A DNA stretch of 64,000 nt from Arthrobacter mangrovi. Its GTDB lineage: Bacteria > Actinomycetota > Actinomycetes > Actinomycetales > Micrococcaceae. Location: assembly GCF_026011795.1 (NCBI RefSeq), contig NZ_BRVS01000004.1, positions 1 to 64,000 on the forward strand, written 5' to 3'. Position 1 is the first letter of the stretch, and each line of letters starts with the position of its first letter. The translations under genes were made by a program, and so were the position numbers. Positions 1 through 64,000 of this stretch are shown here, one piece after another. The notes under the pieces are model-generated. The model had not been told where the DNA came from. It ran no database searches and saw only the letters and a list, made by a program, of their open reading frames with translations.

Positions 1-779
1 CAGCGCATCACCAGATTGATCGCGACCCCGATCAGGCCGGTCGCCAGGACCAGCGCATACATGCCCGAGATCGCGCCGCCGGACTGAGCCAGGGCGATCT
101 CCCGGCCCAGGCCCGGCGAGCCGATCACCAGTTCGGCCGTGATCGCCAGGATCAGCGCCACCGACGCGGCCAGCCGCACACCCGTCATCAGGTACGGCAG
201 CGCGGTCGGGAAAACCACGTACCGCACCCGCGCCACCGGCCCCAACCCGTACGACCTGGCCGTATTCATCGCCACGTTGTCCACGTCCGCCACCCCGTAC
301 AGCACCTGGATGAAGACCTGCCAGAACGAGGCATACACCACCAGCATCAGCGTGGACTCGATCTTCACCCCGAACAACAGCACCGCCAAAGGGATCAGCG
401 CCACCGACGGGATCGGCCGCAGGAACTCCACAGTGGAATTGGTCAGCTTCCGCAGGAACGACGACGACCCGATAATGAAGCCCAGCACCGTCGCCAGCAC
501 AATCGCGATCACCAGACCCAACAGCCAGGCCAGCATCGTCTCACCCACCGCGACCCAGAAAGCCGTCAACCCGAAATCCCGGGCCAACGCCCCAATCACC
601 TCGGACGCCGGCGGCAAAAACCGCGGCTCGACCAAACCAACCCGCGGCACCAGCTCCCAGACCAGCAGAAAGCCCAGAATGCCGGCAACACCCAGCAATT
701 GCTTGCCCGGCAGCTTCCTGGCCGGCCGCTTAGGTGCGGCGTGCGCGGCACCGCTCTTGTCAACCGCCTGCGCCGTCAT
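1..779 (-). CDS. ABC transporter permease, SsuC/TauC type (partial)
   Basis: Inner-membrane subunit of an ATP-driven importer of the nitrate/sulfonate/taurine class. It reads leftward from an ATG at 777-779 and leaves the window after about 259 codons, so only the last few residues are missing. After a short basic N-terminus the hydrophobic stretch GVAGILGFLLVWELV is the first membrane segment. FLRPIPSVALIPLAVLLFG and the loop ARSYGLGPVARVRYVVFP match the family's conserved EAA-type region that contacts the ATPase. The ATPase and binding protein must lie to the left, outside the window, so the substrate cannot be set. The start has no strong ribosome site of its own; a mini-ORF overlaps it (776-805). 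Confidence 0.88.
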   Translation of the reverse strand, partial: MTAQAVDKSGAAHAAPKRPARKLPGKQLLGVAGILGFLLVWELVPRVGLVEPRFLPPASEVIGALARDFGLTAFWVAVGETMLAWLLGLVIAIVLATVLGFIIGSSSFLRKLTNSTVEFLRPIPSVALIPLAVLLFGVKIESTLMLVVYASFWQVFIQVLYGVADVDNVAMNTARSYGLGPVARVRYVVFPTALPYLMTGVRLAASVALILAITAELVIGSPGLGREIALAQSGGAISGMYALVLATGLIGVAINLVMR

Positions 780-805
780 GCCGATGCGGTCCTCGGTCGT
801 TCCAT
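776..805 (-). other. Possible 9-codon leader ORF coupled to the permease
   Basis: An ATG at 803-805 is preceded at good spacing by GAAGGAG and encodes MERPRTASA. Its TGA overlaps the ATG of the permease (ATGA). The permease start otherwise lacks a clear Shine-Dalgarno sequence, so ribosomes finishing this leader may reinitiate there. No run of one amino acid is visible that would suggest classical attenuation. Inference from layout only. Confidence 0.3.
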
Positions 806-848
806 TTCCACTCCTTCGTGCCCCCTCAGCGAGCGGGATGCCGCGTTT

Positions 849-875
849 GGTGTTCGCTTATTGAACACCTGTTCA
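849..875. promoter_or_regulatory. Overlapping dyads, candidate operator
   Basis: Two overlapping inverted repeats lie about 70-95 bp upstream of the permease start: GGTGTTC-N7-GAACACC (849-869) and TGAACA-CC-TGTTCA (862-875). The GAACACC arm is shared, so a dimeric repressor could use alternative pairings. No regulator gene in the window is adjacent on this side. The rest of 880-1100 shows no gene. Confidence 0.4.
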
Positions 876-1106
876 CCAGCCAGTGTGAGATAAGCCACTT
901 GTCGCGGTCAAACACGGCGTGATGATCGTTACACACAAGATATTCTGTGACGCGGGCCAACAAATCAAGTTGAAATTCTCAATTGTTTGCGTTTCCATGA
1001 AATTCGTTGCGCCGTGGAACGTCACAAACGCGGCATAGTGGAGGATCCTCCGGCGCCTGCAGCCCCAAATGGGCCGCTTCCCTTTGGAAGCGATTGTTTC
1101 CGGACA

Positions 1107-1149
1107 GGCAACTGGCCGGAACCGTTGGGGGGAGTTCCGGCCAGTTGCC
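1107..1149. repeat. 16-bp perfect hairpin, first of two tandem copies
   Basis: GGCAACTGGCCGGAAC (1107-1122) pairs perfectly with GTTCCGGCCAGTTGCC (1134-1149) around the 11-nt loop CGTTGGGGGGA. It lies downstream of the leftward peptide gene that ends at 1216 and could end its transcript, although no T-run follows. A second copy with the same loop is at 1154-1188. Confidence 0.6.
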
Positions 1150-1153
1150 CTTA

Positions 1154-1188
1154 ACTGCCCGGAACCGTTGGGGGGAGTTCCAGCCAGT
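1154..1188. repeat. Second tandem hairpin copy, imperfect stem
   Basis: Arms ACTGCCCGGAAC (1154-1165) and GTTCCAGCCAGT (1177-1188) pair with two mismatches around exactly the same 11-nt loop as the copy at 1107-1149. It begins 28 bp after the stop of the 61-residue peptide gene. The 8-bp sequence TTATGAGG is also repeated in tandem at 1192-1207, between the hairpin and that stop codon. Confidence 0.5.
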
Positions 1189-1215
1189 GGCTTATGAGGT
1201 TATGAGGATCGAGGA

Positions 1216-1401
1216 TTACTGCCAGGCGTGGTCCGCCCAGGCCGCATCCCGCGAGTAGTCGCTTCCGGTCAGGTTCCACAGGTCGCCGTCCGGTCCGTGC
1301 GAGGCGAGCCCGCCCATCTCTTCCAGGGCTTCGGTGCTGGTCTGGTCAGTAGTTTCGGACGAGCGCAGGTAGACGGCGTTGGCCGACGTGAACGGGGTCA
1401 T
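1216..1401 (-). CDS. 61-residue Ser/Thr-rich peptide, candidate substrate of the SpaB_C enzyme
   Basis: I do not recognise a family. The peptide has 14 Ser/Thr among 61 residues, no Cys, no signal peptide, an acidic middle (TEALEEMGG), a flexible GLASHGPDGD stretch and a Trp-bearing tail (RDAAWADHAWQ; Trp at 42, 55 and 60). Its ATG overlaps the TGA of the SpaB_C gene (ATGA), with GGAGA upstream, so the two are translated together. The coupling, small size and Ser/Thr content make it a plausible modified-peptide precursor, but no known class leader motif (such as FNLD) is present and no Cys is available for lanthionine rings. The ending AAW..HAWQ resembles the AAWDW tail of the secreted peptide at 2466-2600. 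The substrate role is inference. Confidence 0.6.
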   Translation of the reverse strand: MTPFTSANAVYLRSSETTDQTSTEALEEMGGLASHGPDGDLWNLTGSDYSRDAAWADHAWQ

Positions 1402-2369
1402 CTTCTTCTCTTCTCCAACAGAGCGGATTCAGTATCAGGCGTCCACGCGCGGGCGTAGATTCCCAAGGCTGCTTCTTCCCACATCGTGAAGCCAAGCCGG
1501 TTCATCATGTAGTGCGACTGGCTGAACATCAGGTTCTGGGCGCTGCGGCTTACCCGTGACTTGTCAGCCCGGTAAAGGTAAGCATCGATTGCCCGCTTCC
1601 AGCGACGGCGCCAGTTCTGCACTGAACCTTCGGCTGCTGTCGCTGCCATCAGCCGGTGCATCGGGGCCGTCCTCGGGGCAAGACTGGCCGCCAGGCCGGC
1701 GCGCGCCTTTGCAGCACCGCGCCCAAGCTCCAACGTCGAGACCCTCAAGTGGTTGTCCCAGCAGTAGTTCCAGGACAGCCTGCGCCGGTCCGGCCACTGG
1801 GCGGACTTCGGACCATTCATCATCGCCCAGGCAGCGTCCGAGAGCAGCAGCGCTCCCAGGGCCGTCCGCCCCTGCGACTTGCTGAAGCGTCCAACCGCCC
1901 AGCTCGCCAATTCAGATGAAAGCTCGAAGACCTCCTCTGCCAGGACCAGGCCGTCGGCTCCGCCGAACCTGTCCAGCTCCGATTCGTGAACCATCGACAC
2001 CGGCTCGGGCCCGAGAAGGCCGGCCAGGTCCTCACAGTTTGGAGGCAGTACGTAGTTCTGCTGGATCCTGGCCGTAGGCACGGCTTCAAGGAGCCGGCCC
2101 CGGGCCGCCAACTCAAACCTCTGGAGGCTATCGAGGACTGAGCGGTGGCCCAGGAACCGGACCTTTATGTGAGGCCCCACCTCGTCAACATGATGACCGA
2201 AGTACCAGCGGCCCACGCCTTCGCGGCGAGCGTGGGCCACCAGCGGCGTAACCAGTTCTCCTATGACGGCTTCGGCTACGTCCTGTCTACCCGTGTATAT
2301 AGACAGGACCCACCAGTATGATTTGAGACTGAGCGTTTCCGAGGTGCGGATGGCTGTCAGCTGGCTCAT
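1398..2369 (-). CDS. Stand-alone SpaB_C / thiopeptide-type bacteriocin biosynthesis protein
   Basis: A 323-residue protein of the lantibiotic-dehydratase C-terminal (SpaB_C, PF14028-type) family. In full-length LanB enzymes this domain eliminates glutamate to make dehydroamino acids; as a separate protein it also occurs as the thiopeptide cyclase or with split dehydratases. Family-typical features are the start YWWVLSIYTG (about residues 18-27), RWYFGHHVDEVGPHIKVRFLG around residues 54-74 (the wFFiRY..pgpHLRlR block), and the C-terminal sequence FSQSHYMMNRLGFTMWEE. No glutamylation-domain protein is encoded nearby. The ATG at 2367-2369 follows AAGGAGA. The gene sits 96 bp downstream of a secreted-peptide gene and overlaps a 61-residue peptide gene, suggesting one operon that makes or modifies a small peptide. 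Exact chemistry is unknown. Confidence 0.82.
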   Translation of the reverse strand: MSQLTAIRTSETLSLKSYWWVLSIYTGRQDVAEAVIGELVTPLVAHARREGVGRWYFGHHVDEVGPHIKVRFLGHRSVLDSLQRFELAARGRLLEAVPTARIQQNYVLPPNCEDLAGLLGPEPVSMVHESELDRFGGADGLVLAEEVFELSSELASWAVGRFSKSQGRTALGALLLSDAAWAMMNGPKSAQWPDRRRLSWNYCWDNHLRVSTLELGRGAAKARAGLAASLAPRTAPMHRLMAATAAEGSVQNWRRRWKRAIDAYLYRADKSRVSRSAQNLMFSQSHYMMNRLGFTMWEEAALGIYARAWTPDTESALLEKRRR

Positions 2370-2465
2370 GCGCTTCTCCTTGGTTAGCTCGCTGGTGGTT
2401 GGGGAGGAATAGCCTGGCCGTCCTGGTTACAGGATCAGCTTCATGCTTGGGGATGGGGCGGCTTT

Positions 2466-2600
2466 TTACCAGTCCCAGGCTGCGACCGGTGTGCTGTTGG
2501 GCTTGGGCCCTTGCTCGGCTACCACTGCAGGAGTGGCTGCCGAGATCGCACCGAAGGCAACCAGCAGACCTGCCGTGATGCTGGCGATCCTCTTGAACAT
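2466..2600 (-). CDS. 44-residue exported peptide
   Basis: A small secreted peptide. The ATG at 2598-2600 follows a good AAAGGGGAA ribosome site, which favours it over a longer upstream reading. MFKR plus a hydrophobic core (IASITAGLLVAFGAISAA) and TPAVVA form a Sec signal peptide; cleavage after VVA would release EQGPKPNSTPVAAWDW, 16 residues. There is no Cys. It is first in a leftward set with the SpaB_C gene and the 61-residue peptide, and diverges from a TrmB/LuxR-type regulator at 2902. That arrangement fits an exported signal or a product of the locus. I recognise no named family. The direct repeat of an AAW motif in both peptides is visible; a shared function is inference. Confidence 0.62.
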   Translation of the reverse strand: MFKRIASITAGLLVAFGAISAATPAVVAEQGPKPNSTPVAAWDW

Positions 2601-2633
2601 GTCATTCCCCTTTTGGGTGTGAGTGGCAAACCA

Positions 2634-2651
2634 TCGGGGAATGCCCCCCGA
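2634..2651. promoter_or_regulatory. GC-rich dyad upstream of the secreted-peptide gene
   Basis: TCGGGG (2634-2639) and CCCCGA (2646-2651) form a 6-bp inverted repeat 34 bp upstream of the peptide start. It could be a leader hairpin or an operator. No convincing -10/-35 pair was found for the leftward transcript. Confidence 0.25.
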
Positions 2652-2788
2652 CAACTTCAAGAGTTCCGTGTCAGCCCGGGCGGTGTCCAGCCGGAGGAGG
2701 GGCAGGAACCGGACATGCACACATTGGGACAGGCGCCAACGGGTGTCCGCTTGATGCCATCCGGGGCCGGCCCGGAAGTCGCCTGAGA

Positions 2789-2817
2789 TTCCAAGGTTTT
2801 AGCGCCAAAGGTATGAT
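2789..2817 (+). promoter_or_regulatory. Candidate promoter of the TrmB/LuxR-type regulator
   Basis: TATGAT at 2812-2817 is a five-of-six match to a -10 box, with a weak TTCCAA at 2789-2794, 17 bp upstream. It would give a leader of about 78 nt before the ATG at 2902. The rest of 2601-2900 holds no gene. Confidence 0.3.
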
Positions 2818-2901
2818 TTGAACGTGCCTACTTAAACCGATTGGCAACAACCGGACATGGCATTTACTTACTAGTCTCAAAACCAGCCGAGGGGGCAGCG
2901 G

Positions 2902-3873
2902 ATGCTGAGCGGCACAGCCTTCGAACTGTACGAACATGCCGTAGCCAATCCGGAGTGGACGAAAGAGTCCGCTTCCACGGCGTTGGGCTACACGATACGC
3001 GACCTCAACGCCGCGATCGCGGAACTCGTGACCCGCAAGCTTCTGCAGCAGCCGGCACCGCATGTCGAGGCCTACATCGCCATCCCGCCGGACGTCGCGC
3101 TCTCCCAGCTGGTGGACGCGGACGAGAGGCTGCTGATCGACCTGCGGGCCAAGATCAGCGCGCACCGCAGCGATATGGCCACCTTGGTCCCCTCCTACCT
3201 CGCGGCCCGGAAGAACGTCGGCCTTGATTCGACGGTCGAAGTGCTGGAGGACCCCGGAGTCATCCGCAAGCTGCTGATCGACTACGGCCGCGACGTCAGC
3301 GAGCAGGTTCTGATCAGCCAGCCGGGCACAGGCTCTACCGCGGAAGTGCACGAGGAGAGCATCCAGAAGGACCTGGAACTGCTCGATCGCGGCGTCGTCC
3401 GCAAGAACCTCTACAGCAACAGCACCCTGGACCATGTGCCGACGCGCAAAGCCGTGGCCGCAACAGCTCCGGCCGGGCTCGAGTACCGGACCCTGCCGTA
3501 CGTTCCGCTGAAGGTGCTGATCTTCGACCGGAACCTGGCCCTCGTGGCTCGCCAGCTTTACCCCGACGACCGCGGGGCGCTCGTGGTGCGCGACCCGAAG
3601 CTCATCCACGTCTTCACCCACCTGTTCAATGTGGCATGGGAGCTGGCTACGCCCTACAACGCGGACGAGGCAGGCAACACCGCCCAGCTGAACAGCGTCC
3701 AGCAGTCCATCCTGCGGGGCATGGCGGCCGGCCACTCCGATGAAGTGATCGCCCGACGGCTCGACATCAGCGTCCGGACCTGCCGCCGGCACATCGCCTG
3801 GATGCTGGAGCAGCTCGGCGCCGAAAGCCGCTTCCAGGCGGCACTCAAGGCCAAGGACGCTGGCTGGCTCTGA
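2902..3873 (+). CDS. Transcriptional regulator with TrmB-like N-terminus and LuxR-type HTH
   Basis: A 323-residue DNA-binding protein. The N-terminus (about 1-70: LYEHAVANPEWTKESASTAL through LVTRKLLQQ) looks like a TrmB-type winged helix. The middle lacks any recognisable PAS, GAF or autoinducer domain. The C-terminus (about 255-315: QSILRGMAAGHSDEVIARRL then VRTCRRHIAWMLEQLG) is a GerE/LuxR helix-turn-helix, ending in GWL. The ATG follows GAGGGGG at normal spacing. It is transcribed away from the secreted-peptide/SpaB_C genes with a 301-bp gap, so it probably controls them. Such one-component regulators occur widely in actinobacteria beside small peptide and natural-product loci. Its ligand is unknown. 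Confidence 0.8.
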   Translation: MLSGTAFELYEHAVANPEWTKESASTALGYTIRDLNAAIAELVTRKLLQQPAPHVEAYIAIPPDVALSQLVDADERLLIDLRAKISAHRSDMATLVPSYLAARKNVGLDSTVEVLEDPGVIRKLLIDYGRDVSEQVLISQPGTGSTAEVHEESIQKDLELLDRGVVRKNLYSNSTLDHVPTRKAVAATAPAGLEYRTLPYVPLKVLIFDRNLALVARQLYPDDRGALVVRDPKLIHVFTHLFNVAWELATPYNADEAGNTAQLNSVQQSILRGMAAGHSDEVIARRLDISVRTCRRHIAWMLEQLGAESRFQAALKAKDAGWL

Positions 3874-3940
3874 CCGGGACGGATAGGCCGGCCGGCGGCC
3901 CGATCACCAGCCGATAACCAAGCCGCGAAGTAAACAGGAG

Positions 3941-3978
3941 TTGCATGGAAAGCAACACCGCGGGTTATCCTGTGTGAG
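3941..3978 (+). promoter_or_regulatory. Promoter giving a probable leaderless transcript
   Basis: TTGCAT (3941-3946) and TATCCT (3966-3971) are separated by 19 bp. The GTG start at 3978 is seven bases past the -10 box, where transcription would begin, and there is no ribosome site before it. Leaderless mRNAs with GTG starts are common in actinobacteria. Confidence 0.5.
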
Positions 3979-5282
3979 TGACAGCACACCAGCCGACCGC
4001 GCCCGCCGACCTTTCCACCGAGACCGAGGTCGCCCTGGAGCGCGCCGCGACCTCCCACCGCCACCATGAACTGTTTTCCGCGCGGGCGTCCAAGATCAAG
4101 CAGTCCGCAGTCCGCGACGTCTTCGACATCTCGCTGCGGCCCGGGCTGGTCTCGCTGGCCGGGGGCAACCCGTTCCTGCAGTCGCTGCCGCTGGAAAAGA
4201 TCGGCGGGATGGCCTACAAGCTCGTGACCGAACACGGGCTCACCGCGCTGCAGTACGGCGGCGGCCAAGGCATGGAAAAGCTGCGGGAACAGATCTGCGA
4301 GGTCATGGCCGAGGAAGGCATCACCGATGCCGACCCGGGGAACGTCGTCGTTACCGTAGGTTCCCAGAGCGCGCAGGACGTGGCCTGCAAGGTGTTCTGC
4401 AATCCCGGGGACACGGTCCTGTGCGAAGATCCAACCTACGTCGGGGCACTGAATACCTTCGAAGCCTATGAGGTCAACGTCGAAGCCGTCGCCATGGACG
4501 ACCGCGGGCTTGTTCCGGACGAACTCCGGCGGCGCATCGCCGAGGTCCGCTCCGCGGGCGGCAACATCAAGTTCCTCTACACGATCCCCAACTTCAACAA
4601 TCCCTCGGGCATCACGCTGGCGGCCGAACGGCGCGAGGAGATCGTGCGGATCTGCCAGCAAGCGAACATCCTGATCATCGAGGACAACCCCTACGGGCTG
4701 CTGCGCTTCGACGGCCAGCCGATTCCGCCCCTCAGGGCGGGGCATCCAGCGGACGTAATCTACATGGGCTCGTTCTCCAAGATCCTGGCGCCGGGCCTGC
4801 GGATCGGCTGGGCGCTGGTGCCGGCCCACCTGCAGCGCCGGTTCTACCTGGCCAGCGAAGCCGTCACGCTGTGCCCGCCCACTCTGAACCAGATGCTGGT
4901 GTCGGAGTACCTGGACGGCCACGACTGGCGGGGCCAGATCACCAACTACCGCGACCTCTATGCGGAACGCTGCCTCGCCATGCTTTCCGCGCTGGAGGAA
5001 TACATGCCGCCGGGGGTCACGTGGACGCGCCCCGAGGGCGGTTTCTTCGTCTGGGTGACGCTGCCGCCGGGGATCGACACGTACCCGCTGCTCCACCGCG
5101 CCATCGACGCCGGAGTCGTCTTCATCCCGGGGGCCGCCTTCACGCCATCCGACGAGCCGTCCAACCGGCTCCGGCTGGCCTTCAGCGCCGTGGCGGGCGA
5201 CCGGATCCGCGAGGGCGTCCGCCGGCTGGCCCCGGTCATTGCCGAGGCCATCGAGGCGGGGACAGCCGAGCGGACTGGCTAG
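3978..5282 (+). CDS. PLP-dependent aminotransferase, class I/II (2-aminoadipate/MocR-catalytic type)
   Basis: A 434-residue cytoplasmic fold-type I aminotransferase. Visible hallmarks are FDISLRPGLVSLAGGNPF near the N-terminus, the cofactor-binding GSQSAQDV, IPNFNNPSGIT, IIEDNPYGLLRF and the Schiff-base lysine in YMGSFSKILAPGLRIGW. The ending NRLRLAFSAV carries the substrate-carboxylate arginine. Sequence pattern matches the LysN/AroH-like group that transaminates 2-aminoadipate, aromatic or branched amino acids. It has no GntR domain, so it is an enzyme and not a MocR regulator. It stands alone between a regulator and a small convergent membrane gene. The GTG start is set by the adjacent -10 box. 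Confidence 0.85.
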   Translation: MTAHQPTAPADLSTETEVALERAATSHRHHELFSARASKIKQSAVRDVFDISLRPGLVSLAGGNPFLQSLPLEKIGGMAYKLVTEHGLTALQYGGGQGMEKLREQICEVMAEEGITDADPGNVVVTVGSQSAQDVACKVFCNPGDTVLCEDPTYVGALNTFEAYEVNVEAVAMDDRGLVPDELRRRIAEVRSAGGNIKFLYTIPNFNNPSGITLAAERREEIVRICQQANILIIEDNPYGLLRFDGQPIPPLRAGHPADVIYMGSFSKILAPGLRIGWALVPAHLQRRFYLASEAVTLCPPTLNQMLVSEYLDGHDWRGQITNYRDLYAERCLAMLSALEEYMPPGVTWTRPEGGFFVWVTLPPGIDTYPLLHRAIDAGVVFIPGAAFTPSDEPSNRLRLAFSAVAGDRIREGVRRLAPVIAEAIEAGTAERTG

Positions 5283-5297
5283 GCTGCCTAAGTGCGC

Positions 5298-5513
5298 CTA
5301 GCGCCGTTTCTTCAGGTACCGGTGGTACACGTACCGGCCGGCGAAGTAGAGGGCCAGCACCAGCACGATGCGCAGGATGGTGTGCATGCCCGGGAACAGC
5401 GCGATGAAGACGTAGCTGAGCAGGAAGACGAACAGCATCGCCCAGAGCGTGCCGCGCCAGTCGATGCGGGGGATGCCGGGATCGTTGCGGCGCGTGGGGC
5501 GGTTGCTGCTCAT
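5298..5513 (-). CDS. Small two-helix membrane protein, unknown function
   Basis: A 71-residue protein beginning MSSNRPTRRNDPGIPRI. The first hydrophobic helix is WAMLFVFLLSYVFIALF and the second ILRIVLVLALYFAGRYVY, followed by a basic tail (HRYLKKRR). The ATG at 5511-5513 has GGGAGG just upstream and is preferred over longer readings. It lies between two unrelated genes, converging on the aminotransferase. No function can be assigned. Confidence 0.65.
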   Translation of the reverse strand: MSSNRPTRRNDPGIPRIDWRGTLWAMLFVFLLSYVFIALFPGMHTILRIVLVLALYFAGRYVYHRYLKKRR

Positions 5514-5550
5514 GCCTCCCAGTCTTTCACAGACGTGCTGCCCTCCCGGC

Positions 5551-6036
5551 TCAGCGCTCCACGAGGATGCCGTCGAGGTCCGCGTAGAGCATCGCGCCGG
5601 GACGGAACCGCACGCCGGAGAACTCCACCGGCGCGTCCACTTCACCGGCCGACTCCTTGGCGCTCTTGCGGGGATTGCTGCCCAGCGCCTTGATGCCCAG
5701 CGGCAGGCCGGCCAGCACGGCACGGTCCCGGACGGCGCCGTTGATCACGACGCCGGCCCAGCCGTTCTCCACGGCCGCCGCTGCGATCAGGTCCCCCATC
5801 AGCGCCGTTTTAAGCGAACCGCCGCCGTCGACCACCAGGACACAGCCGCCGCCCGGCGAATTCAGCACGGACTTCACCAGGCCGTTGTCCTCGTGGCAGC
5901 GGATCGTGCGGATCGGCCCGCTGAAGGCCGCGTGCGCGCCAAGGTTCAGGAACTGCAGGGCGACGGATTGCAGTTCCTCGCCCCGCTCGTCGTAAAGGTC
6001 GGCAGTCTGCACAGCGGTGCCGGTCGTCTCGGTCAT
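5551..6036 (-). CDS. RraA-family protein (HMG/oxaloacetate aldolase-like)
   Basis: A 161-residue protein of the RraA fold. The family core is present: [18 protein letters not shown], then [20 protein letters not shown] and [14 protein letters not shown]. Actinobacterial members are usually 4-hydroxy-4-methyl-2-oxoglutarate aldolases/oxaloacetate decarboxylases, needing a divalent metal; the RNase E-inhibitor role is proven only for enterobacterial RraA. The GDL..A and RD residues used for substrate and metal binding are intact, so an enzyme is more likely. The start at MTETTG is chosen because GAGGAGG precedes it; an upstream in-frame ATG lacks this. It stands alone on the minus strand. Confidence 0.82.
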
Positions 6037-6139
6037 GGTTCGCTCCTCCTCGCCACTGCTGTCGATCATAGCGAACGACGGCGGGGCGCCGGCGCCATCG
6101 CTCAGTCGCGCAGGAGCACCGGCGCCAGGGTTGCGCGGT

Positions 6140-7702
6140 TCAATCGAGCAGCAGCGCCGGCTCCTCCATGATCGCCGCCACGTCCGCCATGAAGCGCGCG
6201 GACAGGTCGCCGTCCACCACGCGGTGGTCGAAGGAGCCCCCGAGGGTGGTTACCCAGCGGGGAATGACCTCGCCGTCGAGCACCCACGGCTTCTGCTTGA
6301 TGGTGCCGAAGGCGACGATGGCCACTTCGCCCGGGTTGATGATCGGCGTCCCGGTGTCGATGCCAAGCGCGCCGATGTTGGTGATCGTCAGCGTGCCGCC
6401 CTGCATCTCGGCCGGCTGGGTCTTGCCCTCGCGGGCCCTTGCGGCCAGCTGGTTCAGCGCAATGGCCAGTTCCTTCAGCGAGAGGTCCTGGGCGTCCTTG
6501 ATGTTGGGCACCATCAGGCCGCGGGGGGTGGCCGCTGCGATGCCCAGGTTCATGAAGTGCTTGACCAGGATCGCGTCGTCCGTCCAGGTCGCGTTGACCG
6601 AGGGGTTGCGCGCGGCGGCCCAGATAACGGCCTTGGCCAGGATCAGCAGCGGGGAGACCTTGATCCCCTCGAAGTCCCGGCTTGCCTTGAGCCGCTTGAC
6701 GAACTCCATGGTCCGCGAAGCATCGACGTCCACGAAGATGCTGACATGCGGCGCGGTGAAGGCGGATTCGACCATGGCCTTGGCGGTGGCCTTCCGGACG
6801 CCCTTGACGGGCAGGCGCTCAATCCGCTGCTCCTGCGGCTTCCTGCTGGGCGCCCAGAAGGTCTCGGCCTGGTCCAGCTCGGCGTCCCGCTGGGCCTGGT
6901 AGCTGAGCAGGTCCTGCTTGGTGACTTCACCGCCGCGGCCCGTCGGCACGATGTCCGCCAGGTCGATCCCGAGATCCTTGGCTGCCTTGCGCACCGGCGG
7001 CTTGGCCAGCACGCGGTTCAGCAGCCGGGAAACGGCAGCCTGCGCGTCCGCCCGGCGGTGCCGAAGGCCAGCGGGCTCGGCGGAGGGCGCCGCGGGAACG
7101 GGCGGGACGTGCGGAGCGTGGTGGGCCGGGCTGGAGTCGGAAACGCCGTGGTGGTGGCCGGCGGGGGCGTTGGCGAGCGATGTGTCCTCCGGGGCGGCGT
7201 TCCCCACTGCGGCGTCCGCCGTCGTCGTTATTGGAGAGGTAACCCCGGTGCTGCGGCGCGGCCGCCGCTTGACCGCGTCCGCCTTTGGCCCCGACCCGAC
7301 GAGGGGCTTCAGTTCCGGTTCCGGCGCCGCCGCAGCCGCAGCCGCAGCCGCAGTCGCAGTCGCAGTTGCAGTCGCCGGAGTTTCCCTCGGCGCGGCGGGC
7401 AGCGCCTCGGCGAGGGCGTCCCCGCCGGGCTTCTCAGGTTCGGCCTGCGCCTCGGCACCGGCCGGCTGCACGGAGATGATCGGGGCGCCCACTTCCACGG
7501 TCTGGCCTTCCTCGGCCAGCAGTTCCGCCACCACGCCGGCGTACGGGCTGGGCAGCTCCACCAGGGACTTGGCCGTTTCGATCTCCACGATCACCTCGTT
7601 GATCGCCACCGTGTCCCCGGGCTTGACCTTCCAGGACACGATGTCCGCCTCGACGAGGCCTTCGCCGACGTCGGGCAGGTTGAAGATGAGTGTGTTCGAC
7701 AT
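6140..7702 (-). CDS. Dihydrolipoamide acyltransferase (E2) of a 2-oxoacid dehydrogenase
   Basis: A 520-residue E2 core subunit of a pyruvate/branched-chain 2-oxoacid dehydrogenase. One lipoyl domain occupies about 1-80, with the lipoylated lysine at 45 (IETAKSLVE). A long Ala/Pro/Thr linker follows, interrupted by a second low-complexity His/Pro stretch. The peripheral-subunit-binding domain is at about 230-275 ([20 protein letters not shown]), and the catalytic domain ends with the HxxxD motif FDHRVVDG (His493, Asp497). It is last in the E1alpha-E1beta-E2 operon, 12 bp after E1beta. No E3 (lipoamide dehydrogenase) gene is present here, so E3 is supplied from elsewhere. The acyl substrate (branched-chain or acetyl) cannot be fixed by sequence alone. 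Confidence 0.9.
7327..7378. repeat. Hexanucleotide repeat inside the E2 linker
   Basis: On the plus strand GCAGCC/GCAGTC units repeat about seven times. They encode the alternating Ala-Thr then poly-Ala part of the E2 linker. Tracts like this can gain or lose units without a frameshift. Confidence 0.6.
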
Positions 7703-7714
7703 GGAAACTCCGGA

Positions 7715-8689
7715 TCAGTAGGCGAGCGAGCGGTCGAGGGCCTCGAGGATGCGGTCGATGTCCGGCAGATAGTGCTCCTCGACCTTGGCCACCGGGTACG
7801 GCATGTGGAAACCGCCGACCCGCAGCACCGGGGCCTCCAGGCTCAGGAAGGCGCGTTCGCTGACCCGCGCCGCGATTTCGCCGCCGATGCCGCCGAAGGT
7901 CGGGGCCTCGTGGGCGACGATGAGCCGGCCGGTCTTCTGCACCGAGGCGGTGACCGTGTCGAAGTCGATCGGCGAGATGGAACGCAGGTCGATCACCTCG
8001 ACGCTGTTGCCGTCCTCCTCGGCGGCCTCGGCAGCGGCGAGGGCCACGGGCACCAGGGGGCCGTAGGCCACGACCGTCGCGTCCGTGCCTTCGCGCAGGA
8101 CGGCGGCGCTGAAGGCATCCAGCCCGGCCTGCTCGGTGTCCACCTCGCCCTTGAGCCAGTACCGGCGCTTGGGCTCGAAGACGATCACCGGGTCATTCGA
8201 GGCCACCGCCTGCTGGGTCATCCAGTACGCGTCGTGCGCGTTGGAGGGCGTGATGATGCGCAGGCCGGCGGTGTGGGCGAAGAGGGCTTCCGGGGATTCC
8301 GAGTGGTGCTCGATGGAGCCGATGCCGCCGCCGTAGGGAATGCGGACGACGACGGGGGCCGAGACCTGCCCGCTGGTGCGCGCATGGATCTTCGCCAGCT
8401 GGGTGGTGATCTGGTTGAAGGCCGGGAACACGAATCCGTCGAACTGGATCTCGCAGACGGGACGGTAGCCACGCATGGCGAGGCCTATGGCGGTGCCGAT
8501 GATGCCGGACTCCGCCAGCGGGCTGTCGACGACGCGGTCCTTCCCGAACTCCTCCTGCAGCCCTTCCGTCACGCGGTAGACCCCGCCGAGGGCGCCGATA
8601 TCCTCGCCCATCAGCAGCGTCTTCGGGTCCTCGGCCAGGGCGCGGCGCAGCCCCGCGGTGATCGCCTTGGCGATGGTCATCGTGGCCAT
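7715..8689 (-). CDS. 2-oxoacid dehydrogenase E1 component, beta subunit
   Basis: A 324-residue transketolase-like subunit that completes the ThDP-dependent decarboxylase with E1alpha. It shows LLMGEDIGALGGVYRVT near the N-terminus, DSPLAESGIIGTAIGLAM, the pyrimidine-binding region GYRPVCEIQFDGFVFPAFNQ and the C-terminal domain RLIVAHEAPTFGGIGGEIAA. The ATG at 8687-8689 overlaps the TAA of E1alpha (TAATG), a classic coupled arrangement that fixes this start against a longer reading. The three genes clearly form one operon. Confidence 0.92.
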   Translation of the reverse strand: MATMTIAKAITAGLRRALAEDPKTLLMGEDIGALGGVYRVTEGLQEEFGKDRVVDSPLAESGIIGTAIGLAMRGYRPVCEIQFDGFVFPAFNQITTQLAKIHARTSGQVSAPVVVRIPYGGGIGSIEHHSESPEALFAHTAGLRIITPSNAHDAYWMTQQAVASNDPVIVFEPKRRYWLKGEVDTEQAGLDAFSAAVLREGTDATVVAYGPLVPVALAAAEAAEEDGNSVEVIDLRSISPIDFDTVTASVQKTGRLIVAHEAPTFGGIGGEIAARVSERAFLSLEAPVLRVGGFHMPYPVAKVEEHYLPDIDRILEALDRSLAY

Positions 8690-9858
8690 TAGTTGCCCTC
8701 CCCCGAGCGGTCGGTGTCGGCGAAGCCCGCCTCGTATTTCCGGTGCCACGCCAGTTCCTCGGCGACCAGCGGGTGCGGGTCCGCGTAGACCGTCTCGAAG
8801 CTCTGCTCGAACTCCGGTCCCTCCATGGCGAGCACCTCGGCACGGACCGCGGAAGCCATGGCCTCGCCCTCGGCAGCCACCTCGTCAAAGAACGTGTCCC
8901 CGGTGCCGGCCCCGCGCAGGTGCTTGGCCAGCCGGGATAGCGGATCCCGCTGCCGCCACTCCGCCTCTTCCGAGGACAGCCGGTACTTGGTGGGATCATC
9001 CGCCGTCGTGTGCGCGCTCATCCGGTAGGTGAAGGCTTCGATCAGCACCGGCCCCTTCCCCGAGCGGGCATGCTCGAGGGCCCAGCGGGTCACGGCATGG
9101 ACAGCCACCACGTCGTTGCCGTCCACGCGGATGCCGGGGAACCCGTAGCCGCTGGCCCGGTTGGACAGCGGGATCCTCGACTGCACTTCGGTTGGCACCG
9201 AGATCGCCCAGTGGTTGTTCTGGCAGAAGAACACCACCGGTGACTGGTTGGAGGCGGCAAAGACCATCGATTCGTGGACGTCGCCCTCGGAGCTGGCCCC
9301 GTCGCCGAAGTAGGCGACGCTGACGGCGTCCTCCTGGTCCCGCTGGATTCCCATCGCATAGCCGACGGCGTGCAGCGTCTGTGCGGCCAGCACCAGCGTG
9401 TAGATGTGGAAGTTCTTCTCCCGAGGGTCCCAGCCGCCGTTGGTGATGCCGCGGAACAGCTTCAGCAGCGAGGACAGCTGCAGGCCGCGGGTAAGGGCGA
9501 CGCCGTGTTCCCGGTAGGTGGGGAACACGTAGTCCTGCGGCTGCAGGGCGCGGCCGGAGCCGATCTGGGCGGCTTCCTGCCCGAGCAGCGGCGGCCACAG
9601 GGCCAGCTGGCCCTGGCGCTGGAGCGCCGTCGCCTCCTGGTCGAAGCGGCGGACCAGGAACATGTCCCGGTACAGCCCGCGGAGCGCCTCCGCATCAAGA
9701 TGCTCTGCGAAGGGGCTGAAGCGCGCGTCGAATTGCAGGACGCCGTCGGCGTCGAGCAGCTGCACCATGTCCGGCGCGTCAGCGGGATCGCTGGCGGCCA
9801 GGGCCTGCTCCAGCTCCACAATCTCGAATTCCGAGGTGGGCAGGTGCTCAGCGCCCAT
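8689..9858 (-). CDS. 2-oxoacid dehydrogenase E1 component, alpha subunit
   Basis: A 389-residue ThDP-binding subunit. The ThDP motif runs from YFGDGASSEGDVHES to FFCQNNHWAIS (GDG-X25-30-NN), and the phosphorylation-loop region YRMSAHTTADDPTKYR is conserved. This family decarboxylates branched-chain 2-oxoacids or pyruvate and hands the acyl group to E2. It opens the operon; the leader of roughly 100 nt contains the 18-bp palindrome at 9906-9923. HisC, upstream on the same strand, is separated by a hairpin. Branched-chain specificity is the likelier reading because actinobacteria usually carry a homodimeric AceE for pyruvate, but this is inference. Confidence 0.92.
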   Translation of the reverse strand: MGAEHLPTSEFEIVELEQALAASDPADAPDMVQLLDADGVLQFDARFSPFAEHLDAEALRGLYRDMFLVRRFDQEATALQRQGQLALWPPLLGQEAAQIGSGRALQPQDYVFPTYREHGVALTRGLQLSSLLKLFRGITNGGWDPREKNFHIYTLVLAAQTLHAVGYAMGIQRDQEDAVSVAYFGDGASSEGDVHESMVFAASNQSPVVFFCQNNHWAISVPTEVQSRIPLSNRASGYGFPGIRVDGNDVVAVHAVTRWALEHARSGKGPVLIEAFTYRMSAHTTADDPTKYRLSSEEAEWRQRDPLSRLAKHLRGAGTGDTFFDEVAAEGEAMASAVRAEVLAMEGPEFEQSFETVYADPHPLVAEELAWHRKYEAGFADTDRSGEGN

Positions 9859-9905
9859 ACGAACTCCTCGCCGGCGGCCGCTTCGCAGCGCCGCCTGTGC
9901 TGTTA

Positions 9906-9923
9906 TATTCCCCCGAAGGAATA
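9906..9923. promoter_or_regulatory. 18-bp palindrome upstream of the E1alpha gene
   Basis: TATTCC (9906-9911) and GGAATA (9918-9923) are perfect arms around 6 bp. It lies 48 bp upstream of the E1alpha start and could be an operator. No regulator gene adjoins it. Confidence 0.35.
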
Positions 9924-9964
9924 GATGACCCGCGGGGCATATATCGGTCGTTTTCCGCTCCCTA

Positions 9965-9988
9965 GCCTACTGCCACCGGGCAGCAGGC
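9965..9988 (-). terminator. Hairpin after the HisC-type gene
   Basis: GCCTACTGCC (9965-9974) pairs with GGCAGCAGGC (9979-9988) over a 4-nt loop, with one G-U-type mismatch. It is 16 bp beyond the leftward stop at 10004. No T-run follows, so it may be a weak terminator separating hisC from the E1alpha operon. Confidence 0.4.
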
Positions 9989-10003
9989 CTGTTCCTATTA
10001 CGG

Positions 10004-11155
10004 TCAGGAAACGCCCGGACCCTTTGTATAGTTCGCACACAGGGCCAGGAACCGGGTGTTGGCCTCGACCTCACCGATGCTCACCCGCACCCCCTCGCCG
10101 GGGAAGGCGCGCACGGAGAGCGCCTGCGTTCCCGCGAACTCCGCAAAGTCCTGCGAATCCGCGCCCAGCGGGAGCCAGACGAAGTTGGCGTGGGTCTCGG
10201 GGATCTTCCAGCCCAAGTCCTTCAGGCCGGCGACCACGCGCTCCCGCTCGTCCACCAGGCTTTGTACCCTTTCCACAACCTGGTCGTAGTGCTTGAGCGA
10301 GGCGATCGCCGCGTCCTCGGCCAGGCTGGACACCGCGAACGGGGTGGCGGCGACCCGGAGGTGCCGGGTCAGCCCCTGGTTGGCCACGGAGTAGCCGACG
10401 CGCAGGTTCGCCAGTCCGTGGGCCTTGGAGAAGGTCCGCAGCACGATGACATTCGGGTAGTTGCGGTAGAGCCGGATGCCGTCAACTGCCTCGGGGTCGC
10501 GCACGAACTCGGTGTAAGCCTCGTCGATCACCACAACGACGTCGGACGGCACCTTCGCGAGGAAGTCCTCCACCTGCGCCGTGGTCAGCGCCGGACCGGT
10601 CGGATTGTTCGGGGTGCACAGCAGGACGACGCGGGTCCGATCGGTAAGGGCGGCGGCCATGGCGTCAAGGTCGTGCGCACCGTCCGCCCGGTTAGGCACC
10701 TGGACGCTCTCCGCGCCCGCCAGTCCCACCATGATGGGGTAGGCCTCGAAGGAACGCCATGCGTAGACCACTTCGTCCGCGGTACCGTCCGGGTTCCGCC
10801 CGGCGAAGGTCTGCAGGATCTGCACCAGTGCGCCCAGGCTGCCGGCACCGGTGACGATGTCCTCCGACGGCACGTCCAGGAAGCGGCCCAGTTCGGTGCG
10901 CAGGGCGGTGCTCAACGGGTCCGGGTAGCGCTGGATGCTGTGCTGGGAATTGATCGCGGCCAGCACCTCCGGCAGCGGCGGCAGCGGGTTCTCGTTCGAC
11001 GAGAGCTTGTAGGGCTGCAGCCCCTCGATCACGGCGGGCGGCTTCCCGGCGGCGTACTTGGGCAGCTGGGCCACCACGGGACGGGGAGCGACGGCAGCGG
11101 CGCGGGGATCTTCCTGGACCGCAGCGTCATCGGTGAAGTTCCTTGCAGAAGTCAT
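10004..11155 (-). CDS. hisC: Histidinol-phosphate/aromatic aminotransferase
   Basis: A 383-residue fold-type I PLP aminotransferase. Typical elements are LSSNENPLPPLPEV (residues about 51-64), GAGSLGALVQILQTF, CTPNNPTGPALT, VVVIDEAYTEFV and the PLP lysine in LRTFSKAHGLANLRVGYSV. HisC makes L-histidinol phosphate, and close relatives (Pat) transaminate phenylpyruvate and similar aromatic 2-oxoacids. There is no his operon around it, and it precedes a 2-oxoacid dehydrogenase operon, so the aromatic (Pat-like) role is at least as likely. The start MTSARNF has a weak ribosome site. Confidence 0.85.
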   Translation of the reverse strand: MTSARNFTDDAAVQEDPRAAAVAPRPVVAQLPKYAAGKPPAVIEGLQPYKLSSNENPLPPLPEVLAAINSQHSIQRYPDPLSTALRTELGRFLDVPSEDIVTGAGSLGALVQILQTFAGRNPDGTADEVVYAWRSFEAYPIMVGLAGAESVQVPNRADGAHDLDAMAAALTDRTRVVLLCTPNNPTGPALTTAQVEDFLAKVPSDVVVVIDEAYTEFVRDPEAVDGIRLYRNYPNVIVLRTFSKAHGLANLRVGYSVANQGLTRHLRVAATPFAVSSLAEDAAIASLKHYDQVVERVQSLVDERERVVAGLKDLGWKIPETHANFVWLPLGADSQDFAEFAGTQALSVRAFPGEGVRVSIGEVEANTRFLALCANYTKGPGVS

Positions 11156-11229
11156 GGGTTAAAGAATACGTGGGCCAGGGCACAGCCCTGCCCCGTGTGC
11201 TCCGGCGGTGCATATGACAGCATGAGGCC

Positions 11230-11634
11230 ATGGGAAAGTTCATCGTGCGCGTCCTGATCAACGGCCTCGCGCTGTGGGTGGCCAGCTGGCTGCTCCCGGG
11301 CATTACCCTGGAGGCCGGCGCGGCCGCGGAGGCTTCCGGCGGAAACGAGACGGTCGGCATCGTCCTTGGCTACCTGTTCATCGGCCTGATCTTCGGGCTG
11401 GTCAATGCCTTCGTGCGCCCGATCGTCAGCCTGCTGTCGCTCCCGCTGACGATCCTGACCCTGGGATTGTTCACGATCGTCATTAATGCCCTCATGCTGA
11501 TGCTCACGGCCTGGCTCTCCGAGTTCACACCAGTGCACTTTCTCGTGGACTCGTTCTTCTGGACCGCCGTGCTCGGCTCCCTGATCATCAGCGTCGTCTC
11601 GCTGATTGCCGGGGCCATCACGAATACGCGGTGA
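11230..11634 (+). CDS. Phage-holin superfamily IV membrane protein
   Basis: A 134-residue protein with four hydrophobic helices: VLINGLALWVASWLLPG, IVLGYLFIGLIFGLVNAFV, the pair LPLTILTLGLFTIVINALML, and TAVLGSLIISVVSLIAGAI. The LxNGLAL..ASWLLPGI start and LVNAFVRPIVSLLSLPLTIL core are typical of the PF04020 family, which is widespread in bacterial chromosomes and usually not part of a prophage. No lysis genes are nearby. Function is unknown. It diverges from hisC, with its ATG 74 bp away. Confidence 0.8.
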   Translation: MGKFIVRVLINGLALWVASWLLPGITLEAGAAAEASGGNETVGIVLGYLFIGLIFGLVNAFVRPIVSLLSLPLTILTLGLFTIVINALMLMLTAWLSEFTPVHFLVDSFFWTAVLGSLIISVVSLIAGAITNTR

Positions 11635-11810
11635 CCGGCGCGCAAGCCGCACCCGCGCGCCAGGGCGGCGTTCCCGGCGTCGTCCTCACCTTGCCTCGAG
11701 GCCGCCGTGAGGCACTTTTGATGCGGCCGTAACGTCCCGCCGCAGGGGACGAAACACGCGGTTCCTACAGTCTTCTCCATCGGTGAAAACTGCTCCCCCT
11801 GGAGGACCGC

Positions 11811-13226
11811 GTGAGTATTGATCAGACTGAACTGAGGACAGGCCCGGCCGGCGCACCGGCTGCCGCGGCTTCCCGGCTGCGGATCCGGCCCGGACGCTGG
11901 GTGGACGGCTGGGATCCGGAAGACAAGCAGCTCTGGGAGACCGAGGGCCGCCCCCTCGCCACGGTCAACCTGCGCTGGTCCATCTTCTGCGAGTTCCTCG
12001 GCTTCGTGGTCTGGCAGCTCTGGTCCATCATGGCGGTGCAACTGCCCGCGGCCGGTTTCGACTTCAGCACCTCGCAGATCTTCTGGCTGATCTCGATGCC
12101 GAGCCTGGTTGGGGCGACGTTGCGGATCCCCTACACCTTCATGGTCCCGCGCTTCGGCGGGCGGAACTGGACCGTCGTCTCGGCGCTGCTGCTGCTGGTT
12201 CCGTCGATCGGGCTGGCCCTGTGCGTGGCCAATCCGCAGACACCGTTCGGCGTCATGCTGCTGGTGGCCGGCCTCGCCGGATTCGGCGGCGGCAACTTCG
12301 CCAGCTCGATGGCCAACATCACCTACTTCTATCCCGCCGCGGAAAAGGGCTACGCTTTGGGGCTCAACGCGGCTGGCGGCAACCTCGGGGCAGCGGTGGC
12401 CCAGCTGGTCGTGCCGCTGGCGATCACCGTGGGCGCGGCCGCGTCGCTGAACCTGCCGCTGGGCGGGCTCATCTGGGTGCCGCTGATCCTGGTCGCCGCG
12501 TGGGGCGCACGGAAATACATGCACAACCTGTCGCACGCCACGGGCGACGTGGCCGGTTCCGTGGCGGCGCTGCGGGAACCGCACCTGTGGATCATGGCGC
12601 TGCTGTACATCGGCACCTTCGGCTCGTTCATCGGCTTCTCCGGAGTCTTCCCGAAGCTGATCAAGGACATGTTCCCCGAGTTCTCCTCCTTCGCCGTGGG
12701 CACGGCGGCGCTCTCGCTGGCCTTCCTGGGCCCGCTGGTCGGTTCGCTGACCCGTCCGCTCGGCGGCAAGCTGGCCGACCGGTTCGGCGGGGCGCGGATG
12801 ACGGTGGCGGCGTTCGCGACGATGGCGGTGATCGCCCTGGCCGTGGTCTGGACGCTGCCGCTGGGCAACTTCTGGCTCTTCCTGGCCCTGTTCCTCGCGC
12901 TGTTCACGGCCAGCGGCTTCGGCAACGGCGCCACCTACCGGATGATCCCGCGCATCTTCTCGATCCGCGGGCAGCGCGAGTCCGTGGCTTTTGGCCGCAG
13001 CGAGGTGGACAGCCAGCGCAAGTCCTCCGCGGCGCTGGGCCTGATCTCCGCGATCGGCGCCTACGGCGGCTTCGTGATTCCTCAGGTGCTGAGCGCCTCG
13101 CATGCCGCCGGCGGCAACTACAACGCCGCGTTCTACGGCTTCGTGGCGGCCTACATGCTCATGCTCGCGGTGACGTGGGCGTGCTACCTGCGGCCCGGTT
13201 CCGCCATGGCCAAGGGCGGCGTCTGA
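11811..13226 (+). CDS. narK: Nitrate/nitrite MFS transporter
   Basis: A 471-residue, 12-helix carrier of the nitrate-nitrite porter family, importing nitrate for assimilation. Signature segments are AGFGGGNFASSMANITYFYP (nitrate signature 1) and the second-half counterpart ASGFGNGATYRMIPRIF. The protein begins with a long hydrophilic N-terminus before helix 1 (LRWSIFCEFLGFVVWQLWS). GTG at 11811 is the start, with GGAGG upstream. The stop overlaps the next ATG (TGATG), so narK, nasC and nasB form one operon. The 175-bp upstream gap has a TACAGT -10-like box at 11766-11771 but no good -35 box. Confidence 0.9.
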   Translation: MSIDQTELRTGPAGAPAAAASRLRIRPGRWVDGWDPEDKQLWETEGRPLATVNLRWSIFCEFLGFVVWQLWSIMAVQLPAAGFDFSTSQIFWLISMPSLVGATLRIPYTFMVPRFGGRNWTVVSALLLLVPSIGLALCVANPQTPFGVMLLVAGLAGFGGGNFASSMANITYFYPAAEKGYALGLNAAGGNLGAAVAQLVVPLAITVGAAASLNLPLGGLIWVPLILVAAWGARKYMHNLSHATGDVAGSVAALREPHLWIMALLYIGTFGSFIGFSGVFPKLIKDMFPEFSSFAVGTAALSLAFLGPLVGSLTRPLGGKLADRFGGARMTVAAFATMAVIALAVVWTLPLGNFWLFLALFLALFTASGFGNGATYRMIPRIFSIRGQRESVAFGRSEVDSQRKSSAALGLISAIGAYGGFVIPQVLSASHAAGGNYNAAFYGFVAAYMLMLAVTWACYLRPGSAMAKGGV

Positions 13227-15484
13227 TGGCTACCGCGACGCATTGCCCGTACTGCGCGCTCCAGTGCGCCATGCGCCTGGCCCCGGCCGCGGAGGGCGTT
13301 TCCATGAACGACGGCGGTGCGGCGGCTTCGAAGGGCATGTCCGGTCCGGTCGCCGCGCAGGGACCGGCCCTGACCGTGGCAGCGGGCGCGGGGCCGGCGG
13401 AGGCGGCAACCGGCCTCGCTGCGCCAGGAACCGGACTGGCGGTGGCCGGGCGCGATTTCCCGACCAACCGCGGCGGCTTGTGCCGCAAGGGCTGGTCGTC
13501 CAGTGCACTGCTGAATTCGCCGGAACGCCTGACCGCTCCCCTGCTGCGCGGTGACGACGGGAGCTTCCGGCCGATCGGCTGGGACGAGGCGCTCGACCTC
13601 GCCGCCGGCGCCGTCCGCAGCGCCCAGGCGATGCACGGGCAGGATGCCGTGGGCGTGTTCGGCAGCGGCGGCCTCACAAATGAAAAGGCGTACCAGCTCG
13701 GAAAGTTCGCGCGGCTGGCGCTGCGAACCTCGCGGATCGACTACAACGGCCGGTTCTGCATGTCGTCGGCGGCGGCCGCGGGGAACCGGGCCTTCGGCCT
13801 GGACCGCGGCCTGCCCTTTCCGCTGCAGGACCTGGACGACGCGGGCACCATCCTGCTGCTGGGCTCCAACGTCGCCGACACCATGCCGCCATTCGTGCAG
13901 CATCTGAAGGGCGCCCGCGATGCCGGCGGCCTGATCGTGGTCGATCCGCGGCGCTCCGCCACTGCCGCCCTGGCCGGGGCCGGGGCCGGGCTGCACCTGG
14001 CCCCGACGCCGGGAACCGACATGGTCCTGCTGATGGGAATCGCGCACGTGGTGCTGCAGGAGGGGCTCGCCGACACGGACTACATTGCCCGGCGCACCGC
14101 CGGCTTCGAGGAACTGCGCCGCAGCCTCAACCGCTGGTGGCCCGCCCGGGTCCAGGAAGTTACCGGAGTGCCGGCCGCCCTGATCCGCGAGACGGCCCAC
14201 CGGTTGGCCGGCGGTGCCCGCCGGGCCTCTGGCCAACCGGTGAACGGGACCGGGGGAACCTACATCCTCACCGGGCGCGGCGTGGAGCAGCACGTTGACG
14301 GCGCCGACACCGCCACGGCGGCCATCAACCTGGCCCTGCTGCTCGGCCTGCCCGGCAGCGCCCACGGCGGCTATGGGACGCTCACCGGCCAAGGCAACGG
14401 GCAAGGCGGCCGGGAGCACGGGCAGAAGGCCGACCAGTTGCCCGGCTACCGGAAGATCACGGATCCCGCGGCCCGCGAACATGTCGCCGCGGTCTGGGGC
14501 GTGCGGCCCGAGGACCTTCCCGGTCCGGGCGTCCCCGCCGTCGAGATGCTGATGTCGCTCGGACGGCCCGGCGGTGTCCGCTGCCTCTTTGTCCATGGTT
14601 CCAACGTGGCCGTTTCCGCCCCCGATGCCAACGAGGTGATCGCCGGCCTGCGGCGCTTGGACTTCCTCGTGGTTGCCGATTTCTTCATGTCGGAGACGGC
14701 CGCCGAAGCGGACCTGGTCCTGCCGGTCCTGCAGTGGGCCGAGGAAGAGGGCACGATGACCAACCTCGAGGGCCGCGTGCTGCGGCGCCGCGCCGCCATC
14801 GACCCGCCGGCGGGCGCCCGCTCGGAGTTGTGGATCATGTCCGAGCTGGCGCGGCGGCTGGAGGCGCCCACGAACTTCAGCACCGATCCCGAGACCGTCT
14901 TCGACGAGCTCGCCCGGGCGTCGGCGGGCGGGCCGGCCGACTACTCCGGCCTCGGCTATCCCCTGCTGGACTCGGGTGCCGAGGCCTACTGGCCTTACCC
15001 GGCGGGGTCAACCGGCACGCGGAGGCTGTTCATGGACTCCTTTGCCCACGCCGACGGGCGTGCCCGGCTGATCGCAGTGGCTCCGGCCGTGCCGACGGAC
15101 GAGCTGCACCGGCCGGGCGAGCTCACCCTTGTCACAGGCCGCCTGCTGGAGCATTACCAGTCGGGCACCCAAACCCGCCGGGTCGCGGAGCTGTCCGCCG
15201 CGCAGCCCGGGCTGGCGCTGCAGATCCACCCGGTGACCGCCCACCGGCTGGGCATCGAGGCCGGAGACCGGGTCACGATCGGCAACGGGCGCGGTACCGT
15301 CACCGGCGTCGCCGAGGTTACCCAGGACATCCGGCCGGACACCGTCTTCCTGCCCTTCCACTTTCCCGGCGGCCAGAGCGCCAACCGGCTCACGCCGGCC
15401 GCCACCGATCCGGTGTCCGGCATGCCCGAGTTCAAGACCAGCTCCGTGACCGTGAGCGTGCTGGAGAAAGCGGGTGCCCTGTGA
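13226..15484 (+). CDS. nasC: Assimilatory nitrate reductase, molybdopterin catalytic subunit
   Basis: A 752-residue molybdenum enzyme reducing nitrate to nitrite in the cytoplasm. The N-terminal [4Fe-4S] ligands are Cys7, Cys10, Cys14 and Cys86 (CPYCALQC, then FPTNRGGLCRKGW). Between them lies a Gly/Ala-rich insert, which explains the wide spacing. Further hallmarks are GRFCMSSAAAAGNRAFGLDRG, the MGD-binding GSNVADTMPPFVQHL, GQGNGQGGREHGQKADQLPG, and the C-terminal molydopterin-binding domain with LVTGRLLEHYQSGTQTRR. No twin-arginine signal is present, fitting cytoplasmic assimilation. Start and stop overlap narK and nasB respectively. Confidence 0.92.
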   Translation: MATATHCPYCALQCAMRLAPAAEGVSMNDGGAAASKGMSGPVAAQGPALTVAAGAGPAEAATGLAAPGTGLAVAGRDFPTNRGGLCRKGWSSSALLNSPERLTAPLLRGDDGSFRPIGWDEALDLAAGAVRSAQAMHGQDAVGVFGSGGLTNEKAYQLGKFARLALRTSRIDYNGRFCMSSAAAAGNRAFGLDRGLPFPLQDLDDAGTILLLGSNVADTMPPFVQHLKGARDAGGLIVVDPRRSATAALAGAGAGLHLAPTPGTDMVLLMGIAHVVLQEGLADTDYIARRTAGFEELRRSLNRWWPARVQEVTGVPAALIRETAHRLAGGARRASGQPVNGTGGTYILTGRGVEQHVDGADTATAAINLALLLGLPGSAHGGYGTLTGQGNGQGGREHGQKADQLPGYRKITDPAAREHVAAVWGVRPEDLPGPGVPAVEMLMSLGRPGGVRCLFVHGSNVAVSAPDANEVIAGLRRLDFLVVADFFMSETAAEADLVLPVLQWAEEEGTMTNLEGRVLRRRAAIDPPAGARSELWIMSELARRLEAPTNFSTDPETVFDELARASAGGPADYSGLGYPLLDSGAEAYWPYPAGSTGTRRLFMDSFAHADGRARLIAVAPAVPTDELHRPGELTLVTGRLLEHYQSGTQTRRVAELSAAQPGLALQIHPVTAHRLGIEAGDRVTIGNGRGTVTGVAEVTQDIRPDTVFLPFHFPGGQSANRLTPAATDPVSGMPEFKTSSVTVSVLEKAGAL

Positions 15485-17112
15485 CGCGCCAACCCGAACG
15501 GATCGCCGTCGTCGGCTTCGGTCCCGTGGCCGCCCGCCTGGTGGACGAACTGCTGCCCGCGGCGGCTGAGGGACGGATAAGGCTCACCGTGATCGGGGCG
15601 GAGACCGGGGCTGCCTACAACCGGGTGCTGGTCGCCGATGTTGGAGTCGGGCGGACCACGGCCGAGGCAATCTCGCTGGCGGACGAGTCCGGATTGCGCC
15701 GCCAGGGGGCCGTCGTTCGCCTGGGCCGGACGGTGCGGCGCATTGATCGCCCGCGCCGGCAACTGCTGCTCGACGACGGCAGCATCGAAGCGTACGACCG
15801 GCTCGTGCTGGCCACCGGTGCCCGCCCGGTGGTTCCGACGCTGACCGGCCTCAACCCGGACCCCTCCGCCCTGCACCTGCTCCCGCCGGGCGTCACCGCG
15901 CTGCGCGACCTGGGCGACGCCGCCCGGCTGCGCAGCGTGGTCGCGGCGCGCGGAGAGGTCGTTGTGCTCGGCGGAGGGATCCTGGGCATCGAGGCCGCCC
16001 TCGCTGCTGCCGACGAGGGCGCCGCGGTCACGGTGGTCCATCATGGTCCGCGGCCGCTGGGACGGAACATCGATGCCGGGGGCGGAGCCGTCCTCGCCAG
16101 GGCGCTGCGGGAACGCGGCATCAGGCTGGTCTCCAACGCCCGCTCGTCCGGCATCCGCTTCCGCAACCAGCCCGGCGGCCGGCACCGCTTCGACGCGCTT
16201 GTCCTCGACGACGGCAGCGAATTGCCGGCCGACCTGCTGTTGCTCTCCTGCGGCGTCCGGCCGCGAACCGGCCTCGCCGAAGGCTGCGGGCTCGCCGTAG
16301 ACACCGGCATCGTGGTCAACCACCGGCTCGAAGCCGATGTCGAAAGCCGTGTCTTCGCGATCGGCGACTGCGCCCAGGTCAACTGCGGGCAGGACGACTG
16401 CCCCGAGTGCGGTCCCGGCTCCGGCGCTCCACTGGGACTGCTGGGCCCCGGCTGGCGCCAGGCCGAGTTCCTCGCCGGACAGCTGCTCGCCGCTGCCGCC
16501 GCAGGCGGGACAACAGCCGGAGGGAGACCGCAGGGCGCCGGCATGCTGCCGCCCGAAACGGAACCGGGTGGCCCGGACCGGCTGCCGGCCGAGCACCCGC
16601 CCGTGATCCTGCTCAAGGCGCGCGGGGTGGACATGGCGGCCGCGGGCAATGTGGGTGCCGAACTGTGGGAGGACGTGCCGCACGGACCGGGCACCGTTCC
16701 GTGCCACGTCTCCCAGTGGGCGGACCCGGAACACGGCCGGTACGCCAAGATGGTCACCCGTGGCGGCGTGCTCGAGGGCTTGGTCTGCGTGGGCATGCCG
16801 AGGACCGCCGCCGAACTCGTGCTGCTCTTCGAGCGCCAAGCGGAACTGCCTGCCGACCGGACGGCGATGTTCCGGCTCGATGCGGTCGAAGAACTGCCGG
16901 ACGGCGCCGGGCCTGCCGATCCCGGCTCGACGCTGTGCCGCTGCACCGGGGCCACGCTCGGCAGCGTCGAGGACGCCATTTCGGACGGCTGCGCTACGGC
17001 GGAGGAGGTGTCGGCCTGCACGCGGGCCGGCACCGGCTGCGGCGGCTGCAAGTCCCGGATCAAGGAACTCATCGAGGCGCACCGCGGGCTGGCGGCCGCG
17101 CCGGCGGGGTAG
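15481..17112 (+). CDS. nasB: FAD-dependent electron-transfer subunit with BFD-type [2Fe-2S] domain
   Basis: A 543-residue NirB-N-terminal-like flavoprotein that should pass electrons from NAD(P)H to NasC. FAD motif VVGFGPVAARLVDELL starts the protein; the NAD(P) motif VVLGGGILGIEAALAAADEG lies near residue 160. GDCAQ (FAD) is followed by an extra Cys-rich stretch with four more Cys (VNCGQDDCPECG) not usual in nitrite reductase NirB. The C-terminus carries a bacterioferritin-associated-ferredoxin-like domain (LCRCTG...ACTRAGTGCGGCKS) for a [2Fe-2S] cluster. GTG at 15481 overlaps the nasC stop (GTGA). Its 3' end overlaps the convergent hydrolase gene by 44 bp. Confidence 0.85.
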   Translation: MTRQPERIAVVGFGPVAARLVDELLPAAAEGRIRLTVIGAETGAAYNRVLVADVGVGRTTAEAISLADESGLRRQGAVVRLGRTVRRIDRPRRQLLLDDGSIEAYDRLVLATGARPVVPTLTGLNPDPSALHLLPPGVTALRDLGDAARLRSVVAARGEVVVLGGGILGIEAALAAADEGAAVTVVHHGPRPLGRNIDAGGGAVLARALRERGIRLVSNARSSGIRFRNQPGGRHRFDALVLDDGSELPADLLLLSCGVRPRTGLAEGCGLAVDTGIVVNHRLEADVESRVFAIGDCAQVNCGQDDCPECGPGSGAPLGLLGPGWRQAEFLAGQLLAAAAAGGTTAGGRPQGAGMLPPETEPGGPDRLPAEHPPVILLKARGVDMAAAGNVGAELWEDVPHGPGTVPCHVSQWADPEHGRYAKMVTRGGVLEGLVCVGMPRTAAELVLLFERQAELPADRTAMFRLDAVEELPDGAGPADPGSTLCRCTGATLGSVEDAISDGCATAEEVSACTRAGTGCGGCKSRIKELIEAHRGLAAAPAG

Positions 17113-18532
17113 GAGCCGGCGGGGTAGGAGGAGAGGGCAGCCGGAGCGGCGCGGCCTTCGGAACGTTCTTCGGCGGAAGCTCGCGCCGGAGGGTGACCAG
17201 ATGCCTGCGGGCAGCTCCCCCGCCGGCGAGCGCGGCGCCAAGCACGGCGGAGCCGGCGGCGACGGACGGATCCCGGCTGCCTTCCAGCCGCCGCGCGCCT
17301 TCGACGTAGTTGGCGAAGTCATGTCCCGGCCCCAGGCCGGCGCCTTCGCCCTCCGGGGTGGCCGCCCTGCCGGCCAGGGTCACGGTGACGCGGTCCCGGG
17401 TATCCGGGTTCGGCCGGCCGTCCGCTCCGGGAACCCAGTCCTGGACATGTTCGAGGTGGAGCCCGGCGGTTCCTTCCGGGATCGCCGTCCCGCCGACGGG
17501 CGAGCCGGCGGTCAGCACGTAGGCCACGTTGTGCGCGGCCCGGAACTCCTCGCTGGCGGCAAGGTTCGCCGCATGCATGCCGCCCTGGCTGTAGCCGACC
17601 AGCACCACCGGGTCGGCCGCAGCGGCGCCGGCTTCGGCCAGTGCCGCGGAGACCGCGGCCGCAGTGTGCCGGCTGTTTCCGGCGAGCGCTTCGGCCACGC
17701 CGGTCTCGTCGAACGGATTGGCCGTGGCCTCGGCCGAGCTTGCCGCCTGGGTGCCGGGCAGGGTAACCACCCAGCGGGTTCCCTGCGGCGTCCGGACCTC
17801 GAGGATCTCGATGGTCCCCGGGCCAGCGTCGGCTGCCGCTTGTGCCCGTTCCAGCAGGGCTGCGGCCGTCGGCTCGAGCCTCATTTCGCCGGCGGGCCGG
17901 TCCGTCTTCGCCACGGAGACCGGAGCCGTCCGCAGCAGCCCGAAGGTATTAGCCGTGCCGACCAGCACGGCCGCAGCCTCCCGCGGCGAGGCAGCAGTCC
18001 AGGAACTGCGGGCCAGCGACGGCGGAAGCCCCATCAGCGCGGCCAGGGCGGCCGGACCGTGGACGATCGCAAGCTCCGTGCCGTCCCGCGTCGGCCGGCC
18101 TTCATTACCCGCCATGCCGAGCGGGACGCTGGCCCACCAGGTGGCTCCGTGCACCTGGTCCATGCCCCACGCGGCTGCTTCTTCGGCAAGGCGGTAGGCC
18201 ACATGGGCAGCCGCGACCTCCCCGGCCAGGTCCCTGATCTCCGCGATGGACCTGTCCAGCACCTCCGCCGCCTCCGCCACCGCGGACTGTGCCGCCACGC
18301 GCGAGGGCACCCAGGCCAGGCGCGGGTCCTGGAGTGCCAGCTGGGCCAGCATGAGGTCTCCATAGACGGCGTCGGCGTCATCCGCCACCGCGCCCAGCCT
18401 GGCCGCGGCATCGGTGAGCTCCTGCCACTGGAACTGCATCCCGCCCACGCCGCCACGGACGCTGAAGGCCCCGCCGGGATCCGGCGGCTTCGGCCACGCC
18501 AGGCCGCCGGGCGGGAACAGGATCCCCGTCAT
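17069..18532 (-). CDS. Alpha/beta hydrolase-domain protein with WXG-like helical N-terminus
   Basis: A 487-residue protein. Residues about 30-150 are Ala-rich and helical (QELTDAAARLGAVADDADAV onward), as in the N-terminal parts of type VII secretion-linked or WXG100-related proteins. The C-terminal half is an alpha/beta hydrolase with the nucleophile elbow GYSQGG (Ser315) and a plausible catalytic His in GLGPGHDFANY. A Pro/Arg-rich tail ends the protein. No signal peptide is evident. The ATG at 18530-18532 overlaps the stop of a small WXG100-like gene (ATGA), so the two are one unit. The tail overlaps nasB antisense by 44 bp. Substrate is unknown; lipase/esterase activity is family inference. 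Confidence 0.68.
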   Translation of the reverse strand: MTGILFPPGGLAWPKPPDPGGAFSVRGGVGGMQFQWQELTDAAARLGAVADDADAVYGDLMLAQLALQDPRLAWVPSRVAAQSAVAEAAEVLDRSIAEIRDLAGEVAAAHVAYRLAEEAAAWGMDQVHGATWWASVPLGMAGNEGRPTRDGTELAIVHGPAALAALMGLPPSLARSSWTAASPREAAAVLVGTANTFGLLRTAPVSVAKTDRPAGEMRLEPTAAALLERAQAAADAGPGTIEILEVRTPQGTRWVVTLPGTQAASSAEATANPFDETGVAEALAGNSRHTAAAVSAALAEAGAAAADPVVLVGYSQGGMHAANLAASEEFRAAHNVAYVLTAGSPVGGTAIPEGTAGLHLEHVQDWVPGADGRPNPDTRDRVTVTLAGRAATPEGEGAGLGPGHDFANYVEGARRLEGSRDPSVAAGSAVLGAALAGGGAARRHLVTLRRELPPKNVPKAAPLRLPSPPTPPAPTPPARPPARGAPR

Positions 18533-18822
18533 GTCCGGGGAACCACCGGGGAGGCTTCTGCGGCTTGGCCGAACGCGCTGACGGCCGCCGCGGCCTCCGC
18601 CACCTCGGCTGCCGCCCGGTCGAGCCGCAGCCTGCGCAGCTGCAGGCTTTCCCGGAAGGCGCGGCCGGCCGGCGAAACCCACGCGCCCAGTTCCAGCCCG
18701 CCCAGCTCGCCGTTCAGCCTCAGCAGCGCCTCCTCGCAGCCGAACAGCGTCCGCGCCGCCGCCCTCACGCCGTCCGCACCGCCCGGTAGCCCCGGCGTCG
18801 TACCTGCCCAGAGACTGCACAT
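18529..18822 (-). CDS. Small WXG100-like helical protein
   Basis: A 97-residue Ala/Leu-rich protein. GAWVSPAGRAFRESLQLRRL followed by a long helix (DRAAAEVAEAAAAVSAFG) resembles the W-x-G turn and second helix of WXG100/ESAT-6-like proteins, although the strict WxG is read here as AWVSP. The start MCSLW is chosen because AAAGGAG precedes it. Coupled by ATGA overlap to the hydrolase gene. No EssC/EccC secretion genes are in the window, so export is unproven. Confidence 0.55.
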   Translation of the reverse strand: MCSLWAGTTPGLPGGADGVRAAARTLFGCEEALLRLNGELGGLELGAWVSPAGRAFRESLQLRRLRLDRAAAEVAEAAAAVSAFGQAAEASPVVPRT

Positions 18823-18870
18823 GATGGCTCCTTTCCGATGCCACCACGCTAGGCAGCGGGTTCTTAGGCG

Positions 18871-18934
18871 CACAGGAGGCCTGTTCGGCTATGTCGATAA
18901 CCGGGCCGATAACCCGCTGCCGGCGCCTCCTGTG
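18871..18934. repeat. Inverted repeat upstream of purB
   Basis: CACAGGAGGC (18871-18880) and GCCTCCTGTG (18925-18934) are exact inverted copies 44 bp apart. A GATAACC sequence is also repeated between them (18896 and 18908 areas). They lie in the divergent region between the WXG100-like gene and purB and may be a paired operator. Purine control is only a guess. Confidence 0.3.
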
Positions 18935-18978
18935 GAGGCCGGGTCATCGATCGGCCCGGAAGCCAGGGTCGTGGAAGA

Positions 18979-20400
18979 ATGAAGAGCATGTCTGAAACTC
19001 CCCGCGTTCCCCTGGCCGAACTCACCCCCGGCATCATGCTCGGCCCCCTGGACGGCCGCTACCGCTCGGCCGTCGCTCCGCTGGTCGACTACCTGTCCGA
19101 GGCCGCCCTGAACCGGGACCGCGTGCATGTGGAGGTCGAGTGGCTGATCCACCTCACCGACCAGTCCGTGCTGCCCGGCACGAGCCCACTGACGGCGGAC
19201 CAGAAGTCGGCGCTGCGCCGGATCGTCACCGGGTTCGACGCCGACTCGATCAAGGAACTCGCGGAGACCGAGGCCATCACCGTCCACGATGTGAAGGCCG
19301 TCGAGTACTTCATCGGCAACCGCCTGCCGGACATCGGGATCGGCAACCTGAAGTCGCTGGTGCACTTCGGCTGCACCTCGGAAGACATCAACAACCTCTC
19401 CTACGCCGTGGGGATCAAGGGCGCCGTCGAGCAGGTCTGGCTGCCCGCCGCCCGGGCCCTGGTCGGCCAGTTCGCCGCCATGGCCGAGGAGCACCGGGAC
19501 GTGCCGATGCTCTCCCGCACGCACGGCCAGCCCGCCACGCCGACCAGCCTCGGCAAGGAACTGGCGGTCATCGCGCACCGCCTCGGCCGCCAGCTGGACC
19601 GGATCGCGCGCACCGAATACCTGGGCAAGATCAATGGCGCCACCGGCACCTACGCGGCGCACTACGCCTCGGTTCCCGGCGCGGACTGGCAGGCCGTTTC
19701 CCGCAGCTTCGTCGAGGGCCTGGGCCTGACCTGGAACCCGCTGACCACCCAGATCGAGTCGCACGACTGGCAGGCCGAGCTGTACGCCGACGTGGCGCGC
19801 TTCAACCGCATCCTGCACAACGCCTGCACGGACATCTGGAGCTACATCTCGATCGGCTACTTCGCGCAGGTGCCGGTGGAGGGCGCCACCGGTTCCTCCA
19901 CGATGCCGCACAAGGTCAACCCGATCCGGTTCGAGAACGCCGAGGCCAACCTCGAGATCTCCTGCGGTCTGCTGGACACCCTCGCCGCCACGCTCGTCAC
20001 GTCCCGCTGGCAGCGCGACCTGACCGACTCCTCCTCGCAGCGCAACATCGGCGTTGCCTTCGGCCACTCGCTGCTGGCCATCTCCAATGTGGCCAAGGGG
20101 CTGGAGCGGCTCAACGTCCCGGCCGACGTGCTGGCGGCGGACCTCGACCAGAACTGGGAGGTCCTCGGCGAAGCCATCCAGATGGTCATGCGCGCCGAGG
20201 CCATCGCCGGCGTGGAGGGCATGGAGAACCCGTACGAGCGGCTGAAGGAGCTGACCCGCGGGCACCGGGTGGACGCCGAGCGCATGAAGGAATTCGTCTC
20301 CGGGCTGGGCCTCAGCTCCGACGCCGAGGCCCGCCTGCTGGCGCTGACCCCGGCCACCTACAACGGCATCGCCGGCCAGCTGGTGGACCACCTCAAGTAG
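18979..20400 (+). CDS. purB: Adenylosuccinate lyase
   Basis: A 473-residue enzyme of purine synthesis that releases fumarate from adenylosuccinate and from SAICAR. The fumarase/aspartase superfamily signature GSSTMPHKVNPIRFEN is intact, and TSEDINN and SRTHGQPATPT supply conserved active-site residues. The length matches the longer (E. coli-like) PurB group. A second ATG at 18988 (MSETPRV) has GGAAGA at better spacing and may be the true start, shortening the protein by three residues. It is monocistronic, followed by a strong terminator. Confidence 0.95.
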   Translation: MKSMSETPRVPLAELTPGIMLGPLDGRYRSAVAPLVDYLSEAALNRDRVHVEVEWLIHLTDQSVLPGTSPLTADQKSALRRIVTGFDADSIKELAETEAITVHDVKAVEYFIGNRLPDIGIGNLKSLVHFGCTSEDINNLSYAVGIKGAVEQVWLPAARALVGQFAAMAEEHRDVPMLSRTHGQPATPTSLGKELAVIAHRLGRQLDRIARTEYLGKINGATGTYAAHYASVPGADWQAVSRSFVEGLGLTWNPLTTQIESHDWQAELYADVARFNRILHNACTDIWSYISIGYFAQVPVEGATGSSTMPHKVNPIRFENAEANLEISCGLLDTLAATLVTSRWQRDLTDSSSQRNIGVAFGHSLLAISNVAKGLERLNVPADVLAADLDQNWEVLGEAIQMVMRAEAIAGVEGMENPYERLKELTRGHRVDAERMKEFVSGLGLSSDAEARLLALTPATYNGIAGQLVDHLK

Positions 20401-20417
20401 CCCCAGCCAAAGGGAAC

Positions 20418-20458
20418 GTACGACGCCGGGGCCCGACTTCCGGCGTCGTACTTCTGTT
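20418..20458 (+). terminator. Rho-independent terminator after purB
   Basis: GTACGACGCCGG (20418-20429) pairs perfectly with CCGGCGTCGTAC (20440-20451), followed by TTCTGTTT. Confidence 0.85.
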
Positions 20459-20587
20459 TGGGAATCGTTCAACCAAGCGGCAACCTGCCGCCATCTTCGG
20501 CGCCTACGGTCGAAACTCCGGCCTGCGGGTCCTCCCCCGGCCCCGCCGCAGCGCGGCTCATGGCCGGATGCACGAAAGGCACCGAAG

Positions 20588-21757
20588 ATGACCAACTCCC
20601 CCAACCTCGGACGCCGCGGCCTGATCGCCGGCGGCTCCGCTGCTATCCTCGCCGGCATGCTGGCCTCGGCCCCCGGAGCCAACGCCGCCGTGCCCGCGCG
20701 GCAGGGCCGCGCCGGCATGCCGCTGGCGTTCGGCAGCGACGGAAAGTTCCGCATCGTCCAGTTCAACGACACCCAGGACGGCCCGCGCACGGACCGCCGG
20801 ACCATCGAGTTCATGGGCAGGGTGCTGGATGCCGAGAAGCCGGGCTTCGCCCTCATCAACGGCGACGTGATCAACGGCTCGCCCAAGAGCGCCCTGGAAG
20901 TCCGCCAGGCCATCAACAACGTGGTCCAGCCGATGGAATCCCGCGGCGTCAAGTGGGCGCTCACCTTCGGCAACCACGACGAGGATTCGATGGAGAACGG
21001 CACCGGGATGACCGAGGCCAGGATGATCGAGTTCGTCCGCGGCTACGAGCACAACGTCAACGCCGGGCCGGAAAAGGGCGTCGAAGGCTCCTCGAACGCG
21101 CAGCTCCTGATCCGCTCGGGCAGCAGCAACAAGCCGGCGTTCGGCATCTGGCTGCTGGACTCCGGCCGGTACGCCCCGGACACGGTCGGCGGGCAGGACT
21201 TCGACGGGCTGATGGGCTACGACTGGATCCGCCCGAGCCAGATCCAGTGGTACCGGGACGCGTCCGTCGCCACCGAACAGAAGTACGGCAAGGTCCAGTC
21301 CCTGATGTTCTTCCATATCCCGCTCTTCGAGCACCACCACATGTGGTTCGGCTCGCAGTTCAGCTCGGACGACGCCGGCCACGCCGCCGCGGTTAAGAAG
21401 CACGGCATCGTCGGGGTCAAGAACGAAGGCGTCTACACGGGCGCCTTCAACTCCGGGCTCTACGCCGCCCTGCAGGAACGCGGGGACGTCCGCGGCGTGT
21501 TCGTCGGCCACGACCACATCAACACGTATTCGGGCGACTACTTCGGTATCGAGCTGGGCTACGGACCCGGCACCGGCTTCGGCACGTACGGCCTGGGCGG
21601 GGACAAGGAACACCACCTGCGCGGCGCGCGGGTATTCGAGCTGGACGAGAAGGCCGAGAAGGTCTACACGGCCACCCGGACGGTCTTCGCCAAGGACCTC
21701 GGCATCGATATGGATCCCAAGAAGCAGCCGCTGGACGAGCCGCTCCCGCTGCCCTAG
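20588..21757 (+). CDS. Tat-exported metallophosphoesterase
   Basis: A 389-residue secreted phosphoesterase. The N-terminus has a twin-arginine-type signal (LGRRGLIAGG, hydrophobic AAILAGMLASA, then ANA-AVPA cleavage). The calcineurin-like metal motifs occur in order: QFNDTQD, LINGDVING, FGNHDED, FHIPLFE and VGHDHINTYSG, giving the usual His/Asp/Asn ligands for two metals. The protein resembles the purple-acid-phosphatase-like group that acts on extracellular organic phosphate or nucleotides. It is alone, and upstream sequence 20459-20587 shows no PHO-box-like repeat I could support. GAAAGG precedes the ATG. Confidence 0.85.
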   Translation: MTNSPNLGRRGLIAGGSAAILAGMLASAPGANAAVPARQGRAGMPLAFGSDGKFRIVQFNDTQDGPRTDRRTIEFMGRVLDAEKPGFALINGDVINGSPKSALEVRQAINNVVQPMESRGVKWALTFGNHDEDSMENGTGMTEARMIEFVRGYEHNVNAGPEKGVEGSSNAQLLIRSGSSNKPAFGIWLLDSGRYAPDTVGGQDFDGLMGYDWIRPSQIQWYRDASVATEQKYGKVQSLMFFHIPLFEHHHMWFGSQFSSDDAGHAAAVKKHGIVGVKNEGVYTGAFNSGLYAALQERGDVRGVFVGHDHINTYSGDYFGIELGYGPGTGFGTYGLGGDKEHHLRGARVFELDEKAEKVYTATRTVFAKDLGIDMDPKKQPLDEPLPLP

Positions 21758-21819
21758 GCGTGAGTCTGCTCACTCGATTCGCCAGATGGACACCCCGCGC
21801 GCTAATGTGGATATCACGC

Positions 21820-21893
<74 letters not shown>

Positions 21894-21905
21894 CTTCCAC
21901 GACAG

Positions 21906-21944
21906 AACCCCGGCCCGGGATACCGGTCCGGGGTTCAGTTGTTT
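21906..21944 (+). terminator. Terminator after the initiator tRNA
   Basis: AACCCCGGCCCGG and CCGGTCCGGGGTT form a 13-bp stem with one mismatch around a 4-nt loop, followed by CAGTTGTTT. The following stretch to 22162 shows no supported gene. Confidence 0.75.
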
Positions 21945-22162
21945 CCAATGCTTGCCCGATGGCGGACTGCCCGCCACAGATAATCAGCACCGCCGGCTGG
22001 GTCCGGCGCCGGGGCCCGCCGAAGCGGCCCTGCGAACCGGCCGGGGCAAAGGCCTGGTTTGCCGCACCGCCTCTGTGCTGCGCCAAGGAGCGCGGCCCTT
22101 CCTTCAGCGATGCGGCCTTGAATTCGAGGACCGCGGGCACGCCCGCGAGAGATGGAGCATGT

Positions 22163-24424
22163 ATGGCCAAGGTGGAGCAAACACCGACTCCGGGCGATGA
22201 GCCATCGAAGGCGCTCGTTGAACGCGAGCGTTTCGGCGGAACCGACCGGCGCCGCAACCACGACCCGGAGGTCGAGGCCAGGCGTCCTCCGATTTCCAGC
22301 ACCGAACTGAGCAAGGGTCCCACCGAACTCGCCGAGAGCCCCGGCCCGCGGGTCAACTGGCGCGTCTTCATCATTTCCTCGATCATCGTCGTCCTGTTCT
22401 CGCTCTGGGCGATGCTTGCGCCGACGACGGCGGCGGGCACCATGCAGTCCGTGGTCGGCTGGATCGCCACCAACCTCGGCTGGTACTACGTCGTCACCGT
22501 CACCCTCGTCATCATCTTCGTCCTGTGGGTGGCCCTCTCCAAGGAGGGCAGCGTCCGGCTCGGCCCGGACCACTCGCGCCCGCAGTACCGCCTGTTCACG
22601 TGGGTCGCGATGCTGTTCGCGGCCGGCGTGGGCATCGACATGCTCTTCTACTCCGTGACCGGTCCCATCACCCAATACATCACTCCGCCGACGGCCAGCC
22701 CGGAATCCGCGGCGGCCGCCCAGGACGCCGTCGTCTGGACGATGTTCCACTACGGCGTGGCCGGCTGGTCGATGTATGCACTGCTCGGCATGGCGATGGG
22801 TTACTTCGCCTACCGGTGGGGCATGCCCTTGTCCATCCGGGCAGCCCTCTACCCGCTCCTGGGGCGGCGCGTCCGCGGTGCGACGGGCGACGTGATAGAT
22901 ATTTTCGCCCTCGTCGGCACCGTCTTCGGCGTCGCCACCTCGATGGGCATCGGCGTAGTCCTGCTCAACGTCGGGTTCAGCTGGCTGTTCGGACTTCCCG
23001 AGGGCCTGGCGCTGCAGATCGCCCTCGTGCTCGTGGCCGTGGTCATGACGATCGCCGCCTGCACCTCCGGCGTGGATAAGGGAATCCGGCTGATCTCCGA
23101 GCTGAACCTCTGGTCCGCCGGGGCAATGATGCTCTACATCCTGGTCACCGGAAAGACATCCTTCCTGCTCAACGCGATGGTCGAAAACATCGGCCGATTC
23201 GTCTTCACCCTCCCCGAGCGGACGCTGCAGACCTTGGCCTATGAGGAAGGCGGCTCGGAGTGGATGGCCGGCTGGACCTTGTTCTTCTGGGCATTCTGGC
23301 TGGCTTGGGGACCCTTCGTCGGGCTCTTCCTGGCGCGCATTTCGCGCGGCCGGACGCTGCGCGAGTTCGTCATCGCCGCCATTACCGCTCCGGTCCTCTG
23401 CGACTTCTTCATCGTCTCGATCTTCGGCAACAGCGCCATGAGCGAGGTGCTCGGCGGGAACAAGGAATTCGCGCAACTCGCCATCGACAGCCCGGAACAC
23501 GGCTGGTATGCGCTGTTGGAGATGTTCCCGGGAGCCCCGTTCCTGATCGGGCTGGCCACGCTGTCCGGCCTGCTGTTCTACCTCACCAGCGCCAACTCCG
23601 GCGCCATGGTGATGTCGAACTTCTCCTCCTCGATCCCCGACCCCTCGGTGGACGGCGCCAAGTGGCTGCGCATCTTCTGGGCGCTGGTCACGGCCTTCCT
23701 CACCGTCGCCATGCTCGTGGCCGGAGGCGTCACGACCATGGAGTACGCCACGCTGATCTTCGCCCTGCCGGTTACCATCATCGCCTACCTGGTGATGGCC
23801 TCGTTCTCCAAGGTGCTCAGAATGGAGAGGGCCGAGCGAGAAGGCCTGGTGCTGCGCCGGCGATCGGCGGCCGCCCACGGCGGCCATGCACCGGAAAAAA
23901 CGTGGCGTCAGCGGCTTGCCGGCCTGCGGTCCTATCCGTCGAACAAGTCCGTGGCACAGTTCGCCGCCCGTGTCGTGCAGCCCGCGCTGCAGGACGTGGC
24001 CAGGGAGTTCACGGAGCTGGGCTATGAGGCCGAGCTGACAACGGCACCCAACACTGAGACCGGCGTCGACGAGCATACCCTGGTGGTGAACATGGCAAAC
24101 CACCGGAACTTCCACTACCAGGTGGCAGCCGTCGAGGCACCCGTGCCGATGTTCGGTGCCCGCAGCATGTCGCGCGAAATCGACACCTACTACCGGCTTG
24201 AGGTGTTCACCCAGACGGGCACCGAGGGGTACGACCTCATGGGCCTGAGCAGGCAGCAGATTATCGACGACGTCCTCGACCGCTACGAGGCGCATCTCGC
24301 GTTCCTGAAGTACTCCAGCGAACATGCCTACGCCTCGGTCCTCACGCCGGCGGTCACTCCGGCGACCGGGTCGATTCCGCACGTGGAGGCAAAGTCCGAC
24401 GACGCCGAGCGGCCCGACGTTTAA
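22163..24424 (+). CDS. betT: BCCT-family choline/betaine transporter with cytoplasmic C-terminal domain
   Basis: A 753-residue, 12-helix sodium- or proton-coupled carrier for quaternary ammonium osmolytes. BCCT signatures are GWSMYALLGMAMGYFAYR and the Trp-rich FFWAFWLAWGPFVGLFLARI. About 200 residues after the last helix form a cytoplasmic domain (LQDVAREFTELGYEAELTTA onward) as in BetT-type choline transporters that sense osmolarity. The N-terminus before helix 1 is about 75 hydrophilic residues. Start MAKVEQTP is chosen for its GGAG ribosome site; the reading frame is open much further upstream. No betaine-synthesis genes are nearby. Choline over glycine betaine is inferred from the C-terminal domain. 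Confidence 0.85.
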   Translation: MAKVEQTPTPGDEPSKALVERERFGGTDRRRNHDPEVEARRPPISSTELSKGPTELAESPGPRVNWRVFIISSIIVVLFSLWAMLAPTTAAGTMQSVVGWIATNLGWYYVVTVTLVIIFVLWVALSKEGSVRLGPDHSRPQYRLFTWVAMLFAAGVGIDMLFYSVTGPITQYITPPTASPESAAAAQDAVVWTMFHYGVAGWSMYALLGMAMGYFAYRWGMPLSIRAALYPLLGRRVRGATGDVIDIFALVGTVFGVATSMGIGVVLLNVGFSWLFGLPEGLALQIALVLVAVVMTIAACTSGVDKGIRLISELNLWSAGAMMLYILVTGKTSFLLNAMVENIGRFVFTLPERTLQTLAYEEGGSEWMAGWTLFFWAFWLAWGPFVGLFLARISRGRTLREFVIAAITAPVLCDFFIVSIFGNSAMSEVLGGNKEFAQLAIDSPEHGWYALLEMFPGAPFLIGLATLSGLLFYLTSANSGAMVMSNFSSSIPDPSVDGAKWLRIFWALVTAFLTVAMLVAGGVTTMEYATLIFALPVTIIAYLVMASFSKVLRMERAEREGLVLRRRSAAAHGGHAPEKTWRQRLAGLRSYPSNKSVAQFAARVVQPALQDVAREFTELGYEAELTTAPNTETGVDEHTLVVNMANHRNFHYQVAAVEAPVPMFGARSMSREIDTYYRLEVFTQTGTEGYDLMGLSRQQIIDDVLDRYEAHLAFLKYSSEHAYASVLTPAVTPATGSIPHVEAKSDDAERPDV

Positions 24425-24509
24425 GCGTTCTCCATCTGCCCGAAACACCCGTGAAACCGCGGCCGCCTAGCGTTGATTCCATCACCTCTTCTACGGGTCG
24501 GAGGACAGG

Positions 24510-25013
24510 ATGCACGGTAGCAGGCGGCTCATATTTAGGCAGGTCCCCTGGGAGAATCCGGTGGGCGCGGAGCTGCGCAGGGCGCAGCAAGCGGAACTGG
24601 CCGCGCGCTTCGGGACGCCCGACCACGAAGCCGGCCCGCCGCCGTCGGACGCGGATGTGGCCGTCTTCCTGATCGCGTACGAACGCTGCAGCGGCCAGCC
24701 TCTGGGCTGCGGCGGTATCCGCCGCCTGGATGCAGCCACCGGGGAGGTCAAGCGCGTATATGTGCTTCCCTACGCCAGGGGCTCCGAGGTGGCAAGCTCG
24801 ATCCTTGCCGTGTTGGAGGAGTGCGCCACGCAGCTGGGCTACGCGGAACTGCGGGCCGAGGCGGGCTCCGTCCAGGCCGACGGCATCAGGCTGTACGAAA
24901 GCGCGGGCTACGCGCGTGTTCCCAACTTCGGCCCCTACACGGACGCGGTAACCTCCCGCTGCTTTGCCAAGGCCATCGGGACCCGGATCCTCGCCGCCCG
25001 CGCCGCTTCATAG
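24510..25013 (+). CDS. GNAT-family N-acetyltransferase
   Basis: A 167-residue acyl-CoA-dependent acetyltransferase. The GNAT core is visible as GCGGIRRLDAATGEVKRVYV (motif D/A strand), PYARGSEVASSILAVLEECA (the pyrophosphate-binding loop and helix), and LYESAGYARVPNFGPY near the C-terminus. The loop reads RGSEVA in place of the common RGxGxG/A, which is tolerated in the family. GGAGG precedes the ATG. The acceptor is unknown. It is 36 bp upstream of a thioesterase and may be cotranscribed. Confidence 0.8.
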   Translation: MHGSRRLIFRQVPWENPVGAELRRAQQAELAARFGTPDHEAGPPPSDADVAVFLIAYERCSGQPLGCGGIRRLDAATGEVKRVYVLPYARGSEVASSILAVLEECATQLGYAELRAEAGSVQADGIRLYESAGYARVPNFGPYTDAVTSRCFAKAIGTRILAARAAS

Positions 25014-25049
25014 GCAGGAATCTTCAGGGTTTCCGCTACTGTCGTCCCT

Positions 25050-25481
25050 ATGGAGAACGGCGACATCACCTTCCACACCCGCAAATGGGTGCGGCCCGAA
25101 GACCTCAACGCGAACGGCACGCTGTTCGGCGGCAGCCTGCTGCGCTGGATCGACGAAGAGGCCGCCATCTACGCCATCATCCAGCTGGGCAACGGGATGG
25201 CCGTCACCAAGTACATGTCCGAAATCAACTTCGTGAGCTCGGCACAGCAGGGCGACCTGATCGAGATGGGCCTGACGGCAACGCACTTCGGCCGGACGTC
25301 GCTGACGATGCGTGCGGAAGTACGGAACATGTTCACCCGCCAGTCGATCCTAACGATTGAGAAAATCGTCTTCGTCAATCTCGGCGAGGACGGCAAGCCT
25401 GCCCCCCACGGCTACACCGAGATCACCTACTCCCGGGACCGCGTGCCGCGCCAGCACCTGGACCGTATGCCGCCGCGCTGA
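25050..25481 (+). CDS. Acyl-CoA thioesterase (YciA-like hotdog fold)
   Basis: A 143-residue single-hotdog thioesterase that hydrolyses acyl-CoA. Conserved elements are VRPEDLNANGTLFGGSLLRWIDEEAA, with the catalytic-loop N-x-x-G-T-x-F-G-G and the D-E-A helix, followed by MSEINFVSSAQQGDLIEMG and FGRTSLTMRAEV. Length matches the short YciA/YbgC-like group that acts as a hexamer. It follows the GNAT gene on the same strand with no terminator between them. Substrate chain length is not predictable. Confidence 0.85.
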   Translation: MENGDITFHTRKWVRPEDLNANGTLFGGSLLRWIDEEAAIYAIIQLGNGMAVTKYMSEINFVSSAQQGDLIEMGLTATHFGRTSLTMRAEVRNMFTRQSILTIEKIVFVNLGEDGKPAPHGYTEITYSRDRVPRQHLDRMPPR

Positions 25482-25530
25482 ACCACCGATCGCCGGCCCG
25501 GGAGACACCGCGGCTTAGCCCGGGCAAATC

Positions 25531-25875
25531 CTAGACGCGGATGTAGGCGGCGCCGCCGAATTGCCGCCGGGCGAGATGGGCGACCGCGGCGGGGACCACG
25601 GTGATGCCCGCGGGCAGGGTCGCTTCGTCGATTCCGGCCGAGCGGAGGCTGTTCCGGCATGCAGTGACAGTCATTCCTTCTTCGGCAGCGAAGGCTGCTG
25701 CCTCGGCAGCATCACCGGCGAGCCGGGCGACGACCGGTCCCTGCACGACGAGTTCGATCCCGGCCTCGGGCAACTCGGCGCGCGCATTACGCGCGGTGCG
25801 CAGGGCTGCTTCAAGGTCGGGGAACGGCCGGGTCCCGGGGCCGGCGAGGTGCAGGACAAGTTCGGTATTCTCCAT
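25531..25875 (-). CDS. DsrE-family sulfur-transfer-like protein
   Basis: A 114-residue DsrE/DsrF-like protein starting MENTELVLHLAG. The family's conserved central region is LVVQGPVVARL and GMTVTACRNSL, where the Cys would carry a persulfide in sulfur-relay members. It follows a Cys-rich small gene on the same strand by 39 bp, and both diverge from the persulfide dioxygenase gene across three CstR-type operators. That places it in the persulfide regulon. An upstream ATG would add seven residues (MPVKVAG); neither has a strong ribosome site. Confidence 0.75.
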   Translation of the reverse strand: MENTELVLHLAGPGTRPFPDLEAALRTARNARAELPEAGIELVVQGPVVARLAGDAAEAAAFAAEEGMTVTACRNSLRSAGIDEATLPAGITVVPAAVAHLARRQFGGAAYIRV

Positions 25876-25914
25876 GCCGGCCACTTTAACAGGCACGCTA
25901 AACAGGCCCGCAGG

Positions 25915-26106
25915 TCAGCGCCCGAAAAGCTTCCTGAACCAGCCACCGCCGCTGCCCGCGGACACGGGAGCGCCCTGCCGCCCGGCCGCCCGGGAGCAGG
26001 TGCAGCGCCGGGACTGCGGAACATTGCGCATCACCTGCTCCACATGGTTGCCGCAGCCGGCCCACGTCGCTTTTCCACAGTGCCCGCACGTCGCCACCCT
26101 GCACAT
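25915..26106 (-). CDS. Small Cys-rich zinc-ribbon-like protein
   Basis: A 63-residue protein beginning MCRVATCGHCGKATWAGCG, with two further Cys in RRCTCS. The pattern C-x4-C-x2-C...C...C-x-C suggests zinc or other metal binding. Similar short MCRxTTCxxCGKxTWAGCG proteins are common conserved unknowns in actinobacteria. GGAGG is at good distance from the ATG. It is the first gene leftward of the three ATACCCC operators and precedes the DsrE gene, so persulfide control is likely. The exact role is unknown. Confidence 0.72.
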   Translation of the reverse strand: MCRVATCGHCGKATWAGCGNHVEQVMRNVPQSRRCTCSRAAGRQGAPVSAGSGGGWFRKLFGR

Positions 26107-26167
26107 ATCAGTCCTCCATCAGCTTCATGAGAAGGCGGCCGCGCTCGGCCGCCGGCCCCCATCCTAT

Positions 26168-26262
26168 ATACCCCCATGGGTATTTTCCACTTCACCGCCG
26201 GCACTTGCACTATACCCCCCGAGGTATTATCGTTGAGCTCGGAAAGATACCCCCGGGGGTAC
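26168..26262. promoter_or_regulatory. Three CstR-type operators in a divergent control region
   Basis: Three 16-bp sites are present: ATACCCCCATGGGTAT (26168-26183), ATACCCCCCGAGGTAT (26212-26227) and ATACCCCCGGGGGTAC (26247-26262). They match the ATACCCC...GGGTAT form bound by CsoR/CstR-family repressors. TTGCAC (26205-26210) and TATCGT (26228-26233) are a candidate rightward promoter with a 17-bp spacer, and the middle operator fills this spacer almost exactly, so binding would block RNA polymerase. Confidence 0.8.
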
Positions 26263-26287
26263 CCGGAAGCAATGACAAGGAGACGAG

Positions 26288-27697
26288 ATGCTGCTCGAGC
26301 GAATCTATGACGAAGACCTGGCCCAGGCCGGCTACTTCATCGGCTGCCAGCGCAAGGGCGAGGCCGTGGTGGTCGACGCCCGCCGCGACATCGATGTGTA
26401 CCTCGACTTGGCCAAGGCCAACGGGATGAAGATCGTCGCGGTGACCGAAACCCACATCCACGCCGACTACCTCTCCGGCACGCGCGAACTCGCCGCGGCC
26501 ACCGGCGCGGACATCTACGTCTCGGGCGAGGGTGGCACGGACTGGCAGTACGGCTTCGACGCCGCACGCCTCAACGACGGCGACGCCGTCTCGATCGGCA
26601 ACATCACCGTGCAGGCCGTGCACACCCCCGGACACACCCCGGAACACCTGTCCTTCCTCGTCACCGACGGCGCCTTCAGCGACCAGCCCGGCTACCTGCT
26701 CTCCGGCGACTTCGTCTTCGCCGGCGACCTGGGCCGGCCGGACCTCCTGGACGAGGCCGCCGGCGGCATCGACACCCGCTTCGAGGGCGCGAAGCAGCTC
26801 TTCGCCAGCCTCCGCACCAAGTTCCTGACCCTGCCCGACCACGTCCAGGTCTACCCCGGCCACGGCTCCGGCAGCGCCTGCGGCAAGGCCCTGGGCGCGA
26901 TCCCCTCCACCACGGTCGGCTACGAACGCCTCTACTCCTGGTGGGGCAAGTACCTCGAAGCCAACGACGAACAGGGCTTCATCGACGAGCTCCTCGACGG
27001 CCAGCCCGACGCCCACGCCTACTTCGGCCGCATGAAGCGCCAGAACCGCCTCGGCCCGGCCGTTATCGGCGACCGCGCACCGCTGCCCGAACTGGACAAC
27101 AAGACCATCGCCGCGGACCTGGACGCCGACAAAATCACCTTCGTCGACACCCGGCCCAACGCCCAGGTCCACGAAGGAACCGTGCCCGGCGCCCTGAACA
27201 TCCCGGCCGGCAACAAAGCCGCCAGCTTCGGCGCCTGGGCCTACGACCCGGAGACCGACGACCGGCCCCTGGTCCTGCTCGCCCCGGACCGGGACACCGC
27301 ACAGGACATGCGGGACCACCTGGTCCGGGTGGGCATCGACAACGTCGCCGGCTACACGACAACCCTGGACGGGCTGCCCACCACGATCCCGGCCCTGATC
27401 CAGCCCGAGGAACTCGACGGCTTCGACGCCGCCCTGGTCCTGGACGTGCGGAACAAGACCGAACACACCGCCGGCCACATCCCCGGCTCCGACCAGCTCA
27501 ACGCCGGCCGCGTGCTCTGGAACCTGGACAAGCTCCCCACCGACGGCACCATCGTGACCTACTGCCAGAGCGGCGTGCGCAACTCCGTCGCCGCCAGCAC
27601 CCTGCGCCGCGCCGGCTACAACGTCGTCGAACTCGACGGCAGCTACGCCGCCTGGGAAAACTTCCACGCCTCCCGCGAAACGGCCGCCATCCGCTAA
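26288..27697 (+). CDS. Persulfide dioxygenase-rhodanese fusion (CstB-like)
   Basis: A 469-residue non-heme iron enzyme of the ETHE1/CstB type, which oxidises thiol persulfides to sulfite or thiosulfate. The N-terminal metallo-beta-lactamase domain shows THIHADYLSG (His56, His58, Asp60), HTPGHTPEH (His112 or His116), SGDFVFAGDLGRPD (Asp141) and YPGHGSGSACGK. Two rhodanese domains follow. The first (about 275-365) has LLAPDRDTAQ where a Cys loop would be, so it is inactive; the second has the active Cys426 loop TYCQSGVRNS. AAGGAG precedes the ATG. It is controlled by three upstream operators and ends at a strong hairpin. Confidence 0.9.
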   Translation: MLLERIYDEDLAQAGYFIGCQRKGEAVVVDARRDIDVYLDLAKANGMKIVAVTETHIHADYLSGTRELAAATGADIYVSGEGGTDWQYGFDAARLNDGDAVSIGNITVQAVHTPGHTPEHLSFLVTDGAFSDQPGYLLSGDFVFAGDLGRPDLLDEAAGGIDTRFEGAKQLFASLRTKFLTLPDHVQVYPGHGSGSACGKALGAIPSTTVGYERLYSWWGKYLEANDEQGFIDELLDGQPDAHAYFGRMKRQNRLGPAVIGDRAPLPELDNKTIAADLDADKITFVDTRPNAQVHEGTVPGALNIPAGNKAASFGAWAYDPETDDRPLVLLAPDRDTAQDMRDHLVRVGIDNVAGYTTTLDGLPTTIPALIQPEELDGFDAALVLDVRNKTEHTAGHIPGSDQLNAGRVLWNLDKLPTDGTIVTYCQSGVRNSVAASTLRRAGYNVVELDGSYAAWENFHASRETAAIR

Positions 27698-27710
27698 GCG
27701 GCAAACACCA

Positions 27711-27745
27711 CCGCACGGGCCCGCACACACTGCGGGCCCGTGCGG
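27711..27745 (+). terminator. Hairpin after the persulfide dioxygenase gene
   Basis: CCGCACGGGCCCGCA (27711-27725) and TGCGGGCCCGTGCGG (27731-27745) are a perfect 15-bp stem with a 5-nt loop. The tail is short (CGTTAT). Confidence 0.75.
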
Positions 27746-27780
27746 CGTTATGATCGCCCTACCCCCCGCGGAGGACAACC

Positions 27781-29055
27781 GTGACCAGAGCAGCAAGAAC
27801 CCCTTCCCCCGTCCTCGGGCTGCGGGCAAACGCGGCACAGTTCACCCTGCTGGTGGCAGTGAACGCCCTCGTCGGCGGCATGGTCGGCCAGCAGCAGACC
27901 GTGCTGCCGCTGCTGGCTACGGAGGAATTTGGACTGACAGGGTTCACCTTCATCTTCACCTACGTCGCGGCCTTCGGGGTGACGAAGGCGGTCGCCAACT
28001 ACTTCGCCGGCACACTCTCCGACCGGCACGGCCGCAAACCCGTCCTGCTCGCCGGCTGGCTGTTCGCCGTGCCCGTGCCGCTGATGCTGATCCTGGCCCC
28101 GAACTGGGGCTGGGTCATCGCGGCCAACGTACTGCTGGGCATTAATCAGGGCCTGACCTGGTCCACCACCGTCGTGATGAAAATCGACCTGGTCGGCCCG
28201 CGGCAGCGCGGTCTGGCCATGGGGTTGAACGAGGCGGCCGGCTACGGCGCCGTCGCGGCATCCTCCCTAGTGGCCGGCTATCTGGCCGGGCACTACGGGC
28301 TGCGGCCGGCCCCGTTCCTGCTGGGCCTTTCCTACACCGCACTGGCCCTACTGCTCTCCGGCGTCTTCATCCGTGAAACCGCAGGCCACGCGCGTCTGGA
28401 ATCCCAAAAGCACAGCCCCCGCGCCGACGGGATGCACGATCACCTGCACCAGGACCTGGATAACCGGCAGATCCTGATCCAGACCAGCCTGCGGGAGCCC
28501 GCCCTGTCCTCGGCGAGCCTGGCCGGACTCGTGAACAACCTCAATTTCGGCCTCTCATGGGGCCTGTTCCCGCTGCTTTTCGCCACCGCTGGCCTGCCGG
28601 TGGAGCAGGTGGGCCTGCTCTTCGCCCTCTATCCGGGCGTGTGGGGCGCGGGACAATTGGTCACCGGCGCCCTCTCCGACAGGATCGGCCGCAAGCACCT
28701 CATCGCCGCTGGCATGGGGCTGCAGGCCGCGGCCCTGGCTGTCATCGCAGCATCCGGCTCATTCGCCGGCTGGGCCTTGGGAACCGTGCTGTTGGGAGCG
28801 GGAACAGCGATGGTCTATCCGACGCTCCTGGCGGTGGTCGGAGACGTGGCACACCCGGCTTGGCGCGGCCGCGCGGTCGGCGTCTACCGCGTCTGGCGCG
28901 ACCTCGGTTACGCCGTCGGCGCCGTTCTCGGAGGCATCATCGCCGACTGGCTGGGCCTGCACGCCGCCGTCTGGGCGGCCGCGGTCCTCAGTGCGGCGAC
29001 GGCGGGAATCGTCGCTGCGCGGATGTACGAAACGCTGGCTCCCCGCTCCACTTGA
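27781..29055 (+). CDS. MFS transporter, 12 helices
   Basis: A 424-residue major-facilitator carrier. The loop 2-3 motif is GTLSDRHGRKPVLLAGW, repeated in the second half as GALSDRIGRKHLIAAGM, confirming the 6+6 layout. A His-rich central loop (GMHDHLHQDLDNRQ) separates the halves. GTG at 27781 follows GGAGG. It sits between the persulfide dioxygenase and CstR genes but is isolated by hairpins on both sides. Its substrate is unknown; a sulfur compound or organic acid is possible from position only. Confidence 0.8.
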   Translation: MTRAARTPSPVLGLRANAAQFTLLVAVNALVGGMVGQQQTVLPLLATEEFGLTGFTFIFTYVAAFGVTKAVANYFAGTLSDRHGRKPVLLAGWLFAVPVPLMLILAPNWGWVIAANVLLGINQGLTWSTTVVMKIDLVGPRQRGLAMGLNEAAGYGAVAASSLVAGYLAGHYGLRPAPFLLGLSYTALALLLSGVFIRETAGHARLESQKHSPRADGMHDHLHQDLDNRQILIQTSLREPALSSASLAGLVNNLNFGLSWGLFPLLFATAGLPVEQVGLLFALYPGVWGAGQLVTGALSDRIGRKHLIAAGMGLQAAALAVIAASGSFAGWALGTVLLGAGTAMVYPTLLAVVGDVAHPAWRGRAVGVYRVWRDLGYAVGAVLGGIIADWLGLHAAVWAAAVLSAATAGIVAARMYETLAPRST

Positions 29056-29085
29056 GCCACGGCGCCGGATCGACCGAGGCCAACT

Positions 29086-29136
29086 AATGCAGCAGGCGGC
29101 CCTGGTCCGCATGGATCCAGGGCCGCCTGCCGCATT
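29086..29136. terminator. Bidirectional terminator between MFS and cstR genes
   Basis: GCAGGCGGCCCTGG (29092-29105) pairs with CCAGGGCCGCCTGC (29117-29130); after one mismatch, AATGC and GCATT extend the stem. The two genes converge here. Confidence 0.75.
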
Positions 29137-29149
29137 GCCGGTCGCCGTG

Positions 29150-29407
29150 TCAGGCCAGCGAGAGGAAGAGTTTCTCGAGGTCTTTCTTGTCGATGGAGTT
29201 GTCCTGCTTGGCCAGGCACTGTTCCAGGCCGGTCGAAATGATCACAAACCCGGCGCGGTCCAGGGCCTTGGACACGGCGGCCAGCTGGGTGACCACATCC
29301 TTGCAGTCCCGGCCTTCCTCCAGCATCCGCGTCACCGCGGCAAGCTGTCCCTGCGCACGCTTGAGCCGGTTGATGACCGGCGTGAGCTCGGTGGCATCGA
29401 GTTGCAT
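29150..29407 (-). CDS. cstR: CstR, persulfide-sensing repressor of the CsoR family
   Basis: An 85-residue all-helical repressor. The two sensor cysteines are Cys35 (GRDCKDVV) and Cys64 (GLEQCL), spaced exactly as in CsoR, but the copper-ligand histidine position (25 residues after the first Cys) is Gly60. Loss of His with both Cys kept is the known mark of CstR, which senses persulfides or sulfite by Cys-Cys crosslinking and not copper. The gene diverges from the rhodanese operon across two ATACCCC operators and likely represses itself, that operon and the persulfide dioxygenase promoter. Compare with the true CsoR at 48350. Confidence 0.9.
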   Translation of the reverse strand: MQLDATELTPVINRLKRAQGQLAAVTRMLEEGRDCKDVVTQLAAVSKALDRAGFVIISTGLEQCLAKQDNSIDKKDLEKLFLSLA

Positions 29408-29443
29408 GATCTTCTCCTCACAATGAAAGCCTTCCCCAATTGT

Positions 29444-29480
29444 ATACCCCCCAGGGTGTCTTGCATACCCCCTGGGGTAT
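29444..29480. promoter_or_regulatory. Two CstR operators between cstR and the rhodanese operon
   Basis: ATACCCCCCAGGGTGT (29444-29459) and ATACCCCCTGGGGTAT (29465-29480) are adjacent 16-bp sites. The second lies just after a TTGCAT -35-like box (29461-29466) for the rightward operon. TACAAT (29439-29444 on the minus strand) may be the -10 box of cstR. Confidence 0.8.
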
Positions 29481-29527
29481 GTGGCAGACTTATGGGGACA
29501 CACCCGCCTAACCGGAAAGGAACCCCT

Positions 29528-30115
29528 TTGGCTTCCGAGACTTCTACCGTGACCGCACTCGATGCGCAGATCCTCCGCGAGTGGATGGACAGGCACGAAG
29601 ACCTGATCGTGATCGACGTCCGCTCCGCCGCAGAATTCGAAGCGCAGCACATCCGCGGCTCCTACAATGTGCCGCTGCCGCTGCTCTCCGAGCACACCGA
29701 CGAACTCGCCGCACGCCTCGGCAAGCGCGTGGTCCTGGTCTGCCAGTCCGGCGTCCGCGCCGAGCAGGCCCGCCAGCGCCTGGGCACCGCGGGCATCGAC
29801 ACCGCCCTGGTCCTGACCGGCGGCGTACCGGGCTTCGCCTCGGCCGGAGGCGAGGTCGTCCGCGGCGCCCAGCGCTGGGACCTCGAGCGCCAGGTCCGAA
29901 TGGCAGCCGGCACCCTCGTCGTCGGCGGCCTGCTGGCCGGCAAGTTCGTCTCCCCCAAGCTGCGCCTGCTCGCCGGCGCCATCGGCACCGGCCTGACCTT
30001 CTCCGCCGCAACCAACACCTGCGCCATGGGCAACATGCTCTCCAAGATGCCCTGGAACAAGACCGCCGCCGAACCCACCGCCGAGAGCGCGATCCGGCAG
30101 CTGCCCGCCGCCTAG
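29528..30115 (+). CDS. Rhodanese with DUF2892-type membrane tail
   Basis: A 195-residue protein. The rhodanese domain (about 10-115) has LIVIDVRSAAEFEAQHIRGS and the active Cys loop VCQSGVRAEQA, which carries sulfane sulfur. The C-terminal part (MAAGTLVVGGLLAGK, then LLAGAIGTGLTFSA) is a two-helix DUF2892-like membrane anchor with NTCAMGNMLSKMPWN. The start is a TTG at 29528 supported by AAAGGA at correct spacing; an upstream ATG at 29492 lacks one and lies too close to the operator. It diverges from cstR and leads two further sulfur genes. Confidence 0.85.
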   Translation: MASETSTVTALDAQILREWMDRHEDLIVIDVRSAAEFEAQHIRGSYNVPLPLLSEHTDELAARLGKRVVLVCQSGVRAEQARQRLGTAGIDTALVLTGGVPGFASAGGEVVRGAQRWDLERQVRMAAGTLVVGGLLAGKFVSPKLRLLAGAIGTGLTFSAATNTCAMGNMLSKMPWNKTAAEPTAESAIRQLPAA

Positions 30116-30131
30116 CGCACCTCCCCAAGCC

Positions 30132-30187
30132 GGTTCCCGCCCGGGTACAGACCACCCCCCAGGGTCTCCCCCGCCCGGGCGGGAACC
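30132..30187. repeat. Long inverted repeat with a degenerate CstR-like site in the loop
   Basis: GGTTCCCGCCCGGG (30132-30145) pairs perfectly with CCCGGGCGGGAACC (30174-30187). The 28-nt loop contains AGACC...GGTCT, an inner hairpin, and CCACCCCCCAGGGTCT (30152-30167), which matches the operator at 29444 in 13 of 16 bases. It lies between the two rhodanese genes and might be a transcript attenuator or a weak extra operator. Confidence 0.5.
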
Positions 30188-30219
30188 ACCCCCGCCAGCC
30201 CTCATCCAAGGAGCACACC

Positions 30220-30516
30220 ATGGCCGAGACCACCATCCAGGACACCAACGACCGCCGCACCCGCGACCAGATCCTCGACGTCCGCGAAGACTTCGAAGTC
30301 GCCGAGGGCATGATCCCCGAAGCCGTGCACATCCCGATGGGCGACCTCAACCGCCGGCTGAACGAACTGGACCGCAGCCGCCCGATCATCGTGGTCTGCC
30401 GCAGCGGCAACCGCAGCGCCCGGGTCGCCGACGCGCTCAACACCGCCGGCTACACCGCCGACACCATGACCGGCGGCATGACCGCCTGGCAGCGCGCCGG
30501 CCTCCCCACCCGCTGA
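30220..30516 (+). CDS. Single-domain rhodanese
   Basis: A 98-residue sulfurtransferase. LDVREDFEVAEGMIPEAVHI and the active loop VCRSGNRSARVAD (Cys then six-residue loop) are typical of GlpE/PspE-like rhodaneses, followed by TMTGGMTAWQRAGLP. AAGGAG precedes the ATG. It lies between the membrane-anchored rhodanese and the TSUP exporter and should move sulfane sulfur in persulfide detoxification. Confidence 0.88.
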   Translation: MAETTIQDTNDRRTRDQILDVREDFEVAEGMIPEAVHIPMGDLNRRLNELDRSRPIIVVCRSGNRSARVADALNTAGYTADTMTGGMTAWQRAGLPTR

Positions 30517-30558
30517 CCCGCCGGGCCGACCGCCCCCTCCACGCAAAGGACCGACCCC

Positions 30559-31449
30559 ATGAGCCTCGCCCTCACGGCCACCCTGCTGCTCTCCGTCGTC
30601 ATCGGACTCTCCCTCGGCCTGCTCGGCGGCGGAGGCTCCATCCTCACCGTCCCCATCCTCACCTACGTCGCCGGACTCGATCCCAAGGAAGCGATCGCCG
30701 CGTCGCTGTTCGTCGTCGGCGCGACCTCCGCCGTCAGCGCCATCGCCCACGCCCGCAACGGCCGCGTCAAATGGCGCACCGGCCTCATCTTCGGCGCCGC
30801 CGGCATGGCCGGAGCCTTCCTCGGCGGCCTGCTCGGCGGACACATCCCCGGCACCATCCTGATGATCGCCTTCGCCCTCATGATGGTGGCAACCTCCATC
30901 GCCATGATCCGCGGCCGCAAAAACAAGGCCCAGGGCACCGCCACCCACAACAACGAACTACCCGTCCTCAAGGTCATCCTCGAAGGCCTCGTCGTCGGCC
31001 TCGTCACCGGTCTCGTCGGCGCCGGCGGCGGATTCCTCGTGGTCCCGGCCCTCGCCCTCCTCGGCGGACTCGCGATGCCCGTCGCCGTCGGAACCTCCCT
31101 CGTGGTCATCGCACTGAAATCCTTCGCCGGACTCGGCGGCTACCTCACCAGCGTCAGCCTCGACTGGAGCCTCGTCGCCGCCGTCACCGCGGCAGCCATC
31201 GTCGGCTCCGTGCTCGGCTCCCGCCTCGCCGGCCGGATCCCCGAAACCGCGCTCCGCAAAGGCTTCGGCATCTTCGTCCTCGTGATGGGCGTCTTCGTCC
31301 TCGTCCAGGAACTCCCCGCACCGGCCAACACCATCCTCGCCGTCGCCGCCGCCATCCTGGCAACAGCCGCCCTCGCCTGCCGCTACGCCATCCCCGCCTG
31401 CCCGCTGCGACGGTCCCCTGCCCAACCTGCCGAGGCTGCAGCCCGCTAG
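30559..31449 (+). CDS. TauE/SafE (TSUP) sulfite/sulfur-anion exporter
   Basis: A 296-residue membrane protein with about eight helices. The family's glycine-rich repeats are GLLGGGGSILTVPILTYVAG near the N-terminus and TGLVGAGGGFLVVPALALLGG in the second half, both ends of the internal duplication. TSUP proteins beside CstR and persulfide dioxygenase export sulfite or thiosulfate made by persulfide oxidation; this role is inferred from context. It is the last gene of the rightward CstR-controlled operon. Confidence 0.85.
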   Translation: MSLALTATLLLSVVIGLSLGLLGGGGSILTVPILTYVAGLDPKEAIAASLFVVGATSAVSAIAHARNGRVKWRTGLIFGAAGMAGAFLGGLLGGHIPGTILMIAFALMMVATSIAMIRGRKNKAQGTATHNNELPVLKVILEGLVVGLVTGLVGAGGGFLVVPALALLGGLAMPVAVGTSLVVIALKSFAGLGGYLTSVSLDWSLVAAVTAAAIVGSVLGSRLAGRIPETALRKGFGIFVLVMGVFVLVQELPAPANTILAVAAAILATAALACRYAIPACPLRRSPAQPAEAAAR

Positions 31450-31471
31450 CTGCCACCCATACTTTGGCCGC

Positions 31472-31876
31472 TCACCACCAGCGATAAATCCGTCCGCCGG
31501 GCGGGCGCCAGCGCGGCCGCCAGAGCCGGCACGGCTGCGTGGAGCCAGGGCGCACCTGCTGGCACGGTGGTAGCGGATCCGGTTGGTGCTCCTCGCAGTA
31601 CCCGCGGGGGTCCCACAGATCCGCGTTGGGCTCGTAGCCGTTGGCGAAGATTTCACAATCGCAGTAGCCGCCTTTGGCCGCCAGCCTGTCTTCCAGCGCC
31701 GTGGCCCGAGGTGCCGCCACGTCCCGGTAGCGCCTGGCCCAGACCAGGCCGTTGCAGCCGAACTCCAGCATCCGGTACGTGTAGCAGAGCAGGCATTCGC
31801 CCGGCTTGGGCAGCGTCAGTTCGTCGGACAGCTGCCGCAGCTGGTCCCCAATGTCCGGGACGGGTTGTTGGTCCAT
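31472..31876 (-). CDS. DUF2695-like Cys-rich protein
   Basis: A 134-residue soluble protein. GECLLCYTYRMLEFGC and the block KGGYCDCEIFANGY are its recognisable parts; the CDCE..N pattern is typical of DUF2695. Seven or more Cys in clustered pairs suggest metal binding. The Trp/Arg/Pro-rich tail (LWRPRWRPPGGRIYRWW) is unusual. ATG at 31874-31876 is chosen because AAAGGG lies 8 nt upstream; a GTG three codons earlier is possible. Convergent with the TSUP gene, so it is probably not part of the sulfur operon. Function is unknown. Confidence 0.6.
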   Translation of the reverse strand: MDQQPVPDIGDQLRQLSDELTLPKPGECLLCYTYRMLEFGCNGLVWARRYRDVAAPRATALEDRLAAKGGYCDCEIFANGYEPNADLWDPRGYCEEHQPDPLPPCQQVRPGSTQPCRLWRPRWRPPGGRIYRWW

Positions 31877-32033
31877 GGAAGTCACCCTTTCGTTGAGGAA
31901 GAGGCTTCCATCGGCCGCCCCCGCAGCGGCAGTGTTTGACTCCCAGCTGTGGACAAGGGCGGCCGCGGCTTCGCTCTGGAGGAGAAGTGAGCCAGCGAGG
32001 CTCCGTCCGCAGGCGCAACGCCGAATAGCAAAC

Positions 32034-32063
32034 GGCGGCTTAGGTCCTAAAACCTAAGCCGCC
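32034..32063 (-). terminator. Terminator after rlmN
   Basis: On the minus strand GGCGGCTTAGGT pairs perfectly with ACCTAAGCCGCC around TTTAGG, followed by GTTTGCTATT. The 31877-32030 stretch shows no gene. Confidence 0.85.
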
Positions 32064-32088
32064 GTCGTCGTTGTGTTGGCTGGAAAGG

Positions 32089-33318
32089 CTATTCCGCCGC
32101 GGCGAGCTGGCCGCAGGCGCCGTCGATCTCCTTGCCGCGGGTGTCGCGCAGCGTCGTCGGAATGCCGGCATCGTTGAGCCGGTCGACGAACTCCCGGGTG
32201 ACGTCCGCTTCCGAGCTGGTCCAGATGGAGCCCGGGGTCGGGTTCAGCGGGATCGGGTTCACGTGCACCCAGCCCCGACCGCGCTTGTTCAGCTTCTTGG
32301 CCAGCAGGTCGGCGCGCCAGGCGTGGTCGTTCATGTCCTTGATCAGCGCGTACTCGATGGAAACGCGGCGGCCGGTGCGCTGGTAGTAGCCGTAGGCCGC
32401 ATCGAGCGCCTCATCGACCTTCCAGCGGGAGTTGACCGGGATCAGCTCGTCGCGCAGCTCATCGTCCGGCGCGTGCAGGCTCAGCGCGAACGTGAACGGC
32501 AGGTTCTCGTCCGCCAGCTTGTTGATCGCCGGAACCAGGCCGACCGTGGACACCGTGATGCCGCGGGCGCTCATGCCCAGCCCCTCCGGTGCCTCGTCCA
32601 CCATGCGGTGCACGGCGTTCATGACGCGCTTGTAATTGGCCAGCGGCTCGCCCATGCCCATGAAGACGATGTTGGTGACGCGCTCCGCATCGGTGCCTGC
32701 GCCCGCGTCCTTGTTCCGGCGCTTGCCGCCGAGCCCGCCTTCGGCGATCACGCGGTTGGCCTGCACGATCTGGTCCAGGATCTCCGCCGTCGACATGTTG
32801 CGGGTCAGCCCGGCCTGGCCGGTGGCGCAGAACGGGCAGTTCATGCCGCAGCCGCACTGGCTGGAGACGCACAGCGTGATCCGACCCGGGTAGCGCATCA
32901 GCACGGACTCCACGAGCGAACCGTCGAAGAGCCGCCACAGGAACTTGATGGTGTCGCCCTTGTCCGTGGTCAGCCGCTTGACCTCGGTCAGCAGCTTCGG
33001 GAAGAACGCCTCGGCCAGCTCGGCGCGGCGCTCCTTGGGCAGGTCGCTCATCCGCTCCGGGTCGGTGGTGTAGTGCTGGAAGTAGTGCGTGGAAAGCTGC
33101 TTCGCGCGGAAGGCGGGCAGCCCCAGCTCCTTCATCTTCTCCTGCCGCTCGGCCAGCGTCAGGTCGGCCAGGTGGACCGGCGGCTGCTTGACCCGCGGGG
33201 ACTTGAACTGCAGCAGCGGCCGTCCCTCGGCGGTGACGGCCTGGTTCCAACCCTCGGTCGCGGGGCGCACCTGTGGCCGGTCTGGAATGACTTGGGGGGA
33301 AGTTTTCTGCGAAGACAT
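32089..33318 (-). CDS. rlmN: 23S rRNA (adenine-C2)-methyltransferase, radical SAM
   Basis: A 409-residue enzyme that methylates A2503 of 23S rRNA and A37 of some tRNAs. The radical-SAM cluster motif CGMNCPFC (C-x3-C-x2-C) is present, with [11 protein letters not shown] (SAM binding) and [10 protein letters not shown]. The near-C-terminal Cys in DGACGQL is the residue that forms the methyl-bridged intermediate. Length slightly exceeds E. coli RlmN because of a basic N-terminal extension. The start MSSQKTS replaces a longer reading that begins in the divergent gene. Confidence 0.94.
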
Positions 33319-33373
33319 TGGCACTATTGTCTCACACGGACTACAGTTCTCCCTTTCGCCTAGAGTATCCAGC

Positions 33374-33820
33374 ATGCGCTTGTGGAGCCTGCACCCCCGG
33401 TACCTGGACCAGAAAGGGCTGGTTGCGTGCTGGCGCGAGAGCCTGTTGGCGCAGAAAGTGCTGGCCGGGGCCACCAAGGGCTACCGCAACCATCCGCAGC
33501 TGGTCCGCTTCCGCGCCGCCGCAGACCCGGAAGCGGCCATCGGCGCCTACCTGGTCGGCCTGGCCGTAGAGGCCGAAGGCCGCGGCTACCGCTTCAACAC
33601 CGCGCTGGTGCTCTCAGCCGAGCCCGCGTCGGCCGCCCCCATCCTGGTCACCGAGGGGCAGCTGAACTTCGAACGGCAGCATCTGCTGGCGAAACTCGCC
33701 ACCCGCGACCCCGACCGACGGCACCAGCTCTCGCCCGCGATGGCCGGAAGCGTCCCGGATGCGCACCCGCTGTTCCGGGTCATCGGCGGGCCGGTCGAGG
33801 ACTGGGAACGGGCGGTCTGA
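33374..33820 (+). CDS. Pyrimidine-dimer DNA glycosylase-like protein (endonuclease V/PF03013 type)
   Basis: A 148-residue protein starting [20 protein letters not shown], the conserved opening of the T4 endonuclease V-like family, followed by [20 protein letters not shown]. In T4 endonuclease V residue 2 is the catalytic Thr; here residue 2 is Arg, so dimer glycosylase chemistry may be changed. The family is common in actinobacterial genomes as a DNA repair-like protein. TAGAGT at 33361-33366, seven bases before the ATG, could be a -10 box for a leaderless message. It diverges from rlmN. Confidence 0.75.
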
Positions 33821-33866
33821 GGCCCGGCGGTTTGAGGCCCGGCGGCGGCTGCCCGAACCGCCACGC

Positions 33867-35069
33867 TCAGCGGCGGCGTTCCTGGAAGCGGACAATCCGC
33901 TCCACGGCCTCGGCCACGGCGTCCTTGCCCGCGGCAAAGGACAGCCGCACCGAACGGCGGCCGTTGGCGGCGTCGAAGTCGGAACCCGGCACCAGCGCCA
34001 CACCCTCGTCCTGGAGCAGCGCGCGGCAGTATTCCGCGGAATCGGCGAAGCCCGCCAGCTGGCGGCCCAGGTCCGCGTAGAGGTAGAACGCACCGTCCGC
34101 CGGGGCGGCCGTCCCCCACTCCAGCCGGCCCAGGTTGTCCAGCAGCACCTGCCGGATCCCGGCGAACTCCGCCACCGCGGCGTCCGCCTCGGCGTAGGAG
34201 GCGGGGCTGAAGGCCTCCACGGCGGCCAGCTGCGCGGGGGTGGGCGGACAGAGCGCCACGTTGCCGGCGAGCGCGTCCATGGCTGGCGCCAGGTCGCGCG
34301 GCATCAGCGCCCAGCCCAGCCGCCAGCCCGTCATCCCCCAGTACTTCGAGAAGGAGGAAACAACGACGCCGGTCCGGTCCAGTTCCCACGCGCACACGCC
34401 TTTAACGTCGGGTGCCTGCGGGTCGGTGTAGGTGATGCCGTGGTAGATCTCGTCACTGACCAGCCGCACGCCGTTGGCGCGGCACCAGTCGGTCAGTGCG
34501 GCGAGCTCGGCGCGGGAGACCATGGTGCCCGTCGGGTTCGCGGGCGAGGCCAGGACCAGTCCGGACAGCTCGCCGTGCGCCTTCGCCGCCGCGTCCAGCA
34601 GCTCCGGAGTCGGCTGGTACCGCTCGGCCGGGCCGCAGTCGAGCTCGACCACCTCGCAGCCGACCGCGGTCAGGATGTTGCGGTAGGCGGGATAACCCGG
34701 GCGGGCGAGGGCCACCCTGTCGCCGGGGTTGAACGCCGCGAGGAACGCGAGCATGAAGGCGCCCGATGAACCCGTGGTGACGGCGACGTCGTCGTCAGTA
34801 ATCTCCAGCCCGTACCAGCGGCGGTAGTGCCCCGCGATCGCCTCCCGGAGTTCCCGGACGCCAAGCGCGCTCGTGTAGGTCAGCGGCAGCGCCAGGCGGT
34901 GGATCTCCGCGGCCCTGGCCGACACCGCGCTCGGGGCGCCCGCGGACGGCTCTCCCGCGCACAGCGAGATGACGTCCCGTCCCGCGGCGCGCATGTCGGC
35001 CACGCGCTGCAGGATGTTCATGACTTCGAAGTGCGGCACCCGGGCGCGGTCGGCGACCTTGAGGCTCAC
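33867..35069 (-). CDS. Class I/II aminotransferase (aspartate aminotransferase-like)
   Basis: A 400-residue fold-type I PLP enzyme. Landmarks are VISLCAGEPSAGAPSAV, VTTGSSGAFMLAFLAAF, ASPANPTGTMV, LVSDEIYHGITY and the Schiff-base lysine in SSFSKYWGMTGWRLGWAL; the C-terminal Arg is in RSVRLSFA. It resembles the AspC-type subgroup with broad specificity. GTG at 35067-35069 follows AAGGAG and is preferred over a much longer open frame. It stands 125 bp downstream of a nuclease gene on the same strand. Confidence 0.88.
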   Translation of the reverse strand: MSLKVADRARVPHFEVMNILQRVADMRAAGRDVISLCAGEPSAGAPSAVSARAAEIHRLALPLTYTSALGVRELREAIAGHYRRWYGLEITDDDVAVTTGSSGAFMLAFLAAFNPGDRVALARPGYPAYRNILTAVGCEVVELDCGPAERYQPTPELLDAAAKAHGELSGLVLASPANPTGTMVSRAELAALTDWCRANGVRLVSDEIYHGITYTDPQAPDVKGVCAWELDRTGVVVSSFSKYWGMTGWRLGWALMPRDLAPAMDALAGNVALCPPTPAQLAAVEAFSPASYAEADAAVAEFAGIRQVLLDNLGRLEWGTAAPADGAFYLYADLGRQLAGFADSAEYCRALLQDEGVALVPGSDFDAANGRRSVRLSFAAGKDAVAEAVERIVRFQERRR

Positions 35070-35194
35070 GTGGCGGCTCCTTGCGGACGTAGGGCTGGGC
35101 TGGAGCCACCAGCTTCGCACATCCGCAGCAGGCCCGGGCAGCCGTCGGCCAGCGGCATGGCCAGCGGAGTGCTCCGGGGCGGCTGAGCCCCCGC

Positions 35195-36031
35195 TCAGCT
35201 TTCGGGGGGCAGCAGCACGATCTGCTCGAAGCTGACCAGCAGCTGCCAGCGCGGTTCGCCGGCACGGGCGGTGGGGGCCGGCACGAAGCGGTCCACCGCA
35301 ACCAGCTGCTCCAGACCCAGACCCGTCAGGTCCTGGACGTCCGCGACCGGCACCTGGAAGGTCCGGTAGGGGCCCAGCGGAGGGGTGGCGCCCGCCGCGG
35401 CGCGCAGGGCGGTGAGCCGCTCCTCCTCCAGTTCGCCCAGCAGCGGCGACTGGTCGAGGATGTAGGCCGTGCTGGCCAGGCCGTCGGCCCCCTGCCACGC
35501 GACGACCTTCCAGAACAGCAGCGGGATGGCGAAGCCCCGGTACGGCGGGTCCTTCGGGTCGAGGACGGGTCCGGTGAACACGCTCAGCCGGGCGTCGTAC
35601 TGGTCCGCGTGGTTGAGCACGTAGTCCTCCAGCCCGTGCCAGAGCAGCTTGGACTGGTTGAAGGTGTCCACCTGCGGGGCGGCGTTGGTGTAGAAGAAGG
35701 TCTCGATGTTGGCCTTCGCCGCGTCGGCCGGCGGTCCCCACACCGGATCCCGCCGGCGCACCAGGTGCCCGCGGTCCAGGTTGTTGTTGCGGTAGAGCTC
35801 CTCCCCGGCCTGCAGCGCGGAGGCGACCCGCGGATCCAGCCGCCACGTGTCCTCGCGGCCCACGTCACGCAGCTGGCCGCCGTCGATATTGGCCGCCGTC
35901 AGCTCGGCGAACCGGCGGGAGGTATTGAGGAGAATGGTGAAGTGCGTGTAGTCCAGCACCTTGGCCGCGGTGGCCGCGCGGGGCAGCTCAACGGCGGTCT
36001 GCAGGAAATCAGCGTCGTAGCCCAAAGTCAT
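35195..36031 (-). CDS. DNA/RNA non-specific endonuclease (beta-beta-alpha metal type)
   Basis: A 278-residue nuclease of the NUC1/Serratia-nuclease family. The active-site block is NNLDRGHLVRRRDPVWG, with the catalytic His of DRGH, followed by FFYTNAAPQVDTFNQSKLLW, carrying the metal-ligand Asn. Most such nucleases are secreted, but this one starts MTLGYDADF with no signal peptide and no obvious export domain. It stands alone; no immunity gene can be recognised, though a 67-residue acidic gene lies just upstream. Role could be DNA degradation on lysis or an anti-DNA function. Confidence 0.85.
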   Translation of the reverse strand: MTLGYDADFLQTAVELPRAATAAKVLDYTHFTILLNTSRRFAELTAANIDGGQLRDVGREDTWRLDPRVASALQAGEELYRNNNLDRGHLVRRRDPVWGPPADAAKANIETFFYTNAAPQVDTFNQSKLLWHGLEDYVLNHADQYDARLSVFTGPVLDPKDPPYRGFAIPLLFWKVVAWQGADGLASTAYILDQSPLLGELEEERLTALRAAAGATPPLGPYRTFQVPVADVQDLTGLGLEQLVAVDRFVPAPTARAGEPRWQLLVSFEQIVLLPPES

Positions 36032-36132
36032 GCTTCACACTACCTGTCGGCGGTTGAACAGCCGCCTGCCCTTCCGCCAAACAGCAGTTGAAATCCGCGA
36101 CAACCGCCAAGGAACCGGCCCCTGCGGACCGG

Positions 36133-36336
36133 TCAGTCGACAAACTCGGATTGCGTTTCGATGAAGTCCCAGTCCTGCCGGGACAGCGACTGCTCCTTCA
36201 GGTCCGGGCCGCCGGCGTCGTAGACATCCAGGGCAGCGTCGGGATCGATTTCCTCGGCCCCGTGGTTCGCGCGGAACCACTGTTTGGTCGCCGTGTGCAG
36301 CTCCGGCCACCACTGTTCAATGCTCTTCTCGGCCAT
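36133..36336 (-). CDS. Small acidic hypothetical protein
   Basis: A 67-residue acidic soluble protein starting MAEKSIEQWWPEL. AEEIDPDAALDVYDAGGPDL dominates the middle. No Cys, no membrane segment. The start has AGGTGCC-type spacing only. It precedes the nuclease gene on the same strand with a 101-bp gap; an inhibitor role is possible but not shown. No family recognised. Confidence 0.55.
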   Translation of the reverse strand: MAEKSIEQWWPELHTATKQWFRANHGAEEIDPDAALDVYDAGGPDLKEQSLSRQDWDFIETQSEFVD

Positions 36337-36466
36337 GATGGGCACCTTCCGTGGTCGTCTTGGTTCAACCGTAGGCGCGGCCCACCATCCCTTCAAGGGT
36401 GCGGCGGGATCCGGGCACGGTTAGGCTTCCTCCGTGCCGTCTGCCTCTGCCGTCCGTGCCGCCCGC

Positions 36467-37342
36467 CTACTTGACGGCGCCCATGGACAGGCCGCGCACC
36501 AGCTGCTTCTGCGCGACCCAGCCGGCCAGCACCACAGGCAGGGATGCCAGCACCGATGCCGCGGAGAGCTTGGCCAGGAACAGCCCCTCGCTGGTCATCT
36601 GCGAGACAAGGAACACCGGAACCGTGGCGGCCTTGGCCGCGGTCAGGTTCAGGGCGAAGAAGAACTCGTTCCACGCGAAGATGACGCAGATCAGCGCGGT
36701 GGCGGCGAGGCCGGGGGCAACCATCGGCATCAGCACCGAGCGCAGGGTCTTGAGCAGCCCGGCGCCGTCCATCTGGGCGGCCTCGAGCACCTCGGCCGGA
36801 ACCTCCTGGAAGAAGGAACGCATCATCCAGACGGCGATCGGCAGGTTCATCGCCGTGTAGAGGATGACGAGGGTCCAGATATTGTCCAGCATGTTGAGCT
36901 GCCCGGCGATGACGTAGATCGGCATGATGACCGCGACGACGGGCAGCATCTTGGTGGAGATGAAGAAGAACAGCACGTCCTGGGTCTTCTTCACCGGCCG
37001 GATGCTCAGTGCGTAGGACGCCGGCACGGCGAGGATGATCACCAGGACCGTGGAGACGCCGGTGGCGATCACCGAGTTCAGGAAGTACGGTCCGGCGCCC
37101 GCGCCGAGGACCGCACGGTACTGGTCCAGCGTCGGCTCGAAGAAGAACGTGGGCGGGCTCGATGCGGCCGCCGACTCCTGCTTGAAGGAAGTCAGGACCA
37201 TCCAGATCACGGGCGAGAAGAAGCCAAGGGCGAGGATCCAGGTCAGGACGGTGAGCAGGGACGAGGGCTTGCCGCCCCCTTTCCGGCGCCCTTGGGGCGC
37301 TTCGGCCGGCCTGGCGGGCGCCGGTGCGGTATCGATAGCCAC
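36467..37342 (-). CDS. Carbohydrate ABC transporter permease, MalG/SmoG type
   Basis: A 291-residue inner-membrane permease with six helices, the first at VLTWILALGFFSPVIWMV. The EAA motif EVLEAAQMDGAGLLKTL contacts the ATPase. It is 4 bp from the preceding permease gene and last in the binding-protein/permease/permease operon. No ATPase gene is in the island, so an ATPase must be shared from elsewhere. Polyol import is inferred from neighbours. Confidence 0.9.
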   Translation of the reverse strand: MAIDTAPAPARPAEAPQGRRKGGGKPSSLLTVLTWILALGFFSPVIWMVLTSFKQESAAASSPPTFFFEPTLDQYRAVLGAGAGPYFLNSVIATGVSTVLVIILAVPASYALSIRPVKKTQDVLFFFISTKMLPVVAVIMPIYVIAGQLNMLDNIWTLVILYTAMNLPIAVWMMRSFFQEVPAEVLEAAQMDGAGLLKTLRSVLMPMVAPGLAATALICVIFAWNEFFFALNLTAAKAATVPVFLVSQMTSEGLFLAKLSAASVLASLPVVLAGWVAQKQLVRGLSMGAVK

Positions 37343-37346
37343 GTCT

Positions 37347-38282
37347 TCAGTCCTTTACGTCGAAGCTGCGGAAAATCAGGCGCAGCGCGAAGGTCGCGAT
37401 GATGATGGTGGCGATCACGACGACGACGCCCATGGCAGCTGCCTGCCCGATGTCGAAGCCGAGGAACGCGCGCTGGTAGATGTAGAAGGGCAGGTTGGCG
37501 CTTGCCGTACCGGGGCCGCCTGCGGTCATGATGTAGATCTGGTCGAAGGTGTTGACCACGTAGATCGCGCCAAGCAGGATGCCCAGCTCGATGTACCGGC
37601 GCAGCTGCGGCAGGGTGATCGAGGTGAACGTGCGCCACCAGCCGGCGCCGTCCATCTGCGCTGCCTCCAGGACATCGCGCGGCTGGGCCTGCAGCCCGGC
37701 CAGGACCAGCAGCATCATGAACGGGGTCCACTGCCAGACCAGCGCCATCAGGACCGAAAGCACCGGGTAGGACGAGGTCCAGTCGACGGCGGGGATGCCG
37801 AACAGGCTGAGGATCCAGTTCACCAGGCCGTAGCTCGGGTTGAGCATGGAGACCGACCAGAGGACGGCACTCGCCACCGGCATGATCAGGAAGGGCGTGA
37901 TCAGCAGCGTCCGGACGAGGCCGCGTCCGCGGAATTCGCGGTCCAGCAGGAGCGCGAAGATGATGCCGAGGACCATCGCGGCGAAGACGCAGCCCACCGT
38001 GTAGATGACGCTGTTCAGCGCCGCCTGGCGGAAGGTGGAGTCCGCGAAGATGTCCACGTAGTTCTGCAGGCCGACAAACTCCGTGCCGTCCGGACGGAGC
38101 AGGTTCCAGTTGAGCAGCGAGTACCAGAGCGTGAACACGAACGGAAGCTGCGTCACGATGATCGTGAAGATCAGTGCGGGCAGCAGCGGTCCGCGCCGGC
38201 GCCAGCCCTCGGCCCTCTCCTTTCCGCGGTCCGCCCGCCGTGCCCGCTCCCGGCGGTTGTGGGAATCAACCAGGGTTGCCAT
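37347..38282 (-). CDS. Carbohydrate ABC transporter permease, MalF/SmoF type
   Basis: A 311-residue permease with six helices, starting with LPALIFTIIVTQLPFVFTLWYS. The EAA loop is DVLEAAQMDGAGWWRTFTSI. The ATG overlaps the stop of the binding-protein gene (TGATG), showing a coupled operon. Sequence type matches CUT1 sorbitol/mannitol uptake permeases. The first permease of the pair. Confidence 0.9.
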   Translation of the reverse strand: MATLVDSHNRRERARRADRGKERAEGWRRRGPLLPALIFTIIVTQLPFVFTLWYSLLNWNLLRPDGTEFVGLQNYVDIFADSTFRQAALNSVIYTVGCVFAAMVLGIIFALLLDREFRGRGLVRTLLITPFLIMPVASAVLWSVSMLNPSYGLVNWILSLFGIPAVDWTSSYPVLSVLMALVWQWTPFMMLLVLAGLQAQPRDVLEAAQMDGAGWWRTFTSITLPQLRRYIELGILLGAIYVVNTFDQIYIMTAGGPGTASANLPFYIYQRAFLGFDIGQAAAMGVVVVIATIIIATFALRLIFRSFDVKD

Positions 38283-39670
38283 CAGCGTCCTCCTGCCTGG
38301 TAGCTGTCCGCCACGGTGCGGGCGTACCGTTGTGCCTGGTCGAGGGCCTCGTCCACGGACTTCTGTCCGGCGATGGCCGCCGAGATCTGCTGGGCGACCC
38401 GCGTGCCCAGATCCTGGAACTCAGGAATGCCGACGAACTGCAGTCCGGTGTAGGGAACCGGAAGGACCATCGAGGTCTCCTGCGACGCGCCGGCCATGGC
38501 GCTCAGGGTGGGCTTGGCGTAGGCCTCGGACACCTCTGCGTACCCGGGGAGCTGGTAGGTGGAGAGCCTGCTGCCCGGAGGCACCCGTTCCCAGCCGACC
38601 TTCTCGCCGACCAGCTTCATGTAATCGGGGCTGGTCATCCAGGAGATGAAGTCCCAGGCCGCGTCCTTGTGCTGGCTCGTTTGGGGGATCGCCAGCGACC
38701 AGCTGTACAGCCAGCCGGCGTCCTCGGTCTCCTTGACCGGGGCCGGGGCGTACTTGGTCTTGCCGACCACCAGCGAGGACTTCGGATCCTCGACGCTCGA
38801 GACCATGGCGGTGGCGTCGTACCACATCGCCGCGTTGCCCTGCGCATAACGCGTCAGGCAGTCGCCGTAGCCGCTGGTGGCCGCGCCGGGCTGGCCGTGG
38901 CTGCGGACCAGGTCGACATAGTCCGTGACCGCCGCCTTCACCTCGGGCGTATCGAGGGTGGCGTTCCAGTCCTCGTCGAACCACCGGCCGCCGTAGGTGT
39001 TGATCATCGTGTCGAGCGGCGCCATGACCTCGCCCCAGCCGGCCAGGCCGCGCAGGCAGACCCCGGACATTCCCTTTTCGGGGTCGTTCAGTTCCTTCGC
39101 GAACCGGCGGATGTCGTCCCACGTCGGCTTCTCCGGCATCGTCAGCCCGGCCTGCTCGAAGAGATCGGACCGGTAGGCCAGGAAGGACGACTCCCCGTAG
39201 AACGGCACGGAGTAGAGGTCTCCCTCGTAGCTGAGGGCCTCGCGGATCGTGGGGATGAAGTCATCGGGGTTGTAGCCCTCGGTCTTGTCTGCATAGTCCT
39301 GCAGGTTGGTGAGCCACCCGTTGGCGGCCCACATCGGCGTCTCGTAGTTGGAGATCATCACGACGTCGAACTCTCCGCCGCCGGTGGCGACCGAGGCGGT
39401 GATCTTGGCCCGGGCCTCGTTTTCCGGAAGCGAGACGAAACGGACGTCCACGTCCGGGTACTTGCCGGTGAAATCGTCCTTCAGGGAGATCGCGTCCTGC
39501 ATCTGCGGGTTCGAGACGATCGCGACGACGATTTCTTCCTTGCCTTCCGCGGACGAATCTCCGCCGCAGCCGGTCAGGACGAGGAGGAAGACGCTAAGCG
39601 CCGAAAGGAGGCCGGTCCTGCGGCGCTGCCGTCGACTGGCCCGGCGGGCCGGCTTGAATGGGAATTTCAC
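38282..39670 (-). CDS. Extracellular solute-binding lipoprotein, polyol type (SmoE-like)
   Basis: A 462-residue CUT1 binding lipoprotein. A basic N-terminus (RRASRRQRRRTG) precedes a hydrophobic segment and the lipobox LTGC, then GGDSSAEGK linker. The mature domain shows DVDVRFVSLPENEARAKITA and VLPVPYTGLQFVGIPEFQDL, as in sorbitol/mannitol binding proteins. The GTG at 39670 follows AAAGGTGG, while the ATG at 39688 lacks a ribosome site and overlaps an operator, so GTG is preferred. First gene of the leftward transport operon, diverging from the regulator. Confidence 0.88.
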   Translation of the reverse strand: MKFPFKPARRASRRQRRRTGLLSALSVFLLVLTGCGGDSSAEGKEEIVVAIVSNPQMQDAISLKDDFTGKYPDVDVRFVSLPENEARAKITASVATGGGEFDVVMISNYETPMWAANGWLTNLQDYADKTEGYNPDDFIPTIREALSYEGDLYSVPFYGESSFLAYRSDLFEQAGLTMPEKPTWDDIRRFAKELNDPEKGMSGVCLRGLAGWGEVMAPLDTMINTYGGRWFDEDWNATLDTPEVKAAVTDYVDLVRSHGQPGAATSGYGDCLTRYAQGNAAMWYDATAMVSSVEDPKSSLVVGKTKYAPAPVKETEDAGWLYSWSLAIPQTSQHKDAAWDFISWMTSPDYMKLVGEKVGWERVPPGSRLSTYQLPGYAEVSEAYAKPTLSAMAGASQETSMVLPVPYTGLQFVGIPEFQDLGTRVAQQISAAIAGQKSVDEALDQAQRYARTVADSYQAGGR

Positions 39671-39683
39671 GTGGCCACCTTTG

Positions 39684-39752
39684 CTCATCTGAGAACCCGT
39701 CCGCGCTCATTTGGTATGTGACTCTAGTCATATATACTCATTTGAGCAAGAG
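39684..39752. promoter_or_regulatory. Divergent promoters and SorC-type operators
   Basis: CTCATCTGAG (39684-39693) and CTCATTTGAG (39737-39746) are palindromes of the form CTCA-N2-TGAG. A half site GCTCATTTGG is at 39704-39713, and TGACTCTAGTCA is a further palindrome at 39719-39730. Rightward promoter: TTGGTA (39711-39716), 16 bp, TATACT (39733-39738). Leftward promoter: TTGCTC then 17 bp then TAGAGT (minus strand, about 39752 to 39724). Operators overlap both promoters. Confidence 0.7.
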
Positions 39753-39788
39753 GGGTTGCTCAAGCGTGAGACTGGAGGTCCTAGCCCG

Positions 39789-40751
39789 TTGGCCAAGCCA
39801 TCCGATGATGAAACGCTGGCTCTGATCGGCCGGGATTATTACCTCGGGAACATGTCCAAGGTGGAAATTGCCACGAACTACGGGATCTCGCGGTTCCAGG
39901 TGGCCCGCATGCTCGAAGAGGCCCGGACCAAGGGCATCGTCCGGATCGAGGTCGTCTTCCCCAACAGCCACACAGCCGCGGACCCGCGCCGGCTCAGGGA
40001 AGCGCTGGGGGTCGAAGCAGTCATCGTGACTCCGACCGGCGCCGATGACGCCCGGACGCGGGACCGCATGGCCCAGGCGGCCGCGAAGGAACTCGCGAAG
40101 CGCACCCGTCCCGGTTTCACCGTCGGCATCGCATGGTCGCGCACCCTCGACCTGGCGGCCCGGCACATCGACACGTTGCCGCCGTGCGACCTGGTCCAGC
40201 TCGCCGGGGCCCTTCCCGTTCCCGGCAGCGGCAACTCGATGGAGCTCCTCCGCGTGCTCGGCCACGCCACCTCCGGCCGCACCTGGCCTATCTGGGCCCC
40301 GCTCGTCGTCGAGAACACCGCGACCGCCGAAAGCCTGAAGCGGCAGCCGGAAATCTCGCAGGCGCTCACCAAGGCGGACACCCTCGACCTCGCCGTCGTC
40401 GCGCTGGGCAGTTGGAAGCCCGGCGCCTCGACCGTGTGGGACCGTGTGGACAACGCCACGAGGCTGGTTTGCACGAACGCGGGCGCCGTGGCGGAGTGCT
40501 CCGGCCGCCTGCTCGACGCGGACGGCAACCCCGTCCTGACGGACCTGGACGACCGGGTCATCGCCGTGACGATCGAGCAGCTGCGGCACACCCCCCACGT
40601 CATCGTCGTGGCCCAAGGCGCGGACCGGGCTGAAGCGGTCCGGGCCGCGGCACGGGCCGGCATCATCGGGACGCTGATCGTCGACGAGGAGCTGGCCGAG
40701 GTTTTGGAAGAGCAGGAATCCTACGAGCATAGGCAGGCACCGGCTACATGA
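39789..40751 (+). CDS. SorC-family transcriptional regulator of polyol use
   Basis: A 320-residue regulator. The N-terminal HTH is SKVEIATNYGISRFQVARML; the rest is a sugar-binding SorC/DeoR-like domain (VGIAWSRTLDLAARH, VVALGSWKPGASTVWDR, GRLLDADGNPV). A TTG at 39789 is the start, preceded by GGAGGT; an upstream ATG at 39711 lies in the operator region. The stop overlaps the xylulokinase ATG (ATGA). It likely binds the CTCA-N2-TGAG palindromes at both ends of the island, with a polyol or phosphosugar as inducer. Confidence 0.85.
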   Translation: MAKPSDDETLALIGRDYYLGNMSKVEIATNYGISRFQVARMLEEARTKGIVRIEVVFPNSHTAADPRRLREALGVEAVIVTPTGADDARTRDRMAQAAAKELAKRTRPGFTVGIAWSRTLDLAARHIDTLPPCDLVQLAGALPVPGSGNSMELLRVLGHATSGRTWPIWAPLVVENTATAESLKRQPEISQALTKADTLDLAVVALGSWKPGASTVWDRVDNATRLVCTNAGAVAECSGRLLDADGNPVLTDLDDRVIAVTIEQLRHTPHVIVVAQGADRAEAVRAAARAGIIGTLIVDEELAEVLEEQESYEHRQAPAT

Positions 40752-42151
40752 GCATCGCGATCGGCATCGACTCCTCCACCCAATCCTGCAAGGTCCTCGC
40801 CGTCGACATCGAGACGGGCGCCATCCGCTCCTCGGGGTCCGCGCCGCACCCCGACGGGACGTCGGTGGACCCGGCCCACTGGGACCGGGCGCTGGCCGAG
40901 GCCTGGAACGACGCCGGCATCCGCGGTTCCGCGGACGTCGCGGGGGTGAGCGTTGCGGCCCAGCAGCACGGCATGGTGGCGCTCGACGCCGGGAACCGCC
41001 CGGTCCATGACGCCCTGCTGTGGAACGACACGCGCAGCGCGGAAGCGGCCCAAGACATGGTGGCCGAGCTCGGCGCCGAAGCGTGGGCCGCGGCCGTCAA
41101 CGTGGTGCCGGTGGCCTCGTTCACCCTCACCAAGCTGGCCTGGCTGGCCCGGAACCGGCCCGAACTCGCGGCCAAGGTGGAGCGGGTGGTCCTGCCGCAC
41201 GACTACCTGAACTACCGCCTCACCGGCAGCTTCTTCACCGACCGCAGCGACGCCTCCGGCACCGCCTACTACTCCGCCGCGGAGGAGGCCTACCGGCCCG
41301 ACCTGCTCCGCAAGTACTTCGGCAGGCTGCCCGAACTGCCGCCCGTGCTCGCCCCCCAGGAGTCAGGCGGCACGCTCCTTCCGGACTGGGACGCCGGCGG
41401 CGTGCCGGTCGGCGCCGGCGCGGGCGACAACGCGGGCGCGGCACTGGGCCTGGGCATCAGCCCCGGGGACGTGGTGGTCTCCGTCGGCACGTCGGGAACC
41501 GTGTTCACCTCCGCGCGCGAACCGGTGAACGATCCCAGCGGCGCGGTCGCCGGTTTCGCGGATGCCACCGGCGCCTACCTGCCGCTGCTGGCGATGATCA
41601 ACTCGGCACGGGTCATGGCTGCCACGGCCGCCATGCTCGGCGTGGACCTGCCGGAACTGGACCGGCTCGCGCTCTCCGCCGCTCCGGACGCCGCCGGCCT
41701 GACGCTGCTGCCCTACCTTGACGGCGAGCGCACGCCCAACCTGCCCTATGCCAACGGCAGCCTGGTCGGCCTGACTCGCAGCAATATGACGCCGGAGAAC
41801 CTGGCCCGGGCGGCGGTGCTGGCCGTGCTCAATTCGCTGGCGGACGCCCAGGAACTGCTGCGCGTCCGGGGCATTCCGGTGGAGAAAGTGCTGCTGATCG
41901 GCGGCGGATCCAAGTCGCGGGCGTTGCGCCAGGCCGCCGCGGACGTCTTCGGCGTGCCGGTCGAGGTCCCCGCGGCGGCGGAATACGTCGCCCTGGGCGC
42001 GGCGCGGCAGGCGGCGTGGGCCGCCACCGGCTCGCTGCCCGAGTGGAAGCCGGCGCTCGACGCGGCCTACGAGCCGGAGCCGGGGGCCAACTGGGGCGCC
42101 GAGGTGCGCCAGCGCTTCATCGCGGCCCGCACCTCGCTCTACGGCGTTTAG
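40748..42151 (+). CDS. xylB: Xylulokinase (FGGY family)
   Basis: A 467-residue sugar kinase phosphorylating D-xylulose to xylulose 5-phosphate. IGIDSSTQSCKVLAVD starts the ATPase domain; AAQQHGMVALD, SVGTSGTVFTS and IGGGSKSRALRQAAADVFGVPV are family signatures. The ATG overlaps the regulator's stop. With the convergent mannitol-type dehydrogenase, the likely pathway is D-arabinitol or xylitol oxidation to D-xylulose, then phosphorylation into the pentose phosphate pathway. Converges with and overlaps the dehydrogenase gene by 4 bp. Confidence 0.9.
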   Translation: MSIAIGIDSSTQSCKVLAVDIETGAIRSSGSAPHPDGTSVDPAHWDRALAEAWNDAGIRGSADVAGVSVAAQQHGMVALDAGNRPVHDALLWNDTRSAEAAQDMVAELGAEAWAAAVNVVPVASFTLTKLAWLARNRPELAAKVERVVLPHDYLNYRLTGSFFTDRSDASGTAYYSAAEEAYRPDLLRKYFGRLPELPPVLAPQESGGTLLPDWDAGGVPVGAGAGDNAGAALGLGISPGDVVVSVGTSGTVFTSAREPVNDPSGAVAGFADATGAYLPLLAMINSARVMAATAAMLGVDLPELDRLALSAAPDAAGLTLLPYLDGERTPNLPYANGSLVGLTRSNMTPENLARAAVLAVLNSLADAQELLRVRGIPVEKVLLIGGGSKSRALRQAAADVFGVPVEVPAAAEYVALGAARQAAWAATGSLPEWKPALDAAYEPEPGANWGAEVRQRFIAARTSLYGV

Positions 42152-43626
42152 CTCCCGGCCACCAGTTCTTCGACGGTGGCGCGGGCGCCGCGCTGGTGCA
42201 GGGCATCCAGTGCCCTGGTGTAGGCCTCGACGAACCGCTCGTTGTCGACGAGGTCGCCGAACACCTCCCGCTGGGCGATGAAGGCCAGCTTGTCCTCGCG
42301 GTTCCGGGCTGCGGCGGCCATCAGCGAGTCCTTCAACCGGTCGACGACGGCGATTTGCTCGCCTTGCTCGTCGACCCCTTCCGCGTACCGCGCCCATGAG
42401 GCGATGATCGCCGCGGAACGGTGGATCTCGCCGTCGTTCTTCAGGTTCTCCCGGATCACCGGCACCAGCCACTTGGGAATGCGGTCCGAGCTCTCCGCGC
42501 AGAGCCGGGCCAGCGTATCCCGGACATACTCGTTGGAGAAGCGCGCGATCAGCTTGTGTTTGTAGGCGTCCAGGTCGATCCCGGGCACGGGCCGCAGGGT
42601 CGGGGTGGCTTCCCGGTCCATGTAGTCGAGCAGGAACCGGGCGAAGGTCGGGTCCTGGCAGACCTCGTGCGCGTAGCGGTAGCCGGCCAGGTAGCCGAAG
42701 TAGCACTGGCCCTGGTGGCTGGCGTTGAGCAGGCGCAGCTTCATCAGCTCGTACGGTTCCACGTCCTCCACCAGCTGGACGCCGGCCTCGTCGAAGGGCG
42801 GCCGGCCCTGGGTGAAGTGGTCCTCCAGCGCCCACTGCTCGAAGTCCTCGCAGACCACCGGCCACGCATCCTCCACGCCGAATTCCTTGGCGATGGAGGC
42901 CCGGTCCTCGTCCGTGGTCACGGGGGTGATCCGGTCCACCATGGAGTTCGGGAAGGAGATGTTGGCGTCCATCCACTCCCCCAGCTCCGGATCCTTCAGG
43001 CGGGCGAAGGCGGTGAACATCCTGCGGGCCATGTCCCCGTTGCCCTGGATGTTGTCGCAGGACATGATCGTCAGCGGCGGCAGGCCCCGCTGGCGCCGCC
43101 GGGCCACGGCCTCGGTGACCAGCCCGAAGGTGGTCGACGGCACGGCCCCCGGCGCCAGGTCTGCGGCCACGGCGGGGGTGGAGGCGTCGAACTCGCCGGT
43201 GACGTGGTGGAAGTTGTAGCCGCCCTCGGTGATGGTCAGCGAGACGATCCTGGTTTGCTCCGAGGCCATCTTCTCGATCACCGCCTCCGGGTCCTCCGGC
43301 GCCAGCAGGTATTCGATGATCGAGCCGATCACGCGCGCCTCGCGGGTGCCGTCCGGATTCTTGACGACGAGGGTGTAGAGGCAGTCCTGGTCCTCCATGA
43401 CCTTTTTCATCGCCGCGTCCGAGGGCATCACGCCCACCCCGCAGATCGCCCAGTCGAAGGCCTTGCCGGCGTTCATCAGGCGGTCCAGGTACATGGCCTG
43501 GTGCGCCCGGTGGAAGCCGCCGACGCCGAAATGCACGATTCCGGCCCTCAGCTTGCTGCGGTCGTAGGAAGGGACGGCCAGCCGGGAGGCCAGCTGCGGC
43601 AGGGTTACGGCGTTGAGCGCGGACAT
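42148..43626 (-). CDS. Mannitol dehydrogenase-family polyol 2-dehydrogenase
   Basis: A 492-residue long-chain polyol dehydrogenase using NAD(P). The nucleotide-binding start IVHFGVGGFHRAHQAMYLD and the catalytic lysine region KLRLLNASHQGQCYFGYLAG are characteristic. Known members oxidise mannitol to fructose or D-arabinitol to D-xylulose; the latter suits the xylulokinase next door. A CGCTCAGATGAGCG palindrome 60 bp upstream of its start marks it as part of the SorC regulon. ATG at 43626. Confidence 0.9.
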   Translation of the reverse strand: MSALNAVTLPQLASRLAVPSYDRSKLRAGIVHFGVGGFHRAHQAMYLDRLMNAGKAFDWAICGVGVMPSDAAMKKVMEDQDCLYTLVVKNPDGTREARVIGSIIEYLLAPEDPEAVIEKMASEQTRIVSLTITEGGYNFHHVTGEFDASTPAVAADLAPGAVPSTTFGLVTEAVARRRQRGLPPLTIMSCDNIQGNGDMARRMFTAFARLKDPELGEWMDANISFPNSMVDRITPVTTDEDRASIAKEFGVEDAWPVVCEDFEQWALEDHFTQGRPPFDEAGVQLVEDVEPYELMKLRLLNASHQGQCYFGYLAGYRYAHEVCQDPTFARFLLDYMDREATPTLRPVPGIDLDAYKHKLIARFSNEYVRDTLARLCAESSDRIPKWLVPVIRENLKNDGEIHRSAAIIASWARYAEGVDEQGEQIAVVDRLKDSLMAAAARNREDKLAFIAQREVFGDLVDNERFVEAYTRALDALHQRGARATVEELVAGS

Positions 43627-43685
43627 GCTACCACCTTGTGAGCCGGGTTACTTTCCGCACAATCTAGCATATGAGCCCGCGCTGT

Positions 43686-43699
43686 CGCTCAGATGAGCG
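43686..43699. promoter_or_regulatory. SorC-type operator upstream of the polyol dehydrogenase gene
   Basis: CGCTCAGATGAGCG is a perfect 14-bp palindrome containing CTCA-N2-TGAG, the same form as at 39684 and 39737. Confidence 0.65.
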
Positions 43700-43806
43700 C
43701 ATCCCGTTCCGACACCGGCCCTGCGCCCCTTGGCAGGACCGCGGAGCAGTGCCAAGGTGAACACTGTCCGCAGTCATCCGCGCACCTGATTCCGTGAGGA
43801 CCGCCC

Positions 43807-44229
43807 ATGCCACGCATGATCTTCCCGAACCTGCCCGTCACCGACCTGGCCAAGTCCACCAGCTTCTACACGGGCCTGGGCTTCGAGCAGAACCCGCAGT
43901 ACAGCAACGACGTTGCTTCCGCCATCGTCATCTCGGACAGCATCGTGGTGATGCTGCTGCAGCAGGACTTCTTCAAGGGCTTCCTGGCCGACGGCGACAC
44001 TCCGCACCTGACCTCGGACGCCAAGGAGGTGCTCAACTGCCTCAGCTGCGAATCCCGCGAGGAGGTGGACAGCCTGGTGCAGAAGGCGCAGGACAGCGGC
44101 GGAACGGTCTACCACCCGGCCGAGGAAGGCACGCCCGGCATGTACGCCGCCTCGGTGGCGGATCCGGACGGCCACATCTGGGAGCTGCTCTACATGTCCT
44201 CCGAAGCCATGGGCGGCCAGGAAGGCTAA
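43807..44229 (+). CDS. VOC (glyoxalase/bleomycin-resistance) family protein
   Basis: A 140-residue vicinal-oxygen-chelate fold protein. It shows the paired beta-alpha-beta units: FPNLPVTDLAKSTSFYTGLGF and, later, GTPGMYAASVADPDGHIWELLYM, with likely metal ligands in the second. Members act as lyases, dioxygenases or drug-binding proteins; this one is of the short lactoylglutathione-lyase-like type often linked to small-molecule resistance. GAGG lies upstream. Substrate unknown. Confidence 0.8.
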   Translation: MPRMIFPNLPVTDLAKSTSFYTGLGFEQNPQYSNDVASAIVISDSIVVMLLQQDFFKGFLADGDTPHLTSDAKEVLNCLSCESREEVDSLVQKAQDSGGTVYHPAEEGTPGMYAASVADPDGHIWELLYMSSEAMGGQEG

Positions 44230-44265
44230 GCCCGCCGCCGCGCCTGGCGGCCTACCCGGCAGCGC

Positions 44266-44490
44266 CTACTTCGCGATGAGCTGCTCGTAGAGGCGGTGGA
44301 CCCGGGCGTCGATCTCGTCGCGGACCAGGCGCATCCGTTCCATGCCGTGGATGTCGCGGAGGCTCGGCTCGCCGATCTCCCAGCGCTCGTAGCGGGTCCC
44401 GGAAACCTCATCCAGGCGGGCGTTCGTGCCGAGGATGACAACGACGTCGGCGGCGCGCTGGGCTTCCTCCGTCACCGCGGTGGGGGTGTC
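44266..44490 (-). pseudogene. 3' relic of an ArsC-type low-molecular-weight phosphatase gene
   Basis: The last about 75 codons encode PTAVTEEAQRAADVVVILGT and SGTRYERWEIGEPS, ending MRLVRDEIDARVHRLYEQL, matching the C-terminal half of the actinobacterial arsenate-mycothiol transferase/ArsC family. The N-terminal half with the Cys-x5-Arg loop is missing: upstream of about 44490 the reading frame is only the reverse of the neighbouring arsC promoter and start. It is probably a truncated duplicate. Breakpoint position is approximate. Confidence 0.7.
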
Positions 44491-44605
44491 CGCGGCCTGG
44501 CGGCCGGATGCCGCGGACCCCCTTGATAGTAGCCGCCGTTCTTGCTGGACTGTTCTAGAGCGCACGCGGCTGCACCCTGCGACGCCGCAGAAAGAGGAAA
44601 CCGCC

Positions 44606-45040
44606 ATGACCGAGCCCAGCAGCCACACACCCACCGTCCTCTTTGTCTGCGACCACAACGCCGGCCGCTCGCAGATCGCCGCGGCCTACCTGAACCATCT
44701 CGGCCGCGGCGCCATCGTTGCCAAGTCGGCCGGTTCGCGGCCTTCCGCCCAGGTTCATCCCGCCGTCGTGGAGGCCATGGCCGAGGACGGGCTCGACATT
44801 TCCGCGGAAACACCCAAGGAGCTCACCGACGAGGCGCTCCAGGACGCCAACATGGTCATCACGCTGGCCGGCAGCGAGGCCGTGCGCGTTATCCCGGGCC
44901 GCAAGTACGAGGACTGGCAGCTTGGGCATCCCGAGAACGATTCGCTGGCGCACGTCAGGCCGCTGCGCGACGACATCAAGGCCCGCATCCAGGAGCTGCT
45001 CTCCGAACTGCTTCCGGCCGTCCACCCAGACGCCAACTGA
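44606..45040 (+). CDS. arsC: ArsC-type arsenate reductase/LMW phosphatase-like protein
   Basis: A 144-residue protein of the low-molecular-weight tyrosine-phosphatase fold. The P-loop is [20 protein letters not shown] (Cys15, Arg21), the arsenate-binding loop. Unlike thioredoxin-linked ArsC, no second or third Cys exists ([19 protein letters not shown] replaces the usual GCGDAC region), and the acid loop reads LGHPEN where Asp-Pro is usual. This fits a mycothiol-dependent or altered enzyme. AGAGGAAA precedes the ATG. It lies 20 bp before trxB and likely forms an operon with it. Confidence 0.78.
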
Positions 45041-45059
45041 GACCTGCAAGGACCCCGCC

Positions 45060-46037
45060 ATGGACACTGACAAGCTCATCATCATTGGATCCGGCCCGGC
45101 GGGCTACACCGCCGCCGTCTACGCGGCGCGGGCCGGGCTCGCGCCGCGGGTGATCGCCGGCGCAGTCACGGCCGGCGGCGCGCTGATGAACACCACCGAG
45201 GTGGAGAACTTCCCCGGTTTCCCGGACGGCATCCAAGGACCGGAACTGATGGAGCAGATGCGCGCCCAGGCGGAAAAATTCGGTGCCGTCATCGAGTACG
45301 ACGACGTTTCCACCGTCTCGCTCAAGGGGCACCTCAAGGAGGTTTCCACCATGGGCGGGAACACCTACACCGCACCGGCCGTCATCCTTGCCACCGGTTC
45401 GGCGTACAAGGAACTGGGGCTGCCGGAGGAGAAGATGCTCTCCGGCCACGGCGTGTCCTGGTGCGCCACCTGCGACGGGTTCTTCTTCCGCGACCAGGAC
45501 ATCATCGTCGTCGGCGGCGGTGATTCCGCGATGGAGGAGGCGCTCTTCCTGACCCGCTTCGGCAAGAGCGTCACCGTCGTGGTCCGCCGCGACACCCTCC
45601 GGGCGTCGAAGATCATGGCCATGCGGGCCCGCGACAACGAGAAGATCCGCTTCGCCTACAACAGCGCCGTCACCGCCATCCACGGCGACACCAAGGTCAC
45701 CGGCGTGACCCTGACGGACACCGTCAGCGGCGCCACCCGGGAGCTGCCCGCCACGGGCCTATTCGTCGCGATCGGCCACCTGCCGCGCACCGAGCTGGTC
45801 AAGGGCCAGGTCGACCTGGACGACGAGGGGTACATCAAGGTGGACGCCCCCACCACGTGCACCAACCTGGACGGTGTCTTCGCCTGCGGCGACGCCGTGG
45901 ACCACCGCTACCGCCAGGCCATCACCGCCGCCGGCACGGGGTGCTCCGCCGCGTTGGACGCCGAGCGCTACCTCGCAGCGCTGGACGACGCGGACAGCAT
46001 TGCCACCGCCCTCGTCGAAAGCGAAACCCACGCCTGA
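45060..46037 (+). CDS. trxB: Thioredoxin reductase
   Basis: A 325-residue NADPH flavoenzyme that reduces thioredoxin. The FAD motif [19 protein letters not shown] begins the protein, the redox-active CATC (Cys135, Cys138) lies in [12 protein letters not shown], and the NADPH motif [15 protein letters not shown] follows. [16 protein letters not shown] is the C-terminal FAD motif. Being second after arsC, it may supply electrons for arsenate reduction, although it can also serve the cell generally. Confidence 0.92.
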
Positions 46038-46127
46038 CGGCCGGCCCGGGCCGGGCAGCAGCCCCTTCCGTGTGCACCGGGACCAGGCCGGCGCGGGTGC
46101 GGGAATGCCGGATGAGGCCGGCTCCGG

Positions 46128-46667
46128 TCAGTTGCGCGCCACGAGCGCGTCGACCTGCTCGAGCAGTGCTTCCATTTCGTCCTCGGTGACGTCGGCCGGC
46201 TGGGCGTTGCCGGAGAAGAACGTGGCGCTGTAGTACAGCCCGTCGCCCATCAGTTTGACGGCCTGCGCAAGGGGCCGGCTGCCGAGGGCTTCCTCAAGCG
46301 CCGCCAGCCACAGGTCCTGCGTCCGCGAGAACGCCTTGGCCGCGGCGGGATGCCCCTGCTGCACCAGCCGGGCGACCGCCACGATGGCCCGGTCCAGGGG
46401 CGAGTCCACATAGTGCGAGGTCCGCACGTAGTAGCGCGCCGCCCCCTCCGGCGCGGCCCCGATCTTCATCGCGTCGTCCTCGGTCAGCGCCTCGAGCCGT
46501 TGGCACAGCCCTTCCACCATCGCCTCCTTGGACGGGAAGTGGTAGAGCAGTCCGCCCTTGGAGACTCCTGCTGCGGCGGCCACCGCATCCATGGTGGCAG
46601 CCCGCTCTCCCTCTTTGATGAGGATGTCTTCAAAGCTGTCGAGGATCCGGTCTTTCGCGCTGGCCAT
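46128..46667 (-). CDS. TetR-family repressor of the adjacent MFS pump
   Basis: A 179-residue TetR repressor. The N-terminal HTH is IKEGERAATMDAVAAAAGVS followed by KGGLLYHFPSKEAMVEGL. The ligand domain is short and hydrophobic. It diverges from an MFS efflux gene across an ACCGTCCGGACGGT palindrome, which sits between a -35 and -10 box. Standard local repressor/pump pair. Inducer unknown. Confidence 0.88.
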   Translation of the reverse strand: MASAKDRILDSFEDILIKEGERAATMDAVAAAAGVSKGGLLYHFPSKEAMVEGLCQRLEALTEDDAMKIGAAPEGAARYYVRTSHYVDSPLDRAIVAVARLVQQGHPAAAKAFSRTQDLWLAALEEALGSRPLAQAVKLMGDGLYYSATFFSGNAQPADVTEDEMEALLEQVDALVARN

Positions 46668-46691
46668 GCACCCATCCTACGGGTCACCGAA

Positions 46692-46720
46692 TTGTACCTA
46701 AACCGTCCGGACGGTACAGT
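46692..46720 (+). promoter_or_regulatory. MFS promoter with TetR operator in the spacer
   Basis: TTGTAC (46692-46697), 17 bp, TACAGT (46715-46720). The 14-bp perfect palindrome ACCGTCCGGACGGT at 46702-46715 fills the spacer, so bound TetR would block polymerase. Confidence 0.75.
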
Positions 46721-46754
46721 ATTGCCGTTCCCATTCGTACCCAGGAGGTGCAGC

Positions 46755-48257
46755 ATGCTCACGATCACCCAACGCGCCGGCCGCAAGGAGTGGACCGCAT
46801 TGGCGGTGCTCATGCTGCCCGTCCTGTTGGTCGCCGTCGACAACACGGTCCTGAGCTTTGCCCTGCCGGCAATCTCGCTGGACTTCAACACGAGCGGCAC
46901 CACGCTGCTCTGGATCATCGATATCTACCCGCTGGTCCTGGCCGGACTGCTCGTCGCCATGGGCAGCCTGGGCGACCGCTTCGGCCGTCGGCGGATGCTG
47001 ATGATCGGCGCGGCGGGGTTCGCGGCTTTGTCGGCGGTCGCCGCCTTCTCCCCCAGTGCCGAGCTCCTCGTCGCGGCGCGCGCGGGACTGGGCATCTTCG
47101 GTTCCATGCTGATGCCGGCCACACTCTCGCTGATCCGCAACATCTTCGACGACCGCGGCCAGCGCCGGCTGGCCATCGCGATCTGGGCGGCCGGCTTCTC
47201 CGCCGGCGCCGCCCTGGGTCCGCTGCTGGGCGGCTTCCTGCTGGAACACTTCCACTGGGGCTCGGTCTTCCTGCTCGCCGTGCCCGTCCTGGTGCTCATG
47301 CTCGCCCTGACCCCGGCGTTCGTGCCCGAGTCCCGCGATCCATCGCCGGGCGGCGTGGACGTGGTCAGCATCGTGCTGTCGATCGCCACCATGCTGCCGG
47401 TCGTTTACGCCATCAAGAACCTGGCCAACGACGGCGGCTTGCCGGCCACGGCGGCGAGCGCCGCCGTCGGGCTGGCCGCCGGCTGGCTGTTCACGCGGCG
47501 CCAGCTCTCCCGCACGAACCCGATGCTGGACGTGCGCCTCTTCGCGGTGCGGCCGTTCACCGGCGCGGTGCTGGTCAACCTGCTGGCCATCTTCTCGCTG
47601 GTGGGCTTCCTCTACTTTGTCTCGCAGCACCTGCAGCTGGTGCTCGGGCTCGGCCCCCTGGAAGCGGGGCTGGTGCTGCTGCCCGGCCTCGCGGTCACGA
47701 TTGCGGCAGGCCTGCTCGCCGTCCCGCTGGTCCGGCGCATCCAGCCGCACCTGGTGGTGTCCGGCGCCTTGCTGCTCTCGGCCGCGGCCTACTGGATGGT
47801 CGCCTCCTCGGAGGATGGCTTGGCCGGCTGGCTGATGCTGGCCTTCGTCGTGCTGGGGGCGGGTGTGGGCGCCTCCGAGACCCTGTCCAACGACCTGATC
47901 CTCTCCAGCGTGCCGGCGGCCAAGTCCGGCGCCGCCTCGGCGGTCTCCGAGACGGCATACGAGGTCGGCTCCGTCTTCGGAACGGCGCTGCTGGGCAGCA
48001 TCCTGGTGGCCTCGTACCGCGACAACGTCGAACTGCCGCCGGGCCTGGACCCGGGGCAGGCCGCGGCCGCCGGCGAAACACTGGGCGGCGCGATCAACAC
48101 GGCGGCGGGCCTCCCGGCGCGGAGCTCGGATGCACTGCTGGACTCGGCCTTCCGCGCCTTCGACAGCGGCGTCTCGATTACCGCGGGCATCGCCGCCGTG
48201 CTGATGGTGGCCGCGGCCTGGCTGGCTTTCCGGACCCTCCGGGGCGTCCAGGCCTGA
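46755..48257 (+). CDS. MFS drug-efflux transporter, EmrB/QacA (14-helix) type
   Basis: A 500-residue drug/proton antiporter. Helix 1 is preceded by RAGRKEWTALAVLMLPVLLV; motif A is MGSLGDRFGRRRMLMIGAAG, and FGSMLMPATLSLIRNIFDDR is motif C-like. Fourteen hydrophobic segments are visible. The pair with TetR and its operator indicates induced multidrug export. The ATG at 46755 follows GGAGGTG. Confidence 0.88.
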   Translation: MLTITQRAGRKEWTALAVLMLPVLLVAVDNTVLSFALPAISLDFNTSGTTLLWIIDIYPLVLAGLLVAMGSLGDRFGRRRMLMIGAAGFAALSAVAAFSPSAELLVAARAGLGIFGSMLMPATLSLIRNIFDDRGQRRLAIAIWAAGFSAGAALGPLLGGFLLEHFHWGSVFLLAVPVLVLMLALTPAFVPESRDPSPGGVDVVSIVLSIATMLPVVYAIKNLANDGGLPATAASAAVGLAAGWLFTRRQLSRTNPMLDVRLFAVRPFTGAVLVNLLAIFSLVGFLYFVSQHLQLVLGLGPLEAGLVLLPGLAVTIAAGLLAVPLVRRIQPHLVVSGALLLSAAAYWMVASSEDGLAGWLMLAFVVLGAGVGASETLSNDLILSSVPAAKSGAASAVSETAYEVGSVFGTALLGSILVASYRDNVELPPGLDPGQAAAAGETLGGAINTAAGLPARSSDALLDSAFRAFDSGVSITAGIAAVLMVAAAWLAFRTLRGVQA

Positions 48258-48292
48258 GCCGGATCGCCCTCCGCTGAACCTGCCTGCGCCCG

Positions 48293-48321
48293 TTGCCACA
48301 TACCCCAAGGGGGTATAAACT
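48293..48321 (+). promoter_or_regulatory. CsoR operator within the copper operon promoter
   Basis: TTGCCA (48293-48298), 17 bp, TAAACT (48316-48321). ATACCCCAAGGGGGTAT (48300-48316) fills the spacer; the half-sites match the sulfur-regulon operators but the length is 17 bp, not 16. Confidence 0.82.
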
Positions 48322-48349
48322 GTGCGGGCAGGACACGGAAGGAGCAGCC

Positions 48350-48724
48350 ATGAACCCGGAACCGGCCGCCGTCGACGCCGAAACGGAAGCCCTCGCACCC
48401 GCGGAGGCGTCCGCCGTCGACCCCCACGTCGGCCATGCCTACACGACGGACAAGGCGGCGTACCAGCGCCGGCTGAAGCGGATCGAGGGCCAGGTGCGCG
48501 GCATCGCGCGGATGGTCGATGAGGATAAGTACTGCATCGACATCCTGACGCAGGTGGCCGCCGTCAACAAGGCGCTGCACGCCGTGAGCATCGGGCTGCT
48601 CGAAGACCACATCTCGCACTGCGTGGTTGGCGCCGCCAAGGAAGCCGAGGCCTCCGCGGACCCCGCGATCGTGCAGGACAAGGTCAAGGAAGCCACGGAC
48701 GCCATCGGCCGCCTGCTCCGCTGA
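48350..48724 (+). CDS. csoR: CsoR, copper-sensing repressor
   Basis: A 124-residue CsoR-family repressor. All three Cu(I) ligands are present at the correct spacing: Cys62 (KYCIDI), His87 and Cys91 (EDHISHCV). It has a longer, acidic N-terminal extension (about 30 residues) than M. tuberculosis CsoR. Without copper it should bind ATACCCC...GGGGTAT and repress csoR-copZ-copA; Cu(I) releases it. GGAAGGAG precedes the ATG. First gene of the operon. Confidence 0.93.
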   Translation: MNPEPAAVDAETEALAPAEASAVDPHVGHAYTTDKAAYQRRLKRIEGQVRGIARMVDEDKYCIDILTQVAAVNKALHAVSIGLLEDHISHCVVGAAKEAEASADPAIVQDKVKEATDAIGRLLR

Positions 48725-48751
48725 ACCGCCCATTTCCCCAAGGAGAGCACC

Positions 48752-48979
48752 ATGAGCACCATTACCAAAGTCAGCATCGACGGCATGACCTGCGGCCACT
48801 GCGTCGCGGCCGTCACCGAGGAACTCACCGCGATCGAGGGCGTCCAGGACGTGGCGATCGAGCTGAACAAGGGCGGGATTTCCACCGCCACCGTCCAGTC
48901 CGCGGGCCAGCTGGATCCGGAGCAGGTCGGCGAGGCCGTGGCCGAGGCCGGCTACCTCGTGGTCGCGGACGAGGCGTAG
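48752..48979 (+). CDS. copZ: Copper chaperone
   Basis: A 75-residue heavy-metal-associated domain protein. The Cu(I) site is DGMTCGHC (Cys14, Cys17). It hands Cu(I) to the CopA ATPase encoded next. The gap from csoR is 27 bp and AGGAGAG precedes the ATG; a single operon is certain. Confidence 0.93.
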   Translation: MSTITKVSIDGMTCGHCVAAVTEELTAIEGVQDVAIELNKGGISTATVQSAGQLDPEQVGEAVAEAGYLVVADEA

Positions 48980-49061
48980 CGAAGCACCGCAGCTTCAGGC
49001 GCGGCGCGGCACCGGCGGTGCCGCGCCGTCATCAGACTTGGCAGGAGGGAACGGGGCAGCG

Positions 49062-51458
49062 ATGACCCATGACATGGACATATCGGTGGCAGGCGGGGCG
49101 GTACCGCCGCGCCTGGTCGAACTCGAGATCGAGGGCATGACCTGTGCCTCCTGCGTGAACCGGGTGGAACGCAAGCTCGGCAAGATCGAGGGCGTGCACG
49201 CGAGCGTCAACCTGCCGCTGGAATCGGCGCAGGTGACGGTGCCCGCGGGCGTCACCGACCAGCAACTGGTCGAGACCGTGAACGCCACGGGCTACCGGGC
49301 ACGCGTCAAGGCAGTACCGGGTCGCCGGGTGCCCGCAGCGCCCGGGCCGGATGCGCGCGGACAGGAAGGCGCGGCCGCGCCCGAAGACCGGGACGGTGCC
49401 GTAGGCGCTGCAGACGCCGCCGTCGCCACCGACCGGGCAGAGCACGCCGGACACGAAGACCACATGGCCCACGGCGGCACTGCACGGCAGCTCCGCCCGC
49501 GGCTCCGGGTCGCGGCGCTGCTGACCGTGCCCATCGTCATCATCTCCATGGTCCCCGGCGCGCAGTTCCCGCACTGGGGCTGGGTGGCCCTGGCGCTCTC
49601 CGTCCCCGTGGTGTTCTGGGCCGCCTGGCCGTTCCACCGCGCCGCCGCGGTCAATGCCCGCCACCTTGCCTCCACGATGGACACCTTGGTTTCCATCGGC
49701 GTGCTGGCTGCGTTCCTCTTCTCGACGTGGCAGCTGGCCATGGATCCGATGATGACGGCGCAGGTGCACTCCGGCATGGCGGAGGGAGCGCTGTACTTCG
49801 AGACCGCCGCCGTCATCGTCACGTTCCTCCTGCTGGGCCGCTATCTGGAGGCGAACGCGAAGCAGAAGGCCGGCGACGCGCTGAAGGCGCTGCTCAGCCT
49901 GGGCGCCAAGGAAGCCACCGTGCTGCGCGACGGCGCGGAGGTCCAGGTCGCCGCCGAGCAGCTGGTGCCGGGCGACCTGATCGTGGTCCGGCCGGGCGAG
50001 AAGATCGCGACGGACGGCTACGTGGTGGAGGGGCGCTCCGCCGTCGACACGTCGCTGATCACCGGCGAATCCGTTCCGGTCGATGTGGAGCCGGACGACG
50101 CCGTCACGGGCGCGACCATCAACACCTCCGGCCGGCTGCTGGTGCGGGCGACCCGCGTCGGCTCGGACACCACGCTGGCACAGATGGGGCGGCTGGTGAG
50201 CCAGGCGCAGGCCGGCAAGGCGCCGATCGCCCGGCTGGCGGACCGGATCAGCTCGGTGTTCGTGCCGATCGTGCTGGTCATCGCGGCGCTCACGTTCGTG
50301 CTGTGGATGGTCTTCACGGGCGATCTGCAGTCCGCCTTTACGGCAGCCGTCACGGTCCTGGTCATCGCCTGCCCGTGCGCGCTGGGGCTGGCCACGCCGA
50401 CGGCGCTGCTGACCGGCACCGGCCGGGCGTCGCAGCTGGGCATCCTGATCAAAGGCCCGCAAATCCTCGAGGACACCCGGCACGTGGACACCATCCTGCT
50501 GGACAAGACCGGCACGGTCACCACCGGCAAGCAGGCGGTCAGTTCCGTGGCGGCGCTGAACGGATATGCCGAGGCGGACGTGCTGCGGTTCGGTGCCGCG
50601 GTCGAGGCGGGCTCGGAGCATCCGATCGCCCGCGCGGTGGTCGCCGCGGCACAGGAACGCGGAGGGGCGCTGCCGGCGCTCTCCGATTTCCACAGCGCGG
50701 CCGGCGGCGGCGTGCGCGGCACCGTGTCCGCGAACGACGGCGGCAGTCCGGACGGCGGCAGCGTCACCGTGGTGGCGGGGCGGGGCTCGTGGCTCGAGGA
50801 GAACGGCATCGCCGCGGACGAGGAACAGCTGGCGGCCTTCCGGGCGCAGCAGGAAGCGGGCGCGACGGCCATCTGGGTTGCCGTGGACGGTGCGGTGGCC
50901 GGCATCCTCAGCCTGAAGGACACCGTCAAGCCGGGCTCGGCCGCCGCCGTCGCGCGGCTCAAGGAGCTCGGTTTGCGGCCGGTCCTGCTGACCGGCGACA
51001 ACGCCGCAGTGGCCGCTCAGGTAGCCGCCGCCGTCGGTATTGCCCCCGAAGATGTGCAGGCCGATGTCCTGCCCGAAGGCAAAGTCGCCGCGGTGAAGCA
51101 GCTGCAGGCCGGCGGCCGCACGGTGGCGATGGTGGGCGACGGCGTGAACGACGCGGCGGCGCTGGCACAGGCGGATCTCGGGATCGCCATGGGCGCAGGC
51201 ACGGATGTGGCCATCGAGGCCGCCGACATCACCGTGATGGGCAGCGAGCTCGGCCAGGTGGTGCAGTCCATCGAGCTCAGCCGCCGGACGCTGTCCACGA
51301 TCAAGGGCAACCTGTTCTGGGCCTTCGCCTACAACACGCTCGGAATCCCCGTGGCGGCGCTTGGCCTGCTCAACCCGATGATCGCCGGGGCCGCGATGGC
51401 CGCCAGCTCGGTCCTGGTGGTGGCCAACTCGCTGCGGCTGCGCCGGTTCGCCCGCTAG
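49062..51458 (+). CDS. copA: Copper-exporting P1B-type ATPase
   Basis: A 798-residue Cu(I) exporter. One N-terminal metal-binding domain has GMTCASC. A His/Ala-rich linker leads to eight membrane helices; the metal-pathway motif CPCALGLATPTALLTG, phosphatase loop ITGESVPV, phosphorylated Asp in DKTGTVTTGK, SEHPIARAV and GDGVNDAAAL hinge complete the P-type cycle. ATG at 49062 is chosen; a TTG at 49038 with AGGAGGG nearby would add eight residues. CopZ feeds copper to it. Part of csoR-copZ-copA. Confidence 0.93.
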   Translation: MTHDMDISVAGGAVPPRLVELEIEGMTCASCVNRVERKLGKIEGVHASVNLPLESAQVTVPAGVTDQQLVETVNATGYRARVKAVPGRRVPAAPGPDARGQEGAAAPEDRDGAVGAADAAVATDRAEHAGHEDHMAHGGTARQLRPRLRVAALLTVPIVIISMVPGAQFPHWGWVALALSVPVVFWAAWPFHRAAAVNARHLASTMDTLVSIGVLAAFLFSTWQLAMDPMMTAQVHSGMAEGALYFETAAVIVTFLLLGRYLEANAKQKAGDALKALLSLGAKEATVLRDGAEVQVAAEQLVPGDLIVVRPGEKIATDGYVVEGRSAVDTSLITGESVPVDVEPDDAVTGATINTSGRLLVRATRVGSDTTLAQMGRLVSQAQAGKAPIARLADRISSVFVPIVLVIAALTFVLWMVFTGDLQSAFTAAVTVLVIACPCALGLATPTALLTGTGRASQLGILIKGPQILEDTRHVDTILLDKTGTVTTGKQAVSSVAALNGYAEADVLRFGAAVEAGSEHPIARAVVAAAQERGGALPALSDFHSAAGGGVRGTVSANDGGSPDGGSVTVVAGRGSWLEENGIAADEEQLAAFRAQQEAGATAIWVAVDGAVAGILSLKDTVKPGSAAAVARLKELGLRPVLLTGDNAAVAAQVAAAVGIAPEDVQADVLPEGKVAAVKQLQAGGRTVAMVGDGVNDAAALAQADLGIAMGAGTDVAIEAADITVMGSELGQVVQSIELSRRTLSTIKGNLFWAFAYNTLGIPVAALGLLNPMIAGAAMAASSVLVVANSLRLRRFAR

Positions 51459-51553
51459 CCGCCCCTCACGGGGCAGCGTACCTTTCCACCGGCAGCGCCT
51501 TTTCACGGGTAGCGTCGACTCTCCCGGGCCTCGGCAATCCGGCGGGAGTCCGG

Positions 51554-51823
51554 CTAGGTGCCGTAGCGGACGGCCGCGCGTGCTTTGGCCTTTGCCGCCT
51601 CGTCATCCCGGTTCTTGGGCGGCGCCGTCGTGACGAGCGAGTCGAGCAGATGCGCCGTGATGTGCGCGATCTCGTGGACGGCCTCGTTGAAGGCTTGCTC
51701 GTTCGCCTTGGAGGGCTTGTTGCTGCCGCTGACCTTGCGCACATACTGCAGGGCTGCGGCCTCAATCTCGGCGTTCGTGGCGGCAGGCTCGAAGTTGTGG
51801 AGCTGGCGGATGTTGCGGCACAT
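51554..51823 (-). CDS. DUF2277 family protein
   Basis: An 89-residue conserved hypothetical starting MCRNIRQLHNFEPAAT. This opening and AALQYVRKVSGSNKPSKANE are diagnostic of DUF2277, a small helical family common in actinobacteria and other bacteria. No known role. It stands between copA and an MFS gene, both unrelated. Confidence 0.8.
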   Translation of the reverse strand: MCRNIRQLHNFEPAATNAEIEAAALQYVRKVSGSNKPSKANEQAFNEAVHEIAHITAHLLDSLVTTAPPKNRDDEAAKAKARAAVRYGT

Positions 51824-51959
51824 ATTGCCTCCTCGACGGGAACGGGCTCAGGCTGGCTCCTTCCAGTCTGCCCCGCCCGGTCGCCGCACGCTACCGTCCC
51901 CGGGGAGCAATTCCGGCACCATCCCCCAGCCGGGCCCGTGCCGCGCACACGAAAACGGA

Positions 51960-51980
51960 GCCCGGCTGATTAAGCCGGGC
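51960..51980 (-). terminator. Terminator after the MFS gene
   Basis: On the minus strand GCCCGGCT and AGCCGGGC form an 8-bp stem around TAATC, followed by TCCGTTTTCG. Confidence 0.75.
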
Positions 51981-52042
51981 CCCGCCGTCGTTAGGGGAAA
52001 GCCGGGCGGACAGCGCTTGTGGCGCGGCCCGCCCCGGCGGGA

Positions 52043-53401
52043 TCAGCGGCTTGCGCTGAGTTCGTGGCCGGCGGGCTTGGACTCGCCGGAGGGGGCCGCG
52101 GCGGCCAGCACCGGCTTGCCCAGCATCGAGATGAACGCCGCGCCGAGCAGCATCGGAACGATGAACAGGAAGTACAGATCCGTCGGCTGCCACCCGCCGT
52201 CCATCAGGGCGCCGGCGATGATCGGCGAGGCGATGGAGCCGACCCGGCCCATCCCGATGACCAGGCCCAGAGCGGTGCCGCGGACTTCGGAGGAGTAATA
52301 GGTCGGGCTGATGGCCAGCATGCCGGCGATCGGGGCGTTGGAGCCGAAGCCGACAAGGAACGCCGCCAGCAGGGCGCCGTCCAGGGAGCCGGTGGAGAGC
52401 GAGAAGGCACCGAAGGTCAGGCCGCCGAGGATGAAGAAGACGGCCAGTACCTTGCGCATCGGGAAACGCGCACCGAAGAAGCCGAGGGTCACGGCGCCGA
52501 CGATCGCGCCGACGCTGAAGAGCACACCCGCGTTGATGCCGTCCTGCTGGCTGAAGCCGCTGGCGGTGACCAGCTTCGGAGTCCAGGAGTTGGCGAAGTA
52601 GAAGCTGGCCATCAGGACGAAGTAGCTCAGCGAAATCAGGATGGTGCGGCGGGCATTGGCTCCGGTGAGCACGTCGCCGAAGCGGGACTTCTTCTTGGCG
52701 GGGGCCGGGGCGGCATCGGGCAGCACGGAGACGGCCGGCTGCTCGATGCGGGCCAGCACCTTGTTGACGCGATCCAGTGCGTTGGCCGGGCGCCGGACCA
52801 GCAGGTAGTCGATCGATTCCGGCACGGCGCGCCAGATGATCGGGATCATGACCAGGGTGATGATGGCGCCGAACATGAAGGCCGCGCGCCAGCCGTAGGC
52901 CTGGATCAGGACGCCGGTGATCAGGCCGCCGACCACGCCGCCGATGGGCTGGCCGATGCTGACCAGGGCCAGCGAGGTGGAACGGCGCTTGGCGTTGGCG
53001 AACTCGGAGGCGAGCACGTTGGCGGTGGCCTGCAGGGTTCCGACGGCCAGGCCGGTAACGAAGCGCAGCACGACCAGCAGGCCGTAGCTGGGCACGAAGG
53101 CCGAGGCCAGCATGCCGAGCGCGACGACGGTGGCGCCCAGCAGGAGGGTCTTCCGGCGGCCGATGATGTCCGCAATCGTGGAGACGAAGATCGAGCCGAG
53201 GGCCATGCCGACCAGCGCGGAGCTGAGCAGCATACCCAGCTGTCCGGCGCTCAGGCCCCAGTGCTCGGAAACGGCGTTGGCGCTGAACGCCATGACGAGC
53301 ACGTCGAAGCCGTCGATCATGTACAGGGCGGCACAGACGGCGATAATGCCGATCTGCGTCCGCTTCATGGGTGCGGCTTCGATCCGCGACTTGATATCCA
53401 T
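52043..53401 (-). CDS. MFS transporter, aromatic acid:H+ symporter type
   Basis: A 452-residue, 12-helix carrier. IDGFDVLVMAFSANAVSEHW at helix 1 contains the GFD motif of the BenK/PcaK aromatic-acid family, and motif A reads ADIIGRRKTLLLG. The central loop is long and charged. Start MDIKSRIEA is preferred, though its ribosome site is weak. No aromatic catabolic genes are adjacent; a palindrome CGAACGTTCG lies 72 bp upstream. Substrate is likely an aromatic acid but unproven. Confidence 0.85.
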   Translation of the reverse strand: MDIKSRIEAAPMKRTQIGIIAVCAALYMIDGFDVLVMAFSANAVSEHWGLSAGQLGMLLSSALVGMALGSIFVSTIADIIGRRKTLLLGATVVALGMLASAFVPSYGLLVVLRFVTGLAVGTLQATANVLASEFANAKRRSTSLALVSIGQPIGGVVGGLITGVLIQAYGWRAAFMFGAIITLVMIPIIWRAVPESIDYLLVRRPANALDRVNKVLARIEQPAVSVLPDAAPAPAKKKSRFGDVLTGANARRTILISLSYFVLMASFYFANSWTPKLVTASGFSQQDGINAGVLFSVGAIVGAVTLGFFGARFPMRKVLAVFFILGGLTFGAFSLSTGSLDGALLAAFLVGFGSNAPIAGMLAISPTYYSSEVRGTALGLVIGMGRVGSIASPIIAGALMDGGWQPTDLYFLFIVPMLLGAAFISMLGKPVLAAAAPSGESKPAGHELSASR

Positions 53402-53472
53402 TCGGGGCCTAACTCTTGCTGATGCCTGGACCAACCGTGCAGCTCGGGAAGAAGATCGGTTCGACAGGTGAA

Positions 53473-53482
53473 CGAACGTTCG
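53473..53482. promoter_or_regulatory. Palindrome upstream of the MFS gene
   Basis: CGAACGTTCG is a 10-bp palindrome within GGTGAACGAACGTTCGGTAT, 72 bp upstream of the start. It could be an operator. The remaining 53402-53653 stretch shows no gene. Confidence 0.25.
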
Positions 53483-53653
53483 GTATCAGTGAAAAAGTAT
53501 ATGGCCCCCGGCACGCCGCCGCGTGTCGACCGCCACACATTGTGAGCAAGCTCACCGCTAGGTTCGGCGTGGCGGGGTACACCCGGGGGCGGCGCGGTTC
53601 CGGCGGGCGGAACCAAATGGCGGGTGGAGCTGAAGTACGACGGCGTTGCCCGC

Positions 53654-54664
53654 CTAGGCTCCGGCGCCGCCGCGCTTCGGGACGGGAACCGGCTCCACCG
53701 CCTTGATCCTGCGCGGCTGCGACCGCAGTTCGTCGAGGCGCACCAGCACGACGCCGGCGACAATCAGCGCGCCGCCGAGCAACTGGATGGCCGCGGGCAG
53801 CTCGCCCAGGAGCAGCCAGGCCCAGAGCACGGCGAAGAGCACCTCCGTCAGCGACACGAAGGAGGCCACCTTGGAGCCCAAAATCCGCGCCGCCATGATC
53901 CCCGTGACATAGGACAAGACCGTGGAGAACAGCACGAGTCCGAGCATCGGGACCCACCATTCGGTGCTCCAGCCGGCCAGGGAGACATCGGCGGTGCTGA
54001 ACCCCATGGGCACGGCGCGGACGGCGCCGAGCACCAGCATCACCACTCCGCCCACTAGCAGCCCGCCGGCCGCAAGCACCAGCGGCGGCAGCGAATCGTT
54101 CTGTTTGGCGGTTATGAAGAAGTAGATGACCAGGCAGACGGCCGCGCCCAGCCCCCAAAGCACGCCGGCGGGATCCATGCGGACGGAGCCGAACACGTCC
54201 AGCACCAGCATCAGCCCGGCAACGGACAGCACGGTCCCGGCCAGTGTCGCCGGCCGGGGCATGCGCCGGCTGGTTAGCCACAGCCACAGCACGATCAGCA
54301 CCGGCGCGAGGAACTCCAGCAGCAGCGCCACGCCCACCGAGAGGGTCATCACCGCGTTGAAGTAGAAGAGCTGGCAGCCCGCTACGCCGATCAGGCCGAA
54401 GAGCACGATCGTCCTCCAGTTGCGCCGCACCTGGTGCCAGTATCCGTGCAGGGCCAGCATGGCGGGGATAGCCAGCACAAGCGCGGCGCCGATCATGCGG
54501 ACGGCGACGGCGGCACCGGGCGTCCAGCCCGCCTCCAGCAGCGACTTGGCGAAAGACCCGGAGAGCCCGAACACGGCGGACGAGAGCAGCGCAATGCCCA
54601 CGCCGGAGGCAGCCGCAGATGGAACTGCGCGGGCAGCCGGAACGGAGGCGGTTTTGCCGGCCAT
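53654..54664 (-). CDS. EamA-family (DMT) metabolite exporter
   Basis: A 336-residue membrane protein with ten helices in two five-helix halves, e.g. AVAVRMIGAALVLAIPAMLAL and AAVCLVIYFFITAKQNDSLPPL. PLVLAAGGLLVGGVVMLVLGAV is typical of EamA domains. Such carriers export amino acids or metabolites. It diverges from the CGNR regulator gene, which likely controls one or both. Confidence 0.85.
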   Translation of the reverse strand: MAGKTASVPAARAVPSAAASGVGIALLSSAVFGLSGSFAKSLLEAGWTPGAAVAVRMIGAALVLAIPAMLALHGYWHQVRRNWRTIVLFGLIGVAGCQLFYFNAVMTLSVGVALLLEFLAPVLIVLWLWLTSRRMPRPATLAGTVLSVAGLMLVLDVFGSVRMDPAGVLWGLGAAVCLVIYFFITAKQNDSLPPLVLAAGGLLVGGVVMLVLGAVRAVPMGFSTADVSLAGWSTEWWVPMLGLVLFSTVLSYVTGIMAARILGSKVASFVSLTEVLFAVLWAWLLLGELPAAIQLLGGALIVAGVVLVRLDELRSQPRRIKAVEPVPVPKRGGAGA

Positions 54665-54738
54665 GGGACCTCGTCTATCGGATTGAGCCCTGTCCTCGGC
54701 GAGCGCGGGCGCAGCGGAGCGTCAGGGGCTAAAGCGGG

Positions 54739-54756
54739 TATAGTGCTGACAGTACT
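54739..54756 (+). promoter_or_regulatory. Promoter and imperfect palindrome upstream of the CGNR gene
   Basis: TATAGT (54739-54744) is a good -10 box. AGTGCTG-A-CAGTACT (54742-54756) is a near-perfect palindrome that overlaps it and is a candidate autoregulatory site. Confidence 0.5.
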
Positions 54757-54779
54757 TTTGTTCCCGTTCAGGAGTCAAG

Positions 54780-55355
54780 ATGGTTTTTGCCCATGACACC
54801 GAGACGTCGCTGATCCACGCGGCAAAGCTCATCAATACCGCCGAGCAGGAAGTCGACCAGCTCAGGACCGGGGCCGACCTGGACGAATTCCTCCGCGTCA
54901 ATGGGTTTACCGGGTCGCGCACCCACACGATGCACGAGCTCCGCGCCGTCCGCCACCTGCGGCCGCAGCTGCGCGCCGTCTGGACCGCCGAGGAGGATGA
55001 GGCCGTGCGGCTGGTCAACAATATTCTGCGGAACGGCCGGGCGCTCCCGCAGCTCGTCAAGCATGACCACTGGGAGTACCACCTGCACGCCACCACGCCC
55101 GAGGCGCCGCTGGAGGTTCGGATGGCGGTCGAGGCGGCGATGGCGCTTGTCGACGTGATACGCGAACAGGAACTCGAGCGCCTGCGGGTGTGCGAGGCCG
55201 AAGACTGCAACGCCGTCCTGGTCGACCTGTCGCGCAACCGCTCGAAGCGCTTCTGCGACACCGGCAACTGCGCCAACCGTACGCATGTCGCCGCCTACCG
55301 CGCCCGCAAAGCTGCCGCCGACCCGTTGCGAATCCGCGAATCATCAGTAGGCTGA
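54780..55355 (+). CDS. CGNR zinc-finger transcriptional regulator
   Basis: A 191-residue regulator. The C-terminal CGNR zinc finger is visible: CEAEDCNAVLVDLSRNRSKR then FCDTGNCANRTHVAAYRAR. The N-terminal domain (ABATE-like) is typical of stress-responsive regulators of this family. AGGAG precedes the ATG. It diverges from the EamA exporter gene. The ligand is unknown. Confidence 0.87.
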   Translation: MVFAHDTETSLIHAAKLINTAEQEVDQLRTGADLDEFLRVNGFTGSRTHTMHELRAVRHLRPQLRAVWTAEEDEAVRLVNNILRNGRALPQLVKHDHWEYHLHATTPEAPLEVRMAVEAAMALVDVIREQELERLRVCEAEDCNAVLVDLSRNRSKRFCDTGNCANRTHVAAYRARKAAADPLRIRESSVG

Positions 55356-55398
55356 GGAATGGAGCGGTAACGCCCACCAACGAACTGGAGGAACGGCA

Positions 55399-55764
55399 AT
55401 GATGAAGAAAGCGGTTTTTTTGGCAGGCGTCGGCGTCGGATTCCTGCTCGGCTCACGCTCCGGGCGGGAGAGCTACGAAAAGGTCAAGACGGAAGCCAAG
55501 AAACTCTGGAACGATCCCAAGGTCCAGAACAAGGTCTCCGAGAGCACCGAGTGGGCCAAGCAGAAGGCTCCGCAGGTGCAGGAGAAGGTCAGCGAGAAGG
55601 CCAAGGAAGTGTTCCACAAGAACGACGACGGCCACGGGGCGGGGCACGCGGCCACCGGCGCGGCCGGCACCACCAGCCCGGGCGTCACCGGCACGACCAG
55701 CCCCAACGCGACCGGCGAGTTCCTGCGTGACCCGTCCCGTCCTGACCAGGACCCGCTCGTGTAG
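55399..55764 (+). CDS. YtxH-like small membrane-anchored protein
   Basis: A 121-residue protein. KKAVFLAGVGVGFLLGSRSGRE is one membrane helix with a GSRxGR end, typical of YtxH-domain proteins; a lysine/glutamate-rich helix (KAKEVFHKN region) and a Gly/Ser/Thr tail follow. YtxH proteins are general-stress proteins. GGAGG precedes the ATG at 55399, with a second ATG one codon on. Functions are poorly known. Confidence 0.68.
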   Translation: MMKKAVFLAGVGVGFLLGSRSGRESYEKVKTEAKKLWNDPKVQNKVSESTEWAKQKAPQVQEKVSEKAKEVFHKNDDGHGAGHAATGAAGTTSPGVTGTTSPNATGEFLRDPSRPDQDPLV

Positions 55765-55776
55765 CCCGCGAGGCCC

Positions 55777-56625
55777 CTACATCCGCCCGTACCGGGCCCT
55801 GATCATCGCGAATATGCCGTAGCAGATCAGCCCCAGGGCGATCGCCAGCAGTGCCGGAACACCGAACGGGTGTTCCGGCAGTGCTTTAAGGCTCCCGTCC
55901 AGGCCGGTCGACTCCGCCGGGTCATGCTTGAGCGTGGCTATCACGATCAGCAGCCCCATCAGCATCAGGGCCACGCCCTTGGCGATGTGGCCGAAGACGC
56001 CGAGGCCGTTGACGGTCCGGCCGCGCTTGGTCACGCCGAGGTTGAGCTCTTCCTTGAACTTCCGGCGCAGCGCCTTGACCACGAAGTAGATGCCGATGCC
56101 GAAGACCGTGCTACCCGCCGCCACCAGGAGGGCCACACCCGGTCCGGTGGCCAGCAGCGCGGCAGTCAGATCCTTGGTGGACTCCCCCGAGTCTGCGTGG
56201 CCGCCGAAGGCATAGCGCGCGAACGTCAGCGAAAACAGCCCGTAGGCAATGCTCAGCGATCCGGAGGAGATAGCTTTGGACACCCGCTCGCGCTTCCGCG
56301 GCAGGTGCCGGGCCCGCAGCGTCGCCTCGCTGAACTGCCACACGGCGAGGCCGGCGCAGCCCAGGAAGCAGCTCCACATCACGATCGGCCCGAACGGGGC
56401 GCTGGCCGCCAGTATGTCTACCGCACCGGCGGGATCCGCCTCGCCGTAGCCGCCGAAGGCGATCCGGACGGCGATGGCGCCGATGAGGATATGCACCAGG
56501 CCGAGCACAGCGAAGCCGAACCTTGCCAGCACGTCAAGCGTCCTGGTGTTGGAGAGCTCCTCGGCGGCGTCGGCCGTACGCGCCGCCAGCGAATCGGCCT
56601 GGTCCTCGCCGCTGAAATCCTGCAC
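55777..56625 (-). CDS. DUF1206 membrane protein
   Basis: A 282-residue integral membrane protein of DUF1206, with three repeats of two helices each: LARFGFAVLGLVHILIGAIA, KAISSGSLSIAYGLFSLTFA and GVFGHIAKGVALMLMGLLIV. Each repeat begins with a Phe/Gly-rich helix ending in a membrane-spanning run. Function is unknown. It converges with the YtxH-like gene. Confidence 0.85.
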   Translation of the reverse strand: MQDFSGEDQADSLAARTADAAEELSNTRTLDVLARFGFAVLGLVHILIGAIAVRIAFGGYGEADPAGAVDILAASAPFGPIVMWSCFLGCAGLAVWQFSEATLRARHLPRKRERVSKAISSGSLSIAYGLFSLTFARYAFGGHADSGESTKDLTAALLATGPGVALLVAAGSTVFGIGIYFVVKALRRKFKEELNLGVTKRGRTVNGLGVFGHIAKGVALMLMGLLIVIATLKHDPAESTGLDGSLKALPEHPFGVPALLAIALGLICYGIFAMIRARYGRM

Positions 56626-56652
56626 CGCAGCCCCTAGCGCACGGTACGCGGG

Positions 56653-57057
56653 TCAGGCGCTTCGGGGCGTCCCGCCGTCGTCGTTATTGTCCGGATCCGG
56701 ATCCTCGGCGGCCGGCGTCCCCGGCTTGTGGCCCTCCGCATTCTTCCGGGGGTTGCCCACGCTGCCGGCTCCGCCGGGAATCTTCGAGGAGACGCGGTGG
56801 ATGCCCGAGCCCTCGCTCAGGTGGTCAGGATTCTCCTTGCTGGCCATCGTCAGCACGGCCACCAGGAGCAGCGATGCGATGAACGCGATGCCCGCGGCGG
56901 TGATGCCCAGGTCCCAGCGCAGCTCGTGGCCGGCGCCGCCGGTGGAGAAGATCATCGTGAAGAAGCCCGCGATGACGGCGAGTACCGCCGAGAAGATCAG
57001 CGGCCCCTTGACGGACATCCGTGCCTCATTGGATGCTCCGGACGGCTTGGTCCCCAC
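56653..57057 (-). CDS. Small two-helix membrane protein
   Basis: A 134-residue protein with helices GPLIFSAVLAVIAGFFTMIF and GITAAGIAFIASLLLVAVLTM and an acidic C-terminal tail (EDPDPDNNDDGG). The GTG at 57055-57057 is chosen because AGGAGG lies 7 nt upstream. No family recognised with confidence. It follows the DUF308 gene on the same strand at 180 bp. Confidence 0.6.
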   Translation of the reverse strand: MGTKPSGASNEARMSVKGPLIFSAVLAVIAGFFTMIFSTGGAGHELRWDLGITAAGIAFIASLLLVAVLTMASKENPDHLSEGSGIHRVSSKIPGGAGSVGNPRKNAEGHKPGTPAAEDPDPDNNDDGGTPRSA

Positions 57058-57237
57058 GATGAATCCTCCTGAATACTGCAAAGCTTTCCACACAAGTCTA
57101 CCGGCTGTAGAAGAAGCCGGGCTTCGCGGGCAGGAAGCCGCGGGCGGAGCCGGCGGGCCATGGCGAACGTCCGGGGCAGACGGACGGTAGCGAACTGGCC
57201 GCGGCGAACCTGCGGCGGCGAACGCCCGGGGGCGGAC

Positions 57238-57798
57238 CTAGGCGGCCGCGGCCTTCCGCGCATCGAACCGATAGCTGATCGCCGCGATGCCAAGCACGAC
57301 GGCGATGATGATGGCCGAGCCGCCCAGCACGCCGAGCAGCGCGTGCGCACCGAGGTGCGTGAAGAAGGGCATGGCGACGCCGAACCCGACCGACACGGCG
57401 CCGGTGATGAGCCAGTCCTTGGAGAGCACGGATCCCTCTTCGCCGCGGTTCTGCCACCAGAGCACCAGTTCCGCGCCGCCGCCGATCAGCAGTGCGGCGG
57501 TGGCCAGGATCGTGAAGGCCGGAGGGGCCTGCAGCGCCATGGCCAGCAAACCGGCCACGGCGAAGGCCCCGGCCTGGAGCGTCAGCAGCGTGCGGTATTC
57601 CGCCGCCTCGGACCTGCGCGAGAGCATCCACACGGCGGCGCCGCTGAGCAGCAGGTAGAGCCCGCCGGCCACGGCCATGACGGCCTCGCCCGGCTCCTGC
57701 CAGAAGATGGTCAGGGCCCCGAAGAGCGCGGCCGCGAGGGCCCTCAGCATAACGGGTTGCCAGTAGGCTGCGGCCTGGGCTGCTCTGTTGGTGCTCAC
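57238..57798 (-). CDS. HdeD/DUF308-like membrane protein
   Basis: A 186-residue, six-helix membrane protein. Paired helices are seen, e.g. MLRALAAALFGALTIFWQ, TLLTLQAGAFAVAGLLAMAL and LLGVLGGSAIIIAVVLGIAA, matching the DUF308/HdeD fold, often linked to acid-stress or membrane integrity. It ends 9 bp before the MATE gene's start side and runs the same direction, so they may be cotranscribed. Function unknown. Confidence 0.75.
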   Translation of the reverse strand: MSTNRAAQAAAYWQPVMLRALAAALFGALTIFWQEPGEAVMAVAGGLYLLLSGAAVWMLSRRSEAAEYRTLLTLQAGAFAVAGLLAMALQAPPAFTILATAALLIGGGAELVLWWQNRGEEGSVLSKDWLITGAVSVGFGVAMPFFTHLGAHALLGVLGGSAIIIAVVLGIAAISYRFDARKAAAA

Positions 57799-57807
57799 CC
57801 CACGAGT

Positions 57808-59154
57808 TTAGTGCGCCCCCGTGACCATCCACGCATCGTTGCGCACGCGCCAGCCGAGGGTCAGCGCGCGGGCGGCCATGTAGCCGAGCCCGAAGGCCGC
57901 CCACAGCCAGACCAGGCCCGCGGCGCCGGACAGCCGTCCGGCGTCGACCATGGCCAGCAGCGGCAGGTACATCAGGAGATTTACGACGCCGGAAACCGCC
58001 AGGTATTTGGCGTCGCCCGCCCCGATCAGCACCCCGTCCAGCACGAAGACGAAGCCGCAGATCGGCTGGCTGAGGGCCAGCAGCAGCACGCCGACGGCGA
58101 AGGCCTCCTGCACGGCCGGATCCGAGGTGAACATCCAGCCGATGTGCGGTCCGGCGAGCCCCAGGACCGCTCCGGTGAGCACCCCGAAGCCGACGCCCCA
58201 GACGATCATCCGGCGGGTCAGCGAATGGGCCAGCGGCTTGTTGCCGGCGCCGAGCTCCTTGCCGATCAGCGCCTGCGCGGCGATGGCGATGGCGTCCAGC
58301 GCGAAGGCCAGGAAGGTGAAGACCGTCATCACGAGCTGGTGCCCTGCCAGGCTCACCGGCCCCTGCGAGGTGGCGACGAAGACGGTGGCCAGGATGGCGA
58401 TCCGCAGGCTCAGCGTGCGCAGCATCAGCCAGGAGCCCACATGCGTGGTGGACTTGATGCCGGCCCAGGTCGGCGCCAGCGGAATGCGGTACTTGACGGC
58501 GGCCCGGTAGACGATGGCCAGGTAGACCGCGGCCATGCCCCACTGCGCCAGGCTGGTGCCGAGCGCCGAGCCGGCCACCGACAGGTCCAGTCCGTACACG
58601 AGCGCGAAGTTCAACCCGATGTTGACCATGAACCCGATGCCCGCCACGAGCAGGGGCGTTTTAGTGTCCTGCAGGCCGCGCAGCACGCCGGTGGCGGCGA
58701 GGACGATCAGCATCGCCGTCAGGCCGGGCATCGACCAGCGCAGGTAGTCGACGGCGTACTCGTGGACCTCGCCCGCGGCACCCATGGCCGAGGCCAGCGC
58801 CGGTGCGCTGAACCAGCCCGCCGCGGAGAGGACGAGTCCCAGCAGCACGGCCAGCCAGATGCCGTCGCGCCCGATCGCCAGCGCGTCCGCGATCCTGCCG
58901 GCGCCGAGCATGCGGGCCACCGCGGGGGTGGTCGAGTATGCCAGGAAGACCATGAGGCCGACGGCGGTCTGCACCACGGTGGCGGCCAGCCCCACGCCGG
59001 CCAGCTGCGCCACGCCCAGGTGCCCCACGATCGCCGAGTCCGCCAGGAGGAACAGCGGCTCGGCCACCAGGGCCCCGAAAGCCGGGAGGGCCAGCGCGAG
59101 GATCGTGCGGTTCAGGCCCTGCCGGGGACGGATCGCGGTCTGTCGTTCAGTCAC
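57808..59154 (-). CDS. MATE-family efflux transporter (DinF-like)
   Basis: A 448-residue, 12-helix antiporter. The two homologous halves are seen at LALALPAFGALVAEPLFLLADSA (helix 1, MATE motif region) and HVGSWLMLRTLSLRIAILA. DinF-type MATE proteins export drugs or oxidised metabolites. It diverges from the MarR gene at 59308 (no overlap). The downstream DUF308 gene is close on the same strand. Confidence 0.88.
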   Translation of the reverse strand: MTERQTAIRPRQGLNRTILALALPAFGALVAEPLFLLADSAIVGHLGVAQLAGVGLAATVVQTAVGLMVFLAYSTTPAVARMLGAGRIADALAIGRDGIWLAVLLGLVLSAAGWFSAPALASAMGAAGEVHEYAVDYLRWSMPGLTAMLIVLAATGVLRGLQDTKTPLLVAGIGFMVNIGLNFALVYGLDLSVAGSALGTSLAQWGMAAVYLAIVYRAAVKYRIPLAPTWAGIKSTTHVGSWLMLRTLSLRIAILATVFVATSQGPVSLAGHQLVMTVFTFLAFALDAIAIAAQALIGKELGAGNKPLAHSLTRRMIVWGVGFGVLTGAVLGLAGPHIGWMFTSDPAVQEAFAVGVLLLALSQPICGFVFVLDGVLIGAGDAKYLAVSGVVNLLMYLPLLAMVDAGRLSGAAGLVWLWAAFGLGYMAARALTLGWRVRNDAWMVTGAH

Positions 59155-59247
59155 GCCTCCCAGCTTAAGGCGCGGCGGGACCGGGCCGGTTCTGAGGGCC
59201 GGTTCCGAAGACGGGTTCGGGATAACGACGGCGGAGGCACTGTTTAG

Positions 59248-59276
59248 TTGCCCAAGGTAAGTACTTAAGATATAGT
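59248..59276 (+). promoter_or_regulatory. Promoter with MarR operator in the spacer
   Basis: TTGCCC (59248-59253), 17 bp, TATAGT (59271-59276). TAAGTACTTA (59258-59267), a 10-bp perfect palindrome, lies in the spacer. Confidence 0.7.
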
Positions 59277-59307
59277 TGCCTTAGTAAACGAACTACTTGA
59301 GGTACCC

Positions 59308-59805
59308 ATGGCTGTAGAAACCGGCACCGCCGAACAACTCATCAGGAAGATCTACTCCTTCCAGCGCGCAATGCGCTGCGCCCACCACATTGCCGCGGAT
59401 CCCGCCGGGCCCGGCGTCGCGCTCCAAGGCGTCATGCGGCTGATCGGCGACGCCGGCGAAGTGCGCGCCACGGATCTCGCCGACCGGCTCGGCATCGGGG
59501 CGGCCGCCCTGAGCCGCCACATCGCCGATCTGGAAGCCTCCGGACATTTGAAGCGGCGGCAGGATCCGGCCGACGGCCGCGCGTTCCTGCTCTCCCTCAC
59601 CGACGAAGGCCAGACGAGCCTGCGGGCCGCTGCGGCGCGGCGGGCCGGTCTGCTGCAGGAGATGCTCGTCGACTGGAGCGACGAGGACGCAGCGTCGGCC
59701 GCAGCGACGATGGAGCGCCTCGCCGCAACCCTCGAGAATTCACTCCGCGCAAAGAAGCCGGGCCAGCACAATCAGCAGCAGAGCATTGCAGGAGCGGCCA
59801 AATGA
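59308..59805 (+). CDS. MarR-family regulator of the adjacent MFS pump
   Basis: A 165-residue winged-helix regulator. The DNA-binding wing is VRATDLADRLGIGAAALSRHIADLEASGHLKRR, followed by PADGRAFLLSLTDEG. Its stop overlaps the MFS ATG (ATGA), so both are one unit. It should repress itself through the TAAGTACTTA palindrome in its own promoter. Confidence 0.9.
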   Translation: MAVETGTAEQLIRKIYSFQRAMRCAHHIAADPAGPGVALQGVMRLIGDAGEVRATDLADRLGIGAAALSRHIADLEASGHLKRRQDPADGRAFLLSLTDEGQTSLRAAAARRAGLLQEMLVDWSDEDAASAAATMERLAATLENSLRAKKPGQHNQQQSIAGAAK

Positions 59806-61523
59806 CAGCAACCCGCACGGACGTAGAACCCATCGAATCGCCGGCGTCCAAGCCGGACCCGGGCGGGATGAGCCACCGGCAGATCCTGCAGGCCCTCACC
59901 GGTCTGCTGGCTGCCCTGTTCACCGCGATGGTCAGCAGCACCATCGTGGCGAATGCGCTTCCCACCATCATGGCGGACCTGCACGGAACCCAGACCGATT
60001 TCGCCTGGGTCGTAACGGCCGCGCTGCTGGCGAATGCCGTGACGACGCCGATCTGGGGAAAGCTCGCGGACCTGTTCAGCAAGAAGCTACTGGTCCAGCT
60101 AAGCATCATCGTTTTCGTGGCCGGCTCCGTGCTGGCCGGCCTGTCCCAGGACATGCCCACCCTGCTGACCGCCCGCGTCATCCAGGGTGCGGCCATGGGC
60201 GGGCTGACCGCGCTGGCGCAGGCGATCATCGGCTCGATCATCCCGCCGCGCGAACGCGGCCGCTATGCGGGCTACATGGGTGCGGTCATGGCGGTGGCCA
60301 CCGCAGGCGGCCCGCTGTTGGGCGGCTTCATCGTGGACAGCCCGCTGGGCTGGCGCTGGACCTTCTTTGTCTGCGTGCCCCTGGCGGTGGTCTCGCTCAT
60401 CATGCTCCAGCTGACTCTGAAGATCAGCCATGTGCGCCGTCCGGCCAGGATCGACTGGCTCGGCTCCATCCTGCTGACCGCCGGCGTATCGATCCTGCTC
60501 ATCTGGGTTTCCTTCGCCGGCAAGGCCGGCTACTACGAGTGGGTCTCGGGACGATCCGCGCTCATGGTGGGCACCGGCGTCGTTCTCCTGGCTTTGCTGG
60601 TGTTCGTCGAATCCAAGGTGGCGCAGCCGATCATCCCGCTGAAGATCATCACGGAACGCACCACGGCCCTGTCCATCATCGCCTCGGTTTCCGTCGGTAT
60701 CGCGATGTTCGGTTCCACGACCTTCCTCGGCCAGTATTTCCAGGTGGCCAGGGGCGCGACGCCCACGCATGCCGGCCTGCTCATGCTGCCGATGATCGCC
60801 GGCAACCTCGTCGGTTCCACCGTTTCCGGCCAGCTGATCACCCGCTACGGCAAATGGAAGCGCTACCTGATCCTCGGCGCGGTCCTGGTCATCGGCGGTA
60901 CCGGCCTGGCGGGCACCCTGGACCACCTGACCGCGTTCTGGGTCGTCAGCATCTACATCTTCCTGCTGGGGCTAGGCATGGGCATGCTGATGCAGAACCT
61001 CGTCCTTGCCGTCCAGAACACGGTCAACGTGAAGGACATCGGCTCCGCCAGCGCCTCGGTGGCGTTCTTCCGGTCCGTCGGCGGCGCCATCGGCGTCTCC
61101 GTCCTGGGCGCCGTCCTGTCCAACGAAGTTGGTTCCACCGCGGCGGCCGAACTGGAGAAGGCCGGCATTCCGGTCTCCGGCGACGCCAGCGGAGCGTCGC
61201 TTGACCTGACCGCGATGCCGCCCCAGGTGCGGGAGATCATGCGGGCGGCCTACGGAGACGGCACCGCGACCATCTTCCTGATTTCCGCCGCCATCGCCGT
61301 CATCGCGCTCGTTGCCGTCCTCTTCATCAGGGAAATCCCGCTGCGGCGCACCATTGAACTGAAGCCGACGACGGAGCATCCCGTCGAACCCGGACTGGCC
61401 GGAGGCACGGAACCCGTCTCCACGGGCACGGTTCCGGTCGTCCGGCGGACCCCGGCTCCCGTGGGTGCCGCATCCGGTGCAGCGGGGGAAACCGGGCCGG
61501 AGAGCCAGCCGCCGGGACGGTGA
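59802..61523 (+). CDS. MFS drug-efflux transporter, EmrB/QacA type
   Basis: A 573-residue 14-helix antiporter. Helix 1 reads LTGLLAALFTAMVSSTIVAN; motif A reads WGKLADLFSKKLLVQLS, and ARVIQGAAMGGLTALAQAII contains the antiporter motif C region. A long C-terminal hydrophilic tail (EPVSTGTVPVVRR... GAASGAAGET) is present. Translationally coupled to the MarR gene; likely multidrug efflux. Confidence 0.9.
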   Translation: MTATRTDVEPIESPASKPDPGGMSHRQILQALTGLLAALFTAMVSSTIVANALPTIMADLHGTQTDFAWVVTAALLANAVTTPIWGKLADLFSKKLLVQLSIIVFVAGSVLAGLSQDMPTLLTARVIQGAAMGGLTALAQAIIGSIIPPRERGRYAGYMGAVMAVATAGGPLLGGFIVDSPLGWRWTFFVCVPLAVVSLIMLQLTLKISHVRRPARIDWLGSILLTAGVSILLIWVSFAGKAGYYEWVSGRSALMVGTGVVLLALLVFVESKVAQPIIPLKIITERTTALSIIASVSVGIAMFGSTTFLGQYFQVARGATPTHAGLLMLPMIAGNLVGSTVSGQLITRYGKWKRYLILGAVLVIGGTGLAGTLDHLTAFWVVSIYIFLLGLGMGMLMQNLVLAVQNTVNVKDIGSASASVAFFRSVGGAIGVSVLGAVLSNEVGSTAAAELEKAGIPVSGDASGASLDLTAMPPQVREIMRAAYGDGTATIFLISAAIAVIALVAVLFIREIPLRRTIELKPTTEHPVEPGLAGGTEPVSTGTVPVVRRTPAPVGAASGAAGETGPESQPPGR

Positions 61524-61566
61524 TCCTGGCCCGTGCCGGGTCGGGGCAATCAGCGGCCTGTACGGG

Positions 61567-62436
61567 CTAGATGCAGGAGTAGTCGTAGTCGAAGCCGCGG
61601 GAGACGAACTGCGTCAGCGTCACCCGGCCACCGGGGGTCAGCGGGGCGGCGGCGCACTTGTTCTTGGCTCCGTTGAGCGTGCGGGCGCCGGCCAGCCAGC
61701 TCGGCAGGCTGTAGAGGTTGCTGGTCGGCGGCACCTGCCCGACGATCTGGCCCCACTGCGTGGACGTCGAGTACAGGCCGACGCGGGCCCCGATGCTCTG
61801 GAAGTAGGCGGTCATGCCTTCGAGGTCAGCCCTGTTGGCCTCCTGGTCGTCCGACCAGCTGTTCTCGGTTTCCACGTCCAGCCACCACAGATAGACCGTC
61901 GGGTTACTGACCCCGCGGAGATGGACGTCGTCGTAGGCCTTGGCGTAGCCGTACATGTAGGCACAGGCCGGGTCCACGCCGCCTTTGCACTCCCCGTAGG
62001 GGTTGCTGACGGTCGTGCCGCCATACTGGTTGCTGTCTGGCCACCATGAACCGGCGGTGCCGGGGTTTGCCGTGTTGACGTAAAGCGCGACCAGCGGCTG
62101 GCCGGTGCCGCCCGAGGACTTCTCCGCCCAGGCGAGCTGGTCCGCGAAGCAGGGGTTGGTGTTGTTCGCCAGGCCGCCGTTGACGCCGACGATGCCGAAG
62201 GCCTGCCCGGTCGGCAGCACCTTGCCGCACTGCGGCCAGGAGACATCGTTGCCCAGCGGCGTCGCGCTGGCTCCCTTCGCCGGGGCCGCGGCGGCACCCG
62301 GAGCGCCGGCAAGGCCGATGACCGCGGCGAACGCCCAACAGGCCAAGAGCAGTACCAGCCGGCGGAGGCCGCGCCGGCTCCCCTTGGAAGAGCTGCGGGC
62401 GGGTCGGGCTGGGGCGGCAGGAATCTCTGCAGGCAT
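61567..62436 (-). CDS. Secreted DUF1906-like (glycoside hydrolase-like) protein
   Basis: A 289-residue exported protein. An arginine-rich start (RRGLRRLVLLLA) and hydrophobic CWAFAAVIGLAGAPGAAAA form a signal peptide, then NDVSWPQCGK and FGIVGVNGGLANNTNPCFAD start a TIM-barrel-like domain. YLWWLDVETENSWSDDQEAN looks like a conserved acidic active-site region. The family includes Rv2525c-like/GH25-like proteins of actinobacterial cell envelopes. Cell-wall glycan activity is inference. Confidence 0.72.
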   Translation of the reverse strand: MPAEIPAAPARPARSSSKGSRRGLRRLVLLLACWAFAAVIGLAGAPGAAAAPAKGASATPLGNDVSWPQCGKVLPTGQAFGIVGVNGGLANNTNPCFADQLAWAEKSSGGTGQPLVALYVNTANPGTAGSWWPDSNQYGGTTVSNPYGECKGGVDPACAYMYGYAKAYDDVHLRGVSNPTVYLWWLDVETENSWSDDQEANRADLEGMTAYFQSIGARVGLYSTSTQWGQIVGQVPPTSNLYSLPSWLAGARTLNGAKNKCAAAPLTPGGRVTLTQFVSRGFDYDYSCI

Positions 62437-62580
62437 GCGGGGCCTCTCATCCGGACGGGCAAAGCTGACCGTTAGCTTCCTCCCGCCGGAAGCCGGAGGT
62501 CAAGGTTTCGGCCGCAGATTTCGTGAAGATGTCCCGCGCCCGAACCGTCCGCAACCCGACCTTCCCCTCCCGCCGACTGT

Positions 62581-62622
62581 GCAGCTGATGCCCCTTTCCG
62601 GCAGGAAACGGGCATCAGCTGC
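62581..62622. terminator. Long hairpin after the ABC exporter gene
   Basis: GCAGCTGATGCCC (62581-62593) pairs with GGGCATCAGCTGC (62610-62622), and TTTCC with GGAAA inside it, around GGCA. No T-run follows, so it could also protect the mRNA end. The region 62437-62654 holds no other gene. Confidence 0.65.
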
Positions 62623-62654
62623 TTCCTCGATGACGGGGTGGCTACCCCGGCGGA

Positions 62655-64000
62655 TCAGGCCGGGTCAGCCGCCGCGGCGAACTGCGACATGTACAGCCGG
62701 TAGTACGCGCCCTGGGCCTCGAGCAGGTCGGCGTGGTTGCCCTGCTCAACGATCTGTCCCTCTTCCATCACCAGGATGACGTCCGCATCCCGGATGGTCG
62801 AAAGCCGGTGCGCAATCACGAACGAGGTCCGGTCGGTGCGCAGCGCGGCCATGGCGTGCTGCACCAGCAGCTCGGTGCGCGTGTCCACCGAGCTGGTCGC
62901 CTCGTCCAGGATCAGCAGCGACGGATTCGCGAGGAACGCCCGCGCGATCGTGATCAGCTGCTTCTCGCCCGCCGAGACGTTGTTGCCCTCCTCATCGATC
63001 ACCGTGTCGTAGCCGTCCGGCAGCGCCCGCACGAACCGGTCCACGTAGGTCGCCTTGGCTGCGGCCAGCACCTGCTCCTCGGTGGCGTCCAGGTTGCCGT
63101 AGCGGATGTTGTCGAAGATGGACCCGCCGAAGAGCCAGGCGTCCTGCAGCACCATGGCCACCTTGGAGCGCAGCTCGGCCCGGGTCAGGTGCGTGATGTC
63201 TACGCCGTCCAGCGTGATCCGGCCGGAGTCCAGCTCGTAGAAGCGCATCACGAGGTTGACCAGTGTCGTCTTGCCGGCACCGGTGGGCCCGACAATGGCC
63301 ACGGTCTCCCCCGGCCGTGCGGCAAAGGAGAGGTCCTCGATCAGCGGCTTCTCCGGCGTATAGCTGAAGCTGACGCGCTCGAACTCGACGTGCCCGTCCG
63401 TCTTCGCCGGCAGCGTCCCGATGGCCGTATCCGGTTCCTGCTCCTCTGCATCGAGCAGCTCGAACACCCGCTCGGCGGAGGCGACGCCGGACTGCAGCAT
63501 GTTCGCCATGCCCGCCATCTGGCTCAGCGGCTGGTTGAACTCGCGCGAGTACTGGATGAACGCCGTCGCGTCGCCCAGCGTCATCGACCCCGAGGCCACC
63601 CGCAGGCCGCCCACCACGGCGATGCCGACGTAGGACAGGTAGGAGATGAACTGCATGATCGGCATGATCATGCCGGAGACGAACTGCGCCCCGAAGGACG
63701 CCTTGTAGAGCTCCTCGTTCTTCTTCTCGAACTCGGCCAGCGATTCCTGCTCGCGGCCGAAGACGCGGACCAGGTCGTGCCCGCTGAAGGACTCCTCGAT
63801 GTGCCCGTTCAGCGCGCCCGTGTTCTTCCACTGGGCGGCGAAGAGCTTCTGGCTGCGCACGCCGATCAGGCCCGCGCCCACGGCGGACAGCGGGAGCGCA
63901 ATCAGCGCGATCAGCGCCAGCTGCCAGGACACGATGAACATCATGACGGTGATGCCGACCAGGCTCAGGGCGGACATGATCAGCTGCGCGAAAGCCTGCT
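62655..64000 (-). CDS. ABC exporter, fused permease/ATPase (partial, N-terminus missing)
   Basis: The last about 448 codons of a half-transporter whose start lies beyond the right edge. Remaining membrane helices include MSALSLVGITVMMFIVSWQ. The ATPase domain shows Walker A GPTGAGKTTLVNLVMRFYE, Q-loop MVLQDAWLFGGSIFDNIRYG, signature NVSAGEKQLITIARAFLANP and Walker B LLILDEATSSVD with the H-loop VIAHRLSTI. This layout is typical of MsbA/LmrA-type multidrug or lipid exporters. It probably pairs with another half-transporter, outside the window. Confidence 0.9.
   Translation of the reverse strand, partial: QAFAQLIMSALSLVGITVMMFIVSWQLALIALIALPLSAVGAGLIGVRSQKLFAAQWKNTGALNGHIEESFSGHDLVRVFGREQESLAEFEKKNEELYKASFGAQFVSGMIMPIMQFISYLSYVGIAVVGGLRVASGSMTLGDATAFIQYSREFNQPLSQMAGMANMLQSGVASAERVFELLDAEEQEPDTAIGTLPAKTDGHVEFERVSFSYTPEKPLIEDLSFAARPGETVAIVGPTGAGKTTLVNLVMRFYELDSGRITLDGVDITHLTRAELRSKVAMVLQDAWLFGGSIFDNIRYGNLDATEEQVLAAAKATYVDRFVRALPDGYDTVIDEEGNNVSAGEKQLITIARAFLANPSLLILDEATSSVDTRTELLVQHAMAALRTDRTSFVIAHRLSTIRDADVILVMEEGQIVEQGNHADLLEAQGAYYRLYMSQFAAAADPA

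Follow-up and report, generated by a model that had tools for sequence, protein, structure and literature searches.

The window analysed here, 64,000 nt of contig NZ_BRVS01000004.1 from the soil bacterium Arthrobacter mangrovi (GCF_026011795.1), carries between positions 1216 and 3873 four reading frames that a first-pass annotation had described as a self-contained peptide/SpaB_C/regulator set. All four are present (Table 1). On one strand, a gene for a small peptide with a W[DEG]W core is followed by a SpaB_C gene and then by a gene for a 61-residue product (61-mer), and the gene for a regulator with a LuxR-type HTH (LuxR-HTH) is divergent. The 61-mer frame overlaps the SpaB_C stop by 4 nt (ATGA; gap -4), an overlap seen in the window's clade.

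Table 1. Features in and beside the locus (positions in the window)
Feature	Position	Strand	Evidence
Two hairpins with CCCCCC loops, 3′ of the 61-mer gene; module membership uncertain	1104..1192	-	
61-aa peptide or small protein, translationally coupled, C-terminal motif YxRDAAWADxxWx; proposed substrate	1216..1401	-	ORF, profile, dN/dS
Stand-alone SpaB_C (Lant_dehydr_C) enzyme, 323 aa	1398..2369	-	PF14028, TIGR03891
Upstream peptide, 44 aa, W[DEG]W family; proposed pheromone	2466..2600	-	ATG start, homologues, co-occurrence, dN/dS 0.31
Proximal operator-like palindrome CCGGACATGC	2709..2718	.	motif matrix, 14.8 bits
Distal operator-like palindrome CCGGACATGGCA	2851..2862	.	motif matrix, 24.4 bits, the window's best
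Regulator (323 aa) with a LuxR-type HTH at its C-terminus and a central domain weakly resembling TrmB/DUF7436	2902..3873	+	GerE, divergent adjacency
Aminotransferase neighbour, outside the module	3978..5282	+	orthologue without module in 12/12

The enzyme matches Pfam PF14028 at E 1.3e-23 (84.9 bits against a cut-off of 24.4) and NCBIfam TIGR03891 at 52 bits (cut-off 48.45). A sequence search of the PDB with the SpaB_C profile retrieved MibB (E 4e-4), and phmmer with L040 gave no match. Plasmid relatives amounted to one distant match, from Anoxybacillus, at 19.7% identity. In a mechanical ORF list, the frame of the upstream peptide appears as an 84-residue ORF starting at a GTG at 2720. The 44-residue form begins at an internal ATG preceded by the ribosome-binding-site-like word AAAAGGGGA, and relatives align with it from that ATG onward. 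Its N-terminus is hydrophobic and signal-like, its C-terminus reads AAWDW, and it contains both Ser and Thr. The 61-mer of the window also has Ser and Thr near its end, and neither peptide contains Cys, in agreement with an earlier remark that there was none for rings.

The neighbouring aminotransferase and keto-acid dehydrogenase genes were not accepted into the module, since all 12 fetched genomes that lack the 61-mer have the aminotransferase orthologue but no module beside it (L156-L167; L168, a Haematomicrobium-type locus, was left out of this count). The E2 gene lay inside the fetched stretch in five of these 12, and some aminotransferase match was found in 98 of 99 relatives. One of the 12, G030, has an outgroup SpaB_C elsewhere in its genome. 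For the 3′ hairpins, no known RNA family exceeded its gathering score; two matches fell below E 1, one to mir-187, elsewhere, and the other to alphaproteobacterial ar14, with 19.6 bits of the 58.8 required. A defence system was rejected on the PADLOC search, which matched none of the four proteins, and a phage origin on the PHROGs search, which gave only a weak sigma-like match to the regulator HTH (E 0.0012).

Recurrence and conservation of the four parts

The four-part set is real and recurs as a unit. We defined core loci as the 61 distinct SpaB_C genes that are each followed by the 61-mer motif. A scan placed a W[DEG]W peptide gene directly upstream in 59 of them, and longer copies occur in the other two, so that the peptide is found in 61/61; beside the 30 SpaB_C genes that lack the 61-mer motif it was found in none. 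Among 2035 random stretches, 2 had a W[DEG]W ORF so placed that also carried a ribosome-binding-site-like word. The 61-mer profile was detected in 80 of 395 family genomes, and comparison of the lists places all 80 among the 87 with SpaB_C. Both small ORFs are thus kept in relatives, and the 30 genes without such a peptide indicate that SpaB_C also exists outside the module context. The regulator gene is adjoining and divergent in 56/61 core loci and lies about 9-12 kb away in the remaining five, so the description "self-contained" needs qualifying for these five. At E<=1e-20, exactly one regulator match was obtained in each of eight genomes, namely the five in which the regulator is displaced and those of three relatives (8/8). 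No importer, exporter or maturation protease was found among the module genes, as first noted for protease and ABC exporter, and none of the four proteins matched a radical SAM family.

Pooled dN/dS values indicate purifying selection on the upstream peptide (0.31 and 0.18 in two clades) and on the 61-mer (0.23, 0.14 and 0.07 in three clades). Constraint is weak over the last 16 codons of the upstream peptide in the window's clade (dN/dS 0.64). New here is the range of forms that this peptide takes: it is mostly signal-like, with 1-6 W[DEG]W units, and is a bare 7-17-mer without a leader, such as MKSWDWF of A. zhaoxinii, in one clade. The W[DEG]W core is common to 46 of 47 distinct peptides, that heptapeptide included, and at least two units are present in 25. 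A hydrophobic N-terminus (best Kyte-Doolittle mean >=2.05) was scored in 35/47; the other 12 score <=0.53 or are too short to score. In the SpaB_C tree, leaderless forms are nested in signal-bearing lineages (nodes 0.991 and 0.939), and they appear to derive from signal-bearing ancestors. The leaderless clade also has SpaB_C paralogues, beside which no small ORF was found to recur consistently.

In the 61-mer the C-terminus is conserved and the N-terminus varies; many RiPP precursors show the reverse, with N-terminal conservation and C-terminal variability. Outside the window's clade its N-terminal half is conserved and protein-like. The last-but-one Trp is kept in 52/52 distinct homologues, and no Ser, Thr or Cys is conserved in the last 20 residues of these proteins (Ser is present there in 31, Thr in 7 and Cys in 3).

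The LanB glutamylation domain, PF04738, had no match in the whole assembly of the window or in any of the 28 searched genomes carrying the 61-mer, a count that a very divergent glutamylase would escape. The earlier statement that SpaB_C has no glutamylation partner here was borne out, and SpaB_C proteins of the core family do not sit beside a glutamylating LanB; neither this refutation test of the system idea nor the one on small-ORF conservation went against it. Among the 32 genomes searched, PF04738 was matched only in G014 (over the cut-off) and G030 (below it), whose SpaB_C proteins are 36-37% identical. PF04738 has a neighbouring position at the outgroup locus L038, and the weak match in G030 lies beside SpaB_C (L039).

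The divergent regulator and the operator-like palindromes

The HTH of the window's regulator matches GerE at E 5.3e-9 (36 bits against a cut-off of 23.5), and GerE was matched in all 19 regulator homologues in a Pfam scan, together with other HTH models. Regulator_TrmB reached 15.2 bits in the window protein against a Pfam cut-off of 22.2, and matched at E<=0.01 in 5/19 homologues. Of the original "TrmB/LuxR-type" designation, the LuxR half therefore stands, and the TrmB label is weak. No TPR-type family was listed at E<=0.01 for the 19 homologues, and no recognised peptide-binding domain was found in these or in the window protein. The airR genes mentioned in an excerpt of PMC9659744 belong to Arthrobacter sp. 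UMCV2.

Also new is a palindromic, operator-like pair in the putative peptide promoter. The two palindromes are 142 bp apart and are the only places above 13 bits in the 64-kb window. With the matrix, which was built from the same regions that it scored, exactly two places exceeded 13 bits in 54 of 56 distinct intergenic regions, at spacings of 106-152 bp (most commonly 141); the regions without a pair were L127, with one site, and L128, with none above 13 bits. Five promoters outside matrix building, which are close relatives of training promoters, had two sites each, scoring 18.0-24.4 bits and 129-130 bp apart. Where intervening genes part the regulator from the peptide promoter (five loci), the pair remains with that promoter and therefore gives no indication that the regulator gene is autoregulated. 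A looser pattern gave 19 matches genome-wide versus 13 in a control, a count that does not prove palindrome specificity and points to no clear further target beyond the locus.

Possible roles and known counterparts

Based on these comparisons, the best model appears to be a peptide-pheromone circuit with a modified-peptide output, in which SpaB_C and a putative 61-mer substrate are under the LuxR-HTH regulator; we give it a probability of roughly 0.4. The regulator would bind the palindromic operators, and released or imported W[DEG]W peptide, for which AAWDW, the SWDWPK type and EQGPKPNSTPVAAWDW are candidate signal forms, would be its ligand, inducing the operon through a positive loop. SpaB_C shares its fold with the elimination domain of LanB and with thiopeptide cyclases, and no glutamylating partner was found for it; it would act on the co-translated 61-mer, with the conserved C-terminal YxRDAAWADxxWx as the likeliest site, and its reaction would not be Ser/Thr dehydration. 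We favour this model because of the co-occurrence, the single regulator, purifying selection, the palindrome pair, the peptide forms and the SHP/SIP analogues discussed below, and we count the unconserved Ser, Thr and Cys at the 61-mer C-terminus in its favour. Against it, a bare 7-mer has no secretion signal and might act intracellularly, the module has no importer, exporter or protease, the regulator has no recognised peptide-binding domain, the peptide tail is weakly constrained in the window's clade, and the 61-mer is conserved in the reverse of the usual precursor pattern. The original reading, a minimal peptide-signal or modified-peptide system, is partly supported. The fullest version, a new form of actinobacterial communication in which a W[DEG]W pheromone that is exported by Sec and in some cases repeated in tandem (a bare 7-residue product in one clade) is sensed by a LuxR-HTH protein while an orphan enzyme of the elimination/cyclase fold performs a glutamate-independent reaction on a Trp-rich partner peptide, is possible but doubtful.

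The same parts could be assigned differently. If the W[DEG]W peptide were itself the SpaB_C substrate, its Trp-rich end being modified before or after export, the outcome would be a small natural product or a pheromone carrying the modification, with the 61-mer in an accessory role (as carrier, chaperone or recognition protein). The near-universal W[DEG]W core, repeated units in L036 and L104 that resemble multiple product copies, and the protein-like N-terminal half of the 61-mer outside the window's clade all favour such an assignment. We consider it unlikely, since a Sec-type signal peptide would be unusual in the substrate of a cytoplasmic enzyme and it is the 61-mer, not the upstream peptide, that is coupled to SpaB_C in the window's clade. 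Signal-like peptides with repeated units, together with the unrecognised central domain of the regulator, would also suit an antimicrobial or surface peptide that is secreted and has the 61-mer for its immunity protein or partner, under a small-molecule-sensing LuxR-HTH protein and without cell-to-cell signalling. The leaderless 7-17-residue forms, the retention of one divergent regulator with the module and the confinement of operator-like sites in the window to the module make this quite improbable.

Two further readings are disfavoured. The upstream ORF might be a mere tryptophan-sensing leader (attenuator) peptide for the SpaB_C gene, as its two nearby Trp codons, the closeness of SpaB_C and the very short ORFs of one clade could suggest. 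Some spacers do fold well (z -4.0 in L036, -3.7 in L128 and -3.4 in L104), and L128 has a perfect palindrome with a T run 3′ of the peptide ORF. Across the family, however, the mean spacer folding z is -1.07 relative to mononucleotide shuffles, a T run of at least 5 occurs in 2 of 60 distinct spacers, and the signal-like N-termini and repeats described above (35 and 25 of 47 peptides) are hard to reconcile with attenuation, which we regard as very improbable. Least probable of all is a degenerate split LanB whose dehydration continues via a glutamylating partner elsewhere in the genome. PF04738 at L038 and, weakly, in G030 would fit it, as would the Ser and Thr near the end of the window's 61-mer, but the domain was found in none of the 28 searched module genomes and Ser/Thr is not conserved at the 61-mer C-terminus.

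The proposed pheromone circuit resembles SHP/Rgg RiPP operons and leaderless SIP/RopB in layout, with unrelated proteins. In streptococcal Rgg/SHP systems, a regulator and a small peptide, divergent in some groups, control RiPP operons, according to an excerpt of PMC13361665. As far as that excerpt goes, the RaS-RiPP operons of this type (streptide, tryglysin) likewise have, in addition to regulator and small peptide, an enzyme that modifies peptides and a further small peptide. Here the regulator is LuxR-HTH rather than Rgg, the enzyme is SpaB_C rather than a radical SAM protein (none of which was matched among the four proteins), the module has no exporter, the putative signal, a W[DEG]W peptide, has either a Sec-like leader or no leader at all, and the host is Arthrobacter rather than Streptococcus. 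The small peptide gene in every core locus and the mostly adjoining, divergent regulator recall Rgg/RRNPP systems, although no Rgg/TPR-type peptide-binding domain was matched in the regulator homologues. The bare 7-17-mers bring to mind the leaderless communication peptides of 8-10 aa and the peptide genes of about 7-10 codons, divergent from their regulator, that the excerpt of PMC13361665 describes, and SIP, the leaderless peptide of RopB/SIP (PMC6565748, in the portion available). Unlike these, the leaderless forms here appear to be derived from signal-bearing ancestors, the regulator is unrelated and an enzyme is attached. If so, a secreted peptide would have shrunk to a leaderless heptapeptide gene, which bears on minimal functional gene size and on the origin of leaderless signals.

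No published account of the module was found in openly licensed PMC papers, and it appears to be a system not described before, either for signalling between cells or for making a modified peptide; Arthrobacter and relatives would then possess peptide signalling with a built-in modifying enzyme. The SpaB_C/Lant_dehydr_C domain is shared with split LanB, the class I lanthipeptide dehydratase, but no glutamylation subunit and no conserved Ser/Thr/Cys substrate residues were found here. In fold and stand-alone size the enzyme is like the thiopeptide [4+2] pyridine synthases TbtD, PbtD and TsrL; no LanB-type dehydratase and no Ser/Cys-rich core were found, so there would be no dehydroalanine pair to cyclise. 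PEARLs, as portrayed in the available part of PMC11117183, are an orphan LanB half working on a peptide scaffold; they keep the glutamylation-like half without the elimination domain, and the module appears to be their mirror image. It would also offer a natural experiment on the capabilities of a SpaB_C domain that works without glutamylation, with operators, peptides and enzyme small enough for study in a single laboratory.

Module composition, distribution and setting

The module spans 2.7 kb at the start of the window. The 61-mer gene overlaps the SpaB_C stop codon by 4 nt, and 301 bp separate the regulator start from that of the peptide gene, taken here in its ATG-start, 44-codon form (a mechanical ORF list gives 84 aa from GTG). 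SpaB_C matches PF14028 at 84.9 bits and TIGR03891 slightly above the cut-off. The regulator had been labelled 'TrmB/LuxR-type' in the first-pass annotation; its LuxR-type HTH is firm, while TrmB similarity falls below the cut-off. The 61-mer had no family match in Pfam or NCBIfam, and its homologues matched just unrelated families, all at E above 0.04. DUF2613, the sole family match of the 44-mer, was under the cut-off.

Features of the module region in the window
Feature	Position	Strand	Remarks
Hairpins (two)	1104-1192	- (transcript)	loop UCCCCCCA; directly 3' of 61-mer gene
61-mer gene	1216-1401	-	61 codons; third in transcription order
SpaB_C gene	1398-2369	-	second in transcription order
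Upstream peptide gene	2466-2600	-	44 codons; first in transcription order
Operator-like place	2709-2718		>13 bits
Operator-like place	2851-2862		>13 bits
Regulator gene	2902-3873	+	divergent

The fetched loci supplied 92 distinct SpaB_C genes, large fragments included; in 61 (core loci), the 61-mer motif RDA[AV]WA follows SpaB_C. In 59 of these, the 300 nt upstream of SpaB_C contain a W[DEG]W ORF together with a ribosome-binding-site-like word; L036 and L104 encode longer peptides, of six and four units, which exceed that scan and were found separately, so a peptide is present in all core loci. Of 31 entries without the 61-mer motif, L141, a piece of a broken copy, has a peptide, and the other 30 scored none in this test, which 2 of 2035 random 300-nt stretches from the same loci passed. 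In 56/61 core loci a divergent regulator is no more than 1.1 kb away; in the other five (L066, L103, L109, L132 and L178) it is displaced. By match coordinates, the corresponding genomes (G186, G124, G343, G365 and G337) have their regulator match ~9-12 kb from SpaB_C; in three relatives searched alongside it adjoins SpaB_C, and all eight genomes contain exactly one such match. In L177 a sugar-catabolism island lies in between and carries genes for GntP permease, dihydroxyacetone kinase and triosephosphate isomerase.

SpaB_C occurs in 10/10 genomes of the genus, including the window's own, and in 87/395 of the family (E<=0.001). The 61-mer profile gave single matches in 80 of the 395, all among those 87 when both lists are compared; across the class it was found in 2/394 genomes, the window's own and another of its family. 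Within 99 sampled genomes, regulator matches stronger than E 1e-40 were confined to 18 of the 19 genomes with a SpaB_C match below 1e-50, and G014, the nineteenth, had no regulator match. Among named records, Arthrobacter crystallopoietes BAB-32 is the nearest (SpaB_C identity 93%). Up to five SpaB_C matches were counted in single genomes of some Arthrobacter from the zhaoxinii/gandavensis/citreus group; these matches (L075-L078, L119-L121, L134-L142), some of them tandem, mostly lack the small peptides. L128, from Haematomicrobium sanguinis, is a divergent version (identity 42% for SpaB_C, 30% for the regulator) with a possible peptide ending YDWPTVA and a perfect palindrome 3' of that ORF; neither the 61-mer motif nor the operator pair was found in it. 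An Arthrobacter-type module also occurs on a contig titled Vibrio cholerae 35D (L129), a record that is probably mislabelled or contaminated.

Judged by gene order, the module most often sits at a fixed place in the chromosome. An aminotransferase gene stands on the regulator's side in 21/21 representative loci, at a distance of 46-126 nt from the regulator in most, 236-238 nt in L035, L036 and L104, and 1.6-2.2 kb in L088, L089 and L128; branched-chain keto-acid dehydrogenase genes often come next (E2 gene in 17/21). We rejected the aminotransferase as a functional clue: its orthologue stands without the module in all 12 fetched genomes lacking the 61-mer (E2 within the fetched stretch in five), and it is therefore no evidence of module function. 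Tandem glycine riboswitch aptamers lie near the module in L089 (Arthrobacter castelli, 10743-10943).

Peptides and enzyme

W[DEG]W is present in 46 of 47 distinct upstream peptides, whose start codons were picked by rule; the exception is the Haematomicrobium peptide (YDW). A hydrophobic N-terminus followed by a short tail is seen in 35 (best 12-residue Kyte-Doolittle mean 2.05-3.0), signal-peptide status being assigned by inspection and this score rather than by a dedicated predictor. Two to six units occur in 25, such as ASWDWPK x2 and GVWDWPQQ x6. The remaining 12 lack the hydrophobic stretch, and ten of them are bare 7-17-mers (MKSWDWF, MTKVWDWI, MKKATAPVSIKSWEWF) with words like AAGGGGG or GAGGGGA in front of them. 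In a FastTree phylogeny of 70 SpaB_C proteins, which omitted copies <290 aa and those whose match starts after residue 3, the 18 leaderless loci cluster with 12 peptide-less paralogues (0.939) within signal-bearing lineages (0.991). Because the leaderless group's own node is weakly supported (0.257), a single loss of the signal would be the simplest reading, not a proven one.

The 61-mer C-terminus, YxRDAAWADxxWx, is strongly conserved. Its last-but-one residue is Trp in 52/52 distinct sequences, as is position -7, a Trp contained in the motif by which the sequences were chosen. The N-terminal part is variable, with mean pairwise identity of 0.32 (columns 1-38) versus 0.71 (columns 53-67) in a 17-row alignment. 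No Ser, Thr or Cys is conserved among the 52, and the usual LanB chemistry therefore has no conserved target. In the SpaB_C C-terminal region most members carry a His a few residues before a conserved NR; Gln replaces it in L031 (A. sp. H14) and L032 (A. castelli), which keep their peptides despite the change, and the His may be dispensable.

Pooled within-clade dN/dS (Nei-Gojobori) was 0.31 for the upstream peptide (last 16 codons 0.64), 0.23 for the 61-mer and 0.18 for SpaB_C in the crystallopoietes clade; 0.14 for the 61-mer, 0.18 for the last 27 peptide codons and 0.10 for SpaB_C in the agilis clade; and 0.07 for the 61-mer in the zhaoxinii (zg-Y) clade. Six sequences of a bare 7-codon ORF vary solely by a synonymous GAT/GAC change.

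Operator-like palindromes and hairpins

Seeded with CATGTC-like words, an iterative weight matrix settled on a palindrome whose core is GGACATGTC. Exactly two places >13 bits occur in 54/56 distinct regulator-peptide intergenic regions, an in-sample count (L127 has one, L128 none), with a spacing of 106-152 bp, most commonly 141. A partial out-of-sample test took five promoters from the displaced-regulator clade that had been kept outside matrix building: in every one, two sites scoring 18.0-24.4 bits lie 5' of the peptide gene at a spacing of 129-130 bp. L177 and L178, the two such stretches reaching the regulator, contain no further place >17 bits. The pair is present at the peptide promoter though the regulator is displaced, so both sites stay with that promoter. 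In the 64-kb window, places >13 bits are limited to the pair in the table. A looser pattern gave 19 matches genome-wide versus 13 in the control; no wider regulon is therefore evident.

The 21-nt core of the window's hairpins has no second genomic match with <=1 mismatch. Hairpins with C5-C8 loops occupy the same place in 18/56 distinct loci, in three groups whose stem sequences are unrelated, and are absent from 38/56. Their loops are complementary to GGGGA/GGGA words that stand 5' of the peptide genes in the same loci; they may represent a regulatory RNA with C-rich loops or an atypical terminator.

Candidate signalling function

The module, its selection, the operator-like pair, the peptide forms and the enzyme fold are directly supported. 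Our preferred, though tentative, reading, with a probability of about 0.42, is a peptide-pheromone circuit whose output would be a modified peptide. The upstream peptide would be exported and then re-enter the cell, the regulator would be its receptor, and SpaB_C would perform catalysis with the 61-mer as substrate. No glutamylating domain was found among the module genomes searched. The main alternative, which we consider less probable, is that the upstream peptide, not the 61-mer, is the SpaB_C substrate. A terminator-type Trp attenuator in the peptide-SpaB_C spacer is unlikely: although three spacers fold at z below -3, T runs are present in just 2/60.

We found no description of the module in openly licensed PMC literature. 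In layout, the pheromone circuit would resemble the streptococcal RiPP operons under Rgg/SHP control and also leaderless peptides (PMC13361665, PMC6565748); however, its regulator and enzyme belong to other families, and the module lacks the defining Rgg and radical-SAM features. A. sp. UMCV2 carries the module (L108). For this strain, PMC9659744 reports eleven LuxR-HTH genes, eight of which are induced, as is swarming, by an amine that UMCV2 itself gives off.
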